Assembly (NCBI GenBank): GCA_000145985.1
Contig: CP002098.1
Location: 496,001 to 560,000, forward strand
Direction: 5' to 3'
DNA from: Ignisphaera aggregans DSM 17230
GTDB taxonomy: Archaea; Thermoproteota; Thermoprotei_A; Sulfolobales; Ignisphaeraceae
Length of the DNA: 64,000 nt
Part shown: positions 1 to 64,000 of the stretch, piece after piece
How the letters are laid out: every line of letters begins with the position of its first letter
Numbering within the stretch: position 1 is the first letter of the stretch
Program-made: the position numbers and the translations under genes
The notes under the pieces: model-generated
The model's database searches: none
Told to the model about the DNA's origin: nothing
Seen by the model: the letters and a program-made list of their open reading frames with translations, nothing else

Positions 1-433
1 TAACCTCACCATACCAATGATTTGGAGGTATCTTATCATCCCACTTCCTATACCATAGAAGCTCAACTTTACCATTCTCATCAACTGTATGTATATGGCT
101 ATACTTCTCCCTCATATCCTGTCTAGCCAAAGTCCTATCCGTAGATACAAGCAGCCCTGGTGGTGCCTTTATCCATCCACCAACAAAAACCAGATCCCTA
201 GACCATGTTATAGCACCATGAGTATCTCCACCAGCCCTAGGTGCTCTACCAATAAGACTGTAGCTATATATAAGCTTTCCATCCATATAAATCTTTCCAG
301 CGTTTCCTTCATGAACAATAAATGATCCATTCACAGGATGAAAAGCCATATAAAAACATCTAAACTGATTATTCCCCATACCAATTTCATCATGTTGTAT
401 AAATCTTCTTAGATGTAGATTACTGTAGGTCAT
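1..433 (-). CDS. DUF2139-like protein (partial, C-terminus outside window)
   Basis: An open frame of 144 codons runs from ATG at 433 to the window edge without a stop. The product has the alternating hydrophobic/Gly pattern of a beta-propeller: FHPVNGSFIVHEGNAGKIY near residue 31, then RAPRAGGDTHGAITW and LVFVGGWIKAPP around residues 65-90. This order (visible strand, GGDT, GGW.xAP) resembles what I recall of the archaeal DUF2139 family, whose function is unknown. The ATG is preceded by GTGAATGAA, a weak ribosome site. It is transcribed in the same direction as the ABC operon, about 90 bp downstream of that operon's last gene, so it could be co-transcribed. Family call is from memory and unsearched. 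Confidence 0.65.
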   Translation of the reverse strand, partial: MTYSNLHLRRFIQHDEIGMGNNQFRCFYMAFHPVNGSFIVHEGNAGKIYMDGKLIYSYSLIGRAPRAGGDTHGAITWSRDLVFVGGWIKAPPGLLVSTDRTLARQDMREKYSHIHTVDENGKVELLWYRKWDDKIPPNHWYGEV

Positions 434-526
434 ATTTCATTCACACAGTATAAGAAGATATAATAGTGGAATTAAAAAGTTAGTAAAAAATTATTAAGTA
501 AATTATTATTAAGTGTTTCTAACAAT

Positions 527-2644
527 CTATTTCTTTGGTTTTATTACGAAGTATCCTATTGCGAATCCTATTATTAGTAGTACTATTGCTAGTATTATTG
601 TTGTTGTCCATTCTGTTACTGTTTGTGTTACTGTTGTTGATGTTGTAACTGTTGTTGGAACTGTAACAGTTGTTGCCATAGTTGATGTAGATACAACAGT
701 AGTTGTTACAACAACAGTAGTAGCACCAGGAATAGGTGTAGGTGAAGGACTTGGAGATGGTGAAGGTGTTGGAGTAGCTGTTGCTGTCTGAGCCAATAAC
801 TCAAAGAATTTTGACGCTGGCACTCTGTTTTGAGGCTTTAGAAAGTCTGGTATTGTTGGTGGTTCTCCTGGTCTAGCCTCTCTAGCAGGTTTTAGCTGGA
901 ATAATACGAATAGGAATCCTGGATCCCAGCTTGTTGCATAGAAAGCTCCGTATTTCTCAATCCTCTCCTTATTAGGCCATCCATACCAGTAAGCCTCTGA
1001 ATACTCATACCAGTGTGGATCCTGTCCAAGTATGAGTAGTGGTAGGTCTCTCAGCCATATCTCCTGTAGCTTTCTATAGAGCTCCACTCTCTTAGCATCA
1101 TCCCACGTTCTACCAATTTCATCTAGTATATCAAATACTTCTGAATTATTGTATCTCGATATAGGACCTGACCATGGATTAGTACCTAAACGTATATCCA
1201 TAGCAACATCGAAGTTCACCCATGGTGATGAGGGCCCCATTCTAGTGCTGTGTAACCACCATACGGCCTCATAATCACCACTAGCAACTTTGTTCCATAC
1301 AACGCTGAAGTCATAGTTAACTACATCTACCTCTATACCAAGGGTCTCTCTCCACCAATCTGCAAATACGGTAGCACTACCTATAGTAGGTACCCAGCCT
1401 GTTACAACCATTAATGAGAATCTAAATGGTTTTCCATCTGGTAGTTCTCTAATTCCATCTCCATTCCTATCTACTATCCCTGCTTCATCTAGAAGCTTCT
1501 TGGCGTTCTCAATAGTTGCTTCCTTCAAAAATGAATCAACAAGGTCTCTAGCGAGGTATCTCTCTGTTCTCTCTAAACCAGGTATTATTGGCACTGGATA
1601 TAGTTTTGGTGGCATGAGAGCGCCTGAGTAAGCCGTTTCCGAAGCTTTTCTTATAGCCTCCATATTGTTTGCAAGTAATGCGTAGTACAGAGCTTTTCTA
1701 ACTCTAATATCGTTAAATGGGTATTTCTCTAAGTTAAATGCTAAAAACACAACACTTCCACCCCACCAACAATTCGTGTGGTTGGCTATACATGCCTGGT
1801 TATCGAATACACCCTTTGTTGGATCTGCTTGTAATATCTCCCATACTCTATCAACATAGTGTGACATCTGGTCTCTATTATTCTGCATCCACTCTAGTCT
1901 TACCTGCTCATCGCTTGTTGGTGTTATATGTACGACATATTTTGGTGCTGGTAATCCAAAGTATTTCTTGCCCCACCAATCATCTACTCTCACATATGCC
2001 CATGAGTTAGCTGTATAGTACAATAGTCTGTATGGTCCCCCTCCAACGATTTGTGATGGATCATCGTCTTTGAAGTCTGTTGCAATTTTACATCCCATTT
2101 GGTTGTATAGATTCTCCCATCTATGTTTTGGTAGTATTAGCCATGTCAATACATCTATAACCCTATAGTAGTTCACATTGGATTTGTTTACATGTATTCT
2201 AACTGTATATGGATCTACAACATCTACACCAGATATATATATCCAGATATAGCTACTAGATGTTGAACACATTTTGTGTATATCGAATGAGAACTTAACA
2301 TCATCGGCAGTTATAGGTTGTCCATCCCACCAATAGGCGTCTTTCTTAATAGTTATCTCAAGTGTATATGGATCAATCCACTTAAAGCTATCAGCAAGAT
2401 AAGGCACGTAGTCATCTGTATATGGACCATATACAAATAGCAGTGGATACATTAGAAAGTTAGAACCTGCTGCATAGTTTGGTATCAATGGGTTGAAACC
2501 TGATGGTGTACCCCATTGCGTTGAGAATATGACTGTTTCTTCTCGTGGTAATTGTTGCTGTGATAAGATATTTACTATAGGCATCAGACTCACTATTATT
2601 GGTAGTAAGACTATTACTAAACCAAATACATACCTACTATTCAT
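527..2644 (-). CDS. Membrane-anchored ABC solute-binding protein, family 5 (DppA/OppA type)
   Basis: 705-residue extracellular binding protein of an oligopeptide/oligosaccharide importer. N-terminal signal/anchor helix (residues about 5-28, FGLVIVLLPIIVSLMPIVNI), then a family 5 lobe with typical stretches such as WWDGQPITADDVKFSF (about 110) and DIRVRKALYYAL (about 320). Residues about 620-680 are a Thr/Ser/Pro linker of likely extracellular, possibly glycosylated, character, followed by a second hydrophobic helix (TIILAIVLLIIGFAIGYFVI) and a KPKK tail. N- and C-terminal anchors with an S/T linker are common for archaeal binding proteins. It is the last gene of the permease/ATPase cluster but has its own TATA-like box 45 bp upstream, as expected for a component needed in excess. 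Substrate cannot be read from sequence. Confidence 0.93.
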   Translation of the reverse strand: MNSRYVFGLVIVLLPIIVSLMPIVNILSQQQLPREETVIFSTQWGTPSGFNPLIPNYAAGSNFLMYPLLFVYGPYTDDYVPYLADSFKWIDPYTLEITIKKDAYWWDGQPITADDVKFSFDIHKMCSTSSSYIWIYISGVDVVDPYTVRIHVNKSNVNYYRVIDVLTWLILPKHRWENLYNQMGCKIATDFKDDDPSQIVGGGPYRLLYYTANSWAYVRVDDWWGKKYFGLPAPKYVVHITPTSDEQVRLEWMQNNRDQMSHYVDRVWEILQADPTKGVFDNQACIANHTNCWWGGSVVFLAFNLEKYPFNDIRVRKALYYALLANNMEAIRKASETAYSGALMPPKLYPVPIIPGLERTERYLARDLVDSFLKEATIENAKKLLDEAGIVDRNGDGIRELPDGKPFRFSLMVVTGWVPTIGSATVFADWWRETLGIEVDVVNYDFSVVWNKVASGDYEAVWWLHSTRMGPSSPWVNFDVAMDIRLGTNPWSGPISRYNNSEVFDILDEIGRTWDDAKRVELYRKLQEIWLRDLPLLILGQDPHWYEYSEAYWYGWPNKERIEKYGAFYATSWDPGFLFVLFQLKPAREARPGEPPTIPDFLKPQNRVPASKFFELLAQTATATPTPSPSPSPSPTPIPGATTVVVTTTVVSTSTMATTVTVPTTVTTSTTVTQTVTEWTTTIILAIVLLIIGFAIGYFVIKPKK

Positions 2645-2684
2645 ACTGTTACACCCAATTCAAACAGTAAGAAGTGTAGATAGG

Positions 2685-2695
2685 GTATAAAAATC
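2685..2695 (-). promoter_or_regulatory. TATA-like box for solute-binding protein gene
   Basis: GATTTTTATAC on the minus strand about 41-51 nt upstream of the ATG at 2644, in the 70-bp gap between the ATPase gene and the binding-protein gene. Position and composition fit a crenarchaeal TATA element giving a short leader, so the binding protein can be made independently of the operon. Confidence 0.45.
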
Positions 2696-2715
2696 TATAT
2701 GGTTGTAGATAAGTG

Positions 2716-3513
2716 TTAAAACCATTTGCTGTAAAGTTTGGGAACAGCAGTCAGTAGAGATCTTGTGTATTCGTGCTTCGGATTATTCAAGAGTTCTTCT
2801 GGTGTTCCCTCCTCAACTATTTTCCCTTTATACATAACCAAAATTCTATCGCTTACATATGTAGCTAGCCCAAGGTCATGTGTTATAAAGATTATTGAGC
2901 TTTTCAATTCTTCTCTAAGTTTTAAGAGTATGTCTAGTATTCCTATCCTAAGAGTTGCATCAATCATGCTTGTAGGCTCATCTGCTACTATAAGCTTGGG
3001 CTTTATTATGATTGTCCTTGCTATAAGTATCCTCTGTCTCATACCACCAGATAGCTCAAAGGGTCTACGCTCCAATACCTCTTCCGGTCTTAGCCCGACA
3101 AAACGAAGTGCCTCCTCTATGGTTCTAATCTTTGTATCCTCATCTATGTGTACATCAAATAGGTTGAAGACTCTTAGTAATACATCTCTGATTCTGTGTG
3201 TAGGGTTGAATGAGGCGTAGGGATCCTGGAAAACACCGTTTACATTTCTCCAATACCACTTCAAATCTCTTTGAGTTTTCAGATCCTTCCAGATGTCTCT
3301 ATCCATAAACTTTATAACACCACTTGTTGGTCGTATTAATCTCAGTATCATTCTAGCTGTTGTTGTTTTTCCAGATCCTGATTCACCTACAAGTGATATT
3401 ATTTCACCTTCGTTGACATCAAACGATACATTATCTACAGCTCTTATATATTGCCTCCTGATAAGACCTGTTTCATATATCTTAACCAGATTTCTAACTT
3501 CAAGCAAAGGCAT
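2716..3513 (-). CDS. Oligopeptide-type ABC transporter ATP-binding protein (DppF-like)
   Basis: 265-residue cytoplasmic ATPase. Walker A GESGSGKTTTARM (about 43-55), signature LSGGMRQRILIAR (about 153), Walker B LIVADEPTSMID and H-loop FITHDLGLA are all intact. I chose ATG 3513 because GAGGTGAG sits just upstream; a GTG two codons earlier overlaps that site. It lacks the Cys-rich C-terminal extension seen in the partner ATPase, as is usual for DppF-type subunits. It pairs with the adjacent ATPase to drive the two permeases; the two genes are about 10 bp apart. Confidence 0.93.
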   Translation of the reverse strand: MPLLEVRNLVKIYETGLIRRQYIRAVDNVSFDVNEGEIISLVGESGSGKTTTARMILRLIRPTSGVIKFMDRDIWKDLKTQRDLKWYWRNVNGVFQDPYASFNPTHRIRDVLLRVFNLFDVHIDEDTKIRTIEEALRFVGLRPEEVLERRPFELSGGMRQRILIARTIIIKPKLIVADEPTSMIDATLRIGILDILLKLREELKSSIIFITHDLGLATYVSDRILVMYKGKIVEEGTPEELLNNPKHEYTRSLLTAVPKLYSKWF

Positions 3514-3524
3514 GGTCACTCACC

Positions 3525-4508
3525 TCACTTCTTTACATACAACCAACACGAAACATAGCGCCTAGGTTCAACCTCTATCATTGTCAGTTCTTCTTTTCTA
3601 CATATATCCATTGCAAAGGGACATCTTGGATGAAATCTACAACCTTGTGGAGGGTTAATCAGGCTTGGTGGTTCTCCGACCAGTCTATAGTGTTTTACTT
3701 CATCAACACGTTTCCTGATCTGTATCTCTGGTGTCAGTATTGAGTACATCAATAATTTTGTGTATGGATGTAAAGGTTTTTCAATTATTTCATCTGTGGG
3801 TCCTACCTCAACAATTTTCCCTGCATACATGACGATTATCCTTGTTGCTATCTGTCTAACGGTTGCTATATCGTGTGAGATAAAGATTATGCTTTTGACA
3901 AAACCCTTTGAATAAACTTCGTATAGAGTGGCAAGGACTGTCTTCTGTGTTGATACATCTAGTGCTGAGGTAGGCTCATCTGCAATTAGTATAGATGGGT
4001 TTAGCAGTGTTGCTAAAGCTATCAATGCCCTCTGTCTCATACCTCCAGACAACTCAAATGGATATAGATCCAGTGCTCTTATGGGTAGATTCAACTCCTC
4101 AAATCTTTTCTTGGCTAACTCAATAGCTTCCTTCTTCTCAATACCTCTCTTCTCCTTTAGGACATCAGCAATAAAGTCTCTCACCCTAAGCGTGGGTACA
4201 AGGGCGTTCATAGCTGCTTGAGGTATTATTGCTACCTTTGTTCCACTTACCCTTTTTCTTGCTTCTGGTATTGGTATCTGTGTAACATCGATATCATCAA
4301 TAACGATTCTACCATCTACGAGCTTTAGAGGTGGCGTAATATCTAATGCCAAGACACGTGCCAATGTAGTCTTACCACAGCCGGATTCTCCAACAATTCC
4401 AACAATTTCACGCTCATATATTTGCATATCTATGCCATCAACAGCCTTTACACTTCCTCTCCTAAGCATATAATAAGCTCTCAATCTCTCAACATCTAGT
4501 AGAGCCAT
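3525..4508 (-). CDS. Oligopeptide-type ABC transporter ATP-binding protein (DppD-like)
   Basis: 327-residue ATPase. Walker A GESGCGKTTLAR (about 41-52), signature LSGGMRQRALIA, Walker B ILIADEPTSALD and switch His ISHDIA are present. The C-terminus carries the oligopeptide-ABC domain with four cysteines (GCRFHPRCPFAMDIC...SCW, residues about 285-322), a spacing associated in this family with a possible Fe-S cluster. It follows the permease gene by 3 bp and precedes the second ATPase, so translation is probably coupled along the operon. Confidence 0.94.
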   Translation of the reverse strand: MALLDVERLRAYYMLRRGSVKAVDGIDMQIYEREIVGIVGESGCGKTTLARVLALDITPPLKLVDGRIVIDDIDVTQIPIPEARKRVSGTKVAIIPQAAMNALVPTLRVRDFIADVLKEKRGIEKKEAIELAKKRFEELNLPIRALDLYPFELSGGMRQRALIALATLLNPSILIADEPTSALDVSTQKTVLATLYEVYSKGFVKSIIFISHDIATVRQIATRIIVMYAGKIVEVGPTDEIIEKPLHPYTKLLMYSILTPEIQIRKRVDEVKHYRLVGEPPSLINPPQGCRFHPRCPFAMDICRKEELTMIEVEPRRYVSCWLYVKK

Positions 4509-4511
4509 ACT

Positions 4512-5357
4512 CTACACCGATCCTAGCCTTGGTGCAAAATATTCATCGAGTGAAATAGCTATGGAGTACAGCGATAGGTATATCAGGATAATGACTATTG
4601 TTGGTGGAACAAATGTCCACCAAATACCCTGTGAAATATTTGCATATATCTGTGCAAAGTATAGCATAAGACCTAGTGTAACATCTCTGGTCATCCCAAT
4701 ACCTATGATAGTCAAACCCACTTCAGACATCACTGCTTGTGAGAATAACATTGCAAATGCTGCTAGCACGTAGGGCGATATTATTGGGATTATGTCTCTC
4801 ACTATGATACTCATTCTAGATGCTCCTGATAGACGTGCAAGATTAATGAACTCTGCTGAGAGTATGCTTAGAGTTCTTGACCGGAAGCCCCTTGCCCATC
4901 CACCCCACGAGGTAACACCTATGACTAGAGATACCATCCACAAGTTCTTGGCTTCTGGAGGAAGAAATGCAGCTAGAATCATCATGAGTAGTATGGATGG
5001 CAATATAATGAATATCTCGGATATAGACATAATGATCTTGTCAACAATACCGCCAAACACAGCAGCTATAGTACCTAGGAATAGTGCTAGAGATAGTGCC
5101 ATCAAACCAGCTGTAGCTCCAACAATGAGGGAGCCTCTGATCCCATGCAGAAGTTGTGCAAGGACATCTCTCCCAAGAGCATCTGTTCCAAGAGGATACT
5201 GAGATGATGGAGGTGTATATCTTGGACCAACAATCTTCCTCGGACTAATAGTATATATTCCAGGTCCTACTACTCCGGTCAAGACTATTGCAATAAATAT
5301 CGAGAGCCCTAACAAAAATTTTGCATTTCTTAGTAGTCCAGGGATCTTAATCCTCAT
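4512..5357 (-). CDS. ABC transporter permease, DppC type
   Basis: 281-residue inner-membrane permease with an N-terminal helix (FLLGLSIFIAIVLTGVVG), the DppC-like extracellular motif YPLGTDALGRDVLAQLL (about 55-71) and a EAA-loop region (RLSGASRMSIIVRDIIP, about 180). About six membrane segments. A GTG at 5366 overlaps the upstream stop by four bases, but ATG 5357 has GGGATGTGAT upstream and begins the natural charged N-terminus (MRIKIPG). Second gene of the operon; forms the channel with the DppB-like subunit. Confidence 0.92.
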   Translation of the reverse strand: MRIKIPGLLRNAKFLLGLSIFIAIVLTGVVGPGIYTISPRKIVGPRYTPPSSQYPLGTDALGRDVLAQLLHGIRGSLIVGATAGLMALSLALFLGTIAAVFGGIVDKIIMSISEIFIILPSILLMMILAAFLPPEAKNLWMVSLVIGVTSWGGWARGFRSRTLSILSAEFINLARLSGASRMSIIVRDIIPIISPYVLAAFAMLFSQAVMSEVGLTIIGIGMTRDVTLGLMLYFAQIYANISQGIWWTFVPPTIVIILIYLSLYSIAISLDEYFAPRLGSV

Positions 5358-5362
5358 GGAGA

Positions 5363-6379
5363 TCACATCCCATAGGCGTATCTAGTCCTAGGATCAATGA
5401 CAGCGAATATGAGTTCCGATATATAGTTTGCCAATATTATAGCTGCAATAACTATTATGAACCCTCCCTGTATAAGTGGGTAGTCCTGCGATTGTATAGC
5501 GCCCCACAACATTCTTCCTATACCGGGGTAGTTAAACACTATCTCTGTTATCAGAGATCCCGAGAAACTCCACCCTAACACAATTGCTAGTCCAACTATC
5601 TGTGGAAGTGCAGATGATTTGAATAGATAGCGAAATGTTTTACGTTGTGAAAGTCCCAATACACGTACATAGTCCATGTAGTCGCTAGTCAATTCCTGGA
5701 GAGCTATATTTCTCATACTGAGACCCCAGCCACCTAGAGAGACCATGAATATCGATAGGAATGGAAGTACATAGTGATGCAGAAAGCTTACCATAAATGT
5801 TGTTGTAGGCGAAGGTGCTAGCGTGGGATCCCATCCACCACTTGCCGGAAATATTTTTAGCCATATAGCAAATATTAGAATTAGATACATTGCCCATACA
5901 TATGGTGGAGTTCCTTGTAGTACTGCCAACAATGGTAACAACACTTTGTCAACGAGCTTTCCCCTACTCATAGCAGCTATAACGCCTATGGTGTTCCCAA
6001 CAATCCATGCAAGAACTACTGCAGGTACAACTAAGGCTAAGGTCCATGGAAGATACATAGCTATAACATCATTTACATCTAGTGGGAAGTACATTATTGA
6101 TTTCCCTAAGTACCCCCTAAACAAGTTTCTTATAAACAGAAAGAACTGTTCATGTAGTGGTTTATTTAGTTGGAAGTACTCCATAAGCATTCTCTCAACA
6201 GCTTTAACCTGTTCTGGATTTGTTCCAGCTGTTGATACTATTCTATATACTGTTATAGCTAATGGATTACCTGGTATGATTCTAGGCAACAAGAATATTA
6301 GAATCAATGCAACTGTAAATGTTAGTAAAGCCATAGCACCTCTCTTAATCATAAATGAAACAAATGGATTAAGAGTCAA
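5363..6379 (-). CDS. ABC transporter permease, DppB type
   Basis: 338-residue inner-membrane permease, first gene of the importer operon. About six membrane helices; N-terminal helix (ALLTFTVALILIFLLPRIIPGNP) followed by the DppB-type signature region, and the EAA-like loop VLGLSQRKTFRYLFKSSALPQIVG around 240. ATG 6379 is preceded by GAGGTGAT, a strong ribosome site. Its 3' end abuts the DppC start. With the two ATPases and the lipophilically anchored binding protein downstream it makes a complete five-component importer, likely for peptides or oligosaccharides; the substrate class is not resolvable here. Confidence 0.93.
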   Translation of the reverse strand: MTLNPFVSFMIKRGAMALLTFTVALILIFLLPRIIPGNPLAITVYRIVSTAGTNPEQVKAVERMLMEYFQLNKPLHEQFFLFIRNLFRGYLGKSIMYFPLDVNDVIAMYLPWTLALVVPAVVLAWIVGNTIGVIAAMSRGKLVDKVLLPLLAVLQGTPPYVWAMYLILIFAIWLKIFPASGGWDPTLAPSPTTTFMVSFLHHYVLPFLSIFMVSLGGWGLSMRNIALQELTSDYMDYVRVLGLSQRKTFRYLFKSSALPQIVGLAIVLGWSFSGSLITEIVFNYPGIGRMLWGAIQSQDYPLIQGGFIIVIAAIILANYISELIFAVIDPRTRYAYGM

Positions 6380-6429
6380 TATATCACCTCAGAGGTTTTT
6401 GAGTTATGCGGTTTTAATGTAATATTAAG

Positions 6430-6444
6430 AGTTTAAAAATTTTA
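6430..6444 (-). promoter_or_regulatory. TATA-like box upstream of the ABC operon
   Basis: Minus-strand AAAATTTTTAAACTC about 50-65 nt upstream of the DppB ATG, the most AT-skewed TATA-like element in this gap. The remainder of the gap to 6717 (about 270 bp) shows no open frame above 40 codons, no paired box C/D motifs and no strong hairpin. Confidence 0.4.
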
Positions 6445-6717
6445 GTTGTTCATTAACTATAAATAGCTATGTTTATGTCAAATCATAGAATGTTTTTAGC
6501 TGGGAACAATCTATAGGGTTAGTATTGTAGGTCTCTACACATTATGTGGTACAATTTTTGTATTTGGCTAAACACAAAAACACATAGTAGTAATATTCAA
6601 GTATCTATTTAGTTCTATCCAATTGATATCCTATTTAAAAGTGTTCATAAGATTATTTTCTTATTAGTGATATGGTAAACTATCTTGGGTTAGAACTCTA
6701 TGGTTTGTAACTCCTAT

Positions 6718-7245
6718 TTATTTAGAGCATGCCTCTGCAACAACTGCTACAATATCTGGATCTCTTATATATAGATACACCTCTACCTCTCTATCTCTAA
6801 ACTCCTCAAATGCTTTGACCATAGCTTTAGCAGATTCTTTTGGCGATACACCACCTATTCCTGCACCCATTAGGGGGAATGCAATTGTCTTAAAATTATT
6901 TTCAATTGCTTTTTTGATCGCAGCTCTTGCAGCTCTATATACATTTTCAGGGCTGGAGCTCCCACCTGGCTCAACAACTGTTGGTGTATGTATAACTGCT
7001 TTTACTTTTAGAGCACCTCCTGTTGTTATAATAGCGCTTCCAATTGGTATAGGTGCTTGTCCAATAGCTTCTTCCTCTATGGCTCTACCTCCCCTCATTT
7101 TAATTGCTAGAGCAACACCTCCACCCATATAGCCATATGTATTAGCAGGATTAACAATAGCATCACCAGCAAACTCTGTTATATCACCAACAACTATCTT
7201 AAGCACAATATTTCCCAACCTAAATATCCCTACATCTCTAGACAT
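6718..7245 (-). CDS. Macro domain protein (ADP-ribose binding/hydrolase)
   Basis: 175-residue stand-alone macro domain. Diagnostic segments: VGDITEFAGDAIVNPANTYG (about 17-36), the GGGVALAIKMRGG loop (about 40) and the phosphate loop PLMGAGIGGVSPKESAKAM (about 127-145). Such proteins bind ADP-ribose and often remove ADP-ribose from proteins or process ADP-ribose-1''-phosphate or O-acetyl-ADP-ribose. ATG 7245 has GGTGATAT upstream; a TTG four codons earlier is less likely. It stands alone, with sRNA genes upstream and the ABC operon 340 bp downstream. Confidence 0.93.
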   Translation of the reverse strand: MSRDVGIFRLGNIVLKIVVGDITEFAGDAIVNPANTYGYMGGGVALAIKMRGGRAIEEEAIGQAPIPIGSAIITTGGALKVKAVIHTPTVVEPGGSSSPENVYRAARAAIKKAIENNFKTIAFPLMGAGIGGVSPKESAKAMVKAFEEFRDREVEVYLYIRDPDIVAVVAEACSK

Positions 7246-7319
7246 AGATATCACCAAATCAATAGTTATATCCCAAAATAAAGTTTTTAAACAATAGCAC
7301 TAAAATACCATTTAGAGCT

Positions 7320-7371
7320 ATGATGAACTTTCGGTCGCTGTGAAAAATGATCGGACTCTTCCTCCCACTGA
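7320..7371 (+). ncRNA. Candidate box C/D sRNA
   Basis: Perfect C box ATGATGA at 7320-7326 and D box CTGA at 7368-7371. Internal boxes are weaker: CTGT for D' (7338-7341) after an 11-nt guide, and ATGATCG for C' (7347-7353), followed by a 14-nt guide. Total length 52 nt is normal for archaeal sRNAs. It lies in the non-coding region upstream of the macro gene, beside a better-formed sRNA on the other strand. Confidence 0.4.
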
Positions 7372-7403
7372 GCCTAGCCATTGTAATTAGATTAATCATT
7401 GTA

Positions 7404-7454
7404 TCAGCAAACCCCACCATATCATCATAGATCAGCTATACATCCCATCATCAC
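7404..7454 (-). ncRNA. Box C/D sRNA
   Basis: On the minus strand: C box GTGATGA (7454-7448), 12-nt guide TGGGATGTATAG, D' CTGA (7435-7432), 3-nt spacer, C' ATGATGA (7428-7422), 14-nt guide TATGGTGGGGTTTG, D CTGA (7407-7404). All four boxes are exact and the spacing is that of archaeal 2'-O-methylation guides. By the D+5 rule the two guides would direct methylation of an A and a C, respectively, in targets complementary to them; I did not identify the targets. No protein gene overlaps. Confidence 0.68.
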
Positions 7455-7662
7455 ATCAATACCATATAGTATATTCTCTAGATAGTGATACTATATGTAA
7501 CTACTTATGAGTTCTTAATAATAGCCTTAAACATATTTGGAACTCTATATACATTTATGGATTGTGATGTAGCTGAACTTTATATAGCTATAATAGCTAT
7601 ATAAGATTGTTCAAGGTTGTTAACATAATTATATCTATGACAACATATCTTAGGTTATTACA

Positions 7663-8139
7663 TTGGATGTAGAGGATGTTGTTAAGGATATTGTATTGAG
7701 GCAGAATGGTATGATGCTAGCTGTACTACCTCCAGATGCTGTAGAGTGTGCTGGGGCTGAGGACTAGGATATGTGGTAATACATATATAGATTAGCTATT
7801 GCTAATACAGGTTTTATAGGATTTGAGTCAGAGATTATTATTCAGCACTATATACTTGGGAAAATTCTAAGAAGTCCAAAGCTAGAAAGCGTTGAGAGGA
7901 TACTTGCTGATGATAATAAGGTTGTTATGGGGGAACTCTAGACTATGTAGAGATTAGTATAGTTGAAGAGGATAGAGTTTCACATAGTGTAAAAGCTAGA
8001 GCATAATCTATCAAGAGGAGGACCAGTATTACTAAATGATAAACTTCTAGATGAACTTGGTATAGTAATTCTAAGTCCGGGTAAAGGTCTTTGGTGTTTC
8101 TCAGACGGGCTATGTAGGAAGATTAGAAAATCATATTGA
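7663..8139 (+). pseudogene. Decayed AbrB-like plus clan AA (retropepsin-like) aspartic protease genes
   Basis: Fragments in shifting frames read as two adjacent small genes. 7663-7767: VVKDIVLRQNGMMLAVLPP then DAVECAGAED and a TAG, resembling an AbrB/SpoVT-type strand-helix unit. 7789-7941: RLAIANTGFIGFESEI then ERILADDNKVVMGEL and TAG; 7944-8006: YVEISIVEEDRVSHSVKARA and TAA; 8002-8139 (next frame): GGPVLLNDKLLDELGIVI then SPGKGLWCF. The order matches archaeal clan AA proteases (VDTGFTG..., LADG..., LLG..LL..LG...DPG), but the catalytic DTG reads NTG and at least two stops and a frame change interrupt it. The gene pair is therefore dead. The stretch 7455-7662 shows nothing else. Confidence 0.6.
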
Positions 8140-8195
8140 TTGCTGCTATATAGAGAATCTCTATGAAATTCTATTAAGATATTTAAACAAGATTT

Positions 8196-9161
8196 CTAAC
8201 TGGTATCTACCATCTCTAGACTTCTAAAGAAATCCCTAACTCTCTTCCCCTGTGGTTCTCCAAATATTTTTTGTGTTATTCTACAGAAGCTACACATATC
8301 TCTACTAGATATAAGTCCACATGATGTACATTGCCCTATGTGTTCCTCTCTATTAATCCTTAGTACTTCTATATTTCTTGTAAATTTTCTTAGGAATGAT
8401 ATCTTTATCCCTGGACGCTCCTCCTCAAGCTTATTGAGAAATTCTCTTACTCTTTCCTCGATTCCTCCTCTATATGTATATGGACATTCCATATCTACAT
8501 AGGGAATGTTTTGCGAGACTACATAGAGCATTGCTTCATTTTCATAAACCTCATATAAAGGTCTTATCTTTTTAGCTACATAACCTTTTACCTCTGGTAT
8601 TACCGGTACTAGCTTTATACATGAATTCCAATCTCCTATAACAATATTTTTGAGTATGTATATAGCTATATCATCTGCATTATGAGCAGTTGCAAGAGTT
8701 GCCCCAAGCTCTATAGCTGCTGTATTCATTACATAGCGCTTCACCAAGCCACAGAGTGAACACGTACCTCTTCTAATACCCTTCTTCATCTCTGGTAGAG
8801 ATAATCCTAGATCTCTCTTAAGATCATATACAATTAGATCAATACCAAAGCTCTTTGCAATCATAGAAACAATCTCTCTCGATCTTCTAGAATACTCACC
8901 TATACCAAGATCTATATGTAGAGCTAAAACCCTTAGACTCCTCTCCTGAGAAATACTATTCATAATATGTAGAAGAGCCATACTATCCTTCCCACCAGAA
9001 ACAGCTATAAGAATCCTCTCACCAGAGCTAACCATACCATATCTATCCATAGCCCTTACAACCTTAGACCTTATAAACTCTCCAAAATGCTCACGACAAA
9101 GCCTAAGTCTTGCATATGGAATATATGTAAATGCCTCTCTATCACATAAACTACACTTCAT
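8196..9161 (-). CDS. tRNA 2-thiolation enzyme, TtuA/Ncs6 family
   Basis: 321-residue PP-loop ATPase. An N-terminal zinc finger (CSLC...LCREHF, residues 2-30), the adenylation loop AVSGGKDSMAL (about 55), central CSLCGLVKR, and a C-terminal zinc finger (CTSCG...CSFC, about 285-300) reproduce the TtuA/Ncs6 architecture, which adenylates tRNA and transfers sulfur to a uridine (U54 or U34). ATG 9161 is preferred: an upstream in-frame ATG at 9233 lies inside the promoter area (TATA-like element at 9237-9248), and the Cys finger begins at residue 2 from 9161. Thiolated tRNA stabilises translation at high temperature. Confidence 0.92.
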   Translation of the reverse strand: MKCSLCDREAFTYIPYARLRLCREHFGEFIRSKVVRAMDRYGMVSSGERILIAVSGGKDSMALLHIMNSISQERSLRVLALHIDLGIGEYSRRSREIVSMIAKSFGIDLIVYDLKRDLGLSLPEMKKGIRRGTCSLCGLVKRYVMNTAAIELGATLATAHNADDIAIYILKNIVIGDWNSCIKLVPVIPEVKGYVAKKIRPLYEVYENEAMLYVVSQNIPYVDMECPYTYRGGIEERVREFLNKLEEERPGIKISFLRKFTRNIEVLRINREEHIGQCTSCGLISSRDMCSFCRITQKIFGEPQGKRVRDFFRSLEMVDTS

Positions 9162-9308
9162 AAGAATCACAACACCATATAAAATACTATGAAGCAAAAT
9201 AAGTCTATTGGGCAAATCAATAGTATAAAACAATAATATTTATATACTCAATGAACACATATACTCTCAGGGTAGATATCTAGATAGTATTGGTATCTGG
9301 GAGCTGTA

Positions 9309-9515
9309 TTGAGGGTTGATAGGCTTAGAGAATATTTGAAGCCTGATCCACAGGGATACTATGTGATAACTATAGATAGTGAGGAACTTGCTAAAATTCC
9401 TAGGAGTCTTGTAGAGAGCTGTATAGTTGAGGAGATATCGGCTAAAGAACTCGTTATAAAGACTAGGAGTAGAGCTATTGCAAAGAAATTACTGATCTTG
9501 TTGAAAAGGATATGA
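9309..9515 (+). CDS. Small conserved-looking protein, 68 residues
   Basis: TTG start with GGGAGCTG just upstream; charged product with a beta-strand-like start (GYYVITIDSEELAKI) and a basic C-terminal helix (IAKKLLILLKRI). It is divergently transcribed from the tRNA thiolase, sharing the AT-rich gap 9162-9308. I do not recognise a family; the length and amphipathic character would fit a small RNA-binding or complex-accessory protein, but that is only impression. Confidence 0.5.
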   Translation: MRVDRLREYLKPDPQGYYVITIDSEELAKIPRSLVESCIVEEISAKELVIKTRSRAIAKKLLILLKRI

Positions 9516-9534
9516 TTGTTGACAGGGGGGTCCT

Positions 9535-9576
9535 CCCGTGCTCATCCCGATCCGATACACGGATCTGTTACACGGG
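9535..9576. repeat. Nested inverted repeat (hairpin)
   Basis: CCCGTG (9535-9540) pairs with CACGGG (9571-9576), and within it GATCCG (9549-9554) pairs with CGGATC (9560-9565). It starts 20 bp after the stop of the 68-residue gene, so it could be a termination or processing structure, but its GC content is far above the surroundings. Confidence 0.55.
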
Positions 9577-9677
9577 CACAACAAACACTATTCCTCTTAC
9601 ACCTATTAAATACTTTTATTGTTGTGATGAACAGCAAGCTATTTTAGCACACATAGCATATTATATTTATAGCGACG

Positions 9678-9715
9678 CCCGTTGACAGCCCCATGTGGGG
9701 CGGGATGAAAACGGG
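9678..9715. repeat. Nested GC-rich inverted repeat, IS200/IS605-end-like
   Basis: CCCGTT (9678-9683) pairs with AACGGG (9710-9715) around a perfect inner hairpin GCCCC-ATGT-GGGGC (9688-9701). Compact subterminal hairpins like this mark the ends of IS200/IS605 elements and their derived MITEs; no transposase gene is present nearby. Assignment to that class is inference. The following stretch 9828-10240 holds only the short hairpin at 10087 and no open frame or known motif. Confidence 0.45.
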
Positions 9716-9763
9716 TCCCCCACACAGCGGACACCCCTTTATGCTTCTTCTATAGAAATACAA

Positions 9764-9814
9764 TCCGATAAGCCCACCTTATCATCACTTCTCAGATACG
9801 GCCACACTCCTCAT
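9764..9814 (-). ncRNA. Variant box C/D sRNA
   Basis: Minus strand: C-like ATGAGGA (9814-9808), 12-nt guide GTGTGGCCGTAT, perfect D' CTGA (9795-9792), spacer GAA, perfect C' GTGATGA (9788-9782), 14-nt guide, D-like CGGA (9767-9764). The internal pair is canonical; the terminal pair deviates at C position 4 and D position 2, the two bases that face each other in the kink-turn. The same deviation recurs in other candidates in this window. Confidence 0.5.
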
Positions 9815-10086
9815 CTACTATATCTCTATGGCTTCAACACATTATAAGCTCTTTAGCTCTGAACATAGATATTATCTCGATGGGGTTCGGGTCTGAACGT
9901 TACTTTTAATCACTTTTAAGTACTTTTCATTACTTTCTTCATCCCCTCATCCATATTCCCCCACTCCCTCGGGCTTCATCGTTCACAGCAGGGGCTCTTA
10001 GGGGTGACCCAGGCACCCCCGCATACGCTTCACATTTTCACTATTTTATTTTCTATATTCTTGATTCTTATGATACTCCCTCAGGG

Positions 10087-10108
10087 ATCCACCCAGCTTT
10101 AGGTGGAT
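10087..10108. repeat. Short perfect hairpin
   Basis: ATCCACC (10087-10093) and GGTGGAT (10102-10108) around an 8-nt loop, in a gene-free region. It may be an RNA structure or the trace of a mobile element; no adjacent gene explains it. Confidence 0.35.
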
Positions 10109-10295
10109 AAACCCCCTTATCGGCTCTAAGAATAAATATCTACTTACCCTGAATATAAGCTTGAGAGTGGAGAGAAAGTGATTAAAAGTATCTAGGAATA
10201 CCGAGAAGTTATATAGAGAGCAGAACAGCTTACAGCTGTGGTCTGAATAGTGATGATCTCTGTTCCTATGCCGATACAGCTATCCCTATATTGCT

Positions 10296-10344
10296 GTGAG
10301 GAGAAGCTTAGCAGCTGAATAGTGATGTTATCGGCCTCTACCGA
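10296..10344 (+). ncRNA. Variant box C/D sRNA
   Basis: C-like GTGAGGA (10296-10302), 12-nt guide GAAGCTTAGCAG, D' CTGA (10315-10318), spacer ATA, C' GTGATGT (10322-10328), 12-nt guide TATCGGCCTCTA, D-like CCGA (10341-10344). Both guides are exactly 12 nt. The C-like box has G at position 4 and the D-like box has C at position 2, which would make a Watson-Crick pair in place of the usual U-U. A further isolated CTGA-ATA-GTGATGA (10243-10256) just upstream lacks a recognisable C box. Confidence 0.42.
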
Positions 10345-10355
10345 GCTTTAGCTAG

Positions 10356-10405
10356 ATGAAGAACCTCCACCGATTCTGATTGGTGATGAGGTGAGTGAAT
10401 GCGGA
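10356..10405 (+). ncRNA. Variant box C/D sRNA
   Basis: C-like ATGAAGA (10356-10362), 13-nt guide ACCTCCACCGATT, D' CTGA (10376-10379), spacer TTG, C' GTGATGA (10383-10389), 12-nt guide GGTGAGTGAATG, D-like CGGA (10402-10405). It shares the leader TAGCTAGATGAAGA with the candidate at 13419 while the guides differ, the pattern expected of related guide RNAs. It ends next to the stop of the converging THUMP gene. Confidence 0.48.
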
Positions 10406-10407
10406 TT

Positions 10408-11541
10408 CTATGATGTGTCTAGAGTCTTTTCAATTTCTTCTCGTTCTAGAGAGAGTTTTTCGTGTAGAACTGTTGTTATTGCTATGAGTGCTGAGGCAAG
10501 TGCATAGTCTGTCGATATAACTATTCCTGGAGCTATATCGAGTACATATGATGCATATCTAAATAGACCTGTGGGAATACCTTCTCTAGCACCAATCATC
10601 ATATATATCTTCTTCCCAGCCTTTACAGATTTGACTATGAATTCTGAAACCTCGTTAGCAAGTTTTGATATCGGTTCTCCCTCAGGTTCGAAAACTATTA
10701 TTGGTTCCCCCATATGGCTTCTAATGAATTGATACATATCCTGGATAGAGACTCTAACCCTATGAACCTCTCTACCATAGCTCTTCCTCTGGATATCATA
10801 TCTCGATTCTATACCTTCGAAAAGACCCCTGAGAAAATGATACATACTATATGCATCTACAGATCCTATAGGTGCTACAACAAGTTCTCCTACCTCATAT
10901 GTCTGAACCTCTCTACCTATCCTAACACCCATGGTATATGAAGCATCTTCAGGTCCTAGATAAGGCTCGTGAACAACGACAAACCTCCTGAATAGTTTAT
11001 ACATAGGGAATTTATATGGCTTCATCTTCCTTATAATCTCCTTCCCAGGAACTATACTTATGTATGCATAGTCCTGGATTATCTGTATAAATACAACCTT
11101 ATCAGGATTATCAAGATCCACCCTAGCACCAGTAACATCCTTTACGATACTACCTACAGCTATATTCACATCTATAGATGTAAAACTATGTCTACCACGT
11201 CTAACTGTTCTAACAGCAAAGCTCTCATTAGGGTTTATAGCCCCCTGGACAACCCTCTTCACAGCATCTACAATACTCTGGATATCTGATTTTGCAATGG
11301 CATCAACTATATATATCTTCTCAACCTCTGGAACACTTCTTTTAATCTCATCGGCAAGTCTATATCTATCCCTAGAACCTGCAACTAGTATAAGACCCAT
11401 GAAATTAAATGGTGCTGGAAGAATCTCTACCCCAGTCTCAATATCTTTAATATATGATGCAACTATCTTCTCCATACCAAGTCTACAGGTTACAATAATA
11501 TCAACTCTATCCATTGGAAATATATCCAAGCTAAACACCAT
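10408..11541 (-). CDS. THUMP-domain SPOUT-type RNA methyltransferase (predicted)
   Basis: 377 residues. Residues about 60-170 have the THUMP look (VPEVEKIYIVDAIAKSDI, ESFAVRTVRRGRHSFTSIDV, VFIQIIQDYAYISI), a domain that binds the tRNA acceptor end. The C-terminal third (IYMMIGAREGIPTGLFRYA, then GIVISTDYALASALIA) resembles a SPOUT methyltransferase with its Gly-rich knot. The expected role is modification of tRNA or rRNA. An internal ATG at 11514 (MDRVDIIVTCRLG) is a plausible alternative start because the THUMP-preceding strand begins there. Divergent from the gene at 11629. Confidence 0.75.
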   Translation of the reverse strand: MVFSLDIFPMDRVDIIVTCRLGMEKIVASYIKDIETGVEILPAPFNFMGLILVAGSRDRYRLADEIKRSVPEVEKIYIVDAIAKSDIQSIVDAVKRVVQGAINPNESFAVRTVRRGRHSFTSIDVNIAVGSIVKDVTGARVDLDNPDKVVFIQIIQDYAYISIVPGKEIIRKMKPYKFPMYKLFRRFVVVHEPYLGPEDASYTMGVRIGREVQTYEVGELVVAPIGSVDAYSMYHFLRGLFEGIESRYDIQRKSYGREVHRVRVSIQDMYQFIRSHMGEPIIVFEPEGEPISKLANEVSEFIVKSVKAGKKIYMMIGAREGIPTGLFRYASYVLDIAPGIVISTDYALASALIAITTVLHEKLSLEREEIEKTLDTS

Positions 11542-11600
11542 ACACTCTAAACTACTCTCTATAAACAGGATATTAGATTCTTATTACATCTCATTAAAAT

Positions 11601-11608
11601 TCTTAAAC
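11601..11608 (+). promoter_or_regulatory. TATA-like box, leaderless start
   Basis: TCTTAAAC is centred about 24 bp upstream of ATG 11629, the distance at which archaeal transcription begins on the start codon. It supports a leaderless mRNA for the downstream gene and fixes its start. Confidence 0.5.
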
Positions 11609-11628
11609 CTTATACCCTCTATATAGAG

Positions 11629-12282
11629 ATGTGTATAGATATGATTGTATTCGAAGGATTTGAATCAGTTATGATTAACTCTATGTGGCTACTAGATCCA
11701 CCTATACAGTATATGCTTCCAGAGCTTGGGAGAAGAGGCTATACAGTTACAGGCATGATGCCACAGATACCAATACCACAACCAATATTTCCATTTCCAC
11801 CAAATGTAATAGCCTTTAAGGCATATACAAGGGTTCTATATGATCCTGGTAGAAGGGTTCTAGGTGTTGAGGGGATTAGTGAAGATGATGTCTATAGATC
11901 TTTTATAGAGCTTGAAGAGGTTCTAAGATCTGTTGGTGGAGATCTACAGAGAGGTACGATATTCTATGAGTTTATATCTAGGGGTAGGGCTAGGGGATGT
12001 AGACTACAGATAGGAGATATAGAAATATCATCACCTGAATCATTAAAACTATCAATACTTCCACTAGTCATCATAAAAAGGGATAGTAGTCCGCTAGATA
12101 GAGATTGGATCTATCTAGAGATAAGACCTATCTGGACTAGCTGGGGATCTGAACAGATATACTATGAAATCTTTACTGTCTATAGAGGTGGAAGAGACGA
12201 AGTTCTAAAATTCCTCAAACACTCTAGAACATTTGTTGCAGAGATCATGAAAACAGCATCAGATAGATTCTGTAGTAAATAG
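11629..12282 (+). CDS. Hypothetical protein, 217 residues
   Basis: Soluble protein with a Pro-rich segment near residue 45 (MPQIPIPQPIFPFPPNVIAF) and alternating strands later (WIYLEIRPIWTSWGSEQIYY, about 165-184). No membrane helix, signal or catalytic motif is visible and I do not recognise a family. The TATA element 24 bp upstream supports the start. It converges with the MBL-fold gene 11 bp downstream. Confidence 0.72.
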   Translation: MCIDMIVFEGFESVMINSMWLLDPPIQYMLPELGRRGYTVTGMMPQIPIPQPIFPFPPNVIAFKAYTRVLYDPGRRVLGVEGISEDDVYRSFIELEEVLRSVGGDLQRGTIFYEFISRGRARGCRLQIGDIEISSPESLKLSILPLVIIKRDSSPLDRDWIYLEIRPIWTSWGSEQIYYEIFTVYRGGRDEVLKFLKHSRTFVAEIMKTASDRFCSK

Positions 12283-12293
12283 ATAGCTAAAGG

Positions 12294-13037
12294 TCATATC
12301 TCTATTGTGTAGCCCGGATATGGTATAACAAGATCTATACCTGCCTCACCAAGCTTTCTAGCTATATCAGCTCTTATCATAGGTATATCTCTATAGAAGT
12401 GAATAGGTATAAACATCTTTACAGATGCTTTTACAGCTATATCTATAGCTTCATATAGATTGCTATGACCGTAGAGACCAGCGTTCTCTTCATAGCCAGA
12501 AGCCTCATGTATAAGAATATCACAGCCCCTAGAAAACTCCACAAGCTTTTCACAAAACCTCGTATCACCTGTATAAACAATACATTTATTCTCATCACAC
12601 ACCTTGACAGCTATAGATGGAATACTATGGCAGGTTCTCATAGCCTCGATATAGAGATCTCCAATAGAAAGAGACCTTTCCTCAATATCTATAAATCTAG
12701 CATCAGATCTCTGAATATCTACACCGACAAAATCTAGAAAATGTTTTATAGAGCTAATAACATCGTTTAAGGAGTATATATTGAGGGTATCTCTACATCC
12801 AGACCATCTATACATCTGGATATATGTAGGTAGACCAAGAATATGATCACCATGTCTATGGGTAACAACAATATTGCTAACCCCGCATATATCAACACCA
12901 AACTCTCTAAGCATCCTATACACACATTCACCAGCATCTAGAAGAATAGATGTATCCCTAGATACAACAAGTATAGATGTATGTCCAAGTCTATGACTAG
13001 AGATCCAACCACCAACACCAATAAATACTATCTTCAT
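12294..13037 (-). CDS. MBL-fold metallo-hydrolase, RNase Z-like
   Basis: 247 residues. The binuclear metal site is complete: THRHGDHILGLP (motif II, about 57-68), a distal CHS (about 146), YTGDTRF (about 168, Asp ligand) and a C-terminal FIPIHF (His ligand, about 214). Spacing and lack of long insertions fit the RNase Z/arylsulfatase-like branch rather than beta-CASP nucleases, but no exosite arm for tRNA binding is evident, so a small-molecule esterase is possible. ATG 13037 (MKIVFIGVGGWISS) starts the first strand and has GGTGT upstream; an in-frame ATG eight codons earlier is less likely. Confidence 0.85.
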   Translation of the reverse strand: MKIVFIGVGGWISSHRLGHTSILVVSRDTSILLDAGECVYRMLREFGVDICGVSNIVVTHRHGDHILGLPTYIQMYRWSGCRDTLNIYSLNDVISSIKHFLDFVGVDIQRSDARFIDIEERSLSIGDLYIEAMRTCHSIPSIAVKVCDENKCIVYTGDTRFCEKLVEFSRGCDILIHEASGYEENAGLYGHSNLYEAIDIAVKASVKMFIPIHFYRDIPMIRADIARKLGEAGIDLVIPYPGYTIEI

Positions 13038-13418
13038 AGACACCACATCTATAGAATTCATAGGGTATTTTGGGGTAATAAAATATTTTTAAGAGCTATA
13101 TTCTACAGATGTGCCTCATTATATAGTTTTATTAAGGCTTATATTTTTGTCTATTGTAAAGTGTACATATACATGTAATATGTACACCAAGAATATTAGC
13201 ATTAGGGTTATGGTAATGACTAAAGGTTATCGGAATATTGAGGAGGTCTAGTGGTAGGTGATGGGGTTGGAAGAGAGAAGAACAGTTTTCCCTTTACAGC
13301 TATAACTAACACTAGCCCTGATACTCTACACCTTCATTTCAACATCAATCATAATGCTATTGATCTTAATTTTATAAGAGTTGTAAGATCTATAATATAT
13401 TGATATTGATATAGCTAG
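13038..13418. other. Gene-poor region with a membrane-protein scrap
   Basis: No intact gene. At about 13309-13374 on the plus strand a frame reads LALILYTFISTSIIMLLILI before a stop, the look of a last transmembrane helix, but it has no start and stops in all neighbouring frames; it may be a remnant of a lost membrane protein. Confidence 0.25.
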
Positions 13419-13467
13419 ATGAAGAGTGCCGAGTTGGCTGAACTGTGATGATGGACGTCCTTACGGA
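13419..13467 (+). ncRNA. Variant box C/D sRNA with terminal stem
   Basis: C-like ATGAAGA (13419-13425), 12-nt guide GTGCCGAGTTGG, D' CTGA (13438-13441), spacer ACT, C' GTGATGA (13445-13451), 12-nt guide TGGACGTCCTTA, D-like CGGA (13464-13467). Flanks ATAGCTA (13411-13417) and TAGCTAT (13473-13479) can form a 7-bp terminal stem, which favours a real RNA. Confidence 0.52.
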
Positions 13468-13498
13468 TAACATAGCTATAGAATTGTTAAGAATATTT

Positions 13499-13548
13499 TC
13501 AGACTCCCCTATACCTCATCACATCTCAGTTTAGGTAGGGCTCCTCAT
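13499..13548 (-). ncRNA. Box C/D sRNA (variant C box)
   Basis: Minus strand: C-like ATGAGGA (13548-13542), 12-nt guide GCCCTACCTAAA, D' CTGA (13529-13526), spacer GAT, C' GTGATGA (13522-13516), 13-nt guide GGTATAGGGGAGT, D CTGA (13502-13499). Here the terminal D box is canonical, which anchors the reading of ATGAGGA/ATGAAGA as the C box in the other candidates. It lies convergent to the sRNA at 13419, 31 bp away. Confidence 0.58.
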
Positions 13549-13561
13549 CTAGTATAGCAAA

Positions 13562-13905
13562 TTAGTTTTCTGGTTTATAGCTCTGGAAGAGTTTTATCAC
13601 TGTTGTATAGACTTCTTCTGCATATCTCAGGGCTTCTTCCCCATCCTCTCTATCGTACAACATATCTGGCGGAATACCGCTCTCCTCATCTCCATACATA
13701 GATGGCTCTCTCACGTCTAAGTTTTCTTGATATTCTCGCTAGTCTTGGTATTTCTATCTGGAACCACTATGGAGTATCTATGTGCTTCTTAGATATACCC
13801 TTACCCTCACCGGCAATTTCTTCACCTCTTATCGGTATTATTATACCTAGCTTTCTACCTCTCTTCATTCTACCCAATCTCTTTCTACACCTCTGTATAT
13901 CAGAC
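13562..13905 (-). pseudogene. HEPN-domain protein remnant
   Basis: From 13738 down to the TAA at 13562 the minus strand reads SMYGDEESGIPPDMLYDRED then GEEALRYAEEVYTTVIKLFQ, close to the C-terminal half of HEPN proteins (RYPD...P...Y...DAEEAL..A..I...V). Upstream a different frame reads RLARISRKLRRERAIY behind an in-frame TAG, and a further frame to about 13905 is open but start-less. At least one stop and one frameshift separate the parts, so the gene is broken. HEPN proteins are usually RNases or their relatives in toxin pairs; no partner is adjacent. Confidence 0.45.
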
Positions 13906-13952
13906 ATATTCTCACTGAATAGTATTTGGCTAAGACGATTTATTTGTTGATA

Positions 13953-14939
13953 TCATCTGCAAATTCTTCTCTTTACAATGGCTGTATATCTCCATAGTGT
14001 AGCTGGACTAGGGCCAGTATCTATCTTCGGTAGTAGTTCTCCTCGTTCTATCCTAGCAAGAGCCTCTCTTAGAGGAGCTGCATCTAGAGCTATTGTTAGT
14101 GCTACTGCTGCTAAACCGCTCCACATACCCCACATGTCTCTCCATATATCCTCAGCACTCTTCTCATCAACCCCATAAACCTTTGAAACAATTTTCTTTA
14201 GCCATCTATCTACAGGTGGAAGCTCGTATCTCCTTAGAGCTAGAGTCATTGCTAGTCTAGCTGTATAGCTACCAACACCCCTTATCCCCCTCAACACAGC
14301 CTCGATATCCCTAGAATCCATCTTCTGTAGATCATCTATAGAAGGAATTCTCTTCTCTGTAAACACTCTAGCTATACTCTCTATAGTCTTCGCCCTATAC
14401 CCAACACCTGTGTCTATAAGTCTAGATGGATCTCTAACTATATCGCCTGGATGTGGAGGTAGAACAACATCTCCATTGTTTTCAAGCTCAACAACTCTTC
14501 CATATATATCAACAATGTTTATAACCATTGACCAGCCCTGTCTAAAACTTGCATTCTGTTGACAAACACCTATAACAAGAGCCCACCAAAGATCAGAACT
14601 CCTCAGTCTCCAGCCGCTCCACTCTATAGAGAATCTAGATAGTAGAGGATCTCTAGATGCAATACTCTGAAAACTGCTGATATCCTCATATATGCCTAGA
14701 GACCATAGCAACTTCTTTACATAGAGATCAATTTCTTTGCAGTTAGATGCAAATATCTTTGTATATCCATCTACATTGACAAGAGCTACAACAGGTATAT
14801 CAAGGTCTAGGACAATCTTAGCTGTAGAGCCATCAAACCAGTGTCTAAGGTTGTATACACTAAGGGTTTTGAATAGATCTACACCTCTAGATCTAGCCTC
14901 ATCACCAATGCTAAACTCTGTACATAGCTTCAAAGCCAT
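13953..14939 (-). CDS. HhH-GPD DNA glycosylase (AlkA/OGG-like)
   Basis: 328 residues. The helix-hairpin-helix GIRGVGSYTARLAM (about 218-231) is followed by ALRRYELPPVDRWLKKIV, where Asp in PPVDRW is the catalytic Asp of the HhH-GPD family. The Lys that OGG1/Nth lyases carry in the second HhH helix is absent (the position is Tyr/Thr), so a monofunctional base glycosylase is expected. The N-terminal 90 residues fit an AlkA-like TBP-fold domain. ATG 14939 has AGGTGG upstream and a TTTAAA box at 14971-14981 that may be shared with the divergent gene at 15019. Role: base-excision repair. Confidence 0.86.
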   Translation of the reverse strand: MALKLCTEFSIGDEARSRGVDLFKTLSVYNLRHWFDGSTAKIVLDLDIPVVALVNVDGYTKIFASNCKEIDLYVKKLLWSLGIYEDISSFQSIASRDPLLSRFSIEWSGWRLRSSDLWWALVIGVCQQNASFRQGWSMVINIVDIYGRVVELENNGDVVLPPHPGDIVRDPSRLIDTGVGYRAKTIESIARVFTEKRIPSIDDLQKMDSRDIEAVLRGIRGVGSYTARLAMTLALRRYELPPVDRWLKKIVSKVYGVDEKSAEDIWRDMWGMWSGLAAVALTIALDAAPLREALARIERGELLPKIDTGPSPATLWRYTAIVKRRICR

Positions 14940-15018
14940 GGCTCCACCTAGGTATATAGATATAGCAAAGATTTAAAGACTGTAGACACTTTATAGAGTA
15001 GTAGAGCTGGGATATACA

Positions 15019-15705
15019 TTGGCTCTAGAGCTATTGACAGAGGAAGAGAGGCAAAGGATACTGAAGACTCTTGAGAAAGATACAGAGTTTAGATTAGCTA
15101 TAGCAGGTCTTCTAGGGCTTAGAGAAATTCTTGAGGAGCTTAGAAAACTTAGGGAGGACTTCAATAGATTTGTTGTTGAACAGGAGAAGAGGTGGGAGGA
15201 GAACAATAGGAGGTGGGAAGAGGTATATAAGAGATTTGAACACATAGAAACTACACTAGCTATACACACAAAAAACCTTGAACAGCTTACAAAGGCTATT
15301 GGCGAACTAAAGTCTTTTGTAGGATCTATAGGTAGGAGGTGGGGCAGGGATCTAGAGAAGATGATATTGGAGCTATATAGAGATATTGTCAAGGGTTTTG
15401 GCATAGATATAGAGAGAATAGAAAAGGTGTATTTCAGGGATTACGATGGTAAATATCTTCAGAGGGGAGCTAGAATAGAGCTGGATATATATATGAGCAA
15501 CAGCATTGTCTATCTCATAGAGGTTAAAAGCCTTGTTGAAGAAGAAGATATAGAGTGGTTCAACAAGAAATGCGAGATATTTGCAAAAGAGAAGAATATA
15601 TCGAACTATAAAAAACTTGTGATAGCTATAAACATCACTAAAGAGGCTCTAGAGAGAGCAAAAGAACTTGGGATAGAGACTATATATGGCTCTGTAATAG
15701 AATAG
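15019..15705 (+). CDS. Coiled-coil PD-(D/E)XK nuclease-like protein (DUF3782-like)
   Basis: 228 residues. An N-terminal helical block (LTEEERQRILKTLEKDTEFR, then LLGLREILEELRKLREDF) leads into a coiled coil (about 40-95). The C-terminal half has a PD-(D/E)XK-type core: IELDIYMSNSIVYLIEVKS (about 152-170, Asp and ExK) and a final GIETIYGSVIE strand. Such proteins are abundant and multicopy in Thermoproteota; function is unproven. The start is TTG, preceded by GGGATATAC. A related paralogue lies at 17217-18080. Confidence 0.72.
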   Translation: MALELLTEEERQRILKTLEKDTEFRLAIAGLLGLREILEELRKLREDFNRFVVEQEKRWEENNRRWEEVYKRFEHIETTLAIHTKNLEQLTKAIGELKSFVGSIGRRWGRDLEKMILELYRDIVKGFGIDIERIEKVYFRDYDGKYLQRGARIELDIYMSNSIVYLIEVKSLVEEEDIEWFNKKCEIFAKEKNISNYKKLVIAINITKEALERAKELGIETIYGSVIE

Positions 15706-16142
15706 CAACAGTATTACATCTAGCTATATCCATATTCACAAAACTTCTATCCCTGGGCATTATTCGCAGAAATAGGTAAGATAATATATATAGCTATACC
15801 GATTACCCAATTGTATTCAATGTGAAGCAGTATAAGAACATAGACTCCATCTACAACCTAACCTCCCGCTTCAAAGGATTAGCAACAATCCCCTTAACAC
15901 GAACATAACCCATAGCTAAGCCCCAACCCCTCTATTCTCTAGCCGTCTTCCAATCTATAGTAGTTACAAAGCTTATAAATTTTCATTGAATTGATATGAG
16001 ATAGACAATAGAGTTTAGAACAATGCTATTCTAACTCCCTAGATAAACCATCTATAGAGAACAAGAATTTCATACACAGTATCGCTTTCTTTCTCCCAAT
16101 ATATCTCTTGATAATAGCATCTATATCTAGGTTATGCTATCC
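15706..16142. other. Gene-free stretch with protease remnant
   Basis: No intact gene. Besides the aspartic-protease fragment at 15851-15913 there is a plus-strand scrap reading NVKQYKNIDSIYNLTSRFKG (15819-15880) that has no start and ends at a stop; I give it no function. Confidence 0.4.
15851..15913 (-). pseudogene. N-terminal remnant of a clan AA aspartic protease
   Basis: ATG 15913 opens MGYVRVKGIVANPLKREVRL then a TAG. This is the standard N-terminus of small archaeal retropepsin-like proteases (MGYVRVKGxVANP...), which should continue into a DTG active site; here the rest is lost, with only unrelated frames beyond. It sits downstream of the orphan antitoxin gene at 16143, a pairing seen for some of these proteases, so the two may once have formed one unit. 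Confidence 0.5.
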
Positions 16143-16415
16143 TCATATCTGTTCATCTCTAAACTCCCTTACAATCCTACTAGCATCTGTAGGAACCTGG
16201 GGTTCTATAGGTGTTATGGTTAGAGATATCTTCTCGTTCTCAAGGTATTTGCTAAACATTTCAACTACTATCAAATCACATAGCTCCTCCTTCAATGCCT
16301 CTTCAACAGCTTTACCAATATCTTTAAAGCCATATTCTGTAGCTATTCTAGCTTTAAACTCCTCCCAAACTCTCCGATCAATAACAATAGTGGTTTCAAT
16401 CTTATCTACAGACAT
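16143..16415 (-). CDS. VapB-type antitoxin-like protein, orphan
   Basis: 90 residues. The N-terminus has a ribbon-helix-helix look (IETTIVIDRRVWEEFKARIA), followed by helices and a C-terminal tail with SRIVREFRDEQ, the kind of peptide that plugs PIN toxins in crenarchaeal VapB proteins. No toxin gene follows; the region downstream contains only remnants. It may be an orphan regulator or the survivor of a decayed module. Confidence 0.62.
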   Translation of the reverse strand: MSVDKIETTIVIDRRVWEEFKARIATEYGFKDIGKAVEEALKEELCDLIVVEMFSKYLENEKISLTITPIEPQVPTDASRIVREFRDEQI

Positions 16416-16546
16416 AAGGTTTGCAGTATATACAGATTGGCGTTGAGCTTATAAGTTTATGACCTATGTAGCTATTGCATTATGTATAGAGTTGTAGAAA
16501 CAATGTATTGCTGAGGCTTGCATCATAGATATTGATGAAAGTGGTA

Positions 16547-17134
16547 TTAGTTTCTAGAGGTTTTCTTGTTTTTAGTTATTGAGAGAACCTTCTCTATTTT
16601 CTCAAGGGCTTCATCAACAAGATCAGATATTGCTGTATCCCCCATAGAGATTCTTTGGAGAGCTAGCGCAAGTATCTCTATAGCTTCTGCTAGCTGTATA
16701 AGGATCTCGCCTTCTATGTTTCTTATGGAGCTCTCTGTAGATGGTGTTCTCTGTATCTGTTGCACTGCTTCTCTAAGGCTGTCAAAGGTTTTTCTAATCT
16801 CTTTTATCTCATTCTCTATTCTATTTATGCGATCCTCTAGAGATGAAGATATTGTTGTTTGGATAGACTGGAGCTGTTGTGTTGCTTGAATAGCTGTAAC
16901 AGGTTTGGAGATCTCTTCAGCCTTTATACCTTCTTCTATAGACCCTACATCTATACCAGATGTTCTTAGCACATATCCCTTTTCAGAACGTATAACAATA
17001 CCCCTATCCCTAAGCTTTGCTAGAATAGCTCTAACAATCCTCAGATTTACACCGAGATAATCAGCTATCTCCCTCGGTTTAGCATTTGGATGATGCTTCA
17101 GATACTCTATAACCTTATCCATAAGTGTTGACAC
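16547..17134 (-). CDS. Winged-helix DNA-binding protein with coiled coil
   Basis: 195 residues. Residues 5-55 form a winged helix (KVIEYLKHHPNAKPREIADY, then LGVNLRIVRAILAKLRDRGI, wing VIRSEKGYVLR). Residues about 95-140 are a heptad-rich coiled coil (LEDRINRIENEIKEIRKTFD) and the C-terminus is helical. The arrangement suggests a dimeric transcriptional regulator or chromatin-associated protein. It is between two members of accessory families and carries no partner gene. Confidence 0.7.
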   Translation of the reverse strand: MSTLMDKVIEYLKHHPNAKPREIADYLGVNLRIVRAILAKLRDRGIVIRSEKGYVLRTSGIDVGSIEEGIKAEEISKPVTAIQATQQLQSIQTTISSSLEDRINRIENEIKEIRKTFDSLREAVQQIQRTPSTESSIRNIEGEILIQLAEAIEILALALQRISMGDTAISDLVDEALEKIEKVLSITKNKKTSRN

Positions 17135-17216
17135 TGTCTACAAGCCCTAGAATATCTATGTGGATCAGAGTTATTCAGCTCTACGCTTCTCTCTAACAAT
17201 AATCTATATTGCTATG

Positions 17217-18080
17217 CTATTCAAATAATAGCTCTGGACCAGCATAAACCTCTATACCCATTTCCCTAGCCAACTCAATATCCTTCTTCCTCATAGCTAT
17301 AGCAACAAGTACAAGCTTTGGTCTCACCCCTGTAACCCTACTATACAGCTCTCCAACCCTTAGAAGCTTCAGTACATCGCCTTCAGATGCAGATGACTTT
17401 AGCTCTATAAGCATATGCACATTATCTCTAACAACAATATCAGCCTCGATAACAGTTGGCCTCCCAAAGACAAAGCCCTCAGCATCATAGTATATCCATC
17501 TATCCACCTTAGAAACCCCCAGTATCTTCTCCAAAATCTCCTTCATACTATCTCTAAACACAGACTCTGAACCAAGTCCCCATCTATATGAAATAATTGC
17601 AAAAGCTCTACTCATCTCCTCAATCTTCTTACTATGGAAAGCCAAAACCCTTGAATGTTCCTCCAAAGCCTTTTTAACACTAACAAGCTCCTCCTCAACC
17701 CTAGCAACTCTCTCCTCAAGCTTAATAACCCTCTCCTCCAATTCAACAAATCTTTCCTCAAGCTTAGCAAATCTCTCTTCAAGCTTCTGATACCTCTCCT
17801 CCAAAATAGCTATTCTCTCAAGAATCTTCTGAAAACCCTCCTCAAGTTTCTGCTGTCTCTCCTCTAACCCAGCTATTCTCTCACTAAGTCTTTGGAATCC
17901 TTCCTCAATCTTCTGCTGTCTTTCAATAATTCTCTGCTGACCCTCCTCTAACCTTGTAATCCTATCTAAAATCTCTGAAAATCCTAGAAGACCCATCAAG
18001 GCGTATCTAAACTTTTTATCACTTTCAATAGCCTTTAAAATAGCTTCCTTCTCCTCCTCAGATAAAACCCTTATACCCAC
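17217..18080 (-). CDS. Long coiled-coil PD-(D/E)XK nuclease-like protein (DUF3782-like)
   Basis: 287 residues if the second GTG (18080, with GGTG about 6 nt upstream) is used; a GTG three codons earlier is the alternative. The N-terminus (LSEEEKEAILKAIESDKKFR) matches that of the paralogue at 15019. It then has about 95 residues of near-perfect repeats of the type RLEE(G/R)xQKxEE before a C-terminal nuclease-like core, VIEADIVVRDNVHMLIELKS (Asp, ExK) and a final GIEVYAGPELL strand. The coiled coil is about twice as long as in the paralogue, consistent with in-frame repeat expansion. Confidence 0.74.
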   Translation of the reverse strand: MGIRVLSEEEKEAILKAIESDKKFRYALMGLLGFSEILDRITRLEEGQQRIIERQQKIEEGFQRLSERIAGLEERQQKLEEGFQKILERIAILEERYQKLEERFAKLEERFVELEERVIKLEERVARVEEELVSVKKALEEHSRVLAFHSKKIEEMSRAFAIISYRWGLGSESVFRDSMKEILEKILGVSKVDRWIYYDAEGFVFGRPTVIEADIVVRDNVHMLIELKSSASEGDVLKLLRVGELYSRVTGVRPKLVLVAIAMRKKDIELAREMGIEVYAGPELLFE

Positions 18081-18200
18081 TAAAAACACCTATCAAACTC
18101 TATATCTAGAATATCTAGGAGAGTTAAAATGTGTTGGTATATCTCTATGATTTAATCTGTATCTCTATAGCTTATATTCTCGGGGTAGAGTCTATGTGTT

Positions 18201-19064
18201 ATGCTTAAAGAGTTTTTGGCTATTATAGTAGCAACATTCTTGTGGGGATCCTCATTCCCTATTATAAAGATTGTTGTTTGTGGTATTGATAGTTTTAGCT
18301 ATGTCTGGATCCGCAGTCTTATAGCTATAGCTTTTCTAACTCCATATATAGTCTATAGAGCTATTTGTTGTGGTATACATAGGGATTCTATCTATGGTGG
18401 TCTTGTAACGGGTTTTGCATATCTATTTGGCTTATGGCTACAGGGATGGGGAACCATGTATACTTCAGCTACAAACTCTGCCTTTATAACAGGGCTAAAC
18501 ACAGTTTTTGTCCATATCTATATAGCTATTGCTAGAAGAAGCTATAGATCTACCTTAGCTATAGAACTTTTAACAGCTGTTACAGGTCTATACCTACTTA
18601 CAAACCCTGGTAGAACTATCAATATTGGCGATATACTTGTTCTTCTCGGGGCTATTGCATGGGCTATACAGATAGTTCTGGTCTCTAGATATGGAGGTAG
18701 AGAACCTGTTGTATTTACATATTTTGAGCTCTTCCCATCACTCATATTCTCTATTTATAGCACTATAAATGGCTTACCACCTATAACAGTAACACTACTC
18801 CTAGGTCTATTCTATCTCGGTATAGCCTGTAGCGGTATAGCATTTGCTCTACAGGCATATGGACAAAAATATATTTCTCCAGAGATAGCCTCCCTCGTAT
18901 ATCTCCTAGAACCTGTATTTGCATCTATACTTTCATGGATATTCCTTGGAGAGACAATGAGTTTTACACAGATTGTTGGTGCTATGCTTATAGCTATATC
19001 GATAGCTGTAGCAGGTATTGATATGGCTAGAATGGAGAGGGGTACTAGATATTCTATGCTATAG
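18201..19064 (+). CDS. EamA/DMT-superfamily transporter
   Basis: 287-residue membrane protein with about ten helices in two EamA repeats. Landmarks are FLWGSSFPIIK (about 13-23), ATNSAFITGLNTVFV (about 95) and, in the second half, YISPEIASLVYLLEPVFASI followed by LGETMSFTQIVGAMLI, the classic C-terminal EamA signature. Likely a drug/metabolite or amino-acid exporter; substrate unknown. It precedes the KaiC-like gene by 96 bp with its own downstream promoter in between. Confidence 0.9.
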   Translation: MLKEFLAIIVATFLWGSSFPIIKIVVCGIDSFSYVWIRSLIAIAFLTPYIVYRAICCGIHRDSIYGGLVTGFAYLFGLWLQGWGTMYTSATNSAFITGLNTVFVHIYIAIARRSYRSTLAIELLTAVTGLYLLTNPGRTINIGDILVLLGAIAWAIQIVLVSRYGGREPVVFTYFELFPSLIFSIYSTINGLPPITVTLLLGLFYLGIACSGIAFALQAYGQKYISPEIASLVYLLEPVFASILSWIFLGETMSFTQIVGAMLIAISIAVAGIDMARMERGTRYSML

Positions 19065-19075
19065 AGAGCCACACC

Positions 19076-19090
19076 ATATAAATATATAAA
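19076..19090 (+). promoter_or_regulatory. TATA-like box upstream of KaiC-like gene
   Basis: TATAAATATATAAAC lies about 70-85 bp upstream of the ATG at 19161, a near-consensus archaeal TATA element; it implies a leader of roughly 45 nt. Confidence 0.45.
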
Positions 19091-19160
19091 CTTGTGGAAT
19101 ATTAACACTCAGCGGATAGAGTATTTACTAGGGTATCTATAGAGCATGGTGGTATAGATA

Positions 19161-20540
19161 ATGAGTGAAGTTAGAAGCTATGTCTTTGGGGAGGAGGCTC
19201 TTGATGCATTTCTCGCTGGAGGTATAGAGCCTGGTTCACTAATACTTGTTCTTGGACATCCAGGTGCAGGAAAATCTACATTTGTTGCTAGGATGATCTA
19301 TGAAAATATTATGAGATATAATGTCAAGGGTCTATACATAGGTTTTGCAGAGACTAAGGAAAAGTTCTATTCATATATGAAGAGATTTGGTATAGATTTT
19401 AATCTAGCTGAGGAAAAAGGTCTTTTCACATTTATTCAGATGCCTACTATGAGTGGAAAAGATCTTTTGGAGGGAGTTACATCGGTATTAAGTGAAAAGA
19501 TCTTTTCTGAGGGATACTCAATAGCTGTTGTAGATTCTATAACACTTATACTAAATGTTTTGACTACAGATGAAGCTAGAGCATATCTACATGCATCTCT
19601 ATACAGCTTGACATCAACAGCAAAGATACTGCTTATACTCATAGCAGATCTTCCATTTGCTACAGAGACAGTTGATTTAAAGGGGCTTGAGTTTATTGCT
19701 GATGCTGTAATTGTTTTTAAGACGAGGATAGAGAAGGGATTGATACACAGGTTTATGGAGATTAGAAAGTTTAGGGGTAAGCCAATACCAATGGCAGAAA
19801 TACCTTTTGCTATAGAGGATGGGAGAGGCATAAGAGTACTGCTATCTCCAGCAATACTGCAAACACCCTATACACCACCGATAACCGGGTACAAAGATAT
19901 TTGTACCGATGGTGTATGGGGAGAGCTACACACAACCTCATATATAGGCATAGTATCTGAGTGTAGAACAAAACCACTATCCATATTATCCCTGTTGGCA
20001 AGAGTTATACATGCCTATGGTCTTACATATGGTGTTATAAGCTTCAAAGAAACTCCAGAGATAATAAAGACAGCGATATCTGAAGCTGCCAAAGCTATAC
20101 ATAGCCCTCCACACTATATTCTAAACAAAGCAATGTTTATCCAAAACGTAAACCCGGCTGCATACTCAACACAACAGATAGATGCTATCCTGAGGAACTA
20201 TATTGAGCAGAATATCAACATCCTCATCCTATTCGATGTAGATGCTCTCTATCTGTACCACGACCCCCACATGGTTGATAGAATACTTGGTTTTCTCGCT
20301 ATGTATGCAAAATCTGGTTCTACAATAGTCTTCGAATTCATCGACAATGTGTATACAGATACACAGCTTATGCGCTACGATATTATACATAGGATAAGAT
20401 GTGAGGGGACAAAGATTATACATGGGGTTGTACATTCACGTACTCTTGGCATAGATATAAAGGGTTCTAGAGCAATTACTGAGATAGGAGATGCAGAGGT
20501 TGTTGAGTGTATAGAGAAAAATCCTGTGGGTCAACTATAA
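19161..20540 (+). CDS. KaiC/RadA-like RecA-superfamily ATPase
   Basis: 459 residues. GGIEPGSLILVLGHPGAGKS (about 15-34) holds the Walker A; SIAVVDSITLIL (about 118) is the Walker B strand, and the following DLPFATETVDLKGLEFIADA stretch is typical of single-domain KaiC-like proteins. The C-terminal 230 residues are not recognisable as a second intact KaiC domain. Such proteins act as regulators or in signalling in Archaea. Its stop overlaps the start of the GH5 gene by one base (TAATG), implying translational coupling, an unexpected partner for a glycosidase. Confidence 0.82.
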   Translation: MSEVRSYVFGEEALDAFLAGGIEPGSLILVLGHPGAGKSTFVARMIYENIMRYNVKGLYIGFAETKEKFYSYMKRFGIDFNLAEEKGLFTFIQMPTMSGKDLLEGVTSVLSEKIFSEGYSIAVVDSITLILNVLTTDEARAYLHASLYSLTSTAKILLILIADLPFATETVDLKGLEFIADAVIVFKTRIEKGLIHRFMEIRKFRGKPIPMAEIPFAIEDGRGIRVLLSPAILQTPYTPPITGYKDICTDGVWGELHTTSYIGIVSECRTKPLSILSLLARVIHAYGLTYGVISFKETPEIIKTAISEAAKAIHSPPHYILNKAMFIQNVNPAAYSTQQIDAILRNYIEQNINILILFDVDALYLYHDPHMVDRILGFLAMYAKSGSTIVFEFIDNVYTDTQLMRYDIIHRIRCEGTKIIHGVVHSRTLGIDIKGSRAITEIGDAEVVECIEKNPVGQL

Positions 20541-21688
20541 TGGATGTGTACTACAGGGCTAGGGGTACAGAGATATATATTGAGAGGAAAGGTGTTGAAA
20601 AACCCCTCTATATCTTTGGAATAAATTGGGCTGGTTTTGAGTGGCGAGGAAGAGTTGTTGGTGGTCTCCATGTCAGAAACTGGGTAGAGATTCTCCAGCA
20701 GATAAAGAGCCTTGGTTTCAACGCTATTAGAATACCATTCTGTGCAGAATCTGTTAAGCCAGGTGTTTTTCCTGCTCCAAGAACAATTAACTATGCATTG
20801 AATAGAGATCTTATTGGGCTTGACTCCATATCTATTATGGAGAAGATAATTGCTAAAGCAGCTGAGCTAGAGCTATACATACTTCTATGCTTCCACAACA
20901 TAAGCTGTCTAATCATGGAACCACTATGGTATACACCCCTATTTAGCGAACAACAGTTTATAGATACATGGATAAGAGTTGCAAAGAGATTTAGTAGATA
21001 TTGGAATGTTATAGGTGCAGAACTATATAATAATCCACATGGGAGACTCCCACCATCTTACTACTATGAAAGTGGAGAGTGTGCTACATGGGGTATGGGC
21101 AACCCTAAGACTGATTGGAATCTTGCTGCAGAGAGAATAGGGAGAGCTGTTCTAGAGGTTGCTCCACACTGGCTAATAATTGTAAAAGGTACACAGCTAA
21201 CAAATCCCAGATCAGATAATGTGCCACTATATCCCGAGGCTACCTACTGGGGTGAGAATCTCAGAGCTGTAAGAGACTATCCTGTGAATCTACCGAGGGA
21301 TAAGCTTGTATATGGTGTCGATATCTATGGACCTGATGTATATTATATGCCATATTTCAATGACCCAAATATATTTCCAGATAAGCTCTATCTTATATGG
21401 GATCAGAATTGGGGCTATGTAAAGAAGGAGCTTGGATATCCACTAATTATAGCAGAGTTTGGTGGACTCTATGGAAGGGGTGATCCAAGGGATGTTATAT
21501 GGCATCAAAAACTTGTTGAGTATATGATTAGCAATAATATTTGTCACTGGTTCTACAATGCTTTAAATCCTGATAATCCTAGTACAGCTGGGTTGCTTGA
21601 GAATGATTGGAGAACTGTTAGAGAGGATAAGATGGCACTGCTTAGGAGGGCTATGGATTACTGTAGAGAGAGATATGGCAATATATAA
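20540..21688 (+). CDS. Glycoside hydrolase family 5-like protein (cellulase-type)
   Basis: 382 residues from ATG 20540 (a GTG 33 bp upstream is inside the previous gene). GH5 features in order: GINWAGFEWRG (about 26), LGFNAIRIPFCAE (about 58-70), GAELYNNPHG (about 162), HWLIIVKGT (about 207) and LIIAEFGGLYG with the nucleophile Glu (about 308-318). The usual Asn-Glu-Pro after strand 4 reads Asn-Asn-Pro, so the standard acid/base Glu is missing. No signal peptide is visible, which suggests a cytoplasmic enzyme or an unusual export route. Substrate is presumably a beta-glucan or oligosaccharide. Confidence 0.83.
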   Translation: MDVYYRARGTEIYIERKGVEKPLYIFGINWAGFEWRGRVVGGLHVRNWVEILQQIKSLGFNAIRIPFCAESVKPGVFPAPRTINYALNRDLIGLDSISIMEKIIAKAAELELYILLCFHNISCLIMEPLWYTPLFSEQQFIDTWIRVAKRFSRYWNVIGAELYNNPHGRLPPSYYYESGECATWGMGNPKTDWNLAAERIGRAVLEVAPHWLIIVKGTQLTNPRSDNVPLYPEATYWGENLRAVRDYPVNLPRDKLVYGVDIYGPDVYYMPYFNDPNIFPDKLYLIWDQNWGYVKKELGYPLIIAEFGGLYGRGDPRDVIWHQKLVEYMISNNICHWFYNALNPDNPSTAGLLENDWRTVREDKMALLRRAMDYCRERYGNI

Positions 21689-21839
21689 TAGATATGGTTT
21701 GTTATTTAGATTAGTGTTGAAGCGATAGATTGTGTAGCTTTTCTAGTCATTGTTTAGAGCTCCACCATTCTATCATTGATAATAGATGTTATGCTATAAG
21801 AGATTTATATTTTGCTCCTATCTATGTTGTGGGATCTCT

Positions 21840-22724
21840 ATGTCTGTTGAAAGAGATAGATTTGTAGATATACTCATCAGCTTTATCTCTAGGGTTGTTA
21901 TAGAGCTTCCTAGAGATGTTTTAGAGGCTATTACCAAGGTTTATAGCTATGAGGATAACCCTCTAGCTAAAGAGATCTTGGGTATGTATCTAAAGAATCT
22001 CGATATAGCTAAGACTAGACGTATACCTCTTTGTGAGGATACAGGTATACTTGAGTTTTTTGTTTATGTTGGGACTAGGAGTCCTTATATAGATATAATC
22101 TATGATGCTATTATAGAAGCTGTTAGAGTTGCTACTAAGAGGATTCCTCTTAGACCTAATGCTGTACATCCATTTACATATGTAAATAGTGGTGATAATA
22201 CGGGTTCGAGAATACCGTTTATACATATAGATCTTATCCCTGGTAGTGATATTTTGAAGATATGGCTATATGTTGCTGGTGGAGGTAGTAGTATGCCTAC
22301 AGCAGCAAAGGGTTTTCCACCTTCAGAGGGATTTAAAGCTGTTAGAGATATGGCTATAGATGTTGTTGCTAGCTATGGAGTTAATGCATGTCCACCACTA
22401 TTCATAGGCATAGGTATAGGGCCTACACTAGATATAGCTGCATATCTATCAAAGATAGCTCTTCTACGAAGAGTAGGTGAGAGACATAGGGAACAGGAGA
22501 TAGCAAGACTTGAGGAAGAACTTAGAAGAGATTTGAATGAACTTAACATAGGTCCTCAGGGACTTGGTGGAAGGGTATCGGTTATAGATGTATTTATAGA
22601 GTATGCACATAGACATCCAGCATCATATGTAGGAGCAGTAACACTCTCATGCTGGGCTCTTCGAAGAGGCTTACTAGTGGTATACCCCGATCTGAGATAC
22701 GAAATTCCTACACATGGTGATTGA
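21840..22724 (+). CDS. Class I fumarase/tartrate dehydratase alpha subunit
   Basis: 294 residues. IPLCEDTGILEFFVYVG (about 61-77) holds one Fe-S Cys; further NAVHPFTYVNSGDNTG (about 105), GGGSSMPTAAKGFPPSEG and NACPPLFIGIGIGPTLD (about 180-196, Cys) and a late Ser-Cys (LSCWALRRG) complete the pattern of the alpha subunit of the two-subunit [4Fe-4S] enzyme, which interconverts fumarate and malate. ATG 21840 begins MSVERDRFV and is preceded by GTGGGATCT; a more distal ATG is unlikely. Followed by the beta subunit 2 bp away. Confidence 0.92.
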   Translation: MSVERDRFVDILISFISRVVIELPRDVLEAITKVYSYEDNPLAKEILGMYLKNLDIAKTRRIPLCEDTGILEFFVYVGTRSPYIDIIYDAIIEAVRVATKRIPLRPNAVHPFTYVNSGDNTGSRIPFIHIDLIPGSDILKIWLYVAGGGSSMPTAAKGFPPSEGFKAVRDMAIDVVASYGVNACPPLFIGIGIGPTLDIAAYLSKIALLRRVGERHREQEIARLEEELRRDLNELNIGPQGLGGRVSVIDVFIEYAHRHPASYVGAVTLSCWALRRGLLVVYPDLRYEIPTHGD

Positions 22725-22726
22725 AT

Positions 22727-23317
22727 ATGGATAGAATTTATCGTTTAAAGACACCTATATCTGAGGATGATATAAAGGGTATTGAGATTGGTGATAGAGT
22801 ATATATTACAGGGACTATTGTAACTGCTCGTGATGCTGTACACAGAAGATTTCTTATAGAGAGACAACCACTACCAATAGATCTAAAAGGTTTAGCACTA
22901 TTTCATGCGGGTCCAGTTGTATCTAGAGCTGGAGATAAATGGATTGTTGTATCAATAGGACCGACAACTAGTACTAGGATGGAGCCATATGAAGCTGAGT
23001 TTATTGAGAAAACAGGGGTTAGGGTTATAATAGGCAAGGGGTTTATGGGCACTAGAACTGCTGAAGCATGTAGAAGATTTGGATGTATAGTAACGCTATT
23101 TCCAGGGGGCTGTGCAGCTATAGCTACACAAAGTATTAGAGATGTTATAGGTGTTTACTGGCTAGATCTAGGAATTCCAGAAGCTCTATGGATTCTACAG
23201 GTTGAGGATTTTGGACCACTTATAGTTACTATAGATAGCCATGGAAATAATATCTATGATACTAGATCTAGAGAGATCCAGCAGAGGGTTAGCATTATTA
23301 AGGGGAAACAGCTATAA
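22727..23317 (+). CDS. Class I fumarase beta subunit
   Basis: 196 residues. KTPISEDDIKGIEIGDRVYI at the start, RDAVHRRF (about 37-44), FHAGPVV (about 60), VSIGPTTSTRMEPYE (about 77) and GKGFMG (about 100) are the beta-subunit signature run of class I fumarases/tartrate dehydratases. ATG 22727 is chosen over an in-frame TTG that overlaps the alpha stop. Together with the alpha subunit it forms the TCA-cycle enzyme. Confidence 0.92.
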   Translation: MDRIYRLKTPISEDDIKGIEIGDRVYITGTIVTARDAVHRRFLIERQPLPIDLKGLALFHAGPVVSRAGDKWIVVSIGPTTSTRMEPYEAEFIEKTGVRVIIGKGFMGTRTAEACRRFGCIVTLFPGGCAAIATQSIRDVIGVYWLDLGIPEALWILQVEDFGPLIVTIDSHGNNIYDTRSREIQQRVSIIKGKQL

Positions 23318-23352
23318 GTATCTATAGATATCTATTTTTAGGATAAATAGAT

Positions 23353-23402
23353 GTGATGAACCCTTCATGCCCTGAATAAATGATGAGTGCTGGGAGACCT
23401 GA
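23353..23402 (+). ncRNA. Canonical box C/D sRNA, dual guide
   Basis: C GTGATGA (23353-23359), 12-nt guide ACCCTTCATGCC, D' CTGA (23372-23375), 5-nt spacer, C' TGATGA (23381-23386), 12-nt guide GTGCTGGGAGAC, D CTGA (23399-23402). Every box is exact. Predicted targets are GGCATGAAGGGT and GTCTCCCAGCAC, which resemble two neighbouring segments of 23S rRNA domain IV (around the region equivalent to E. coli 1960-2000) as I remember it; the match was not computed. It sits in the 130-bp gap between fumarase and acylphosphatase genes. Confidence 0.8.
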
Positions 23403-23446
23403 TAATTGAAATCTCTATAGATATAGGAATAGACTGGTATTAATTG

Positions 23447-23722
23447 TTAGAAAGCTATATAGAAATCGTTGTATCCTCTAACACTTGTCTCACTAATCTC
23501 CATATCCCATATATCTACAGGTGCCTCATGTTTTAGCCTCTCAATAAAATTCTGTATAATGTGTTCACAGCCCTCGACATGAATCTCTACAGAGCCATCA
23601 GAGAGATTTCTTACATAGCCTTTTAAATCCATTTCCTTAGCCCATCTCTTCACCAAAGCCCTAAACCCCACTCCCTGAACTACTCCATACACTCTTATAT
23701 AGACAGCTTTATAGCTAGTCAT
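23447..23722 (-). CDS. acyP: Acylphosphatase
   Basis: 91 residues, the normal length. VYGVVQGVGFRALVKRWAKE (about 11-30) carries the catalytic Arg in the phosphate loop and GYVRNLSDGSVEIHVEG (about 35-51) the catalytic Asn. It hydrolyses acyl phosphates in the cytoplasm. Single gene, convergent with the fumarase unit. Confidence 0.96.
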   Translation of the reverse strand: MTSYKAVYIRVYGVVQGVGFRALVKRWAKEMDLKGYVRNLSDGSVEIHVEGCEHIIQNFIERLKHEAPVDIWDMEISETSVRGYNDFYIAF

Positions 23723-23761
23723 AGGTTTGTCATCCCCATATTAATGTATTGAATTAACGAA

Positions 23762-25225
23762 TTAAAGTGTGTTTTGCCTGGCTCTGAAAACTATTATTAG
23801 TGGTATTGATGATGATAGTAGTATCCATAGTGGTGCTGGTAGCCCTAGGAGTAGTGATTGTGTAAGCATTTTTGCTGGTCCATATAGATATATTGAGTAT
23901 ATAGCTACTATAAGCCCTATAGCTATAGAGGTATAGAGGTGGGGAAGACCTTTTCTCCCAGGTCTTCTATATATACCTATGATTGTTATAGGTGCTAGGG
24001 GTAGTAGTAGTGCTGATGTAGCTACAGAGAGATCAACTACATAGCCTATTCTATATATGGCTATAGCCATAGCAATAACAACTATAGCTATATTTGATAG
24101 CCATGCCAATAACCTCTTCACATCCTCACTCCTTCCACCATATATACGCTCATATACATCTCTAACAATACAGCTTGAGACTGAGAGAACTATGGAATCT
24201 GTTGTTGATATTGCAGCAGCTATTATCGATACATATACTATTGATGCTATTACTGGGTGGGAGAGTGTAAGCATATAGGGTGTAACCATATCCCTATTAC
24301 GTAGCAACATTGTTTCAACATCGCTTAGCGCTATAGATGTATATGCTCTAAATCCTAGACCTAGCGAGACGCAGATCAATGTATAGAGAAGTCCATATAT
24401 CGAGAACAGCTTTACCATTCTCTTATAGGCATTTCTATCCCTAGGCATATAGAGTCTCTGTACAACCTGTGGATTTGTAGATGCAAAGAATATCCATGGA
24501 ATTGTATACCCTATAAATGTTGCTATAGACCATGTAAATGACAACATATTTCCACTCTGGCTACTTGATAAAGCTGATATAAATCTATTGATATCTATAC
24601 CTCCAGATGGTAGAAGGAATAGATATAGCCATGATATAACCATTAAAGAGCCAATAAACATCCATATACCCTGATATGCATCAGTTAGTGCAACACTCCA
24701 TAAACCTGCTATCAATATCCATGCAATGGATAGTATAGCTGCAAATAGAACTCCATAGATATAGTCTATACCAAGAGCATTAAATATCTCACCAACACCC
24801 TTAAGCTGTGCAGCTACATATGGAGTCATAGCAAATAGATATATAATTGACACTATAAGCCCTATAGCATTGGATCCATATAGATCTGATAACATTTCTG
24901 CTGGACTAAGCCATCTCCTCTCTCTAGATAGACTCCATATATATGGTCCTACAACTGTCAATATACCTATAGTTGAACCTAGATAAACCAATTCAAATCC
25001 TAGTGCTGCTACACCAGTAGCATATGTTAAACCAACGAGACCAATCATCATAAAAGCACTATATGTTGTAGCAGCATATGTCATAGCAGCAATAAATCCA
25101 CCTAACCTATATCCACCAACAAAGAAGTCCTCTATACCCCTTCTATAAAGTCGTATTCTAGAAATCCAAGCAAGTATAGTCCCTATACCAAAGAATAATA
25201 GTAGCATAGCTATGAATATTATCAT
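23762..25225 (-). CDS. Sodium:solute symporter (SSS family)
   Basis: 487-residue membrane protein with about 13 helices. Family features are GYRLGGFIAAMTYAATTYSA (about 41-60), WLSPAEMLSDLYGS (about 104) and IIAAAISTTDSIVLSVSS (about 327), the Na2-site helix. Substrate could be a monocarboxylate, proline or pantothenate. A small DUF3311-like membrane protein lies immediately upstream in the same operon (2-bp gap), the usual arrangement for this subgroup. Confidence 0.92.
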   Translation of the reverse strand: MIIFIAMLLLFFGIGTILAWISRIRLYRRGIEDFFVGGYRLGGFIAAMTYAATTYSAFMMIGLVGLTYATGVAALGFELVYLGSTIGILTVVGPYIWSLSRERRWLSPAEMLSDLYGSNAIGLIVSIIYLFAMTPYVAAQLKGVGEIFNALGIDYIYGVLFAAILSIAWILIAGLWSVALTDAYQGIWMFIGSLMVISWLYLFLLPSGGIDINRFISALSSSQSGNMLSFTWSIATFIGYTIPWIFFASTNPQVVQRLYMPRDRNAYKRMVKLFSIYGLLYTLICVSLGLGFRAYTSIALSDVETMLLRNRDMVTPYMLTLSHPVIASIVYVSIIAAAISTTDSIVLSVSSCIVRDVYERIYGGRSEDVKRLLAWLSNIAIVVIAMAIAIYRIGYVVDLSVATSALLLPLAPITIIGIYRRPGRKGLPHLYTSIAIGLIVAIYSIYLYGPAKMLTQSLLLGLPAPLWILLSSSIPLIIVFRARQNTL

Positions 25226-25227
25226 AT

Positions 25228-25431
25228 CTATTCACCAAGCATCTTATCTAGATATTTCGCTCCAACTACTATACATATCAATGTCAATATGGTCCAGTAT
25301 ATATATAATGCAAATGGTGTTAATTTCATCAAAATCTGTGTAAATGTGTTTATCAGTGGGAGATAGTAGAGTATCACAAGTGCTATATATATCAGGCTAA
25401 GCTTTTTTACGATGTTCAATGTCTTCACCAT
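25228..25431 (-). CDS. Small membrane protein paired with SSS symporter (DUF3311-like)
   Basis: 67 residues with two helices (LSLIYIALVILYYLPLINTF and ALYIYWTILTLICIVVGAKY). Small two-helix proteins of the DUF3311 type usually precede SSS symporters and are thought to assist or associate with them. ATG 25431 is used; longer in-frame starts (to 25515) would add a non-hydrophobic, Tyr-rich extension that is not typical. Confidence 0.68.
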   Translation of the reverse strand: MVKTLNIVKKLSLIYIALVILYYLPLINTFTQILMKLTPFALYIYWTILTLICIVVGAKYLDKMLGE

Positions 25432-25538
25432 TAAACGTTTGTTTATATACGAACAGATTATATACTCTTCTATAACCAGGTGATATATATAAAGATAACT
25501 TTTGGAATATATCAATGTATTGATAATACTATAGTGAT

Positions 25539-26831
25539 TTAGTGTTGTGGAGCTAGAAGGAATGGTGTATATATCAATATATTGGTTACTGTAACAATGC
25601 TGCCTATTTTGAAGAATTCTTTGAATGTTATTGATCTATTATATTTTCTCTCAAGACTCTCTATAATGATTATATTTGATGCTGCTCCAAGTAATGTTAG
25701 GTTTCCTGCTATTGTACTGCTCATAGCTAGTGTTAGCCATGGATATACATCTTGTTTTGTATATCCAATTGATTTCATATAGTTGATAAAGAGTTTGACG
25801 AAGGGTACATTGCTTAGTACTTGGCTTAGACCTAGAGATGTTATTGCTATACTCATAAAGTTTAGAAACATGTTGCTATTCTTATTGGGTAGAATATATG
25901 AGAATATCATTTGGATTAGTCCTGATTTCCATATGCCGTCCATCGTTATGAACATTGTTATGAAGAAGACTATGGTACTCCAATCAACTCTACCAAGTGT
26001 TTCTCTAGGATTTGATGCTAATATATATGCTATTGCAGCTATAATGAATGGTATAAACCCTTTATGTTCGATGCCTCCAAGTCTAAGCATATTAAGTATA
26101 TCGTTTACAACTAGAATCATTATTGTGGCTATAAACAGTACTCCAGCTATAATAGCATCCCGTCTATTCCTTAGATGTTCATGTGGTATCACCACTATAT
26201 TCAGCTTCTTATCCTCAATTCCATAGAGCTTCATAACTATTATTGAAGTTATTATAAGATTTATTATTGTTGGTATTGCTAGAATCTTGATAAAGTATAT
26301 AAAGGGTGTTGACATACCCGATTCTATAGCTATTAAAAGATTCTATGGATTTCCAATAGGAGTCATTACGGAGCCTATTGTTATTGAGAATGCTAGGACT
26401 AGAAATAGTGGTGTAGGGTCTATAGATATAGCTCTAGCAATCATATAGACTATTGGTGGACCCATAAGAGCAATAGTATCGTTAACAGCAAAAGCTGCAA
26501 GAAGACCCATAACAAGTGAGACAAGTATAAACACACCCCTTGTACTCCTAGCCCTAGAGATAAGCATATATGCAACCATATCTAGAAGACCACTCTCTTC
26601 AGCAAGTCCAACAAGTGTAAACATACCTATTAGAAACAATATTACCTCTATATCGATAACACTACCCACATTATCCAAAGGTTCCAAACCTGTTAAGACG
26701 GTAATAGCTGCTGCAAGAGACATTATTGTCCATACAGGTATCCTAGGCCTCTTAGACCTTGCTATCAGTCCCACTAAAATTCCTACTATAATTGCTAGCG
26801 CTATCAACTGTTTGAAGAGGCTCATAGACAT
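25539..26831 (-). pseudogene. ArsB/NhaD-type permease interrupted by in-frame amber
   Basis: Reading from ATG 26831, a permease N-terminus (about four helices, SKRPRIPVWTIMSLAAAITV, LFLIGMFTLVGLAEESGLLD) runs to TPIGNP, meets TAG at 26345-26343, and continues in the same frame as NLLIAIESGMSTPFIYFIKI to a normal C-terminus at 25539. The family motif at this place is TPIGNPQNLLIA, so one Gln codon has become amber. With the stop ignored the protein would be 430 residues, like the intact paralogue at 28588. Either a recent nonsense mutation, a sequencing error, or readthrough. Function if intact: anion (arsenite/citrate/sulfate) or Na+/H+ transport. Confidence 0.82.
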
Positions 26832-26980
26832 TACCCCATATCTTCATGGATATTTAGGTATATATAGAGCACTATAACCATATATCTCCTTGCTATTGAG
26901 CTTTGTCATCGGTTTCTAGTATAAGTATTTATTAAGCTTAACTATCCATAAAGTAATTCCATGTTGATAGCTAGAGAGAC

Positions 26981-26990
26981 TTTATATACT
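26981..26990 (+). promoter_or_regulatory. TATA-like box for guaA
   Basis: TTTATATACT lies 33-42 bp upstream of the guaA ATG, giving a start of transcription about 10 bp before the codon. No other strong element is present in this 190-bp divergent gap. Confidence 0.5.
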
Positions 26991-27022
26991 CTAGTAATTA
27001 CTATGTCTCTAGGATTACGAAA

Positions 27023-28585
27023 ATGAGTATTTGGAGACCTTATACAAGTGTTGATACTATACTTATAGTTAACTTTGGTGGTCAGTATACACATCTAATA
27101 TCTAGGAGGGTTAGAGAGCTCAGTGTATATACAGAGATTGTTCATTACTATAACCTTAGTAGAGATGTTATAGATTCTATAAAGCCTAGAGCAATTATAT
27201 TGTCTGGAGGTCCTAGTAGTATATATGAGGAGAATGCTCCTAGGATAGATAGCTGGATTCTTGATCTAGGTATACCTGTTCTAGGTATTTGCTATGGGCA
27301 TCAGCTTATAGCTTCTATGATTGGTGGAAGAGTTGAGAGGGGGTATGGTGAATATGGTAGAACTAGGATAAGGATTATTGAGAGAGACCCTATATTCGAT
27401 GGATGGAGTAGCGAGGAAGATGTTTGGATGAGCCATAGTGACTATGTTGCATATATACCTAGTGATAAGGCCAAGATACTCGCAGTTTCTGTTGATAAGA
27501 ACTATATAGCTGCATTTAGACTTATTGATAGATCTGTATATGGTGTTCAATTCCATCCAGAGGTTATACATACTCCAAAGGGTAGAAAGCTGATTGAGAA
27601 TTTTGTTATTGGTATAGCTGGTGCAAAGCCTATGTGGAATCCTGGCAATATTATTGAGAATATTGTTAATGAGATAAGATCTACTGTTGGTGAGGATGAG
27701 AAGGTTTTGTGTGCTGTTAGTGGTGGTATAGATTCTACAACAACTGCTCTACTTGTTAAGAAAGCTATTGGTGATAGACTTGTAGCTGTATTTGTTAACC
27801 ATGGTCTTCTTAGGGAGGGCGAGGCTGAGGAGGTGCTTAATATGCTTAGGAATCTAGGCATTAATCCTATCTATATAGATGCATCAAAGATGTTTCTAGA
27901 TGCTCTTAAAGGGGTTAGAGACTGTGAGGAGAAGAGAAGGATAATAGGGGAGCTATTTGCAAAGATATTCAAAGATATTGTAGAGTCTGATAAGTTTATC
28001 AAATGGCTTGCACAGGGAACAACATATCCAGATGTAATTGAGAGTGGTTTTGTTCCTGGGGCAGATAGGATTAAGAGTCATCACAATGTTGCAGGGCTAC
28101 CGAGTTGGCTGGGTCTAAAGCTTTTAGAGCCTATAAAGTATCTCTATAAGGATGAGGTTAGAGCTATAGCTCTAAGGCTTGGTGTTCCAGAGGACTGGGT
28201 ATATAGACATCCATTTCCTGGACCAGGACTTGCTGTAAGGATTATTGGTGAGATTACAGAGGAGAAGCTTAGGATTGTTAGAAGAGCTTCAAAGATTGTT
28301 GAGGAGGAGCTTAGGAGGAGTGGTTTGTATAGAAGGGTTTGGCAGGCATTTGCTGTTGTAGGAGATGATAAGTGGGTTGGTGTTAAGGGTGATAGGAGAG
28401 CTGTTGGATATATAGTTACTATAAGAATTGTTGAGAGTGAAGATGGTATGACAGCAGATTGGAGTAGGATACCACTAGATGTTTTAGATAATATTGCTAG
28501 AAGGATAACGAGTGAGATACCAGAGGTGACAATGGTTACATATGCAATAACCTCAAAACCGCCTTCAACTATAGAGCCGTGTTAA
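27023..28585 (+). CDS. guaA: GMP synthase (glutamine-hydrolysing), fused GATase and synthetase
   Basis: 520 residues; converts XMP to GMP with glutamine. Class I amidotransferase at the N-terminus: Cys in LGICYGHQLIASM (about 88), catalytic His-Glu in GVQFHPEV (about 180). PP-loop AVSGGIDSTTTALLV (about 235) and the C-terminal dimerisation domain follow, ending PSTIE.. The two activities are in one chain, whereas many archaea encode them as two proteins. No frameshift or missing residue. Confidence 0.96.
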   Translation: MSIWRPYTSVDTILIVNFGGQYTHLISRRVRELSVYTEIVHYYNLSRDVIDSIKPRAIILSGGPSSIYEENAPRIDSWILDLGIPVLGICYGHQLIASMIGGRVERGYGEYGRTRIRIIERDPIFDGWSSEEDVWMSHSDYVAYIPSDKAKILAVSVDKNYIAAFRLIDRSVYGVQFHPEVIHTPKGRKLIENFVIGIAGAKPMWNPGNIIENIVNEIRSTVGEDEKVLCAVSGGIDSTTTALLVKKAIGDRLVAVFVNHGLLREGEAEEVLNMLRNLGINPIYIDASKMFLDALKGVRDCEEKRRIIGELFAKIFKDIVESDKFIKWLAQGTTYPDVIESGFVPGADRIKSHHNVAGLPSWLGLKLLEPIKYLYKDEVRAIALRLGVPEDWVYRHPFPGPGLAVRIIGEITEEKLRIVRRASKIVEEELRRSGLYRRVWQAFAVVGDDKWVGVKGDRRAVGYIVTIRIVESEDGMTADWSRIPLDVLDNIARRITSEIPEVTMVTYAITSKPPSTIEPC

Positions 28586-28587
28586 AG

Positions 28588-29889
28588 CTATGGATAGAAC
28601 ACATAGAATAGCTCATATAGTATCCATCCAAGTACTACAGAGATAGTGTTGTATACTAAGCTATATTTTATAAAGTCTATAAAGCTTATATCATATCCAT
28701 TCTTTTCAAGAATTCTAACAGCTGTTACATTTGCTGATGCACCTATATATGTAAAGTTTCCACCAAGTGTAGTACCTATTAGTAGTGCCCATGCAAGTGG
28801 TATAGGGTCGAGAGATAATGAGCTTCCAATCTCTTTGACTACAGGTATCATTGTAGCTATATAGGGGACATTATCTATAAATGCTGAGAGAGCTACAGAT
28901 AGCCATATCAATATAGTTGTCACTATAAATAGATCTCCATGTGATATACCGATAATAGCTCCTCCAAACTCTTTCGTAAGTCCATATTTCTCAAATGCCC
29001 CGGATAAGACAAATACCCCTGAGAGAAAGACTAGAAGCTTCCACTCAAAACCTGCTTTAGCAACATCTTTAACAGTCTCTATATCTCTATGCACAATCCT
29101 TGTAGCTGTAAGACCCCCTACAGATATAGTTGCTGCTAAGCTGAGTGGGATGTTGATGATGTTTCTAATGCTTAGTAAAACTATTTTTATGGCTAGAAAT
29201 GCTATTGATTCAAATAGAAATACTCTGTCTATTCTATGAAAAACCTTACTATCCTCAGAAGATATAGAGATATTAGCATTAGCACTATATCTTTCAGCTA
29301 TAAGGGAGGTTACTATTGTTGCAACTATCATTGAGGCTATGGTGAAGAAAAACATAGACGGTTTTCCACTATATACAAAGAAATCCGTGAACTTCAGCCC
29401 AAAAGCACCTGCTGTTATAATAGCAGGCGGATCACCGACCATTGTAGCTGAACCTGCTATATTTGCTGAAAGAGCCATTAGTATCATTGGTGCTACAGGT
29501 GATAAACCCAATGCAGCTGAGATTCTGAATACTATTGGCGCCATTAGAAATACTACAGATACATTCTCAAGAATAGTACTTACAAGTCCTGCTACCAGGG
29601 ATAAGAGGAATATTGCTGTAAACCTTCTCCTAGAAATCTTTAGTAGGTATCTAGAGATGACATCCATAAGACCACTCCTCTCTAGATAGAGAGTCATAAA
29701 GCTCATACCAAGAATCAATCCAAATATATCCCAATCTATATAGCTAATAACCTCTATAGGAGATACAACACCTATAGCAATAGATATAGCTAGAACTACA
29801 AGACTTATCCAATGCCTCTCAACCCTACCCCATATGAGAAAAGCTATAAGAGCTACAAACAATACCAAAACTATATAGCTATACACCAT
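28588..29889 (-). CDS. ArsB/NhaD-type ion transporter
   Basis: 433 residues with 11-12 helices. Two-fold repeat landmarks are ANIAGSATMVGDPPAIITAG (about 148-167) and, in the second half, ALLIGTTLGGNFTYIGASAN (about 375), typical of the ArsB/NhaD/citrate-sulfate permease superfamily. Intact paralogue of the interrupted gene at 25539-26831, and possibly functional backup for it. Substrate not determinable. It converges with guaA (2-bp gap). Confidence 0.9.
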   Translation of the reverse strand: MVYSYIVLVLFVALIAFLIWGRVERHWISLVVLAISIAIGVVSPIEVISYIDWDIFGLILGMSFMTLYLERSGLMDVISRYLLKISRRRFTAIFLLSLVAGLVSTILENVSVVFLMAPIVFRISAALGLSPVAPMILMALSANIAGSATMVGDPPAIITAGAFGLKFTDFFVYSGKPSMFFFTIASMIVATIVTSLIAERYSANANISISSEDSKVFHRIDRVFLFESIAFLAIKIVLLSIRNIINIPLSLAATISVGGLTATRIVHRDIETVKDVAKAGFEWKLLVFLSGVFVLSGAFEKYGLTKEFGGAIIGISHGDLFIVTTILIWLSVALSAFIDNVPYIATMIPVVKEIGSSLSLDPIPLAWALLIGTTLGGNFTYIGASANVTAVRILEKNGYDISFIDFIKYSLVYNTISVVLGWILYELFYVFYP

Positions 29890-30015
29890 TTACCACAGTC
29901 TATAGCATGAATAGCAAAAACTAATAAGCCTTATGCATATCTCTAACTCATATACATAACCACATTATGTGATATGGATAATTAGCAGTGTGGGGATGCA
30001 TAACTGGGTGTATCT

Positions 30016-30390
30016 ATGCCTACTGTCAAACTAGGTATATCGCTATCTATAGATTATGCCCATAGCCTTCCAGGACATGGAAAATGTAGTATGCTCCATG
30101 GACATACAGCTAAAGTAACTGTTGTAGTGAGAGGTTCTATACCTATGGATGGAAAAGAATGTGGAAACTATATGCTTATAGACTTTATTGAGCTTAGGGA
30201 TAGGGTCAAAAATATTCTTATGGAATTGGATCACAGAAATCTCAACGAATTGTTTATATGTCCAACAGCTGAGGTTTTGGCGTATTGGATCTATAGAAAA
30301 CTTAGAGAGGTTCTTCCATCCAATATAGAGATTGTGAGTATTAGGGTACAGGAAGGAGATAGTGGTTGGGCTGAATATGAGGGTGAGTGA
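30016..30390 (+). CDS. queD: QueD-like 6-carboxytetrahydropterin synthase
   Basis: 124 residues. Zinc ligands in YAHSLPGHGKCSMLHGHTAK (His-15, HGH; catalytic Cys in GKCS) and a C-terminal Glu-rich strand (VSIRVQEGDSG) match QueD. It makes 6-carboxy-tetrahydropterin for the 7-deazaguanine (archaeosine) pathway. First gene of queD-queE; the next ATG lies inside its 3' end. Confidence 0.93.
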   Translation: MPTVKLGISLSIDYAHSLPGHGKCSMLHGHTAKVTVVVRGSIPMDGKECGNYMLIDFIELRDRVKNILMELDHRNLNELFICPTAEVLAYWIYRKLREVLPSNIEIVSIRVQEGDSGWAEYEGE

Positions 30391-31021
30391 AATTTTTTAT
30401 TCGATACAAGGCGAAGGTCCATTCATAGGTAGACCAGCAGTCTTTATACGTCTCCAGGGATGTAATCTTCGCTGTACAAAGAATAGTGTTGGTTGGGATT
30501 GCGATACACAATATGCATGGGATTCTAGTGGAGGTATGGAGATCTCTATAGATAGAGTTGTAGATATAGTTAGGCAGTATCAATGTCGTCACATTGTCAT
30601 TACAGGTGGTGAACCAATGATACAGCAGAGAGAGGTTATAGAGCTTATCAAAAGACTTGATGGCTATGCCATAGAAATTGAAACCAATGGAACAATACCA
30701 CTAGATCCAGATTTTCCTGTGGAGAAGGTTAGACTAAATGTATCTCCTAAGCCTCATGCTCCTATAAGACCTGAGTATATTAGATATGCATCATGCTTAA
30801 AATTCGTTGTAGCTTCAGAAAAGGATCTTGTATTTGTTGATAGCTTTGTGAAGATATATGGTGTTGAACCTAGTAGGATATGGTTGATGCCAGCAAGTAG
30901 AAATGTTGATGAGCATAATCGTAACATTAGACTGTGTTGGGAATACGCCAAGCTGAGAGGATATAATGTTACGCCAAGGCTACATATACTTGTCTATGGA
31001 GAGTCTAGGGAAGGTGTATAG
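30377..31021 (+). CDS. queE: QueE 7-carboxy-7-deazaguanine synthase (radical SAM)
   Basis: 214 residues from ATG 30377. [20 protein letters not shown] precedes the cluster loop [18 protein letters not shown], a QueE-type insertion between the second and third cysteine (C-x3-C-x7-C) instead of a plain CxxxCxx[10 protein letters not shown] is the SAM-binding GGE motif. Start overlaps queD by 14 bp. It converts carboxytetrahydropterin to 7-carboxy-7-deazaguanine. Confidence 0.94.
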
Positions 31022-31865
31022 CTTTTCTATCTATGCACAATCTATGTATATATCCATTTCCATATCTGATAAACTCAATACTATTATCTATAGGGCTCTC
31101 ATATATGGTGCAATCAGGTATCTCTGCCTCTATAAAGGCTCTATGTCTATTCCTACAACTCTCACACCTACCACAATGATAATCATGACTTAGATAGCAA
31201 CTCCATGTATCATAGATAAGATCTCCAATGAGATCTCTACACATCTTCAAGATATCTGGCTTCCCCATACCCTCTCTACTAGGGCTCCAAATCTCTATCT
31301 TTCGTAGCATACGGAAGTGACATAATCTATATGCAAGCTGTATAGCCTCTATACACTCAGGGCTACAGTCGGGGTATCGGGGTTCATAGGAATAATCTCT
31401 AGGAACTATATCGTTATACTGTGCACCATATATAACGTATATGTTTAGCGATGGATTTTGCTCTAGGAGTGTATATGCATATGCTGTTGCTATAGAGAGC
31501 ATAACGATATTCCTTATTGGAACGACAACACTTGGAGCATATGTTTCCTCTACATCAACACTTTCATCTGTTAGCTGAGTACCTCTCCAAAGATTTTTCA
31601 TAAAACTCATATCAATGATTCTATGCTCCACAACCCTACCCCATCCACGATCAACTGCAATCCTCGAAATCTTTCTCAAAAGATCACTAACAACCCTAAG
31701 CTCCTTCGACCCCTTCTGACCATAGTCAAAACTCAATGCATATACATCACATCCCCTATATAGCCATCTAACCATATAACATATGCTATCAGGACCCCCA
31801 CTCACAACAGCTACAGCTACACATGGCTTCACCACATTTGGTTCTACACCACGTATAGAGACCAT
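31005..31865 (-). CDS. queC: QueC 7-cyano-7-deazaguanine synthase
   Basis: 286 residues. PP-loop [14 protein letters not shown] (about 18-31) and the zinc site [20 protein letters not shown] (about 235-254) are diagnostic. ATP-dependent formation of preQ0. It overlaps queE by 17 bp tail-to-tail, so the pathway genes flank each other convergently. The N-terminal extension of about 15 residues before the PP-loop strand may be shorter if an internal start is used. Confidence 0.94.
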
Positions 31866-31951
31866 ATCTATATCGCCAAATACAATCTATATATCTATCC
31901 CTAAATAAAACCTGATGAAATTGAGATAATATGTGAATCTACCCAATATAT

Positions 31952-31996
31952 CTACATGCTTACAGATATTGGTGAATCAACTATAAATCTCAATAG
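31952..31996 (-). pseudogene. Possible VapC (PIN) toxin remnant
   Basis: Directly after the antitoxin-like stop, the same frame reads LLRFIVDSPISVSM and then TAG. A PIN toxin starts with a strand of the type (M)xFVVDSSV; the Asp is present. Nothing further resembles a PIN domain. Very short, so tentative. Confidence 0.25.
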
Positions 31997-32224
31997 CTAT
32001 CTCTTTTCTCTAAACTCTCTAATAGATTTCCATGCAGGTTCTGGTGAGGGTGTGACACCACTTAATGTCTTCTCAATAGTTTCTATAGCCATTCTAAGCT
32101 CCTCCTCTCTAATCCTCCTCTCAATAAATTCTTCAATTTCTTTTCTCCAGTCTATATGTCTAAGCTCCTCCATCTTCTTCTTCAAATCACTTCTAATCCT
32201 AATACTGAGAATTTCTGTACTCAT
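31997..32224 (-). CDS. VapB-type antitoxin-like protein, orphan
   Basis: 75 residues. The N-terminus EILSIRIRSDLKKKMEELRH is a ribbon-helix-helix strand-helix; later residues form a charged helix and the C-terminus ends in KSIREFREKR, the PIN-plugging tail type of crenarchaeal VapB proteins. Only a scrap of a possible toxin follows. Confidence 0.65.
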   Translation of the reverse strand: MSTEILSIRIRSDLKKKMEELRHIDWRKEIEEFIERRIREEELRMAIETIEKTLSGVTPSPEPAWKSIREFREKR

Positions 32225-32276
32225 ACCAATCTATAATATGTATTTAATGTCTCTAAATATATTTGCATATATAGAC

Positions 32277-32408
32277 ATGTATACTATGGTTCATAGATAT
32301 GGCAATGTCTATCTGGTGAAAATTATAAAAACATCGAATTTGATTGTAGTGGTTGTCGATAGAGATTTGATGGATAGAGAGCTATGTAGGACATATGCTT
32401 TGGTTTAA
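32277..32408 (+). CDS. Short DUF424-like protein (possibly truncated)
   Basis: 43 residues: VYLVKIIKTSNLIVVVVDRD followed by LMDRELCRTYALV. The strand-strand-Asp-Glu-Leu pattern recalls the first third of archaeal DUF424 proteins, which are about 100 residues long, so this could be a truncated copy. AAATATATTTG upstream is TATA-like. It overlaps the tautomerase stop by a few bases. Weakly supported. Confidence 0.3.
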   Translation: MYTMVHRYGNVYLVKIIKTSNLIVVVVDRDLMDRELCRTYALV

Positions 32409-32608
32409 GGTGGTTTTACATCTCTTAACTTTTCTGAGTGTCTAACTCCTCCTATAGCCCAATTCTCCTTAGGTACTTCATAGATTATTATCTCTATAGC
32501 TTCTCTAGGAATTCCAAGATCTTCAAAAACCTTTGTAATACCCTCTACAATCTTCTTCTTAGCCTCATCACTCAAACCACTCCACATAGTTATCTGTATG
32601 AGGGGCAT
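32405..32608 (-). CDS. 4-oxalocrotonate tautomerase family protein
   Basis: 67 residues from ATG 32608, chosen because removal of Met exposes Pro-1 (MPLIQITMWSGLSDEAKKKI), the catalytic base of this family. VPKENWAIGGVRHSEK (about 46-61) matches the second conserved block. It forms small hexamers and isomerises enol/keto acids. An in-frame start two codons upstream would bury the Pro. Confidence 0.9.
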   Translation of the reverse strand: MPLIQITMWSGLSDEAKKKIVEGITKVFEDLGIPREAIEIIIYEVPKENWAIGGVRHSEKLRDVKPP

Positions 32609-32709
32609 AGACATTCACCAATACATCTATTTATGGAAAAGTTAATAAGTCTCTAGAGAATGGATATATTGTCTAGAGCCTGTCTCTGTTTTCTCTATAC
32701 TGATGTCTT

Positions 32710-33105
32710 ATGAAGCTATACAAAGCTCTTAGAATTGTGGAGATGGCATTAGATAGATCTATACATATGATAGATGTTGTAACAGATATGGTCAAGAGCT
32801 TTATATGTAGGGTACATAGATTTGTTGTTGATAGACTTGGCTATATGGAGCTCGATATGATTGTTAGAGAGATATCTAGATATGGGGAAGGTGTATTGGA
32901 GCCAAGATATATAGATGTGTATAGCGTTATAGAAAAGCTGAAGGGTCTTGGATTTATGGAGCTCTATGTTGAGGATCTTGGTATTGGTTTTGAGATGGAG
33001 ATGTATAGCTATGAACTGAATAGATATGTTGATATTGTGTGGAGGTGTAAGGCATCTAGATGCAATCTTGTTGTGTCGTGGAGAACTATAGCTTTATATA
33101 GCTAG
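32710..33105 (+). CDS. Hypothetical protein, 131 residues
   Basis: Charged alpha/beta protein with no membrane segment or recognised motif. YVDIVWRCKASRCNLVVSWR near the C-terminus has a Cys pair (C-x4-C). Its stop overlaps the stop of the converging methyltransferase gene by four bases. I do not recognise the family. Confidence 0.6.
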   Translation: MKLYKALRIVEMALDRSIHMIDVVTDMVKSFICRVHRFVVDRLGYMELDMIVREISRYGEGVLEPRYIDVYSVIEKLKGLGFMELYVEDLGIGFEMEMYSYELNRYVDIVWRCKASRCNLVVSWRTIALYS

Positions 33106-33995
33106 ATCTTTTTTGCTATGAATCCCTGTGCCCTTGGGATCCACCTGACCTCATCGAAACCTGCTCTATACAACCTGTTCTTTATCCCCTTTAGAATATC
33201 TATATTTGTATGTCTACCTGGCTCACCTGTATAGTGAAAAAGTTTTCCTCCCCTTCTAAGAACTCTATATAGATCTCTGTAGAAGTCTAGGCTATATAGC
33301 TCTCCAGCTATATTGAATCTCGGTGGATCGTGTACTATAGCATCAAATGTCTCCTCATCGAAAAGCTTTATAACCTCTATAGCATTGCCCAAGATAATCC
33401 TAATTCTATTGTCCTCTAACCCCCTTGACCATGGATTCATAGATGCTATGAAAAGAACATTTGGATCTATCTCAACTGTGACAACCTCTCTTGCTCCCAG
33501 CATAGCTTCTGCTATAGCTGTATATCCAAGACCTGTACATATATCTAGAACTCTATAGCCATCCAATCTACCAAGGGTTTTCACCTTAAGCATAGAGTCT
33601 GTCCATGGATCTACATCAACAGTTCTATGCATCTGAATACCGTTTATCTCAAGAGTAGGTGCTTTATCTATAGCTATAGGCTTCAACTTATAGTACTTCC
33701 CACCATCATATAGATCAATTCTCTTGAGAACACCGTCTATAACCTTATATGCAAATCCCTCCTCAATACTATTGATATAATCTATATCTAGAAGAATACC
33801 ATCAATCTCTATACCCTTTCCCACTATATGTACATCTATATTCCTCAAGCCAAAGTCTACAGTAATTGTTATAGAGTTCAACCCCTTCTCTATAGCTCTC
33901 CTTATATCAACTGCATTCCAATATGTGAGTACAGCTCCCTCAATATATCTATACCTACTTTCAATCCCATTCATAGGAATCCGATTTATGTTCAT
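33102..33995 (-). CDS. Class I SAM-dependent methyltransferase
   Basis: 297 residues. Residues about 1-110 are a beta-rich N-terminal domain; RVLDICTGLGYTAIAEAMLG (about 147-166) is the SAM motif I, VVTVEIDPNVL motif II, and DAIVHDPPRFNIAGE (about 217-231) a DPPR catalytic-type loop, followed by YRVLRRGGKLFHYTGEP. The DPP(R/Y) motif suggests an N- or C5-nucleotide or spermidine-synthase-like methyltransferase on RNA; the substrate is open. An internal ATG at 33974 is a possible start. Confidence 0.82.
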   Translation of the reverse strand: MNINRIPMNGIESRYRYIEGAVLTYWNAVDIRRAIEKGLNSITITVDFGLRNIDVHIVGKGIEIDGILLDIDYINSIEEGFAYKVIDGVLKRIDLYDGGKYYKLKPIAIDKAPTLEINGIQMHRTVDVDPWTDSMLKVKTLGRLDGYRVLDICTGLGYTAIAEAMLGAREVVTVEIDPNVLFIASMNPWSRGLEDNRIRIILGNAIEVIKLFDEETFDAIVHDPPRFNIAGELYSLDFYRDLYRVLRRGGKLFHYTGEPGRHTNIDILKGIKNRLYRAGFDEVRWIPRAQGFIAKKI

Positions 33996-34064
33996 AGAGT
34001 TCTATGTATAAACACCTGATAGAGATTTAAAAAATCTTTTGCATATCATTGTAATAGACATTGG

Positions 34065-35411
34065 TTATTTCCCAGCGACACTAACGTTGTCTAGCATTAT
34101 ATATGGAGCTATATAGCTTCCATAGTGTTTAACCTCTTTTGATATAGCTATAAGGTTTTTCGATAGGAGTTCATATATATTGCCAGTGATTATAGCTCCT
34201 TTAACTGGGTATAGAATCTCTCCATTCTCTATATAGAGGCTGTTTACAGCTGTTGTATTTAGATATCCGCTTACTGGATTCGATAGCCATCCACCTATAG
34301 TGGAGAAAACAATTATACCCCTCCTAATATCTCTTATCATACTCTCTATATTTGATGTACCTGGTAGAACTATGATATTTGTAGCATCTGGATATGTAGC
34401 AGAGCCTAATCCGCTCTTTACAGCATTACCTGTAGATTCTCTTCCATCTATATTAGCTGTATATGTATCGTATAGATATGTTGTTAGAACACCTCTATCA
34501 AAAACAGCTTTTCTCTGTGTAGCAACACCCTCATCATCAAATGGATTTGTTGCCACCATATTTGGTGTTGCACCATCATCTATTATCGTTAGACTGGATG
34601 AGAATATCTCATTGTATAGCTTTCCCTGTAGAGGTGATCGCTTCTTCTGTACCCAGTCAGCTCTTACTGCAGGGACTATCAATGTAGATATTATCTCGGA
34701 GAATACCTCTGGAGCAAGAATAACCTGGTATCTCCCGGTCTCTATCTGTTTAGCACCAAGAGTTTTTATAGAGATATTTACAGCCTCGCTTATCACTCTA
34801 TCAATATCAAACTCCTTTGTTGTTGGAGCCCAGTAATACTCGCTATAGCTAGACTCCTTATCACCATCAACAGCCTTAACCTCTATACCAAAGTAGAAAC
34901 CTGTTTTCTCACTAACCATAGCATCGTTATAGCTATTTCCTATAGCTCTTACAATATATCCTCCACCAACCCTTATATTTGTAGCAGATACCCTCCTATC
35001 AATATCACTAGGCTTTATAAGACCATATCTTGTTAGCTCCATGAACATCTCTGGCTCTAGAGAACGAATCTTGTTATCAACAATATCATAGCATTGGGTA
35101 TATCCATATCTCTTTGGGAGAGAGATCCACTGAGGATCCTCTGGAAGTGTTTTTGCAACTTTTACAGTATTTTGAATAAGGTTATCAAGATCCTTTTCAG
35201 ATGATATCAATGTTCCCTGATTAGATACCTTCTTACCCACTGCAATCCTTACACCTACAGCTAAAGTCTCGCCAGACTCAAGCTTCTCTACACCCCTACC
35301 ACTAGCTGTCAATGATAACGATACTCTTCTAACCACATATATCTCTGCCTCTGAAGCTCCAAGCTCATGAGCTCTCTTAATACCCTTCTCAATTAGTGTA
35401 TGAAGATCCAT
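34065..35411 (-). CDS. TldE/PmbA protease subunit
   Basis: 448 residues. ATG 35411 (MDLHTLIEKGIKRAHELGAS) is preceded by GGGGTGGATG and lies 2 bp after the TldD stop, so no overlap. Family markers are SSSLTIIDDGATPN (about 275), NPFDDEGVATQRKAVFDRGV, GNIYELLSKN. PmbA/TldE lacks the zinc ligands and works with TldD as an intracellular protease that degrades unstructured peptides. Confidence 0.92.
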   Translation of the reverse strand: MDLHTLIEKGIKRAHELGASEAEIYVVRRVSLSLTASGRGVEKLESGETLAVGVRIAVGKKVSNQGTLISSEKDLDNLIQNTVKVAKTLPEDPQWISLPKRYGYTQCYDIVDNKIRSLEPEMFMELTRYGLIKPSDIDRRVSATNIRVGGGYIVRAIGNSYNDAMVSEKTGFYFGIEVKAVDGDKESSYSEYYWAPTTKEFDIDRVISEAVNISIKTLGAKQIETGRYQVILAPEVFSEIISTLIVPAVRADWVQKKRSPLQGKLYNEIFSSSLTIIDDGATPNMVATNPFDDEGVATQRKAVFDRGVLTTYLYDTYTANIDGRESTGNAVKSGLGSATYPDATNIIVLPGTSNIESMIRDIRRGIIVFSTIGGWLSNPVSGYLNTTAVNSLYIENGEILYPVKGAIITGNIYELLSKNLIAISKEVKHYGSYIAPYIMLDNVSVAGK

Positions 35412-35412
35412 T

Positions 35413-36816
35413 TCATCCACCCCCAACAACTATTTTCCTAACCCTTATATGTGGTCCTCCATCACCAACACGAGCAAGCTGCCCCTCTTTACCACATCCA
35501 CCAAAAACACTAGTAGTAATGTTAAGATCCTTTGCAACCATATCCACCTCTTTCAATACCTCAAGAATATTCCCACTTACTGTAACACCTCTAACAATTT
35601 CACCTATCTCTCCATTTCTAATTATATAGGATGGACCTATGCTAAAGGTGAATGTACCCATAGCAGGATTTACCTCTCCACCCATAGCACCCCTACCCCT
35701 TAGATATATACCCATAGATATATCCTCAAAAAGCTCCTCAACCTCTGCATCACCTGGAGCTAAATAGAAGTTTGTCTGTCTTACAATAGAGTCAAAGGTT
35801 ATATCCTGAGCTCTAGCATTACCTGTAACACTCTGTCTAAGTTCATATGATGTATATCTACTATTTAGATAGTGCTTCAGAACCCCATTCTCAACAACAG
35901 TAGTTCTACTCTTAGCTATGCCTTCATCATCAAATGGAACTGGGTATCCACCTTCAACAACTCCATCATCATATATAGTAACTAGCTCACTAGCAACCTT
36001 CTCACCAATCTTATTGATGAGAACAGATGAATTAGATACAACCTGGTCACCCTCAGATGCATGTCCAAATGCCTCGTGGAGTAGAAGGCCTACTAGTGCA
36101 TTATCTACAACAGCTATATATGTCCCTGGAGATGGTGTTGATGCTTTTGATGCGCTAATTGCAAGTCTGTCTATCTCCTCCACAAATCTATCCCAATCAA
36201 ATCTCTCTATATATTCATATCCTCCAACAAATGTCTTTTGATCATATACTCTCTCCATAGCATCTCCAGTTCTAGCTATAGCAGTATGCGATATCCCTAT
36301 GATCGATATATCTGATTCTGCTTCTGCACCATAGCTAGATACAATAAATCTTCTATCTCTTTCAAAACCATATCTAGTAATAGCAGAGACTATACCTTCT
36401 CTAGACATAGAATCTCTATTAAGCTTAGATATAAGTTCAATCTTTTTAGTAGGGTCAACATCTAGTGGATTGATTCTAACCTCTGTAGAAAATCTAGTCT
36501 TAACACCTTTGGCATCAGCTAAAATTCTTCTATATCCATATCTAGACATAGCTCTAGCCTGTGAAATAGCTCTATCAATAGCTGATACAATACTATCTCT
36601 ATCAAATGATGTTGTATAGCTATAGCCTATACCACCATCGACAACAACCCTTATCCCAATACCACTAACTCTTGAATATCCATAGCTTCTAATGATACCT
36701 CCATCAAATACTATCTGCTCATATACTCTATCCTGAAGCCTTATAATAGCTTCAGAAGCACCTCTAGATAATGCTATATTTAGTATATCTTTTCCTAGAT
36801 CTATAGATATATTCAA
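35413..36816 (-). CDS. TldD metalloprotease subunit
   Basis: 467 residues. LLLHEAFGHASEGDQVV (about 247-263) is the HExxxH zinc motif, with a Cys in SVFGGCGKEGQLARVGDGGP near the C-terminus as the probable third ligand (FGGCGK...). VTIYDDGVVEGGYPVPFDDEG (around 290) is the substrate-groove strand. Upstream of tldE in a two-gene operon; the heterodimer is cytoplasmic. Confidence 0.94.
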   Translation of the reverse strand: MNISIDLGKDILNIALSRGASEAIIRLQDRVYEQIVFDGGIIRSYGYSRVSGIGIRVVVDGGIGYSYTTSFDRDSIVSAIDRAISQARAMSRYGYRRILADAKGVKTRFSTEVRINPLDVDPTKKIELISKLNRDSMSREGIVSAITRYGFERDRRFIVSSYGAEAESDISIIGISHTAIARTGDAMERVYDQKTFVGGYEYIERFDWDRFVEEIDRLAISASKASTPSPGTYIAVVDNALVGLLLHEAFGHASEGDQVVSNSSVLINKIGEKVASELVTIYDDGVVEGGYPVPFDDEGIAKSRTTVVENGVLKHYLNSRYTSYELRQSVTGNARAQDITFDSIVRQTNFYLAPGDAEVEELFEDISMGIYLRGRGAMGGEVNPAMGTFTFSIGPSYIIRNGEIGEIVRGVTVSGNILEVLKEVDMVAKDLNITTSVFGGCGKEGQLARVGDGGPHIRVRKIVVGGG

Positions 36817-36883
36817 AAAATATCCCCAGGATTTATATCTACTAACCCTACTATAAAAATCTATTTATCTATTTTCAGTATCT

Positions 36884-37264
36884 CTATAACCTTCTTTCAC
36901 TATATATCCTATATAGCTTCTCAACAATATATCTATTCACATATCTCCCATGGGGTCTTAGACCACCGGAGAACTTCTTTGGTATATGTAGAAGCTCGTG
37001 TATCAATACCTTAATCTTATCCTCGTGATCTAGAGAGGAAAAGTTTTCATCTATAACCTCGATTATATACATAGGCTTTTCATTCAATACATATCTCCAT
37101 ATGGTTGAGAGTGAATGTATTCTTGCTATAGCCCTACTCCTACTCTTCCTAGTTCTTACAAAGAATACTCTATCTATATCTATATGGCTAAAATAGTCGT
37201 TTAGAGTTCTAATAATGTCTATAGCCATCTCCCTCGCCTCATGATCTTCACTATATATAGGCAT
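36884..37264 (-). CDS. Putative metallopeptidase (DUF, phage-metallopeptidase-like)
   Basis: 126 residues. YIIEVIDENFSSL then KIKVLIHELLHIPKKFSGGL and RPHGRYVN give an HELLHIP zinc site plus a third His in RPH, the layout of the small phage/archaeal metallopeptidase family. ATG 37264 (MPIYSEDHEAREMA) is chosen because the TATA-like AATAAAAAG lies at about 37310-37320, too close to the longer start at 37306. Role unknown. Confidence 0.7.
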   Translation of the reverse strand: MPIYSEDHEAREMAIDIIRTLNDYFSHIDIDRVFFVRTRKSRSRAIARIHSLSTIWRYVLNEKPMYIIEVIDENFSSLDHEDKIKVLIHELLHIPKKFSGGLRPHGRYVNRYIVEKLYRIYSERRL

Positions 37265-37360
37265 TATACAACACCTGGCTTCTATTGTGTTGATGCTATG
37301 GTTCAAAAGCTTTTTATTCTTCTCTACAGCCCATAGTATTAGTCTTGTGGGGTTGTGTCA

Positions 37361-38155
37361 ATGGATATGGATATTGGTGTTATTGGTATTGGGAGAATGG
37401 GTAGAGCTATTATCAAAGGGTTTATCTCTGGTGGTATAGATCCAAAGAAGATCTATGTATATGATGTTTCACCCATGGCTATAGAGAGTATTAGGGGTAT
37501 GGGTGTCAATATATGTAGTAGTAATATCGAGGTTGTAAGGAGTTCTAATCTAGTGATTCTAGCTGTAAAACCTTCTCAGGTGAGAGGGGTTGCTGAAGAT
37601 ATATCGCGATATGTAGATGGGAAGATAGTTATATCTATAGCAGCATTCATACAGCTAAAAATGTTGGAGAAGATTCTCAGTGGTGCAAGAATCTATAGAG
37701 TTATGCCAAATATAGGTGTAGAGGTTAACACAGGTTTTATAGCAATAACACCTCCATCAGCTATGGATAGCAATATAGATAGACTTTTTAGACTTCTTGG
37801 AGAAGTTGTATGGGTCGATGAAGATGTTCTAGATCTCCTCACACTAATGTCAGCATCAACACCAGCTCTAATAGCTGAAATCGCCGATGCACTAATTCTC
37901 GCATCTCTAAAAGCAGGAATACCATATGATATCGCCAAGAAAGCTACAGCACATGTTTTACAAGGCGTTGGAAAACTACTCCTATACAGAGATACAAGTA
38001 GCATCAGAGACAGCGTTATAACACCTAGGGGTACAACCATAGAACTTATAGAGAGGATATATACAGAGGAAGCAAAGTCAAGACTCCTATCAGCACTTAT
38101 AAAAACCATAGAAAAATATCTAGAGCTTCTAGAAAAATATAAAAGCGGATCATAG
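37361..38155 (+). CDS. proC: Pyrroline-5-carboxylate reductase
   Basis: 264 residues. GVIGIGRMGRAIIKGFISGG (about 8-27) is the NAD(P) Rossmann loop; VILAVKPSQV (about 69) and ARIYRVMPNIGVEVNTG (about 111), and the terminal TPRGTTIELIERI (about 220) conform to ProC. Last step of proline synthesis. GTG at 37355 and ATG at 37367 are alternative starts. Confidence 0.94.
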   Translation: MDMDIGVIGIGRMGRAIIKGFISGGIDPKKIYVYDVSPMAIESIRGMGVNICSSNIEVVRSSNLVILAVKPSQVRGVAEDISRYVDGKIVISIAAFIQLKMLEKILSGARIYRVMPNIGVEVNTGFIAITPPSAMDSNIDRLFRLLGEVVWVDEDVLDLLTLMSASTPALIAEIADALILASLKAGIPYDIAKKATAHVLQGVGKLLLYRDTSSIRDSVITPRGTTIELIERIYTEEAKSRLLSALIKTIEKYLELLEKYKSGS

Positions 38156-38251
38156 CAAATTCATCTCTATTCACAAGATTTCTCCCGAACATAAATAACC
38201 TCCAACTCTATTTATAGGAATTCACACTATTTTGATAAGGCACTATACTCT

Positions 38252-38275
38252 CTTTCAATTCCATATATTGTATTC
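38252..38275 (-). repeat. Orphan CRISPR repeat
   Basis: Same 24-mer as array 1 on the same strand with one change: CTTTCAATTCC...ATTGTATTC instead of ...ATTGGATTC. It is 2.1 kb from the leader-distal repeat of array 1 and in register with it if the intervening cassette is removed. A diverged last repeat is typical of leader-distal ends. The 45 bp after it, up to about 38340, could be the remains of a spacer. Confidence 0.85.
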
Positions 38276-38350
38276 GTAGAAAATGCTTATTTAGATTACT
38301 ATGTATCGATGATTACAGAGCACTAGCACTAATTACAACAAGTGATGTTT

Positions 38351-38683
38351 ATGGTTTCTCAACACCGAGAACCTGCCCCATGTCTAAGACTGAATGACAA
38401 TGTAATCCTACTTCAGGATAAAGAGAGTGACATGCATCTCGTGTACAATGCTGTCTCTATGGATGTATTCAAAGTTAATGAGTTGGCATATGAATTGCTT
38501 AAATTCCTTGAATCTGCCTGTCGCTCGATTAGCGAACTGAGTGACTACTTCGAAGAGCTGGTGAGAGTGTATGAACACAGCGGCAACTATTTTACCTCAG
38601 ATATACATTCTGAAAACATATATTTTGAGCTGAAGCAATTCCCCTTCAAGCTTGGGATTGTGAAGTCTTATGACGAATGTTGA
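38351..38683 (+). CDS. PqqD-like protein (RiPP recognition element type)
   Basis: About 110 residues. The stretch NDNVILLQDKESDMHLVYNA, then MDVFKVNELAYELLKFLES and CRSISELSDYFEELVRVYE, matches the PqqD/RRE pattern (strands ending in N, then VxxLNxxA, then a winged helix with ISEL), which binds leader peptides of ribosomally made, modified peptides. No radical SAM enzyme lies next to it. GTG 38342 and ATG 38345 are further possible starts. Base composition is more GC-rich than the flanks, as is that of the neighbouring exporter. Confidence 0.66.
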   Translation: MVSQHREPAPCLRLNDNVILLQDKESDMHLVYNAVSMDVFKVNELAYELLKFLESACRSISELSDYFEELVRVYEHSGNYFTSDIHSENIYFELKQFPFKLGIVKSYDEC

Positions 38684-38730
38684 TAGATGCTGATAAGGTC
38701 TAGGCTTAGGTGTTGTAGGTAGGCCTAACG

Positions 38731-39939
38731 ATGAGTGCCGAGAGACCTATGTTTACTCTGTACGTAGCGCTATTGCTGACGTTTGTACTGACATTCCTGT
38801 ATAGCTCTTGGTCGCCATATATATCCCTAGTCGTTGTCAAGTTCAAGGGTGTAGATGTTGGCGGTTTAGCCGCAATACTGACAGCGATGAATCTAGGGCT
38901 CACCGTTGGCCCTGTGTTCTCGGCGATCTTGTCAAGGAGGGCCGGTTTACGCATCGCTCTACCCATTCTGCTAGTTCTGAAGAGCTTCTCCATCCTCGGC
39001 TGGATCGCAACTAAACGTCTAGAAATTCTCATAGCTCTCGGACTACTGTTTACAGTCTCGGCTTCAGGCATAGTGACGATCCTCACATACGTAGCATCAC
39101 GCCTGGGGTCTAGACATGGCAAGGCCTTCGGCTTATTCTACTCAGCAAGATCCGCAGCATTTGCTTTGGGCCCACTCTTTGGTGGAGTAGTGCTCTACTA
39201 CCATGGCTACAAGACGCTTGCAATGGTTGTCGGAGTCTTAGTGACGTGCTGTGCCTTTGCTATGGCTGCTCTAAGAATTCTTGGTGAGGATTCGAAGATC
39301 CCAGTCAGGAGCTCTGCACAGAGCTTATTCAGAGGTTTGAGGGGGCTACTGCATCTAAGGGCTGCTAGGGCTCTCGTCGTCACCTCTACGCTGATCAACT
39401 TCTCCAGCGCTGTTGCACAAGGGTATAGATCTGTCTATGCCTACGAATACCTGAAGATGAGTGAAGTGCTTCTGGGGGTCATGTACTCATTCGACGACTT
39501 TCTGAAGATCTTCCTGAACCCCTTCATAGGGGTCTTCGTGGATAGGTTCGGTTACGTCAGATCCTACCTCGCTGGAGTAGTGTTTTCATCGATGGTGGCA
39601 ATTCTATGGCCCTTCTCACCAAGTCCACTCATAGCAGTGGTGCTCTACACGATGATAAGCATATTCGCATCACTATACATTGTAGCAGAGAGTAGCGTTG
39701 TTGCAGCACTCGTACCCGAGGAATCGAGACTAGAAGTATATGCAGTAATTTCGTCGCTTAGCGAGGTATTCTCAGTAGTAGCTCCCACAGTGGGTGTAGC
39801 ACTATGGGAGCTAAGCCCTCGGACAGTCTTCGTCTTTGAGGGATTGCTTGGCATATGTGCTTCAATCATCCTTTACACATCTATAATGCTGAGAACCAAT
39901 CAGATAGAGAATCAGAACAGATATGCAGAGCCAAAGTGA
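38731..39939 (+). CDS. MFS transporter
   Basis: 402 residues, 12 predicted helices. Features include LTVGPVFSAILSRRAGLRIA (the GxxxDRxGRR-like loop 2-3 in degenerate form), FSARSAAFALGPLFGG (helix 5 motif) and IGVFVDRFGYVRSYLAGVV (loop 8-9). GC-rich codons (CTCGTC, ACGCTG, CTGAACC) contrast with the AT-rich host genes. It follows the PqqD-like gene by 47 bp on the same strand, so the pair is probably one acquired unit; it may export a modified peptide or a metabolite. Confidence 0.88.
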   Translation: MSAERPMFTLYVALLLTFVLTFLYSSWSPYISLVVVKFKGVDVGGLAAILTAMNLGLTVGPVFSAILSRRAGLRIALPILLVLKSFSILGWIATKRLEILIALGLLFTVSASGIVTILTYVASRLGSRHGKAFGLFYSARSAAFALGPLFGGVVLYYHGYKTLAMVVGVLVTCCAFAMAALRILGEDSKIPVRSSAQSLFRGLRGLLHLRAARALVVTSTLINFSSAVAQGYRSVYAYEYLKMSEVLLGVMYSFDDFLKIFLNPFIGVFVDRFGYVRSYLAGVVFSSMVAILWPFSPSPLIAVVLYTMISIFASLYIVAESSVVAALVPEESRLEVYAVISSLSEVFSVVAPTVGVALWELSPRTVFVFEGLLGICASIILYTSIMLRTNQIENQNRYAEPK

Positions 39940-40173
39940 TGAATAGTTACGTAGATAGGAAAGTCTTGTTAGCATTGATCCTAGGAATATAAAAAGCTAA
40001 GAAGTAGCCATTCTCACTTCCCAAGGCTTAATATCTGAAGTACCTAATACAAAGCTATCCTCAACATTTTCAGCATCTCTGCAATCCGTGCCCTAGGTAT
40101 TCCAAACTTCATCAGTCTTTTGAACACTCTTACTCCTCGAAGGCCTTGGCCTCTCTGACCGCTTGTCCATACA

Positions 40174-40387
40174 ATGCATGACGAGAAAAACAACTTTATA
40201 TTAGCTAAATCTCTAGCGGAGAGATTTGAAGAACTGGCTAGGAAGTTGAGGGAGATTAAAGAGCGTTAAGCAGGAGATCATTAGTACTCTAAAGCAGCTA
40301 CGTGAGGCTTTGAAACCCAGAGCTGTAGTGCTTGACCTTAACGGCACTCTCGTTGATTGCAGTGCTAGGTTTAAGAAGCGTAGAGTT
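40174..40387 (+). pseudogene. Broken gene fragment running into CRISPR array 1
   Basis: ATG 40174 opens MHDEKNNFILAKSLAERFEE then LARKLREIKER and TAA (40267-40269). In the next frame the text continues as SVKQEIISTLKQLREALKPR, AVVLDLNGTLVDCSARFKK up to the first CRISPR repeat at 40388. The VVLDLNGTLVD string resembles HAD motif I (DxDGTxxD) with Asn for the second Asp, but so short a match may be chance. The gene lacks its rest, replaced by the CRISPR repeats. The stretch 39940-40173 shows no other gene. Confidence 0.35.
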
Positions 40388-40964
40388 CTTTCAATTCCAT
40401 ATATTGGATTCATAGAGGTATATACGGGAAGATCCTTGTTTACGATATGTACTACAACTTTCAATTCCATATATTGGATTCTGAGCTTATAAAAAGAATT
40501 GTTACCGACATAGAGAGACATACTGACTTTCAATTCCATATATTGGATTCGGGAATATATGAACACAGCGGTATACCAATTTATGTGATTGATACACTTT
40601 CAATTCCATATATTGGATTCCTTAAGGAGAATGGCTTTGATCCAACAAGAACAATTGTATTCTACAACTTTCAATTCCATATATTGGATTCCACTAGGTT
40701 GGCGATTGCAGGCTCAATGATTGGAGAAATACGGGCTTTCAATTCCATATATTGGATTCAGCTAATCGAGGAAAAAGATTATGACGCAATGGCATTCATA
40801 AACTTTCAATTCCATATATTGGATTCAATGTTCTCGTTCTTTGGGAACTGGGGCGATCCAGATAAATACAATCTTTCAATTCCATATATTGGATTCGAAG
40901 GTAGAGCCATAATTGATGTAGCAATGGGTGGTTCAAAAGTCTTTCAATTCCATATATTGGATTC
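40388..40964 (-). CRISPR. CRISPR array 1, 9 repeats, 8 spacers
   Basis: Nine identical 24-nt repeats start at 40388, 40458, 40527, 40597, 40668, 40736, 40803, 40873 and 40941 (plus-strand form CTTTCAATTCC...TTGGATTC); spacers are 43-47 nt. Transcription is on the minus strand: the repeat ends ATTGAAAG and the leader lies at higher coordinates. Spacers show no repetition among themselves. The repeat differs from that of array 2 at two positions. No cas gene is adjacent. Confidence 0.97.
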
Positions 40965-41318
40965 CGGGTTATGGACTCTCTATTCTTTTCTTATCCTAGT
41001 CTCCATATATGGATTCAGAGTTCTATCTACAATAACTTGATAAAGATTTTTAAATTTTTTTGCAGATCATCAAAGGCTATATTCTTCATAAATCAATGGT
41101 GTGAAGGTTATGATCTGGCAATAGAGTTATTGCAAAGATGTCAACTCTATAGATATGTACACATTTATAGTAATGAAAGTGTATATATTCTCTAAATATG
41201 TAAAATGAGCTTATATAGAGGTTTATAAATATTGCATAGAGTCTATTGCAATGATCTGTATTTATAGAATGTGATGTAAGCCGGTTTATGATGGTAATAT
41301 GATGAATGGAATTGAAAG
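40965..41318 (-). promoter_or_regulatory. CRISPR leader of array 1
   Basis: About 350 bp, nearly identical in inverted form to the leader of array 2. It contains TTTTTAAA (about 41046), a TATA-like element on the minus strand, and at 41000-41016 a repeat-like motif GAATCCATATATGG followed by AGACTAGGATAAGAAAAGAA in both leaders. The homology between leaders runs to about 41318, where ATGGAATTGAAAG (41305-41317), a fragment of the repeat, is found. Confidence 0.75.
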
Positions 41319-41323
41319 GAAAG

Positions 41324-41812
41324 TTAGGGTATTAGTAGATAGAGTATTATGGTTGTTGATAGAAGTGTGATGAGTATGTTTATTGTTTTGTCGTTGTATG
41401 GTATTTTTAGTAGTGAATATCTCTTTTTGTTGAATGGCCAGAATAGATATACTCCTCCTGCTGTCAGCATGTCTAGTGCTATGTGTAACAATGCTATTGA
41501 GAAACATGTTGTTGCTATGACTAGGTGTGTCTCTGGCTCTAGTCCTATTCCTATGGATTCTATGGCTATTGTAATTGCTATTGATATTGCTATCGATATT
41601 ATTGTTGCTCCAATTATTGAGTGTGTCCATGGGGTTCTCCTACCACCTCTATGCCCATAGAGAAAATCTATAGCTGTGTTAATGATTATCGATAGTATTA
41701 GTGCTGTGAGAAACATTGTAAGTGTGTTGCCTAGGCTGTCTCTACCTATTGTCTTCATAAGTATTGTGAATGCTATAGCTGTCCCAGATATATTATGTGT
41801 TGATAGCTTCAT
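41324..41812 (-). CDS. YdjM-like membrane metal-dependent hydrolase (DUF457 type)
   Basis: 162 residues, about four helices. RTPWTHSIIG (about 57-66) and CFSIALLHIALDMLTAGGVY followed by LFWPFNKKRYSLLKIP fit the YdjM/LexA-regulated membrane hydrolase family, with His and Asp residues at the membrane face. It probably acts on a lipid or peptidoglycan-like substrate; no biochemical role is clear. Overlaps the moaC 3' end by 20 bp on the same strand. Confidence 0.82.
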   Translation of the reverse strand: MKLSTHNISGTAIAFTILMKTIGRDSLGNTLTMFLTALILSIIINTAIDFLYGHRGGRRTPWTHSIIGATIISIAISIAITIAIESIGIGLEPETHLVIATTCFSIALLHIALDMLTAGGVYLFWPFNKKRYSLLKIPYNDKTINILITLLSTTIILYLLIP

Positions 41813-42251
41813 CTAATTTCTTCACCTTCTTTACAACTCTTATATCCTCAATTACTGTATATGGATACTGCCCCTCCTCATCCTTCTCATACTTCTTCAC
41901 CATATCCCATATATTTAGAAGTGCTATTGCAACCCCTGTAAGTGCCTCCATCTCAACACCTGTTCTCTCATATGCCTTTACAAGAACCTCTACACATATC
42001 CTATCACCCTCTATAGATATTCTTGGTTCTACATATGTAATCTTTATTGGGTGGCAGAATGGTAGGAGCATAGATGTTTGTTTAGCTCCCTGTATAGCTA
42101 CAATCTTTGTTGCTGAGAAAACATCTCCCTTCTCAACCTCACCCCTAATAACCCTCTCAATAGTCTCCTTCCTAAGCCTTATACATCCCCTTGCTATAGC
42201 CTCTCTATAGATATTATCCTTATCTGTAATATCAATCATCTTTATGGCCAT
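41793..42251 (-). CDS. moaC: MoaC cyclic pyranopterin monophosphate synthase
   Basis: 152 residues. MIDITDKDNIYREAIARGCI at the start, LLPFCHPIKITYV (about 65-77) and VKAYERTGVEMEALTGVAIA then LLNIWDMVKKYEKD (about 103-135) are MoaC signatures. It performs the second step of molybdopterin/tungstopterin synthesis. Other moa genes are not in the window. Confidence 0.95.
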   Translation of the reverse strand: MAIKMIDITDKDNIYREAIARGCIRLRKETIERVIRGEVEKGDVFSATKIVAIQGAKQTSMLLPFCHPIKITYVEPRISIEGDRICVEVLVKAYERTGVEMEALTGVAIALLNIWDMVKKYEKDEEGQYPYTVIEDIRVVKKVKKLDEAINT

Positions 42252-42307
42252 GAGACCACCTCTTAATATATCTCAAATAGTTTCTAAAAATAGTTTTGGT
42301 GGATTAG

Positions 42308-42922
42308 ATGTGCTGGGAATTGCTATATATAGATTTTGTTTATAGCTATGGCGATGAAAGCTATATAAAATCGTTTATAGATATCCCCCCAGGTGAGATA
42401 GTTCTTAGAAATACAGATGAGCTAAACCTCTTTAGACATCCACATATAGAGCTGTGGCACAGATTTCTTAGAGATGTTTTCAATCCTATGATTTGTTTGA
42501 GAGAAAAAGCATTGATACTTCCATGTTCAGGTATAAAACCATATAGATTATCTGTTACTCATAGGGTTGCCGAATCTATAATAGATAGATATGGTCTTAG
42601 AGACTCTATACAGGTATACATATTGTCAGAGCCTATGATAATTGTGCCTAGAGAGCTAGATATATACTATCCATTTGCAAACTATGACTATCCACCAAGA
42701 GAATTAGATGGATTTTATAGGGATATGTTTATAGATCTTCTATCAATTGTAATACCAAGGCTTAGACACTATAAGAAGATTGTAGCTATCCTACCGAAGC
42801 ACCATAAGAATATTCTGCTTAGAAGTATTGAGAGAGCTGGTGTAGAGCTAGATATAGAGATTGTTGACTATGGTAGAAAGGCATTTGAGTCTATTAGAAA
42901 GGGAATAGAGTTATTAATCTAG
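42308..42922 (+). CDS. DUF5591-type protein (archaeosine synthase-related)
   Basis: 204 residues. LILPCSGIKPYRLSVTHRVA (about 75-95) and VYILSEPMIIVPRELDIYYP (about 102-121), then FANYDYPP, are the marks of the DUF5591 domain found in archaeosine synthase (ArcS)/TgtA2 proteins. Here it stands alone. The queD/queE/queC genes are 10 kb away. Role in archaeosine formation is inferred from the domain; it lacks the Cys-rich tail seen in full-length ArcS. Confidence 0.72.
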   Translation: MCWELLYIDFVYSYGDESYIKSFIDIPPGEIVLRNTDELNLFRHPHIELWHRFLRDVFNPMICLREKALILPCSGIKPYRLSVTHRVAESIIDRYGLRDSIQVYILSEPMIIVPRELDIYYPFANYDYPPRELDGFYRDMFIDLLSIVIPRLRHYKKIVAILPKHHKNILLRSIERAGVELDIEIVDYGRKAFESIRKGIELLI

Positions 42923-42988
42923 ATTGCTATATACATAATGTGAGCACCTCTTATAAACCCTATTACAGTTATCCATAGTGTGGTTGAA

Positions 42989-43456
42989 ATGGATAGAGCT
43001 GTCTTGGCTCTAGTAGCTATATCTATGGCTATAGCTATATCCATCCCATTAGCGATATATCTACTATATCCTGAGGAGGCTTCAGCTCTAGAAGATGTTA
43101 TAGAGTATATATCTAATGAGTCTTCTCCATATATACGTGAATCTCCAAGATTTGTAAAAGGTGTTGCTATAGCTGTCTTTGGGAGGAATGTTTTTGGTGG
43201 TAGAGGGTATATAGCTGTAGATCGTATGAATAGAATAGTGTTTAGATATGATGAAACATCTATAGATGTTGTTATTGGTCGTAGCTATATCGATATCTCT
43301 ACAGGTAGAGTTATTGGTAGGGATATGCTTATACATATTCTTAGCAGTGGAAATAACATTTCTGTTAAGGGATATGTTGTTGAAACCCCTAGGGGAAGGG
43401 TGTTGGTGCCTATAGAGATAGTAGTTGATGGACATATATATGTGGCTTCAAGGTAG
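42989..43456 (+). CDS. Signal-anchored hypothetical protein
   Basis: 155 residues. One N-terminal helix (VLALVAISMAIAISIPLAIY) then a soluble beta-rich domain (GRNVFGGRGYIAVDRMNRIV, VVIGRSYIDIST), outside the membrane. No family recognised. Followed by a membrane protein gene 6 bp downstream; the three genes to 44271 probably form one operon. Confidence 0.68.
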   Translation: MDRAVLALVAISMAIAISIPLAIYLLYPEEASALEDVIEYISNESSPYIRESPRFVKGVAIAVFGRNVFGGRGYIAVDRMNRIVFRYDETSIDVVIGRSYIDISTGRVIGRDMLIHILSSGNNISVKGYVVETPRGRVLVPIEIVVDGHIYVASR

Positions 43457-43462
43457 ATCTCT

Positions 43463-44005
43463 GTGACTCTAGAGATATTGGTTATGTCTATAGCTGAGAT
43501 TGTAGGTGCTATAGCATTTCTCTATATAGCATATCTCTTTATCAAAGTATATAGAGGATTGAGAGACGAATCATCATTTCTATTCTCAGTATCATATCTA
43601 TTTCTAGGTATTGCACAGATATGTGCATTTCTATCAATTATTGTTTCAAGCCACAGACTTGCAACAACATTCTATGTAGCTACATCGTCTTTTGCTATAG
43701 CCGGGTTCATATCTATGTTGGGGTCAACAGGATATAGATCCAGACTATATATAGTCCCACTAGCTATACTGTTGATGAGCCCTGATATAGTTGCAGGAAT
43801 TCTATCTATAGCTGTATCTCTAAGGAGTATACATATAACAAGGATTATGATGCTACTCCTCTCTATATCATTCTTCTTTAGAGGTATTAGCATAGTTGTA
43901 GCACCAAGTATATCGCCAATCATCTTGCTATTTGCAGAAGTTCTAAGGGCTACTATAGCTATAGCTCTATCTATATACCATGTATCAAGGGTTGTTAGGA
44001 TATGA
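43463..44005 (+). CDS. Hypothetical membrane protein
   Basis: 180 residues with five or six helices (FLYIAYLFIKVYRGL, LFSVSYLFLGIAQICAFLSI, FAIAGFISMLG, YIVPLAILLMSPDIVAGIL, IILLFAEVLRATIAIALSIY). GTG start. Its end overlaps the next gene start by four bases (ATGA). No known family; the adjacent winged-helix gene may regulate or act with it, as seen in archaeal small membrane/HTH pairs. Confidence 0.68.
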   Translation: MTLEILVMSIAEIVGAIAFLYIAYLFIKVYRGLRDESSFLFSVSYLFLGIAQICAFLSIIVSSHRLATTFYVATSSFAIAGFISMLGSTGYRSRLYIVPLAILLMSPDIVAGILSIAVSLRSIHITRIMMLLLSISFFFRGISIVVAPSISPIILLFAEVLRATIAIALSIYHVSRVVRI

Positions 44006-44271
44006 ATAGAAAGAGGAATAAGCTTCTAATAGTTATGGATATACTGGAAACATTATCTAGAGAGTCTATAGCTCCAACAAGACTTGCAATACATGTTAAT
44101 ATGCCCTATGACAGACTCATCAATATTCTTAGAGAGCTTGAGTCTAAGGGACTTATAAAAATTGTTGATGGGAGTCATAGCAGAAGTGTTGTATTAACTG
44201 ATAAGGGTTTAAAGCTTTTAGAGGAGTTGAGGAGGATAAAAAATATTTTGAGTGAATATGGACTTCTCTAA
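44002..44271 (+). CDS. Winged-helix transcriptional regulator
   Basis: 89 residues. VMDILETLSRESIAPTRLAI, then MPYDRLINILRELESKGLIK and the wing SHSRSVVLTDKGLKLLEELR, give a compact MarR/ArsR-like winged helix without ligand domain. ATGA overlap with the upstream membrane protein implies co-translation. Confidence 0.85.
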   Translation: MNRKRNKLLIVMDILETLSRESIAPTRLAIHVNMPYDRLINILRELESKGLIKIVDGSHSRSVVLTDKGLKLLEELRRIKNILSEYGLL

Positions 44272-44275
44272 AAGT

Positions 44276-44839
44276 TTATACTGTAAGGCTCTGCGATACC
44301 GTAGTTGTTGAAGTAGCTGTGCTCTCCCATATATTTATACTCGCAATCCTTAGAATACTTCCACTCTCAACATCTATCCATACAAATACCTTACTAGAAT
44401 CCTTGGCAAGCTCTACAACAACTCTAGCAACCCTTAGCGTTACTGTTCCATCGCCATTGACAATCATCTTCATACCGATAGGCATAATTCTCGAGACATT
44501 GTATCCCTCGCTAAGTAACTTACTCGTATTTTCATTAGAGTTCAATATAGAGACTATACGATCTCTAAACTCATCACTTATCTCTACCCCACCCATCAAC
44601 AAACCATGCTTCACACCACCTCTCCACGGCATACCCCACTTAACACTCCACATCATCTCAAAGCTCTTATTGAATCTACATGGCATAGTAATATTGCTGG
44701 GTATTGCCAGAGACTGTTGGAGAGGTGTATTCATTATATTGCTCTTAGTATTCAATGCATATACAGTATATACAACTGTTGTCACTATAGTTGCTACAGC
44801 TATTATAGCTACTATAACACCTATTGTTCTTGTATTCAT
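44276..44839 (-). CDS. Signal-anchored hypothetical protein
   Basis: 187 residues from ATG 44839, preceded by GGTGAG. Single N-terminal helix (TIGVIVAIIAVATIVTTVVY); the remainder is an exported domain with charged/beta segments (MIVNGDGTVTLRVARVVVEL, FVWIDVESGSILRIASINIW) and a final Ser/Thr run. No family recognised. Converges with the winged-helix gene. Confidence 0.66.
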   Translation of the reverse strand: MNTRTIGVIVAIIAVATIVTTVVYTVYALNTKSNIMNTPLQQSLAIPSNITMPCRFNKSFEMMWSVKWGMPWRGGVKHGLLMGGVEISDEFRDRIVSILNSNENTSKLLSEGYNVSRIMPIGMKMIVNGDGTVTLRVARVVVELAKDSSKVFVWIDVESGSILRIASINIWESTATSTTTVSQSLTV

Positions 44840-44938
44840 TTTCTCACCTATTCCAAGATCGAAAAGACTTTGGGAGATATTTAAGTAGGACTCACAAGAT
44901 GTGAATAACAATTTGTTTAGAACTATATTGCACTATGA

Positions 44939-44951
44939 TAAATATTTAAAT
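44939..44951 (+). promoter_or_regulatory. TATA-like box of ABC importer region
   Basis: TAAATATTTAAAT, about 36-48 bp before the ATG at 44987. A second one, TTTTAAAC (45792-45799), precedes the gene at 45832, so that the solute-binding protein operon can start on its own. Confidence 0.45.
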
Positions 44952-44986
44952 GCTGGAATATGTGGTTAATCTAGCCAGGTATCTAT

Positions 44987-45769
44987 ATGAAGATCGTGAG
45001 CCTTTCACCAGCTGTAACAGAGACTCTTTCGTTGCTAGGTCTTGAGGATGAGATTGTTGGTATAACTCCTTGGTGCAAAATGTATCTAAGGGATAGTAAT
45101 AAGGATGTTGTTGGGACGTATCTAACAATAAATTTTGATAAGCTGAAGAGGCTTTCACCAGATATAGTCTTTATCCAGTCTAGAGTTCATGATAAATTCT
45201 ATAGGGTTCTAATAGATATGGGCTTCAATACCTATCTCATACCTCTACCAACAAATATATATGCAGTTATATCCCATATAGTCCTAGATGTTGGGGCTAT
45301 TGTTGGTAGATATATAGAGTCTAGGGAGTTGGGGGATAGGATGGCTGAGGAGATAAGTAGGATTAGGAGATCTGTGGATAGAGATAAGCCTGTGAAGGTC
45401 TATATAGAGTATCTATGGCCGGATAAAACCTATAGCACATCAGGTTCACTAACATTTATAGATGATGCTATAAGAATTGCGGGAGGGCTAAACATATATA
45501 GTGATACTCCAAAAGAGTTCTTCTTTCCAAGAGATGAGGATACTGTGGCTAGAGATCCACAGATAATTCTAGTTAATATAGAGCCTCCATTCGAAGACCT
45601 AACACTAGATGAATATAAAGCTATTAGAAGTAGTCTAGCATCCCTAGGTGCATATCGAGAGAATAGAATATATCTAGTTAGAGAGTCTAGAAATGTTAAT
45701 CTAACTCATTTTGGTCCATCGATAGTATCGACAATAAGGTATATTGCTGATATCCTTAGAAGCCTATGA
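44987..45769 (+). CDS. BtuF/FecB-like solute-binding protein without signal peptide
   Basis: 260 residues. MKIVSLSPAVTETLSLLGLE then VGITPWCKMYLRDS is the start of the periplasmic-binding fold of vitamin B12/siderophore type, and DIVFIQSRVHDKFYRVLIDM (about 58-77) its central helix. No export signal is seen, so the protein may be cytoplasmic and bind a cobamide or iron compound inside the cell, rather than feed a membrane permease. 62 bp upstream of the exported homologue. Confidence 0.75.
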   Translation: MKIVSLSPAVTETLSLLGLEDEIVGITPWCKMYLRDSNKDVVGTYLTINFDKLKRLSPDIVFIQSRVHDKFYRVLIDMGFNTYLIPLPTNIYAVISHIVLDVGAIVGRYIESRELGDRMAEEISRIRRSVDRDKPVKVYIEYLWPDKTYSTSGSLTFIDDAIRIAGGLNIYSDTPKEFFFPRDEDTVARDPQIILVNIEPPFEDLTLDEYKAIRSSLASLGAYRENRIYLVRESRNVNLTHFGPSIVSTIRYIADILRSL

Positions 45770-45831
45770 AGAATTTATAGAGAGTTAACCTTTTAAACCT
45801 TTGGTAATCACTATATGGCTAGGGTAGCCAT

Positions 45832-47133
45832 ATGGATAAGAAGACAATTGTAACAATTGTAGCTGTGGTCATAGCTCTCCTAATGGGTATAGCTATAGGT
45901 GGATATGTATTACCTGGAAGGGAGGTAACTGTAACAGTCACAACCCCATCGACAATACTTCAAACAGTATATACTACTTATACCACGGTTATACCGACAA
46001 CAGTATTATATACTACAACTGTTGCAGTTGAGAGATCATTGCTACAAACTATTCTTACAACATCTATTGTACCTACAACAATAGCAACAACTATCATAAC
46101 AACAGTGCCTACAACAAAACCTGTTACTGAGACTATCACACAGCTACAAACTCTGACAACTGTTGTTGAGAAGATATCTATAGTTGATGCTCTTGGAAGA
46201 TCTATAGAATTTGAGGATATTCCAAAGAGAGTTGTATCAACAATGCCTAGTATTACAGAGATACTATTTGCTCTAGGTCTTGGCGATAGGGTTGTAGGTG
46301 TTACTACATATTGTAACTATCCACCAGAGGTTCCAAAACTTGTTGAGGAGGGTAAGATACAGACTGTTGGAGGTCCATGGACACTCGATCTAGAGAAGAT
46401 AGTAGCTCTAAAACCAGATCTAGTACTGCTATCGGTATCCCCCCATGTTAGACTTAAGGATAAGTTTGATGAGTATGGACTTAAAACAGTATTTCTAAAG
46501 AGTAACACTGCTCAGAATATCTATGAGATTTATAGTGATATAATGCTTGTTGCAAAAATATTTAGGGTTGAGGATAGAGCTCAGAGTCTTATAGATGAGA
46601 TGGATGCAAAACTAAATAGTATAACCTCCAAGTTGGTAGGTGTTACAAAGCCAAGGGTTCTACATCTCGTAGGACCACCTTCATGGGGTCTCTATAGTGC
46701 TGGTGGAAATACATTTATTGGATGGCTTATAGAGACTGCTGGTGGTGTCAATATAGCTAGACAGTATACTGGATGGCCACGGCTAGACTATGAATTTATA
46801 TTGTCACAGGATCCTGAGGTAATTGTAATAACTGTTCATGATGTAGATCCAAATGCTATATATAACGAGATAATCAATACACCGATTACTGAAACAAGTG
46901 CTTGGAAGAATGGCAGAGTATATCTGCTATTGGGAGAGGCAGACGATGTTTTATCTAGACCTGGTCCAAGGATTGTAGAGGCTTTGGATATCTTGGCTCA
47001 TATAATTCATCCAGAGATATTTGGAGAGATTCAGAGAGCTGATGTTGTTAATATAGCTAGGGTATCTGCTACACCTATACCTACACCTATACCGTTCTCT
47101 ATAGCTAGTGACATGGCTGTAGCAGAGGTATAG
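45832..47133 (+). CDS. Membrane-anchored BtuF/FecB-like solute-binding protein
   Basis: 433 residues. N-terminal anchor (IVTIVAVVIALLMGIAIGGY), a Thr-rich linker (about 30-115, repeated TT/VP blocks), then the binding domain: FEDIPKRVVSTMPSITEILF (about 125-144), ALGLGDRVVGVTTYC, PDLVLLSVSPH, GNTFIGWLIETAGGVNIARQ. Belongs to the cobalamin/Fe3+-siderophore binding protein family. Together with the following permease and ATPase it is a complete importer. The linker style matches that of the binding protein at 527-2644. Confidence 0.9.
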   Translation: MDKKTIVTIVAVVIALLMGIAIGGYVLPGREVTVTVTTPSTILQTVYTTYTTVIPTTVLYTTTVAVERSLLQTILTTSIVPTTIATTIITTVPTTKPVTETITQLQTLTTVVEKISIVDALGRSIEFEDIPKRVVSTMPSITEILFALGLGDRVVGVTTYCNYPPEVPKLVEEGKIQTVGGPWTLDLEKIVALKPDLVLLSVSPHVRLKDKFDEYGLKTVFLKSNTAQNIYEIYSDIMLVAKIFRVEDRAQSLIDEMDAKLNSITSKLVGVTKPRVLHLVGPPSWGLYSAGGNTFIGWLIETAGGVNIARQYTGWPRLDYEFILSQDPEVIVITVHDVDPNAIYNEIINTPITETSAWKNGRVYLLLGEADDVLSRPGPRIVEALDILAHIIHPEIFGEIQRADVVNIARVSATPIPTPIPFSIASDMAVAEV

Positions 47134-47135
47134 AT

Positions 47136-48170
47136 ATGGCGATATCTCTACGTAGATCTACAATAAAACGTTTTTTAATATCAATTATATTCACATCTAT
47201 ACTTCTATTTATATCAGTGCTAATCTCATTCTCCATAGGATCCTCAGGGCTTAGCCCTATAAAGGTCTTCCTCAATATTGTGGGTATCGAGAGAGACGAA
47301 TATGTTTCAAAGATAGTTAGCCTCAGGGTTGTAAGGACATGTGCAGCTATGCTTACAGGTTCTCTCCTAGGGCTTTCAGGACTTTTGATGCAGACTGTTA
47401 CTAGAAATCCTCTGGCAGATCCATATATCCTTGGACTTGCCTCTACAGCACTAACATTTGAGGCTATTGCAATTCTTCTAAATCCTTCTACACTCGCTTC
47501 AAGATATATGCTCATAGCTATAGCTTTTATAGGTGCTCTTACTGGATACGGAATTACATATTCACTGAGTAGAATTGCTGGGGGTACTACTCTTGCACTC
47601 GTTCTAGCGGGTATTGCTGTAGCCTCTCTATTCTCAGGAGTCTCACACATACTTCTCTATATTCTAAATGCTCTCAATAGACTTCCTGCACCTTGGTACT
47701 ATCTCTCAATGGGCTCTGTAGTCCCTGTACTTGGATCAGAAATCATATATCTTATCATACCGCTTATAGTAGGCTTCATAGTCTCGCTACTTCTCTTTAA
47801 ACCCCTCAATCTCTATATCTATGGAGATTCATATGTAGCTCAATATGGCTATAAACCATCGTTTGTAATGAGTATTACAACAGTTATCGCTAGTCTTTTA
47901 ACAGCCTCGGCAACAGCTATAGTCGGAGTTGTTGGTTTTCTAGGGCTTGCAGTACCCCATATAGTTAGATTCTTTGTTGGTTCTGACCACAGATTTACAA
48001 TACCCTTGACAGTTATTGTTGGTGGTATAGTGGCACTGCTTTCAGATGTATGTGTAAGGCTTGTAGCGATATATGTTAAGGGTCTTGGCGAACTACCCCT
48101 AGGTATTATTACAAGTATTATTGGCGCTCCTTTTCTAGCATATCTAATTGTTGTGAGGGTTAGGAGATGA
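47136..48170 (+). CDS. FecCD/BtuC-like ABC permease
   Basis: 344 residues, nine to ten helices. RTCAAMLTGSLLGLSGLLMQ and TRNPLADPYILGLAS (about 67-102), and VGFLGLAVPHIVRFFVGSDH (about 268-287) are typical of the FecCD family. Starts 2 bp after the binding-protein stop; its end overlaps the ATPase start by four bases. Confidence 0.93.
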   Translation: MAISLRRSTIKRFLISIIFTSILLFISVLISFSIGSSGLSPIKVFLNIVGIERDEYVSKIVSLRVVRTCAAMLTGSLLGLSGLLMQTVTRNPLADPYILGLASTALTFEAIAILLNPSTLASRYMLIAIAFIGALTGYGITYSLSRIAGGTTLALVLAGIAVASLFSGVSHILLYILNALNRLPAPWYYLSMGSVVPVLGSEIIYLIIPLIVGFIVSLLLFKPLNLYIYGDSYVAQYGYKPSFVMSITTVIASLLTASATAIVGVVGFLGLAVPHIVRFFVGSDHRFTIPLTVIVGGIVALLSDVCVRLVAIYVKGLGELPLGIITSIIGAPFLAYLIVVRVRR

Positions 48171-48943
48171 GGATAAGGATAAGAGATATAGAGTTCTACT
48201 ACAACTCTACAAAGATCCTAGATGGGATAACTCTTGAGGTTGGAGAGGGCGAGAATCTCTATATCATAGGTCCTAATGGTGCTGGTAAGACAACACTTCT
48301 AAAGGTTATAGCAAGAGTTTTAGAGCCTTTGAAAGGTGTTGTATATATCGATGGAAAGGACTATAGGCTTTATAACCCTAGGGAGTTGGCAAAGATGATA
48401 AGCTATGTTGATCCACATGTAGATAGATCTATACCATCGACAGTATACCACTTCTTGCTAACAGCTAGATACCCCCACCAAAAATCTCTCCAAATCGTTG
48501 AGAGTGAGGATGATGTTGTAGCAATAGATAGAGTTGCAAAGGCTTTTGGCATCGATCATCTACTGGATAGAAGACTCGATCAGCTTAGTAGTGGAGAGCT
48601 TCAGAGAGTTGTTATCGCAAGAGCCTTTGTCCAAGAGCCAGAGATAGTATTGTTGGATGAGCCATCAGCATTTCTAGATATTAGATATAGGATGGAGGTT
48701 CTAGAATATGTCAAGAGATTTATATCTAGCAGCAATAGAGTTGCTATAGTAGCTATACACGATCTCTACCTAGCCTCCCTCTATGCCGATCGCATAGCTG
48801 TTTTAAGCAATGGTAGAATAGTTGCTGTTGGAACCCCCGAAGAAGTTTTCTCAAGCAGGGTTATAGAAGATGTATATGGTGTTAAGATAGAGCTTATACA
48901 GATAAACGGAAGGTATATACCTATACCAGTGGAGACCAGATGA
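48167..48943 (+). CDS. FecE/BtuD-like ABC ATP-binding protein
   Basis: 258 residues. Walker A IIGPNGAGKTTLLKV (about 34-48), signature LSSGELQRVVIARA (about 143), Walker B IVLLDEPSAFLD and His switch AIHDLYLAS. Overlaps the permease gene and the radical SAM gene (ATGA each side). Confidence 0.94.
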   Translation: MRIRIRDIEFYYNSTKILDGITLEVGEGENLYIIGPNGAGKTTLLKVIARVLEPLKGVVYIDGKDYRLYNPRELAKMISYVDPHVDRSIPSTVYHFLLTARYPHQKSLQIVESEDDVVAIDRVAKAFGIDHLLDRRLDQLSSGELQRVVIARAFVQEPEIVLLDEPSAFLDIRYRMEVLEYVKRFISSSNRVAIVAIHDLYLASLYADRIAVLSNGRIVAVGTPEEVFSSRVIEDVYGVKIELIQINGRYIPIPVETR

Positions 48944-49743
48944 AGACATCTATATACCACATAACGTTTTTTGATGCCAATAAATCCCTCTATATACAGT
49001 TCCACAACTGTAACTTTAGGTGCCTGGGGTGTATAAGGAGGCTTGGTATATGGGATTCACATCTATCTAGAGAGATCAGAGATATTTTAATGAGTTTCTA
49101 TAGAGATGTAGAAAGTGTATATCTATCTATAGATGCTCTGAGAAGTATAGCTCTATACACAAAGGATTTTCTAGATGCAAGAATTGCTATCCTTGGTGGT
49201 GGAGAGCCAACAGCAGATAAAATGTTTAGAGAGGTTGTAGAGATTCTCAATGGTATCGATATGGAGATAAGGGTTTTGACAAATGGATACAACTTGGATA
49301 GATATATAGATATTCTAGGAGATGTTGATGCATATATAGTTCTAAGTATAAAGAGTATAGATAGAGATAAACACTTGTTCTATACAGGTAGAGATCTTGA
49401 TACAATTCTCAAGAACTTTGTAGAGGTATATAGAAGAGGTCTAAGGATATCTATAGAGACTATAGATATACCTGGATTCAATGATCCTAGCGATATAGAG
49501 AAACTGGCTATGTATATATCATCTATAGATCCATCGATAGAGCTTATAATAGATAGCTATATACCTGTACCACAAACCCCATGGGGAAGACCATCAGAGA
49601 CAGAGATGCTTGAGGCAGGGAAGAGAGCAAGGAAATATCTCAAAAATGTCTATCTAAGAGGACTAGAGATATCTAAGCCAATTGGAAATATACTACTTAT
49701 ACATCCACCACTACCACTAAAAGTATCCCCATGCAATAAATAG
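48940..49743 (+). CDS. Radical SAM protein joined to the ABC importer operon
   Basis: 267 residues. YIQFHNCNFRCLGC (about 18-31) holds the CxxxCxxC cluster site; RIAILGGGEPTADK (about 83) the GGE motif; LTNGYNLDRYIDIL and YIVLSIKSID follow. Resembles pyruvate-formate-lyase activating enzyme-like/AmmeMemoRadiSam-type proteins. The start overlaps the ATPase stop by four bases, strong evidence of coupling with a cobalamin- or iron-type importer, perhaps to process the imported cofactor. Confidence 0.85.
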   Translation: MKTSIYHITFFDANKSLYIQFHNCNFRCLGCIRRLGIWDSHLSREIRDILMSFYRDVESVYLSIDALRSIALYTKDFLDARIAILGGGEPTADKMFREVVEILNGIDMEIRVLTNGYNLDRYIDILGDVDAYIVLSIKSIDRDKHLFYTGRDLDTILKNFVEVYRRGLRISIETIDIPGFNDPSDIEKLAMYISSIDPSIELIIDSYIPVPQTPWGRPSETEMLEAGKRARKYLKNVYLRGLEISKPIGNILLIHPPLPLKVSPCNK

Positions 49744-49813
49744 ATAGGATTAGCCATAGAGATTTAAACCATAGCTACACCATCTATTAGTCAACCCTCT
49801 TCAGTATTACCCA

Positions 49814-50241
49814 CTATACTCCTGTAGTAGTACATAAACAAGAACCGTATATAGCATATCTATAGCCTCTAACCCCTACCTCAAAACCCCTCTCAATTAT
49901 ATCCAAAGCCTATAAAACCTCTCTAGATATCCAAACACCTATTGCCTCAGATAGAAGACCCCTCTTCAAATCAAATAAAGAGGCTTTTACAGCATATCTA
50001 CTAATAGCTATAGCTATTCTATCCAACACCAAAAATCTCTACACTCCTTCTTATTCGCATCATAGACGGCTAAATAGAATATCTCTGCAAGAGAATCCAT
50101 AACACTTCTATTCCTTATAATCTGATACAATTCACCACATCTAATCTCCTCAACATGTTGAGGAGATATAGACAAGCTATCACCACATACTCTATATAGG
50201 ATATAGAACCCTCTATATATATCTAACTCCTCCATCACCAC
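49814..50241 (-). pseudogene. Frameshifted gene of unknown family
   Basis: ATG 50241 opens a 75-codon frame (ELDIYRGFYILYRVCGDSLS...AEIFYLAVYDANKKECRDF) ending in CWIE and TAG at 50014. A +1 shift near KKECRDF would instead continue VLDRIAIAISRYAVKASLFD then LKRGLLSEAIGVWISREVL to a TAG, beyond which the same frame remains open for 33 more codons (ALDIIERGFEVGVRGYRYAI). One frameshift and one in-frame stop suggest decay of a gene of about 140 residues. I do not recognise the family; the helical pattern could be HEPN-like. Confidence 0.4.
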
Positions 50242-50305
50242 ATACTTACAATCCTAAACTAGGAAACAGACAACTATTTAAATCCAGCCACATAAACCTT
50301 TACAT

Positions 50306-50657
50306 CTTTCAATCCCATACATTAAATCACCACAGAATATATGCACACCACATTCTATCCATACAGACTATTGCAATAGACTCTATGCAATATTTATAAA
50401 CCTATATATAAGCTCATTTTACATATATAGAGAATGTATACACTCTAATTGTTGTCGAGGTGTACTCATTATTCTAGTTGACACAATTGCAATAACTCTA
50501 TTGCCACTCCATAGCCTTCACATCATTGATGGTTGAAGAATATAGCCTTTAATGATCTGCAAAAAGATTTTTAAATCTTAATCAAGTATTTATACATAAG
50601 ACTCTGAATCCATATATGGAGACTAGGATAAGAAAAGAATAGACGGGTCATAACCCG
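50306..50657 (+). promoter_or_regulatory. CRISPR leader of array 2
   Basis: Inverted near-copy of the array 1 leader; starts at a repeat-like CTTTCAATCCCATA (50306-50319). It shares blocks such as TAAACCTATATATAAGCTCA, TAGACTCTATGCAATATTTA and GACTAGGATAAGAAAAGAAT with it. TTTTTAAAT (about 50570-50578) is TATA-like on the transcribed strand, and GAATCCATATATGG (about 50607-50620) is the embedded repeat-like motif, about 40 bp before the first true repeat. Confidence 0.75.
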
Positions 50658-51314
50658 GAATCCTATAAATGGAATTGAAAGCTCTGGAATCTCATCGCTT
50701 ACATTCATAGTTAGACCTGGCAAGCAGTGAATCCTATAAATGGAATTGAAAGTACAGACCTATAACATTGAGCAAGTATCCAGAACAGTATGAAAGGAAG
50801 AATCCTATAAATGGAATTGAAAGTTACCCGTGAGCGGATCCATCTTCGAATATGTTATGAGTCCTGTAAGAATCCTATAAATGGAATTGAAAGATCGTAT
50901 CACGGATCTTGGCAAAGACGTCAATATCAGAAATTGAGGAATCCTATAAATGGAATTGAAAGATAGAGAAGATATGCAGCCAGACTAGACCTGATAAACA
51001 CTCTACAGTTAAGAATCCTATAAATGGAATTGAAAGGTAGACGTAGCAACACGCGGCCACAGACCGCCATCCACCTTCAAGAATCCTATAAATGGAATTG
51101 AAAGTGTGGAGAAAACTTGGAAATGATTTTGATCAAACACAGAAATGGAATCTGAATCCTATAAATGGAATTGAAAGCACTGAGTTCTCATTAGTTTTTT
51201 CTTTTAAGGTGTGTCCACCTAGAATCCTATAAATGGAATTGAAAGCTGAGGGGCTGGCCTCTGTGATTCTGAGAGCCATTTGACAACTAGGAATCCTACA
51301 AATGGAATTGAAAG
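50658..51314 (+). CRISPR. CRISPR array 2, 10 repeats, 9 spacers
   Basis: 24-nt repeats start at 50658, 50729, 50800, 50870, 50939, 51013, 51081, 51154, 51222 and 51291 (form GAATCCTATAAATGG...ATTGAAAG); spacers are 44-50 nt. The last repeat has one change (CTACAAATGG), a normal distal degeneration. Transcription is on the plus strand from the leader at 50306-50657. Compared with array 1 the repeat differs at two bases. The array faces the type III operon that starts about 2 kb beyond on the opposite strand. Confidence 0.97.
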
Positions 51315-51393
51315 TAGCTATTGATGAGTGATGAGTAGCTCTGATTCAGTTGTTTCATAACTAGTATTGGTAAGTGTTGCTACATCTAGAGAT

Positions 51394-51594
51394 CTATTTC
51401 TTCTTAGCCTCACTCTTATAGTTATATACAGAAACCTCGTCTTTTGGATAAATCCTGCCTATCCTATCCCTAGAAACCTCATGGATATAGCCAATCCTCT
51501 CCTTTAGAACCATAGGTATTTCGCCAAAGTCTGATATACAGATCTCTATAAACTCTAAAAACTTATTGGATAGACAACTCCATAGCAATACCAT
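51394..51594 (-). CDS. Hypothetical small protein, 66 residues
   Basis: FGEIPMVLKERIGYIHEVSR and a Lys-rich tail (YKSEAKKK). No ribosome site or TATA box is convincing at ATG 51594; an internal ATG (51513) gives a 39-residue product. Existence uncertain, no family recognised. Confidence 0.3.
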   Translation of the reverse strand: MVLLWSCLSNKFLEFIEICISDFGEIPMVLKERIGYIHEVSRDRIGRIYPKDEVSVYNYKSEAKKK

Positions 51595-51721
51595 GTCTTT
51601 AAGACGATCTCTGTAGAGCTATGAAATATAGTTATAGCAATTGGGTATCTCTAGAAATGTATTTGATTGGATAGAGATCTTGATAATCATGTCAAGTGAT
51701 GTAGAAGATCCGTGGATATAT

Positions 51722-52339
51722 CTAGTGCTGAGTGGTTTGTTTCTCCTCCTCTTTCTTTTCCTGTTCCCTAAGCTTTCTATATGCTAGTCCAACCATTATA
51801 GATGCATATATGTGTAGCTTCCATGCCTCTGGATACTCTCCATACTCTCTAACAGCTTTTCTAGCTAGATTCAGTAACTCGTATGCTTCTTCAAGTGGTA
51901 GACTCTTCTCCTTCTCGCTTTTGTCTAGAAGCTCCTTCAGTCTCTTCCACTCCTCCTTAGTAAATGGATTACCTACAGCTAGCTTAACAAGATTTCTAGC
52001 CTCTGTAAGAACCATATCAGCTGCAGAAGACTTCAACACACCCTCAGAAACGAGATACCTTACAAAAAACTCTTGATAGCCTATAAATGCATCACCCAAC
52101 CTCCTAACCATTAGTCCAACTCTATCAATTCTCTCACTAAGCCTCCTCTCAACCTCATCAATCCTCCTATTCAGTCTCTCCTCAACCTCAACAAATCTTC
52201 TATCAATTTCTCTAAACCTGGCATCAATCTCATCAAACTTTTTACCAAGCCAATAAGCAAGAGAGGAGATAGAGATAACTACAGACGCTAGAGAAGCTAG
52301 CGAAGCTATGAATTCGGGTGTGAATTGGGGTAGCGACAT
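51722..52339 (-). CDS. Membrane-anchored coiled-coil protein
   Basis: 205 residues from ATG 52339; TTATATAC at 52371-52378 upstream makes the longer 52402 start unlikely. N-terminal helix (FIASLASLASVVISISSLAY) followed by a charged coiled coil (FDEIDARFREIDRRFVEVEE, RLNRRIDEVERRLSERIDR), then a helical C-terminal domain (GNPFTKEEWKRLKELLDKSE). Resembles multicopy crenarchaeal coiled-coil proteins of unknown role; no link to the neighbouring CRISPR genes is evident besides position. Confidence 0.65.
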   Translation of the reverse strand: MSLPQFTPEFIASLASLASVVISISSLAYWLGKKFDEIDARFREIDRRFVEVEERLNRRIDEVERRLSERIDRVGLMVRRLGDAFIGYQEFFVRYLVSEGVLKSSAADMVLTEARNLVKLAVGNPFTKEEWKRLKELLDKSEKEKSLPLEEAYELLNLARKAVREYGEYPEAWKLHIYASIMVGLAYRKLREQEKKEEEKQTTQH

Positions 52340-52398
52340 ATGTATCCATATATATGAAGCTCTACAGAGCTTATATACTATATACCCAACATAAGAAT

Positions 52399-53100
52399 TC
52401 ACTGTCCATATCTATATACCTTATATATCCTTGCAATTATTCTGCCATAGCCTGTCAATCTATATATCGTCCTCCTTCCCTGCAACAATTTTTCTACCAA
52501 TCCCTTTCTCACTAATCTATTCAATGTCTTTCTCACTGTATCTATACTTCTATTATCTGTTAATAGATCTATAGATGCTTCCCCTAGCTCTAATAGCCTT
52601 GCCAATACCTCTAGCTGTTTCTCTGTATATCTACTATATACTCTATATAGATGTTTCGGAATCTCTATAACTCTAGATGCATCTTCAGGTCCACTAAAAA
52701 CTGTTGTATCTATAGAGACAATACTTCTTATGATGTCTATAGAGAAGAGAGTTGCAAGCACAAGTATCCTCATACCACCTAGTAGATAGACCTCAAGAGA
52801 GTTACAATCCCTTAAAACACTCGCTATACAGCTAGAAACATTCTCTACAACACCAAGAAAATCATCTCCATATACATCAACCTCACAAATCCTTACACAC
52901 TCATCAAAATCTATACCAAGACCCTCAACAAATCTCTCAACACCATATAAAGCATCCCTAAAACGCTTAACCTCATAATCACCCCTAGCCCTAGAAACAA
53001 CAAGTATAACCCTATCACCATGCTTAAGACCACCACGAAAAACAATAGCCCTAGAAACAAACTCCCAACTCCAACCAAAACTAACAACAATACAACTCAT
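52399..53100 (-). CDS. Csa3-like CARF-HTH CRISPR regulator
   Basis: 233 residues. The N-terminal Rossmann-like CARF half (IVVSFGWSWEFVSRAIVFRG, DRVILVVSRARG, LEVYLLGGMRILVLATLFS; the GG loop near 109 is the typical ligand loop) is followed by a winged helix (LLELGEASIDLLTDNRSIDT, VRKTLNRLVRKGLVEKLLQG). Csa3-type proteins bind cyclic tetra-adenylate and regulate CRISPR or cas genes. It precedes the array-side end of the type III operon and points away from it, on the same strand as the operon and 165 bp downstream. Confidence 0.82.
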   Translation of the reverse strand: MSCIVVSFGWSWEFVSRAIVFRGGLKHGDRVILVVSRARGDYEVKRFRDALYGVERFVEGLGIDFDECVRICEVDVYGDDFLGVVENVSSCIASVLRDCNSLEVYLLGGMRILVLATLFSIDIIRSIVSIDTTVFSGPEDASRVIEIPKHLYRVYSRYTEKQLEVLARLLELGEASIDLLTDNRSIDTVRKTLNRLVRKGLVEKLLQGRRTIYRLTGYGRIIARIYKVYRYGQ

Positions 53101-53264
53101 AGACAACCCTATACAGAAACAAGAAACACAGACTAATAGCTCTACTATACAACATTCATGGATATAGCGATATGTTTTGATCTAAATAACATTAGCTATA
53201 CTATTACACTTGAAATATACTAGTCTTTGTCCATATAGGAGTTGTTTTAGTTCCACAACAGATA

Positions 53265-54638
53265 TTATCTATAAGATGATATGTGTTGTCTATATTGCAT
53301 CTCTTTTTCAAGCTCTATTCTGATTATAGCTGAAAGCATTGGGGCTATACCCACTATCTTAGGGCTGTAGACTGGAACCTCATTGTTGATATCTATAACT
53401 GAACGAAGTGTGTGGTAAATTGTTTCAGCATCTTTTCCTATTATTGGGCAAAACTCTATTTCTATTGAATGCTCATCATATCTATATTCAACACATATCT
53501 TTGTTTCTTGCTGAGAATTCTCTATAGCTTTCTGCTTCTTAGCATCTTTTCTAATATCATCAACTATTTTTGTTGAGAAGAGTATCTGTGGTATTAGCTG
53601 AGGTGTATAGAAAATAGTTACTTTCACATCTCTATTTACTGTTTCTGCAAGTCTATTGATAGTGATATACAAATTGAGTGGAGACCAAGTTTCTGTAGCT
53701 CCAATGACCACTCTAGCCCTTCTACCCCCCTGCACTTTCTCTAATTCGTTAATAATATCTTCAATAGCATTGATAAACTCTATATAGACTCCGAGAAACA
53801 CAATATCCTTAACCCTCTCAGAACTCTCTATACCCTTAGCAACATCTGCAAGTATACTAATGTCATTCATTAGATCTGCAAAGATTGTTTTCCTCATATC
53901 TTCAAAACTATTTGAGAGGATCCTAAGAGCTTCACCCATCTTAGAGTTTTTCACTAGTCGTCTCACCTCTTCCACAACCCCCTTAGCCTTCTCTATAAGC
54001 TTTAGAACCTTCTGTCTTGCTTCAATAGCCATATACCTCTCATCAACTATAGCTCCATAGACAGCTCTATTGAAGATATACTCCATAAAGCTATCAGCCA
54101 AAAGCTCTACATCTCCACGATTCAGACTTCTTAAAGCTCTATAGAGAGCAAGTGTTGATGCTATAATTCTCCTCCATGAGAAACCCCATCTATGCAAACC
54201 ACACAAAGCAGCAAGAAGTGTAAACCAGTTCTCAACCTTGAGAACTTCACTGTAATTTGGATGGGTTCTAAGGAGTCTTCTCATCCTTGTATCTAGATAA
54301 GCTACATAGTTCCCTGGATCTAGCTCAATTTTTTCACGAACAGTTCTACCAACCTCAAAACCTCCTCCAATCCCAAGAAGTTTATCGCTAACATATGTAA
54401 GATACTCATTACGTCTCTGTACCCATTTTACTGTAGTTTCAAGAGCTAGAGATGGTCTTAGATATGGTGTATCACCAAAGAAGTAGACGTCATACCATAG
54501 ATAGAGCTTCTGAGACCTTTCATTATCATGATCCTCAACAATTTCTGGATCTAGCGCTAGATCTGAGGAAAATGCAAATATATTTACAAGATCTTTTAGA
54601 TTTAATTCAATGCTATAAATATATTTAGATATAGACAC
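53265..54638 (-). CDS. Type III operon protein with C-terminal CARF-like domain
   Basis: 457 residues. The last gene of the operon; its ATG overlaps the upstream stop by one base (TAATG). The N-terminal 290 residues are helical and unrecognised. From about 300: ARVVIGATETWSPLNLYITI, KVTIFYTPQLIPQILFSTKI, IEIEFCPIIGKDAETIYHTL, PKIVGIAPMLSAIIRIELEK. The strand-helix order ending with a P-x-I-V-G-I-A-P-M loop and helix follows the CARF pattern. No HEPN (RxxxxH) or PD-DExK motif is visible, so the effector activity, if any, is unknown; a ring-nuclease or sensor role is inference. Confidence 0.55.
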   Translation of the reverse strand: MSISKYIYSIELNLKDLVNIFAFSSDLALDPEIVEDHDNERSQKLYLWYDVYFFGDTPYLRPSLALETTVKWVQRRNEYLTYVSDKLLGIGGGFEVGRTVREKIELDPGNYVAYLDTRMRRLLRTHPNYSEVLKVENWFTLLAALCGLHRWGFSWRRIIASTLALYRALRSLNRGDVELLADSFMEYIFNRAVYGAIVDERYMAIEARQKVLKLIEKAKGVVEEVRRLVKNSKMGEALRILSNSFEDMRKTIFADLMNDISILADVAKGIESSERVKDIVFLGVYIEFINAIEDIINELEKVQGGRRARVVIGATETWSPLNLYITINRLAETVNRDVKVTIFYTPQLIPQILFSTKIVDDIRKDAKKQKAIENSQQETKICVEYRYDEHSIEIEFCPIIGKDAETIYHTLRSVIDINNEVPVYSPKIVGIAPMLSAIIRIELEKEMQYRQHISSYR

Positions 54639-56374
54639 TAGGGCTTCACCCTAAATACATTTATATGTATAGAGCTTGCCAATGAATATATGAGATCCAA
54701 ATAGCATCTCTTGCCTGTGACAACATTCTTTAGCGTTGTACATACAATCCTATCTCCATCTTTATAGCTACAGAGTTTCTTAATACTACCACCACGATCT
54801 TTACAGATCTTATTGAGCAAGTTTCTTAATCCTTCGTCCAACGGTAGTATAATCTCCTTTGACACAATCTCCATAGATCCAATCAATTCTTCTAAATAGT
54901 CCATAGATCCACTACAAATCCTACAAGCATATTGTTGTGCTAATTCATATATATGTACAGCTATATTCTCTGGAGAATACACAAAATATACATCTTTAAA
55001 CCTCTCCACAGCTAGTTTCAATAAACTGTCTAGAAATCTCTTCTCTGTATCCCTAACTATAAACACAGTACATATATTTTCACCACTTACACAATCCCCA
55101 ACCTTACTAGTAATCTCATTGACAAGATCCTTAACATCTCTATGTGTTAGAGATGCAAATCTTTTTATCTTAGAATCTATTTCCATAGGCTTTATAGAGA
55201 CTATCAATGTTTTGGGTATGTCAAATGTAAGTTTTTTGATATTGAGCCAATCTACTTTGGAATCCATAGACAGAACATCGATTTTATCATCACTAATCTC
55301 TAGTCCTGCTACACATCTCACAACATTAGCTATATATCCAGCTAATTTCTGTATAATTCTATCGAGTTTCTTAATAAAATCGGGATCATAGTAATCATAG
55401 TCATGTATAACTACAACAGCTATTCTATTAGCAATATGTTCACAGTCCAGCCTATTACAACATAGACTTGGGCTACACATCTTTGCAACTATGGGAATTA
55501 GAGGAGCTGTAAGAGTTGCTAAAGCTGGGTGTAGGACTTCGTCATTTTGTATCTTGAGTTCTTGTCTCAAAAAATCACTCTCTCTAGCTATATTGGCTAA
55601 TGCGAAGAGTGGAAACACAAAGAGTATTTTTTCACACCCATTGAGGCCGGGGATCTCAGCTGTATAACCTGTACCATTAGCCATATCCAGATATGTATCT
55701 ATATCAACAATACTAGCTTCCTCTAGACCTCCAGACTTTGTATCTCTAGATCCAAGCATTGTTGATTCGACACCCATTCTCCATTTCAATACCCTCCAAT
55801 AGTTTTTCACAATACTCGATGCCTCTATCTGGTACTGGCTAAGCATCTCCAAAACCTTTTTAGCGATATCTCTTACAGGTCTAGCTATATACTTGAGATA
55901 GATACTTGGTGCATAAACCATCTGTGCTTCAGCAACCTCTTCCCAGAAATCTCTAGCTACTATCTGAATATACATACTCTTTCTACTAACCCTCTCAACC
56001 CTATCCAGAAACGAGTTACCTAGGTTTCCACCAAAAACTATTGGGAAGCTCCAAGAGGTTTGACCAGCACTAACATTTTCACTCCTTCTTCTATGGATAT
56101 AGACAACAGGTGCAGAAACACCAAGCAGTCTATCTATAGCGGATTTACCCCCGACTTCAATTGGTGTCGTAAGATCCTCTATCAGAATCGGTATCAATAG
56201 CTCACCAACCTTAGTATTGAGTCTAAGTATCACATAATAGTCATATTCTCTTACATTCCATCTACCAACATATGTTACCTCAGCTGGTTTTGGAATAAAC
56301 GACTTTTCGGCATAGACAATATCGAAGTATAGATTCTTACCGCTATCCTCATTAGCTTCAGAGTCTTTAGCCAT
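54638..56374 (-). CDS. Large type III operon protein, RAMP-related N-terminus
   Basis: 578 residues. LTTPIEVGGKSAIDRLLGVS (about 67-86) parallels AVGGSAIDMVLGSG of the Cas7-like protein at 59039, and SFPIVFGGNLGNSFLDRVER (about 107-126) occupies the position of its PGSTVKG loop. The rest is not recognised; a Cys cluster CSPSLCCNRLDC (about 306-317) could bind zinc. I read it as a RAMP-derived subunit with a long helical C-terminal extension, on the strength of motif order only. It is separated from the next upstream gene by 6 bp. Confidence 0.5.
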   Translation of the reverse strand: MAKDSEANEDSGKNLYFDIVYAEKSFIPKPAEVTYVGRWNVREYDYYVILRLNTKVGELLIPILIEDLTTPIEVGGKSAIDRLLGVSAPVVYIHRRRSENVSAGQTSWSFPIVFGGNLGNSFLDRVERVSRKSMYIQIVARDFWEEVAEAQMVYAPSIYLKYIARPVRDIAKKVLEMLSQYQIEASSIVKNYWRVLKWRMGVESTMLGSRDTKSGGLEEASIVDIDTYLDMANGTGYTAEIPGLNGCEKILFVFPLFALANIARESDFLRQELKIQNDEVLHPALATLTAPLIPIVAKMCSPSLCCNRLDCEHIANRIAVVVIHDYDYYDPDFIKKLDRIIQKLAGYIANVVRCVAGLEISDDKIDVLSMDSKVDWLNIKKLTFDIPKTLIVSIKPMEIDSKIKRFASLTHRDVKDLVNEITSKVGDCVSGENICTVFIVRDTEKRFLDSLLKLAVERFKDVYFVYSPENIAVHIYELAQQYACRICSGSMDYLEELIGSMEIVSKEIILPLDEGLRNLLNKICKDRGGSIKKLCSYKDGDRIVCTTLKNVVTGKRCYLDLIYSLASSIHINVFRVKP

Positions 56375-56380
56375 AGATCC

Positions 56381-57574
56381 TCACCTCTGCACCTCGACTA
56401 CAGGGTCTTCAACTATCAAACCCATTCCAACTCTACTCCTTCTACCAATACCAATCCCCTCACTCTTTGCATATCGCAATAGAAATTCAAATAGCTTGAC
56501 ATAGAAGCTTGCCAACTTATCTATACATTCAGAGCTCCATCTATCTATACAGCTATCGATAAACTCTTGATGTAGATTCTTAAGCTGTTGATCATAGATA
56601 TGACTAGGGATCCAAATATCTCTAAACCTTAGATAGCTTAGTCCAAAGAGCATCGATATCTTTATGGGATTACAAACAATTCTTATTGTTCCATATACCT
56701 CAACAGGTTTATCAAGCCCTAGAATCTCAAAGGTAAATGGGCTCTGTGGCATGTCTTCAGCCTCCTTTCTATGCGATCTATCCATCTTTCTACGTGGTCT
56801 ATTTTCAGTCATCTTTCTAAGAAATGTGAAGAGATGAGCCTCATCGGTTTTAATAACAAAGTTACTGAAGTCTAATAGTGATGAAAATCTATGTGATCCA
56901 AAGAGGCTACACGATATACATGTATATGACAGTGGTATACAGTGATACTCATTCCCAACCCTCAGACAGCCACACTGCTCTAAACTATCTTTGTAAACAT
57001 CAACAATCCTTCTATTAAGTCTAGAGAGCTCTGCCACAACATTATAATCAGTTCTACCACAAAGATTAAGTCCTTGGCATGAATATGGCGATATAGATAC
57101 AAGATAAAGAGACTTGATATTGCTAATCAACTTTATATCTCTAAGACCTTTCTCAAGGCTCTTTATCCCATCAGGTATCAGACTATCTAGCTCTTTACTC
57201 AATTCTAGAAGATTAAGCTCGTCAACAAGATCTATATCGCTCAATCTCTCAAATCTTCTCTTTATCAACATCTCAAAAACAATTTTATCCCACAACCCCC
57301 TTAGAAAACCCTTTACAGACGACCCCTTAAATCCATACACAATTCCATCTCCATAAAACACACGCTCAAAAATCGAAGAAGCTTCATGCATATTGTTCAA
57401 CTGTTCACAAAGATCATGAAATCTTTTATCTTTAGCCTCAAGCAATCTAAGCATTTCATAGAGTTTAACCACGTCACTTTTTGATTTGATATATGTGAAT
57501 ATCTGGCCACCACCACTAAACACAAATCTAACCTTGAACCTAACCTCAATAATTCTCTTTTCAATCAAGATCAT
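56381..57574 (-). CDS. Cas7-like RAMP subunit of type III complex
   Basis: 397 residues. VYGFKGSSVKGFLRGLWDKI (about 80-99) is the GSSxKG loop, CISCSLFGSHRFSSL (about 216-230) the second Gly/Cys loop, and GIGIGRRSRVGMGLIVE near the C-terminus the RAMP Gly-rich signature. No Asp equivalent to the Csm3 cleavage residue is evident in the short segment before the loop, so it may be a non-catalytic backbone member. ATG 57574 is the second codon after a GTG at 57577. Confidence 0.75.
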   Translation of the reverse strand: MILIEKRIIEVRFKVRFVFSGGGQIFTYIKSKSDVVKLYEMLRLLEAKDKRFHDLCEQLNNMHEASSIFERVFYGDGIVYGFKGSSVKGFLRGLWDKIVFEMLIKRRFERLSDIDLVDELNLLELSKELDSLIPDGIKSLEKGLRDIKLISNIKSLYLVSISPYSCQGLNLCGRTDYNVVAELSRLNRRIVDVYKDSLEQCGCLRVGNEYHCIPLSYTCISCSLFGSHRFSSLLDFSNFVIKTDEAHLFTFLRKMTENRPRRKMDRSHRKEAEDMPQSPFTFEILGLDKPVEVYGTIRIVCNPIKISMLFGLSYLRFRDIWIPSHIYDQQLKNLHQEFIDSCIDRWSSECIDKLASFYVKLFEFLLRYAKSEGIGIGRRSRVGMGLIVEDPVVEVQR

Positions 57575-57579
57575 CACCG

Positions 57580-58719
57580 TTACACTTTAAATATTTTAAA
57601 GAAGTATTGGATATAATTCTCTAGAAGCTTATTCAACACATTTAGAGATTCCTGTAATGCTTCATTCTTATCTTTGCTCATTCTTACTGTTACTCTATCT
57701 ACAAACATTTTATAGCACTCTAATAATCTATAGACATCATCTGTTTTCTGGCGTAGCCTCCTAGCTATTTCCCCAAAACCTGCTGTAAATGGTACAAAAA
57801 CTATATAGTTGATATCTCTATTTGGTTGGGGCAGTTGAATCAACATAGATGTTTTCATTAGATGAGCGGAAACGACATCGAGATTGTTAATCAATATGCT
57901 AAGATTCTTAATATCTTCTCCACTAAACAATAACTTCTCTATAATTACTCTTGAGATGTATATACTGGTATCAACTCTGAATTCATATTCATGTACATCT
58001 TTATTATCCTTCTGAAGATTTCGATATATAATTCTCAATGGGCTTGAAAGACCTCCAGAACCATACAATAGACTGACTAGATTTACTATACCAGTTTTAT
58101 CAAAAATGAAGTTTTCATCATCGCTAGCTACCAATTGCAGATATAGTATACAGGTATTGAAGCATTGCCTTAATTTATTTGGTTCTTTGGATCCTTTTTC
58201 CTTTAATGTCTTAAGACAATATTTCAGAAGCTTTATAAAGATTAGTTTATGCATTGTCTCCCTGATATAACCCTTAATCCAGGTAGCAGGAATGTATCCT
58301 AGCTGTGTTTCCCCTAGGTACACTCCACAGCGAATCTCCTTAATTTTCTCCCCAGTGTAAAACTGTGGAAAAGTGCAATTCATTGTTCTAACTTGATCAA
58401 GTGTAGGTATGTCTATGATGACTCTATCTACATCAGATTGATAACTTTTATCTATTGTTAAAATCTTTGACTCAATATATTGCAAAGCATTCATAATCTT
58501 ATCCAAGTTGTTGAACACTCCATCTACAAGTTTCTCTATTTTATCCCATATTTTATCCGGTTCAGTAATGTAGAGCACCTTTACAATCTCATAAAGATCA
58601 CCTACATCTATATCAAATGCTTGTTTCCACATCCAGGAGAGAGCTATGCATATATCACTATTCCAGGGATTTTGTTGTCCATAAGGTTTACAGAATGTAA
58701 CAAATGGTGGTTGTGTCAT
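57580..58719 (-). CDS. Divergent Cas7-like protein of type III complex
   Basis: 379 residues. The segment QLGYIPATWIKGYIRETMHK (about 137-156) fits a degenerate IPGSSxKG loop and VSLLYGSGGLSSPLRIIYRN (about 217-236) the LFG...S.L block. A Gly-rich loop FTAGFGEIARRLRQK (about 327-341) is where RAMPs have GRR...GxG. It differs strongly from the other Cas7-like proteins here. Cys/catalytic Asp not identified. Starts 45 bp after the small-subunit stop. Confidence 0.5.
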   Translation of the reverse strand: MTQPPFVTFCKPYGQQNPWNSDICIALSWMWKQAFDIDVGDLYEIVKVLYITEPDKIWDKIEKLVDGVFNNLDKIMNALQYIESKILTIDKSYQSDVDRVIIDIPTLDQVRTMNCTFPQFYTGEKIKEIRCGVYLGETQLGYIPATWIKGYIRETMHKLIFIKLLKYCLKTLKEKGSKEPNKLRQCFNTCILYLQLVASDDENFIFDKTGIVNLVSLLYGSGGLSSPLRIIYRNLQKDNKDVHEYEFRVDTSIYISRVIIEKLLFSGEDIKNLSILINNLDVVSAHLMKTSMLIQLPQPNRDINYIVFVPFTAGFGEIARRLRQKTDDVYRLLECYKMFVDRVTVRMSKDKNEALQESLNVLNKLLENYIQYFFKIFKV

Positions 58720-58763
58720 TGCATAACCCTTGTCTGCACCATGTATTGTCTATGTGTCTAATG

Positions 58764-59042
58764 TTATTTCTTTGTCTTTAGATATGCTATAGATATTGCT
58801 ATTGCTAGAATGTGATATGCATTGTATTTATTTTCACTAGGTATGTCAATAGCCTTTCGAATGCCTAGTTCTTTTAAGACATACTCCTTGATGCTACTTT
58901 TAAAGCCCTTCTCACCAAAGCTATTCATGAGTATTACTAGAGCACGAGCAGTACTATTCTTATCACCTACAGCTCTCAAGGCATCGCTAAACTCGATATA
59001 TTTTTGAATACCTTTGGCTAAGAGTCCTTTGTCAGAGGTCAT
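58764..59042 (-). CDS. Cas11-like small subunit
   Basis: 92 residues, all helical: GLLAKGIQKYIEFSDALRAV, STARALVILMNSFGEKGFKS, AYHILAIAISIAYLKTKK. Size, fold character and position between Cas7-like genes match Csm2/Cmr5 type small subunits. Sequence identity to known families cannot be judged by eye. Its start overlaps the upstream gene stop by four bases. Confidence 0.66.
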   Translation of the reverse strand: MTSDKGLLAKGIQKYIEFSDALRAVGDKNSTARALVILMNSFGEKGFKSSIKEYVLKELGIRKAIDIPSENKYNAYHILAIAISIAYLKTKK

Positions 59043-60418
59043 TTCTGTTCACCACCAGATTTATTCATGAAGAATGTTGTGATAAGTTCTTCTAATGGTA
59101 CTGGTAGGCCATTGCTTCTAGCTTCGTTCATAATCTTTGTGAATTCATTTTCATCTATATAGTAGCAAACATCTATTTTTGTTGGATTGTAGATTCTCCA
59201 TATGCTTAGTGCTAATGGCCTTAGCTTTATTAGGCCCATGCCTATAGTCTTTCTCCTACCTATTGATATATCTCTATTGCTAAGCTCCTCAACACTATCT
59301 AGAAGTAGTTCAATGTTATTCCTCTCTTTCTCTTCATAGACGAGCTTCATAGAATGTTTTTCTAGAATCTCGTTAAACTCTTTCATAAGATTTTTATTGC
59401 ATTGCCGCTTATCCTGTTTTCCACTGTTCTGCTTCTGATCCTTTTCTTCGCGTGCTTGGAAGTAGTAGACTAGAATTGATATGAACCTTGCTCCAGGTGC
59501 TATATACTCTATATCGAATGTCTTTCCCTGTGCTACAGCTCCTCTTATCCTATCTATAGCTATATGTGTTCTATATAGAATTGTAATATTCTTAACTGCT
59601 ATTGGATAAGCATCAAAGACTATAGCTTTGGAGCTATAGCCAGGAGCTCCAAATATTCTACATACTCTACACGGATATTCGATGTTATCTATAGTACAGC
59701 TCTTAGATCTCAATGCCTCTACTAATCCCTTCACTAGATAGAATTTATATTTTGGTATTGGCATTGTGCATACAAGTCCCTCTACCACAGAATCACAGCT
59801 GTTTATATTTACAACATATCTATTTAGGATAGTTCTAAACATATCTGCATATGTTCTAGCTATGGCCTCATCTTTAACAATTTCATCGAATAGCTCTATA
59901 ACCTCTGTCCCTCTACCTAGATATCTAATTAAATCATTGATATCTATAGCCTTCTCCCTCAACCTCCTTATACAGCTATCAACTATATTCTCATCGAAAT
60001 ATTCATAGAGAATAGGTTTAAGCACCTTATCTAGGATCTCAGAGACTGTTGAGGAGTCTATGCCGTTTGTAGAGAATGTCTTTTCAAGTAATTCTCCTAG
60101 AGATACATATCTATTTCCGTCTATATCATTCTGTCTAAGCTTTAGCTCTATATATGATCTTATAACGCCTTTTACTGTTGAGCCAGGTATATATGGTACA
60201 ATCTCTGTGATGATGTCATCGCCATACTTAACCTGCATAGGCATTTTTGCTATTGGGTTCTCTGTAACACCACTACCAAGAACCATATCTATTGCTGATC
60301 CACCTACAGCAAGCTCTGTTATATTTGTTATCTCAAGCATTATAGCTAGATAATGTGTATATCTATGGGGTGTATACACAAGGTTTATATATGGAGCTCC
60401 TACAGACAGGTCTATCAC
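59039..60418 (-). CDS. Cas7-like (Csm3-type) RAMP subunit
   Basis: 459 residues. Motifs: ELAVGGSAIDMVLG (about 36-49, with Asp near the Csm3 active-site position), VPYIPGSTVKGVIRSYIELK (about 73-92), CRVCRIFGAPGYSSKAI (about 246-262), RTHIAIDRIRGAVAQGKTFD (about 280) and GRRKTIGMGLIKLRPL (about 399). Looks catalytic for target RNA cleavage. A Lys/Gln-rich insert (EKDQKQNSGKQDKRQ, about 333) is variable. Flanked by the 59-residue ORF (4-bp overlap) and the small subunit. Confidence 0.82.
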   Translation of the reverse strand: MIDLSVGAPYINLVYTPHRYTHYLAIMLEITNITELAVGGSAIDMVLGSGVTENPIAKMPMQVKYGDDIITEIVPYIPGSTVKGVIRSYIELKLRQNDIDGNRYVSLGELLEKTFSTNGIDSSTVSEILDKVLKPILYEYFDENIVDSCIRRLREKAIDINDLIRYLGRGTEVIELFDEIVKDEAIARTYADMFRTILNRYVVNINSCDSVVEGLVCTMPIPKYKFYLVKGLVEALRSKSCTIDNIEYPCRVCRIFGAPGYSSKAIVFDAYPIAVKNITILYRTHIAIDRIRGAVAQGKTFDIEYIAPGARFISILVYYFQAREEKDQKQNSGKQDKRQCNKNLMKEFNEILEKHSMKLVYEEKERNNIELLLDSVEELSNRDISIGRRKTIGMGLIKLRPLALSIWRIYNPTKIDVCYYIDENEFTKIMNEARSNGLPVPLEELITTFFMNKSGGEQK

Positions 60419-60594
60419 CTATGGACATACTTTGAGACTTCGAGCATGAGATACACAAAATTTTTATTAGCTGTGAAACATAGTTCTCTTGGGAGAAACT
60501 CATCGAGATTGAGAATAGTTGATATTTGTATATCTATCCTCTTCTCCTCTGATCTAATTCTATAGTATCTCAACATATATCTACTTATATTCAT
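60415..60594 (-). CDS. 59-residue protein within type III operon
   Basis: MNISRYMLRYYRIRSEEKRI, then DIQISTILNLDEFLPRELCF and a terminal TANKNFVYLMLEVSKYVHR. ATG 60594 lies 5 bp below the upstream stop, and its stop overlaps the next start by four bases (ATGA), so it is fully embedded in the operon and very likely expressed. Family unknown. Its size rules out a complete Cas11; perhaps an accessory of the complex. Confidence 0.65.
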   Translation of the reverse strand: MNISRYMLRYYRIRSEEKRIDIQISTILNLDEFLPRELCFTANKNFVYLMLEVSKYVHR

Positions 60595-60598
60595 CGTC

Positions 60599-61894
60599 TC
60601 AACCCCTGCCAAGCAGATTTTCCAGAAGTTCTTTCTGATGATCAACAATATACTTTAGAGCCTCTCCAACAGCTTTAACATCTTCTTCATCAAATCCAAT
60701 GACACTAAGCTTTCTCTTTAGCAAATCGATTCTAGCATTAGTTTTTTCATCATTTTTTATCTCCTTACTGATTTCCTCAAATACATCGTTAAATATATTC
60801 CTTATATCCTCAGATAGTTTATCTGGATTCGAAGGTGTTGACAGAACCTCTTTCTCTAGATCTATCTTAATGCTACCCATTCCAACAGATTTGAATCCCC
60901 CTATAGGTCTAAAGCTAAGGGATTTGAGTAATATCTTAAGTATCTCATCCACCTTATCTCTCAGAATACTGTTTATCATCCCCATAACAATTCTTATCTC
61001 TCCTTCAAATCTCGTCCCAGGTGGTATATATTCTAATGTAAATAGCTTTCCATATTTAGCTGTAGCTGTATCTCTATCAACAGCAATTCTAGTTCTAACA
61101 GGAAGTATCCCGAGATCTCCAACAGGTTTAAGGTCTTCGAACATAAGTGGTGAAAGTCTTCCAGGAGCTCCAAACAACATACATACAGGGCAAACCTCTT
61201 GTAGAAAGAGGAATTTTCTCCCTAGAGCCATACTGAGGAATAATCTGAATGTTATACCTCTATCCCTTACAACATCGAGAAAAGCTGTATCTGGTAGATC
61301 CGCTGTGAGAGGTGATGTTGGGTCACATACAAATGGGTAGAGAGCAACTATATTGAGTGAAGCAACCTGTGGGATCTTTTCAGCACAGTTGCTAAGCCTT
61401 TTTGCTATATCACCATGTTCTTCCCTACTAAGTTTTTTGACTACCTCCTCCATACCTTCTCTGATACATTGTGCTATATCCAGCCCCTGTACTCCACCAG
61501 CTCCCTTATCATCTGGTAGCTCTACATATATCTGTTGATCACGTAGCAGATAGTTAGCAATATCTTCACATATATTTCCCCCACGTACTACCTGGGCATA
61601 ACCTGCTATTGCAATACCCAACGACCTACCTATAACATTTAGAACCTTCTGCCAACTACCAAGTCTATCTAGAACATATGAGCGTAGAAGATCTTCAAAT
61701 GTATGTCTAAGTATACCCTTCATTGTTGATCCAGGGATTATAGGTATCTCTACAGATGTCCCACTGCGAAGCTCTATCCTTCTATACACCTTTAAATCAA
61801 TTGTTGCTGGTCTAATACCTCTTTCACCACCTATGTGGAGAGGAGACAGGGTTTCTACTCCTATTCTATATATCTTCACATATCTAGGTAGCAT
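60599..61894 (-). CDS. Cas7-like (Csm3-type) RAMP subunit
   Basis: 431 residues. LSPLHIGGERGIRPATIDLK (about 17-36, Asp as candidate cleavage residue), PIIPGSTMKGILRHTFEDLL (about 51-70), EVCPVCMLFGAPGRLSPLMF (about 232-251), RTRIAVDRDTATAKYGKLFT (about 265) and FRPIGGFKSVGMGSIKIDL (about 332-350) reproduce Csm3 architecture in order. Its start overlaps the Cas5-like gene by 11 bp. A long charged C-terminal extension (about 355-431) is unusual for Csm3. Confidence 0.85.
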   Translation of the reverse strand: MLPRYVKIYRIGVETLSPLHIGGERGIRPATIDLKVYRRIELRSGTSVEIPIIPGSTMKGILRHTFEDLLRSYVLDRLGSWQKVLNVIGRSLGIAIAGYAQVVRGGNICEDIANYLLRDQQIYVELPDDKGAGGVQGLDIAQCIREGMEEVVKKLSREEHGDIAKRLSNCAEKIPQVASLNIVALYPFVCDPTSPLTADLPDTAFLDVVRDRGITFRLFLSMALGRKFLFLQEVCPVCMLFGAPGRLSPLMFEDLKPVGDLGILPVRTRIAVDRDTATAKYGKLFTLEYIPPGTRFEGEIRIVMGMINSILRDKVDEILKILLKSLSFRPIGGFKSVGMGSIKIDLEKEVLSTPSNPDKLSEDIRNIFNDVFEEISKEIKNDEKTNARIDLLKRKLSVIGFDEEDVKAVGEALKYIVDHQKELLENLLGRG

Positions 61895-63176
61895 CTAGAG
61901 ACACCGGGATTGGAATTAGATTTACAAAAGATGCGAGAAGTTTGTTGAAGACAAGCCTCTTCTCTACTTTGAATGGTTCTATAAATCTATTATCAATTCT
62001 TCTATATACCTTAAAGCTATGTTCCATAGATTTAATAAGCTCTGGAAAGTCTATGTACCGCTCTACACACTTCTCTAGACCTGAGCTATCCAAGACCATC
62101 TCTACATAGTAACTACCCGAATTTACAACAGGGATCTGCTTCTCTCTTCCACCAATATCTATCGCAAGTTTGTAGAAGCTATTGGTTATAGCTAGATATA
62201 TATCGCTAAACCCTGTAAATCTTACCTCAGCTAGGGTATTCGATACAAAGTTTTGTATAGATAGTGGTGATAGTGAATAGTCATAGTGATACACATAGAG
62301 TTTATATCTATTTCCAATACCCATATAGATAGATGTTATATAGCGGTAAAACTCCTTTATAACCCCATATAGATCTCCATATCGTCTAATCCCCAGATCT
62401 GGCTGGATAATAGTTAGAGACTCTACGGTTCTTCTAATACTCTTCTTAAAACCTAGACCCAGTATAGATGCAATTGTTGTGAGATTAGATAGTTTGCTAA
62501 GCCCAATACTATCATCTACAACCACAGTAGAAACATATGTATTGGGGGTTCCAACAACGGTTTGATAGACATACATTTTTCCATAGGCTCCAGCTTTTCT
62601 AGCTCTATCCATAGGAACCCCTACAGCCATATACCTTACATCTCTAGGAGATATACAAAGCCTTTTGATAACACCTTGTCTATCATCTCTAGTTCTCATC
62701 AAGATTATATCCAGTAGTGGGAGTATCCATAGAGGTGCCATACACCTAGAGGGAATCTCAACACCATATTTCCTAGAGATATCATTTCTAATAGACTTTG
62801 GTACCTCTATAAGGCCTCCCCAGATATAGGAGATTTGGCTAAGTAGTCTATGTGGAATCTCCAATAGATTTGCAGTAAATTCAACAATATCTCTAGTCTC
62901 TATAAATCGGAGAGCTGGAGATACATAGAAGATCCTATTTGATGAACCGATAATAAGCCCTTTATCTTCCTCAACATCAATTAACTCAAGAAGCGATTCA
63001 ACACTATTTCCATAAACATCAATTTTCTCAAGGGTTAGATACATCATTAGAAGTCCATAGATTTGTGATGCAGATATATGGCTAAGGGATTCTCTATATG
63101 TAGCACTTGTTATACCTCCCCATGGCCTTGTAGCTGAAACCTGGTCTAGACTCATTACAAGGCTGTATATAGGCAT
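61884..63176 (-). CDS. Cas5-like (Csx10/Csm4/Cmr3 class) RAMP subunit
   Basis: 430 residues. ATRPWGGITSATYRESLSHI followed by SASQIYGLLMMYLTL (about 15-50) fits the Cas5-group N-terminus in which a hydroxyl-rich S-x-I/L-x-G loop precedes the first helix; MAVGVPMDRARKAGAYGKMY (about 200-219) parallels the GI..DR.TG.A..G.LY motif of Cmr3. It would hold the crRNA 5' handle. Downstream of cas10 by 3 bp. Assignment within the group is uncertain. Confidence 0.68.
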   Translation of the reverse strand: MPIYSLVMSLDQVSATRPWGGITSATYRESLSHISASQIYGLLMMYLTLEKIDVYGNSVESLLELIDVEEDKGLIIGSSNRIFYVSPALRFIETRDIVEFTANLLEIPHRLLSQISYIWGGLIEVPKSIRNDISRKYGVEIPSRCMAPLWILPLLDIILMRTRDDRQGVIKRLCISPRDVRYMAVGVPMDRARKAGAYGKMYVYQTVVGTPNTYVSTVVVDDSIGLSKLSNLTTIASILGLGFKKSIRRTVESLTIIQPDLGIRRYGDLYGVIKEFYRYITSIYMGIGNRYKLYVYHYDYSLSPLSIQNFVSNTLAEVRFTGFSDIYLAITNSFYKLAIDIGGREKQIPVVNSGSYYVEMVLDSSGLEKCVERYIDFPELIKSMEHSFKVYRRIDNRFIEPFKVEKRLVFNKLLASFVNLIPIPVSLDAT

Positions 63177-63179
63177 AGC

Positions 63180-64000
63180 CTACAGCCCTCTCTCTATATT
63201 TTTAAATGTGTTGAATACACCGTATCTAGGTGATGAAACAATGTATTGGGTGTTAGCTATAATATATCTCACAAGTCTCTTTGTAGCTACCATACCAAGT
63301 TCGTCATAGACTATATCAAGAATTTTGTCAAGTGTATCAATAACACATCTAATGTTTCTCTTCTCTAATAGGCAATAGCTATAAACCTTTGCAAAGACAT
63401 CTATAAGCTCTGATCTATTGAGATACTCAGTAAAGCTATTTCTAATGATATTATCTTGTTCTAGAACAGTATTCGGAATAAGAATTACTATGGGTTCTAC
63501 AAACCATTGTTCTGAAGGCTCGGGATATACAATGGAGTCTAAGCTAAATACAGCTATGCTATCTCTAGCCACATTCTTCACCTGGTCTAGAACACTAGAG
63601 AGAATCTTCATAGCTACATATAGTGGGAATTTGGGGTGGATTATGATTGCTACTGAAGAAAGTGTAGAGATTTTGTATCTCTTCAAAATATCTCTTATAC
63701 CCTCAGTATCCTCTCTCATAACAATCTGTAGAGCCTTTATAGCCATATCGATGACAAGACCTCTAAATCTCTTTATATGTTCAAAAAGATTAGACAGTCT
63801 CTCCTCGGGTCTACGTCCAGTTAGAGTAGATATGAATAGATTTTCGTCTCCTCCTATATACACTATAAGCATTCTCAATGGCGATAGATAGGAAATAGCT
63901 AGCGATTTTTTGAGTATATGCATCATTATATATTCAATAGCATAGTCCCATATATATGTAAGGGGGTTTCTCTCTTCATCAACATCTAGATGTAGTAGAT
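63180..64000 (-). CDS. cas10: Cas10, C-terminal part (gene continues beyond window)
   Basis: The frame is open from the window edge (LHLDVDEERNPLTYIW...) through the first internal ATG and ends at 63180, so 273 codons of the C-terminus are visible. LRMLIVYIGGDENLFISTLT is the palm motif, GGDE in place of GGDD. TLSSVAIIIHPKFPLYVAMK then ILSSVLDQVKNVARDSIAVF is the typical strand-helix following it (SaGI...hxk.Pl...a..lL...K). Cas10 makes cyclic oligoadenylates and senses target RNA; whether GGDE is active is open. HD domain lies outside the window. Confidence 0.8.
   Translation of the reverse strand, partial: LLHLDVDEERNPLTYIWDYAIEYIMMHILKKSLAISYLSPLRMLIVYIGGDENLFISTLTGRRPEERLSNLFEHIKRFRGLVIDMAIKALQIVMREDTEGIRDILKRYKISTLSSVAIIIHPKFPLYVAMKILSSVLDQVKNVARDSIAVFSLDSIVYPEPSEQWFVEPIVILIPNTVLEQDNIIRNSFTEYLNRSELIDVFAKVYSYCLLEKRNIRCVIDTLDKILDIVYDELGMVATKRLVRYIIANTQYIVSSPRYGVFNTFKNIERGL

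Follow-up and report, generated by a model that had tools for sequence, protein, structure and literature searches.

A 2.1-kb, apparently foreign DNA segment in what looks like a single spacer position of a CRISPR array in Ignisphaera aggregans

How does a stretch of more than two kilobases, carrying a complete transporter gene, come to lie between two repeats of a CRISPR array? The question is raised by a locus of the hot-spring archaeon Ignisphaera aggregans DSM 17230, whose genome is finished and of whose 1,875,953-bp chromosome the 64,000 nucleotides at positions 496001-560000 were analysed as one stretch (the window; coordinates refer to it unless stated to be those of the genome). The CRISPR elements concerned are the following.

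40388..40964, minus strand: CRISPR array 1, nine perfect 24-nt repeats (crenarchaeal) and eight spacers of 43-47 nt
40965..41294, minus strand: CRISPR leader, defined by leader alignment and common to four other arrays of the array-1 repeat family
41295..41318, plus strand: degenerate repeat (19/24), inverted, at the outer end of the array 1 leader
38252..38275, minus strand: orphan CRISPR repeat, crRNA sense GAATACAATATATGGAATTGAAAG, matching 23/24 on the strand and in the subtype of array 1

The leader of array 1, about 330 nt long in alignment with four other I. aggregans arrays, was placed on the right because the sequence past 40964 is common to other arrays. Transcription of array 1 thus runs on the minus strand, with the repeats at 40388 and 38252 both leader-distal. 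The inverted site at 41295-41318 is the best-scoring non-array repeat site of the window, and similar degenerate inverted repeats are found at the outer leader ends of array 2 (50306-50329) and of array 5. They stand about 330 nt from the first repeat and are possible ghosts of divergent partner arrays. The eight spacers of array 1 and their intervening repeats are also open in one frame (40447-41040, a 197-aa ORF; the spacers joined give 119 aa). This ORF was rejected as a real gene and taken as chance, since a search for relatives found none and, among random sets of eight real spacers, 2.9% also lack stops in at least one frame.

The repeat at 38252 is separated from the nearest array repeat (40388-40411) by 2112 nt, from 38276 to 40387. 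It had been described in the sequence-only reading as a diverged copy on the array strand, 2.1 kb from the leader-distal repeat, and this description holds. The possibility raised at that time, namely that the orphan was an unrelated chance match, is not the case, as 20 repeat-like matches were observed in the window against 0.00 expected (100 shuffles). Its variable core, AATATATGG, is that of the array-1 subtype, whereas the other I. aggregans arrays have the cores TATAAATGG, AATAAATGG, TATATATGG or TACAAATGG, with one other array also showing AATATATGG. Because an altered terminal repeat closes three of the four other arrays (547291, 562734, 1494977), and because the repeat at 40388 is perfect (24/24) while the orphan carries one change, 38252 looks like the original terminal repeat of array 1. 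On this simplest reading, the 2112 nt fill one spacer position and are bounded on both sides by array-1 repeats in the same orientation. A degenerate repeat at 38199-38222 (18/24) was also considered as an array member; the implied spacer would be only 29 nt, and the site is therefore probably a chance match or a TATA-like site.

The segment between the two repeats contains the following features.

38276..40387, no strand: oversized pseudo-spacer, apparently foreign DNA between the last two repeats, judged from composition and from its sole copy in 60 genomes
38342..38683, plus strand: 113-aa ORF, possibly PqqD/RRE-like (TIGR04353 E 0.019, below cut-off)
38731..39939, plus strand: intact gene for a 402-aa MFS transporter (PF07690 E 3.9e-27), of foreign composition
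40174..40387, plus strand: 5' part of a gene for a HAD-type phosphatase, with a frameshift near 40265 and cut off at the repeat; PRAVVLDLNGTLVDCSARFKK aligned to genomes G137, G122 and G011

The MFS assignment, made by profile comparison, is solid, with PF07690 scoring 95.5 bits against a gathering score of 33.4. GC over this gene is 0.48-0.53 against a genome value of 35.7% (PMC3035270); a GC-richer gene pair had been noticed at the outset. In the codon-usage comparison proposed with that observation, its GC3 is 0.52 against 0.295±0.053 in the ORFs of the window (z 4.3), and its codon score falls under that of all host ORFs. Additionally, its best relatives among 398 genomes of the phylum are just 20-28% identical, and the cassette was not found in the 10 congeners searched. 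Composition and distribution thus support an origin of the cassette outside the host lineage. A search of phages, plasmids, viral contigs and GTDB contigs for the donor of the MFS gene, of the small ORF, and of the ORFs in two shorter interruptions described below (602 and 411 nt) gave nothing convincing, with one short match of 17 aa between the small ORF and a viral contig.

Of the pair proposed in the sequence-only reading, the MFS member stands, but the PqqD-like or RRE label of the 113-aa ORF is unproven. Its match to TIGR04353 reaches 15.9 bits where the cut-off is 35, and Pfam gave no match. The predicted fold has the order E-E-E-H-H, strands then helices, as in PqqD; its pLDDT is only 56, a model too poor to interpret, and the fold search returned no structural match. 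Elsewhere in the segment, a 44-aa stop-free stretch on the minus strand (40020-40170, CIVWTSGQRGQGLRGVRVFKRLMKFGIPRARIAEMLKMLRIALY) resembles by eye a piece of a helix-turn-helix protein and has no Pfam match.

The broken gene fragment seen earlier proved to be the frameshifted start of the phosphatase gene, and it allows the right end of the insert to be judged. PRAVVLDLNGTLVDCSARFKK is 60-63% identical over 19-20 aa to the homologues in G137 and G122, and 47% to that in G011; HAD motif I (hhhDxNGTLVD) is present in family context, and Pfam Hydrolase is matched at E 0.066 only. The relatives read on with VDSSARFAACLEKAGG (G137) and VDCSERLRRCLEESGG (G011). In the insert, codons can be aligned up to 40378, with the repeat beginning at 40388, so that any old spacer remnant on the right measures at most 9 nt.

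The signs of a mobile element at the ends were looked for as well. Target-site duplications or att-like ends, proposed earlier as a check, did not materialize at the insert ends, where the CRISPR repeat is the sole direct repeat. Terminal inverted repeats were absent there (the longest shared inverted word has 8 nt), no transposase domain was found in the ORFs and no integrase domain among those of the cassette, and the window holds no tRNA.

A gene cut at a repeat edge is also found elsewhere in this genome. At 565424-565447 (genome coordinates, here and in the rest of this paragraph) a full repeat runs straight into csa1 (PF06023; 565448-566206, locus L044), which is 62% identical to its homologue in G011 as far as SDV, the codon adjoining the repeat. 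The truncated csa1 is without the C-terminal PPSCPPTCPFRRAC segment and its cysteines. A second, longer csa1 homologue is located at 868220-868885. In the same neighbourhood, the array at 566690-567736 is followed by a 602-nt gap and then by an orphan repeat at 568339; this gap (567737-568338, L044) carries a 93-aa ORF and is the second oversized gap in the genome. The congener G007 has a leaderless array in which 411 nt, encoding a complete 103-aa ORF, lie between repeats (L075, 2218-2628 in locus coordinates). For both of these gaps, homology revealed neither foreign origin nor flush ends. At L075 a few in-frame codons and a stop come right after a repeat, which suggests an upstream gene cut at the repeat edge.

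Arrangements of this kind are rare in the literature, where two comparable cases were found, both in Sulfolobus. In CRISPR_2 of S. islandicus LAL14/1, SiL-E1 consists of about 2 kb (1.9 kb) of pING1-like plasmid DNA that fills the space between two perfect repeats without an extra base at either end; its authors, aware of no earlier example, suggested that a protospacer had been processed wrongly or that recombination had taken place with matching spacers (PMC3718332). In locus F of S. solfataricus, an 899-bp pNOB8-like fragment lies between repeats (PMC4390879). As in SiL-E1, the I. aggregans insert is ORF-bearing, apparently foreign DNA of about 2 kb between two 24-nt crenarchaeal repeats, present in a single strain and with no identifiable attachment sites. 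SiL-E1, however, comes from pING1-like plasmids (82% identity), adjoins the repeats flush at both ends and has further spacer units after it, whereas for the I. aggregans insert no source was found, the right junction alone was judged, and the position is the very last of the array. The locus F fragment shares the placement of foreign DNA between two array repeats, but it is smaller, plasmid-derived and found in a leaderless array, while the I. aggregans insert has a complete transporter gene. The insert therefore fits the SiL-E1 kind of pseudo-spacer in architecture, though the fit is incomplete as the search found no donor.

Considering these observations together, the 2112 nt are read here as a giant pseudo-spacer captured between repeats, most likely by the adaptation machinery, an explanation that we hold with moderate confidence. 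A piece of a foreign replicon or genome with random ends, comprising the small ORF, the MFS gene and the first part of the HAD-phosphatase gene, would have been joined into array 1 at CRISPR repeat edges, taking one spacer position between 40388 and 38252. The most likely route would be integration of the fragment by the adaptation machinery untrimmed to size, in which case both ends should be flush and the flanking repeats would correspond to the normal repeat duplication of Cas1-Cas2 integration. The eight ordinary spacers would have been added afterwards on the leader side, and pre-crRNA processing would presumably still turn the pseudo-spacer's first ~45 nt into a guide, with a crRNA starting with ATTGAAAG-AACTCTACGCTTC. 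Joining at the edge is preferred because the HAD end lies 0-9 nt from its repeat, the csa1 end lies 0 nt from its own, and the literature provides a case. Against capture, the donor search gave no sequence to compare with the left junction at 38276, an insertion at random close to the edge of a spacer would end up as near-flush as the right junction (0-9 nt) in about 1 in 5 cases, and recombination between arrays, seen in the mosaic repeat subtypes described below, occurs in this genome too. Moreover, spacer acquisition is not known to give kilobase spacers in the laboratory.

Among the routes considered, we place capture by the adaptation machinery at the edges of repeats first, homologous recombination second and insertion into an existing spacer third. 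According to the second of these, an invader (a plasmid or virus) or a further array would have recombined with matching spacers or repeats of array 1, so that element DNA took the place of the DNA between two repeats, with the same repeat-flush outcome; it is rather unlikely here, though it is the strongest competitor. Recombination was one of the origins proposed for SiL-E1 by its authors (PMC3718332), and it would account for flush edges too. In addition, repeat subtypes are mosaic in the cluster at 565353-568362 (genome coordinates), and recombination between arrays therefore does occur in I. aggregans. However, the 65 I. aggregans spacers match the cassette over at most 14 nt. The longest such match, between an array-1 spacer and the small ORF (38570-38583), was dismissed as background, as matches of at least 14 nt were also obtained with 2 of 60 stretches drawn at random from the window. 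Recombination through matching spacers is weakened accordingly, since no spacer matches the insert above background.

In the sequence-only reading, a foreign cassette had entered the leader-distal spacer and split the array; the form considered here is a mobile or illegitimately recombined cassette that landed in an ordinary leader-distal spacer and split it. Two parts of the earlier claim stand, namely that the array extends to 38252 and that the cassette is apparently foreign; the entry into a spacer does not fare as well, given a right-hand remnant of at most 9 nt, and is considered less probable than recombination. The architecture fits it, about 35 nt of the old spacer could persist at 38276-38310, and insertion of an IS element (ISC1359) into CRISPR spacers of S. 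solfataricus is known experimentally (PMC4390879). The ISC1359 insertion is similar to the present case in that an array is interrupted by a gene-bearing insert. Unlike it, the I. aggregans insert has no transposase, no terminal inverted repeats and no target-site duplication other than the CRISPR repeats, and the array loci of Sulfolobales have been described as otherwise resistant or intractable to transposition (PMC4390879). Capture is thus preferred over insertion into a spacer owing to the short right remnant, the lack of inverted ends and duplications, the precedents of SiL-E1 and locus F, and the csa1 gene cut at a repeat.

It is improbable that the locus combines two unrelated relics, with the orphan being a shrunken separate array and the intervening genes having always been there. 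Solitary repeats do exist elsewhere in the genus, in the congeners G007 and G001, but a recognisable leader was seen at 4 of the 5 read in congeners, and the orphan at 38252 is without leader sequence. It also continues the line of array 1 on that array's strand, belongs to the array-1 subtype and has a change of the terminal type, and the intervening genes appear foreign to the genus. At the congener loci examined, no array was found at the same place, these congeners being too distant for an empty-site comparison (45-58% identical at P5CR); in G003, TldD/PmbA and P5CR are adjacent but P5CR is inverted, and no array of the array-1 family is present. A function of the orphan repeat itself on a foreign cassette, as a solitary-repeat RNA anti-CRISPR or as the guide of a CRISPR-regulated toxin-antitoxin, is very improbable despite the Racr-type solitary repeats that exist in phages (PMC10651486), since the repeat hardly differs from that of the host array, with which it is in line, and there is no Rfam match at 37900-41500, no toxin gene and no adjoining phage gene set.

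At three loci of G007 and G001 (L076 2105-2544, L078 2036 and L082 1543), a leader and a single repeat with no spacers lie beside genes. The repeat at L078 directly adjoins a gene's ATG, and at L076 two leader-repeat units stand back to back, facing outward. Such leader-repeat units may be reused as promoters. In the window, a leader-like sequence with a degenerate repeat (GATTCCTATGAATGGGATTGAAAG) at 33958-34060 forms the upstream region and the first codons of the minus-strand gene at 33102-33995.

The 2112-nt and 602-nt segments of I. aggregans, the 411-nt segment of G007 and the csa1 gene cut at a repeat lead to the tentative suggestion that repeat edges in Ignisphaera repeatedly receive, through the adaptation machinery, long DNA of gene size or chromosomal ends, so that the arrays might serve both as a route for the horizontal uptake of working genes and as rearrangement breakpoints. 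The locus adds a third case of a pseudo-spacer, outside Sulfolobus, accompanied by shorter examples from its own genome and from the genus, and by a gene cut at a repeat edge. It makes testable the question of whether Cas1-Cas2 integrates unprocessed kilobase DNA or invaders recombine with matching spacers. If integration by Cas1-Cas2 is true, CRISPR arrays can capture whole genes, and with 2.1 kb of DNA in place of a 45-nt spacer, the immune system may sometimes store them.
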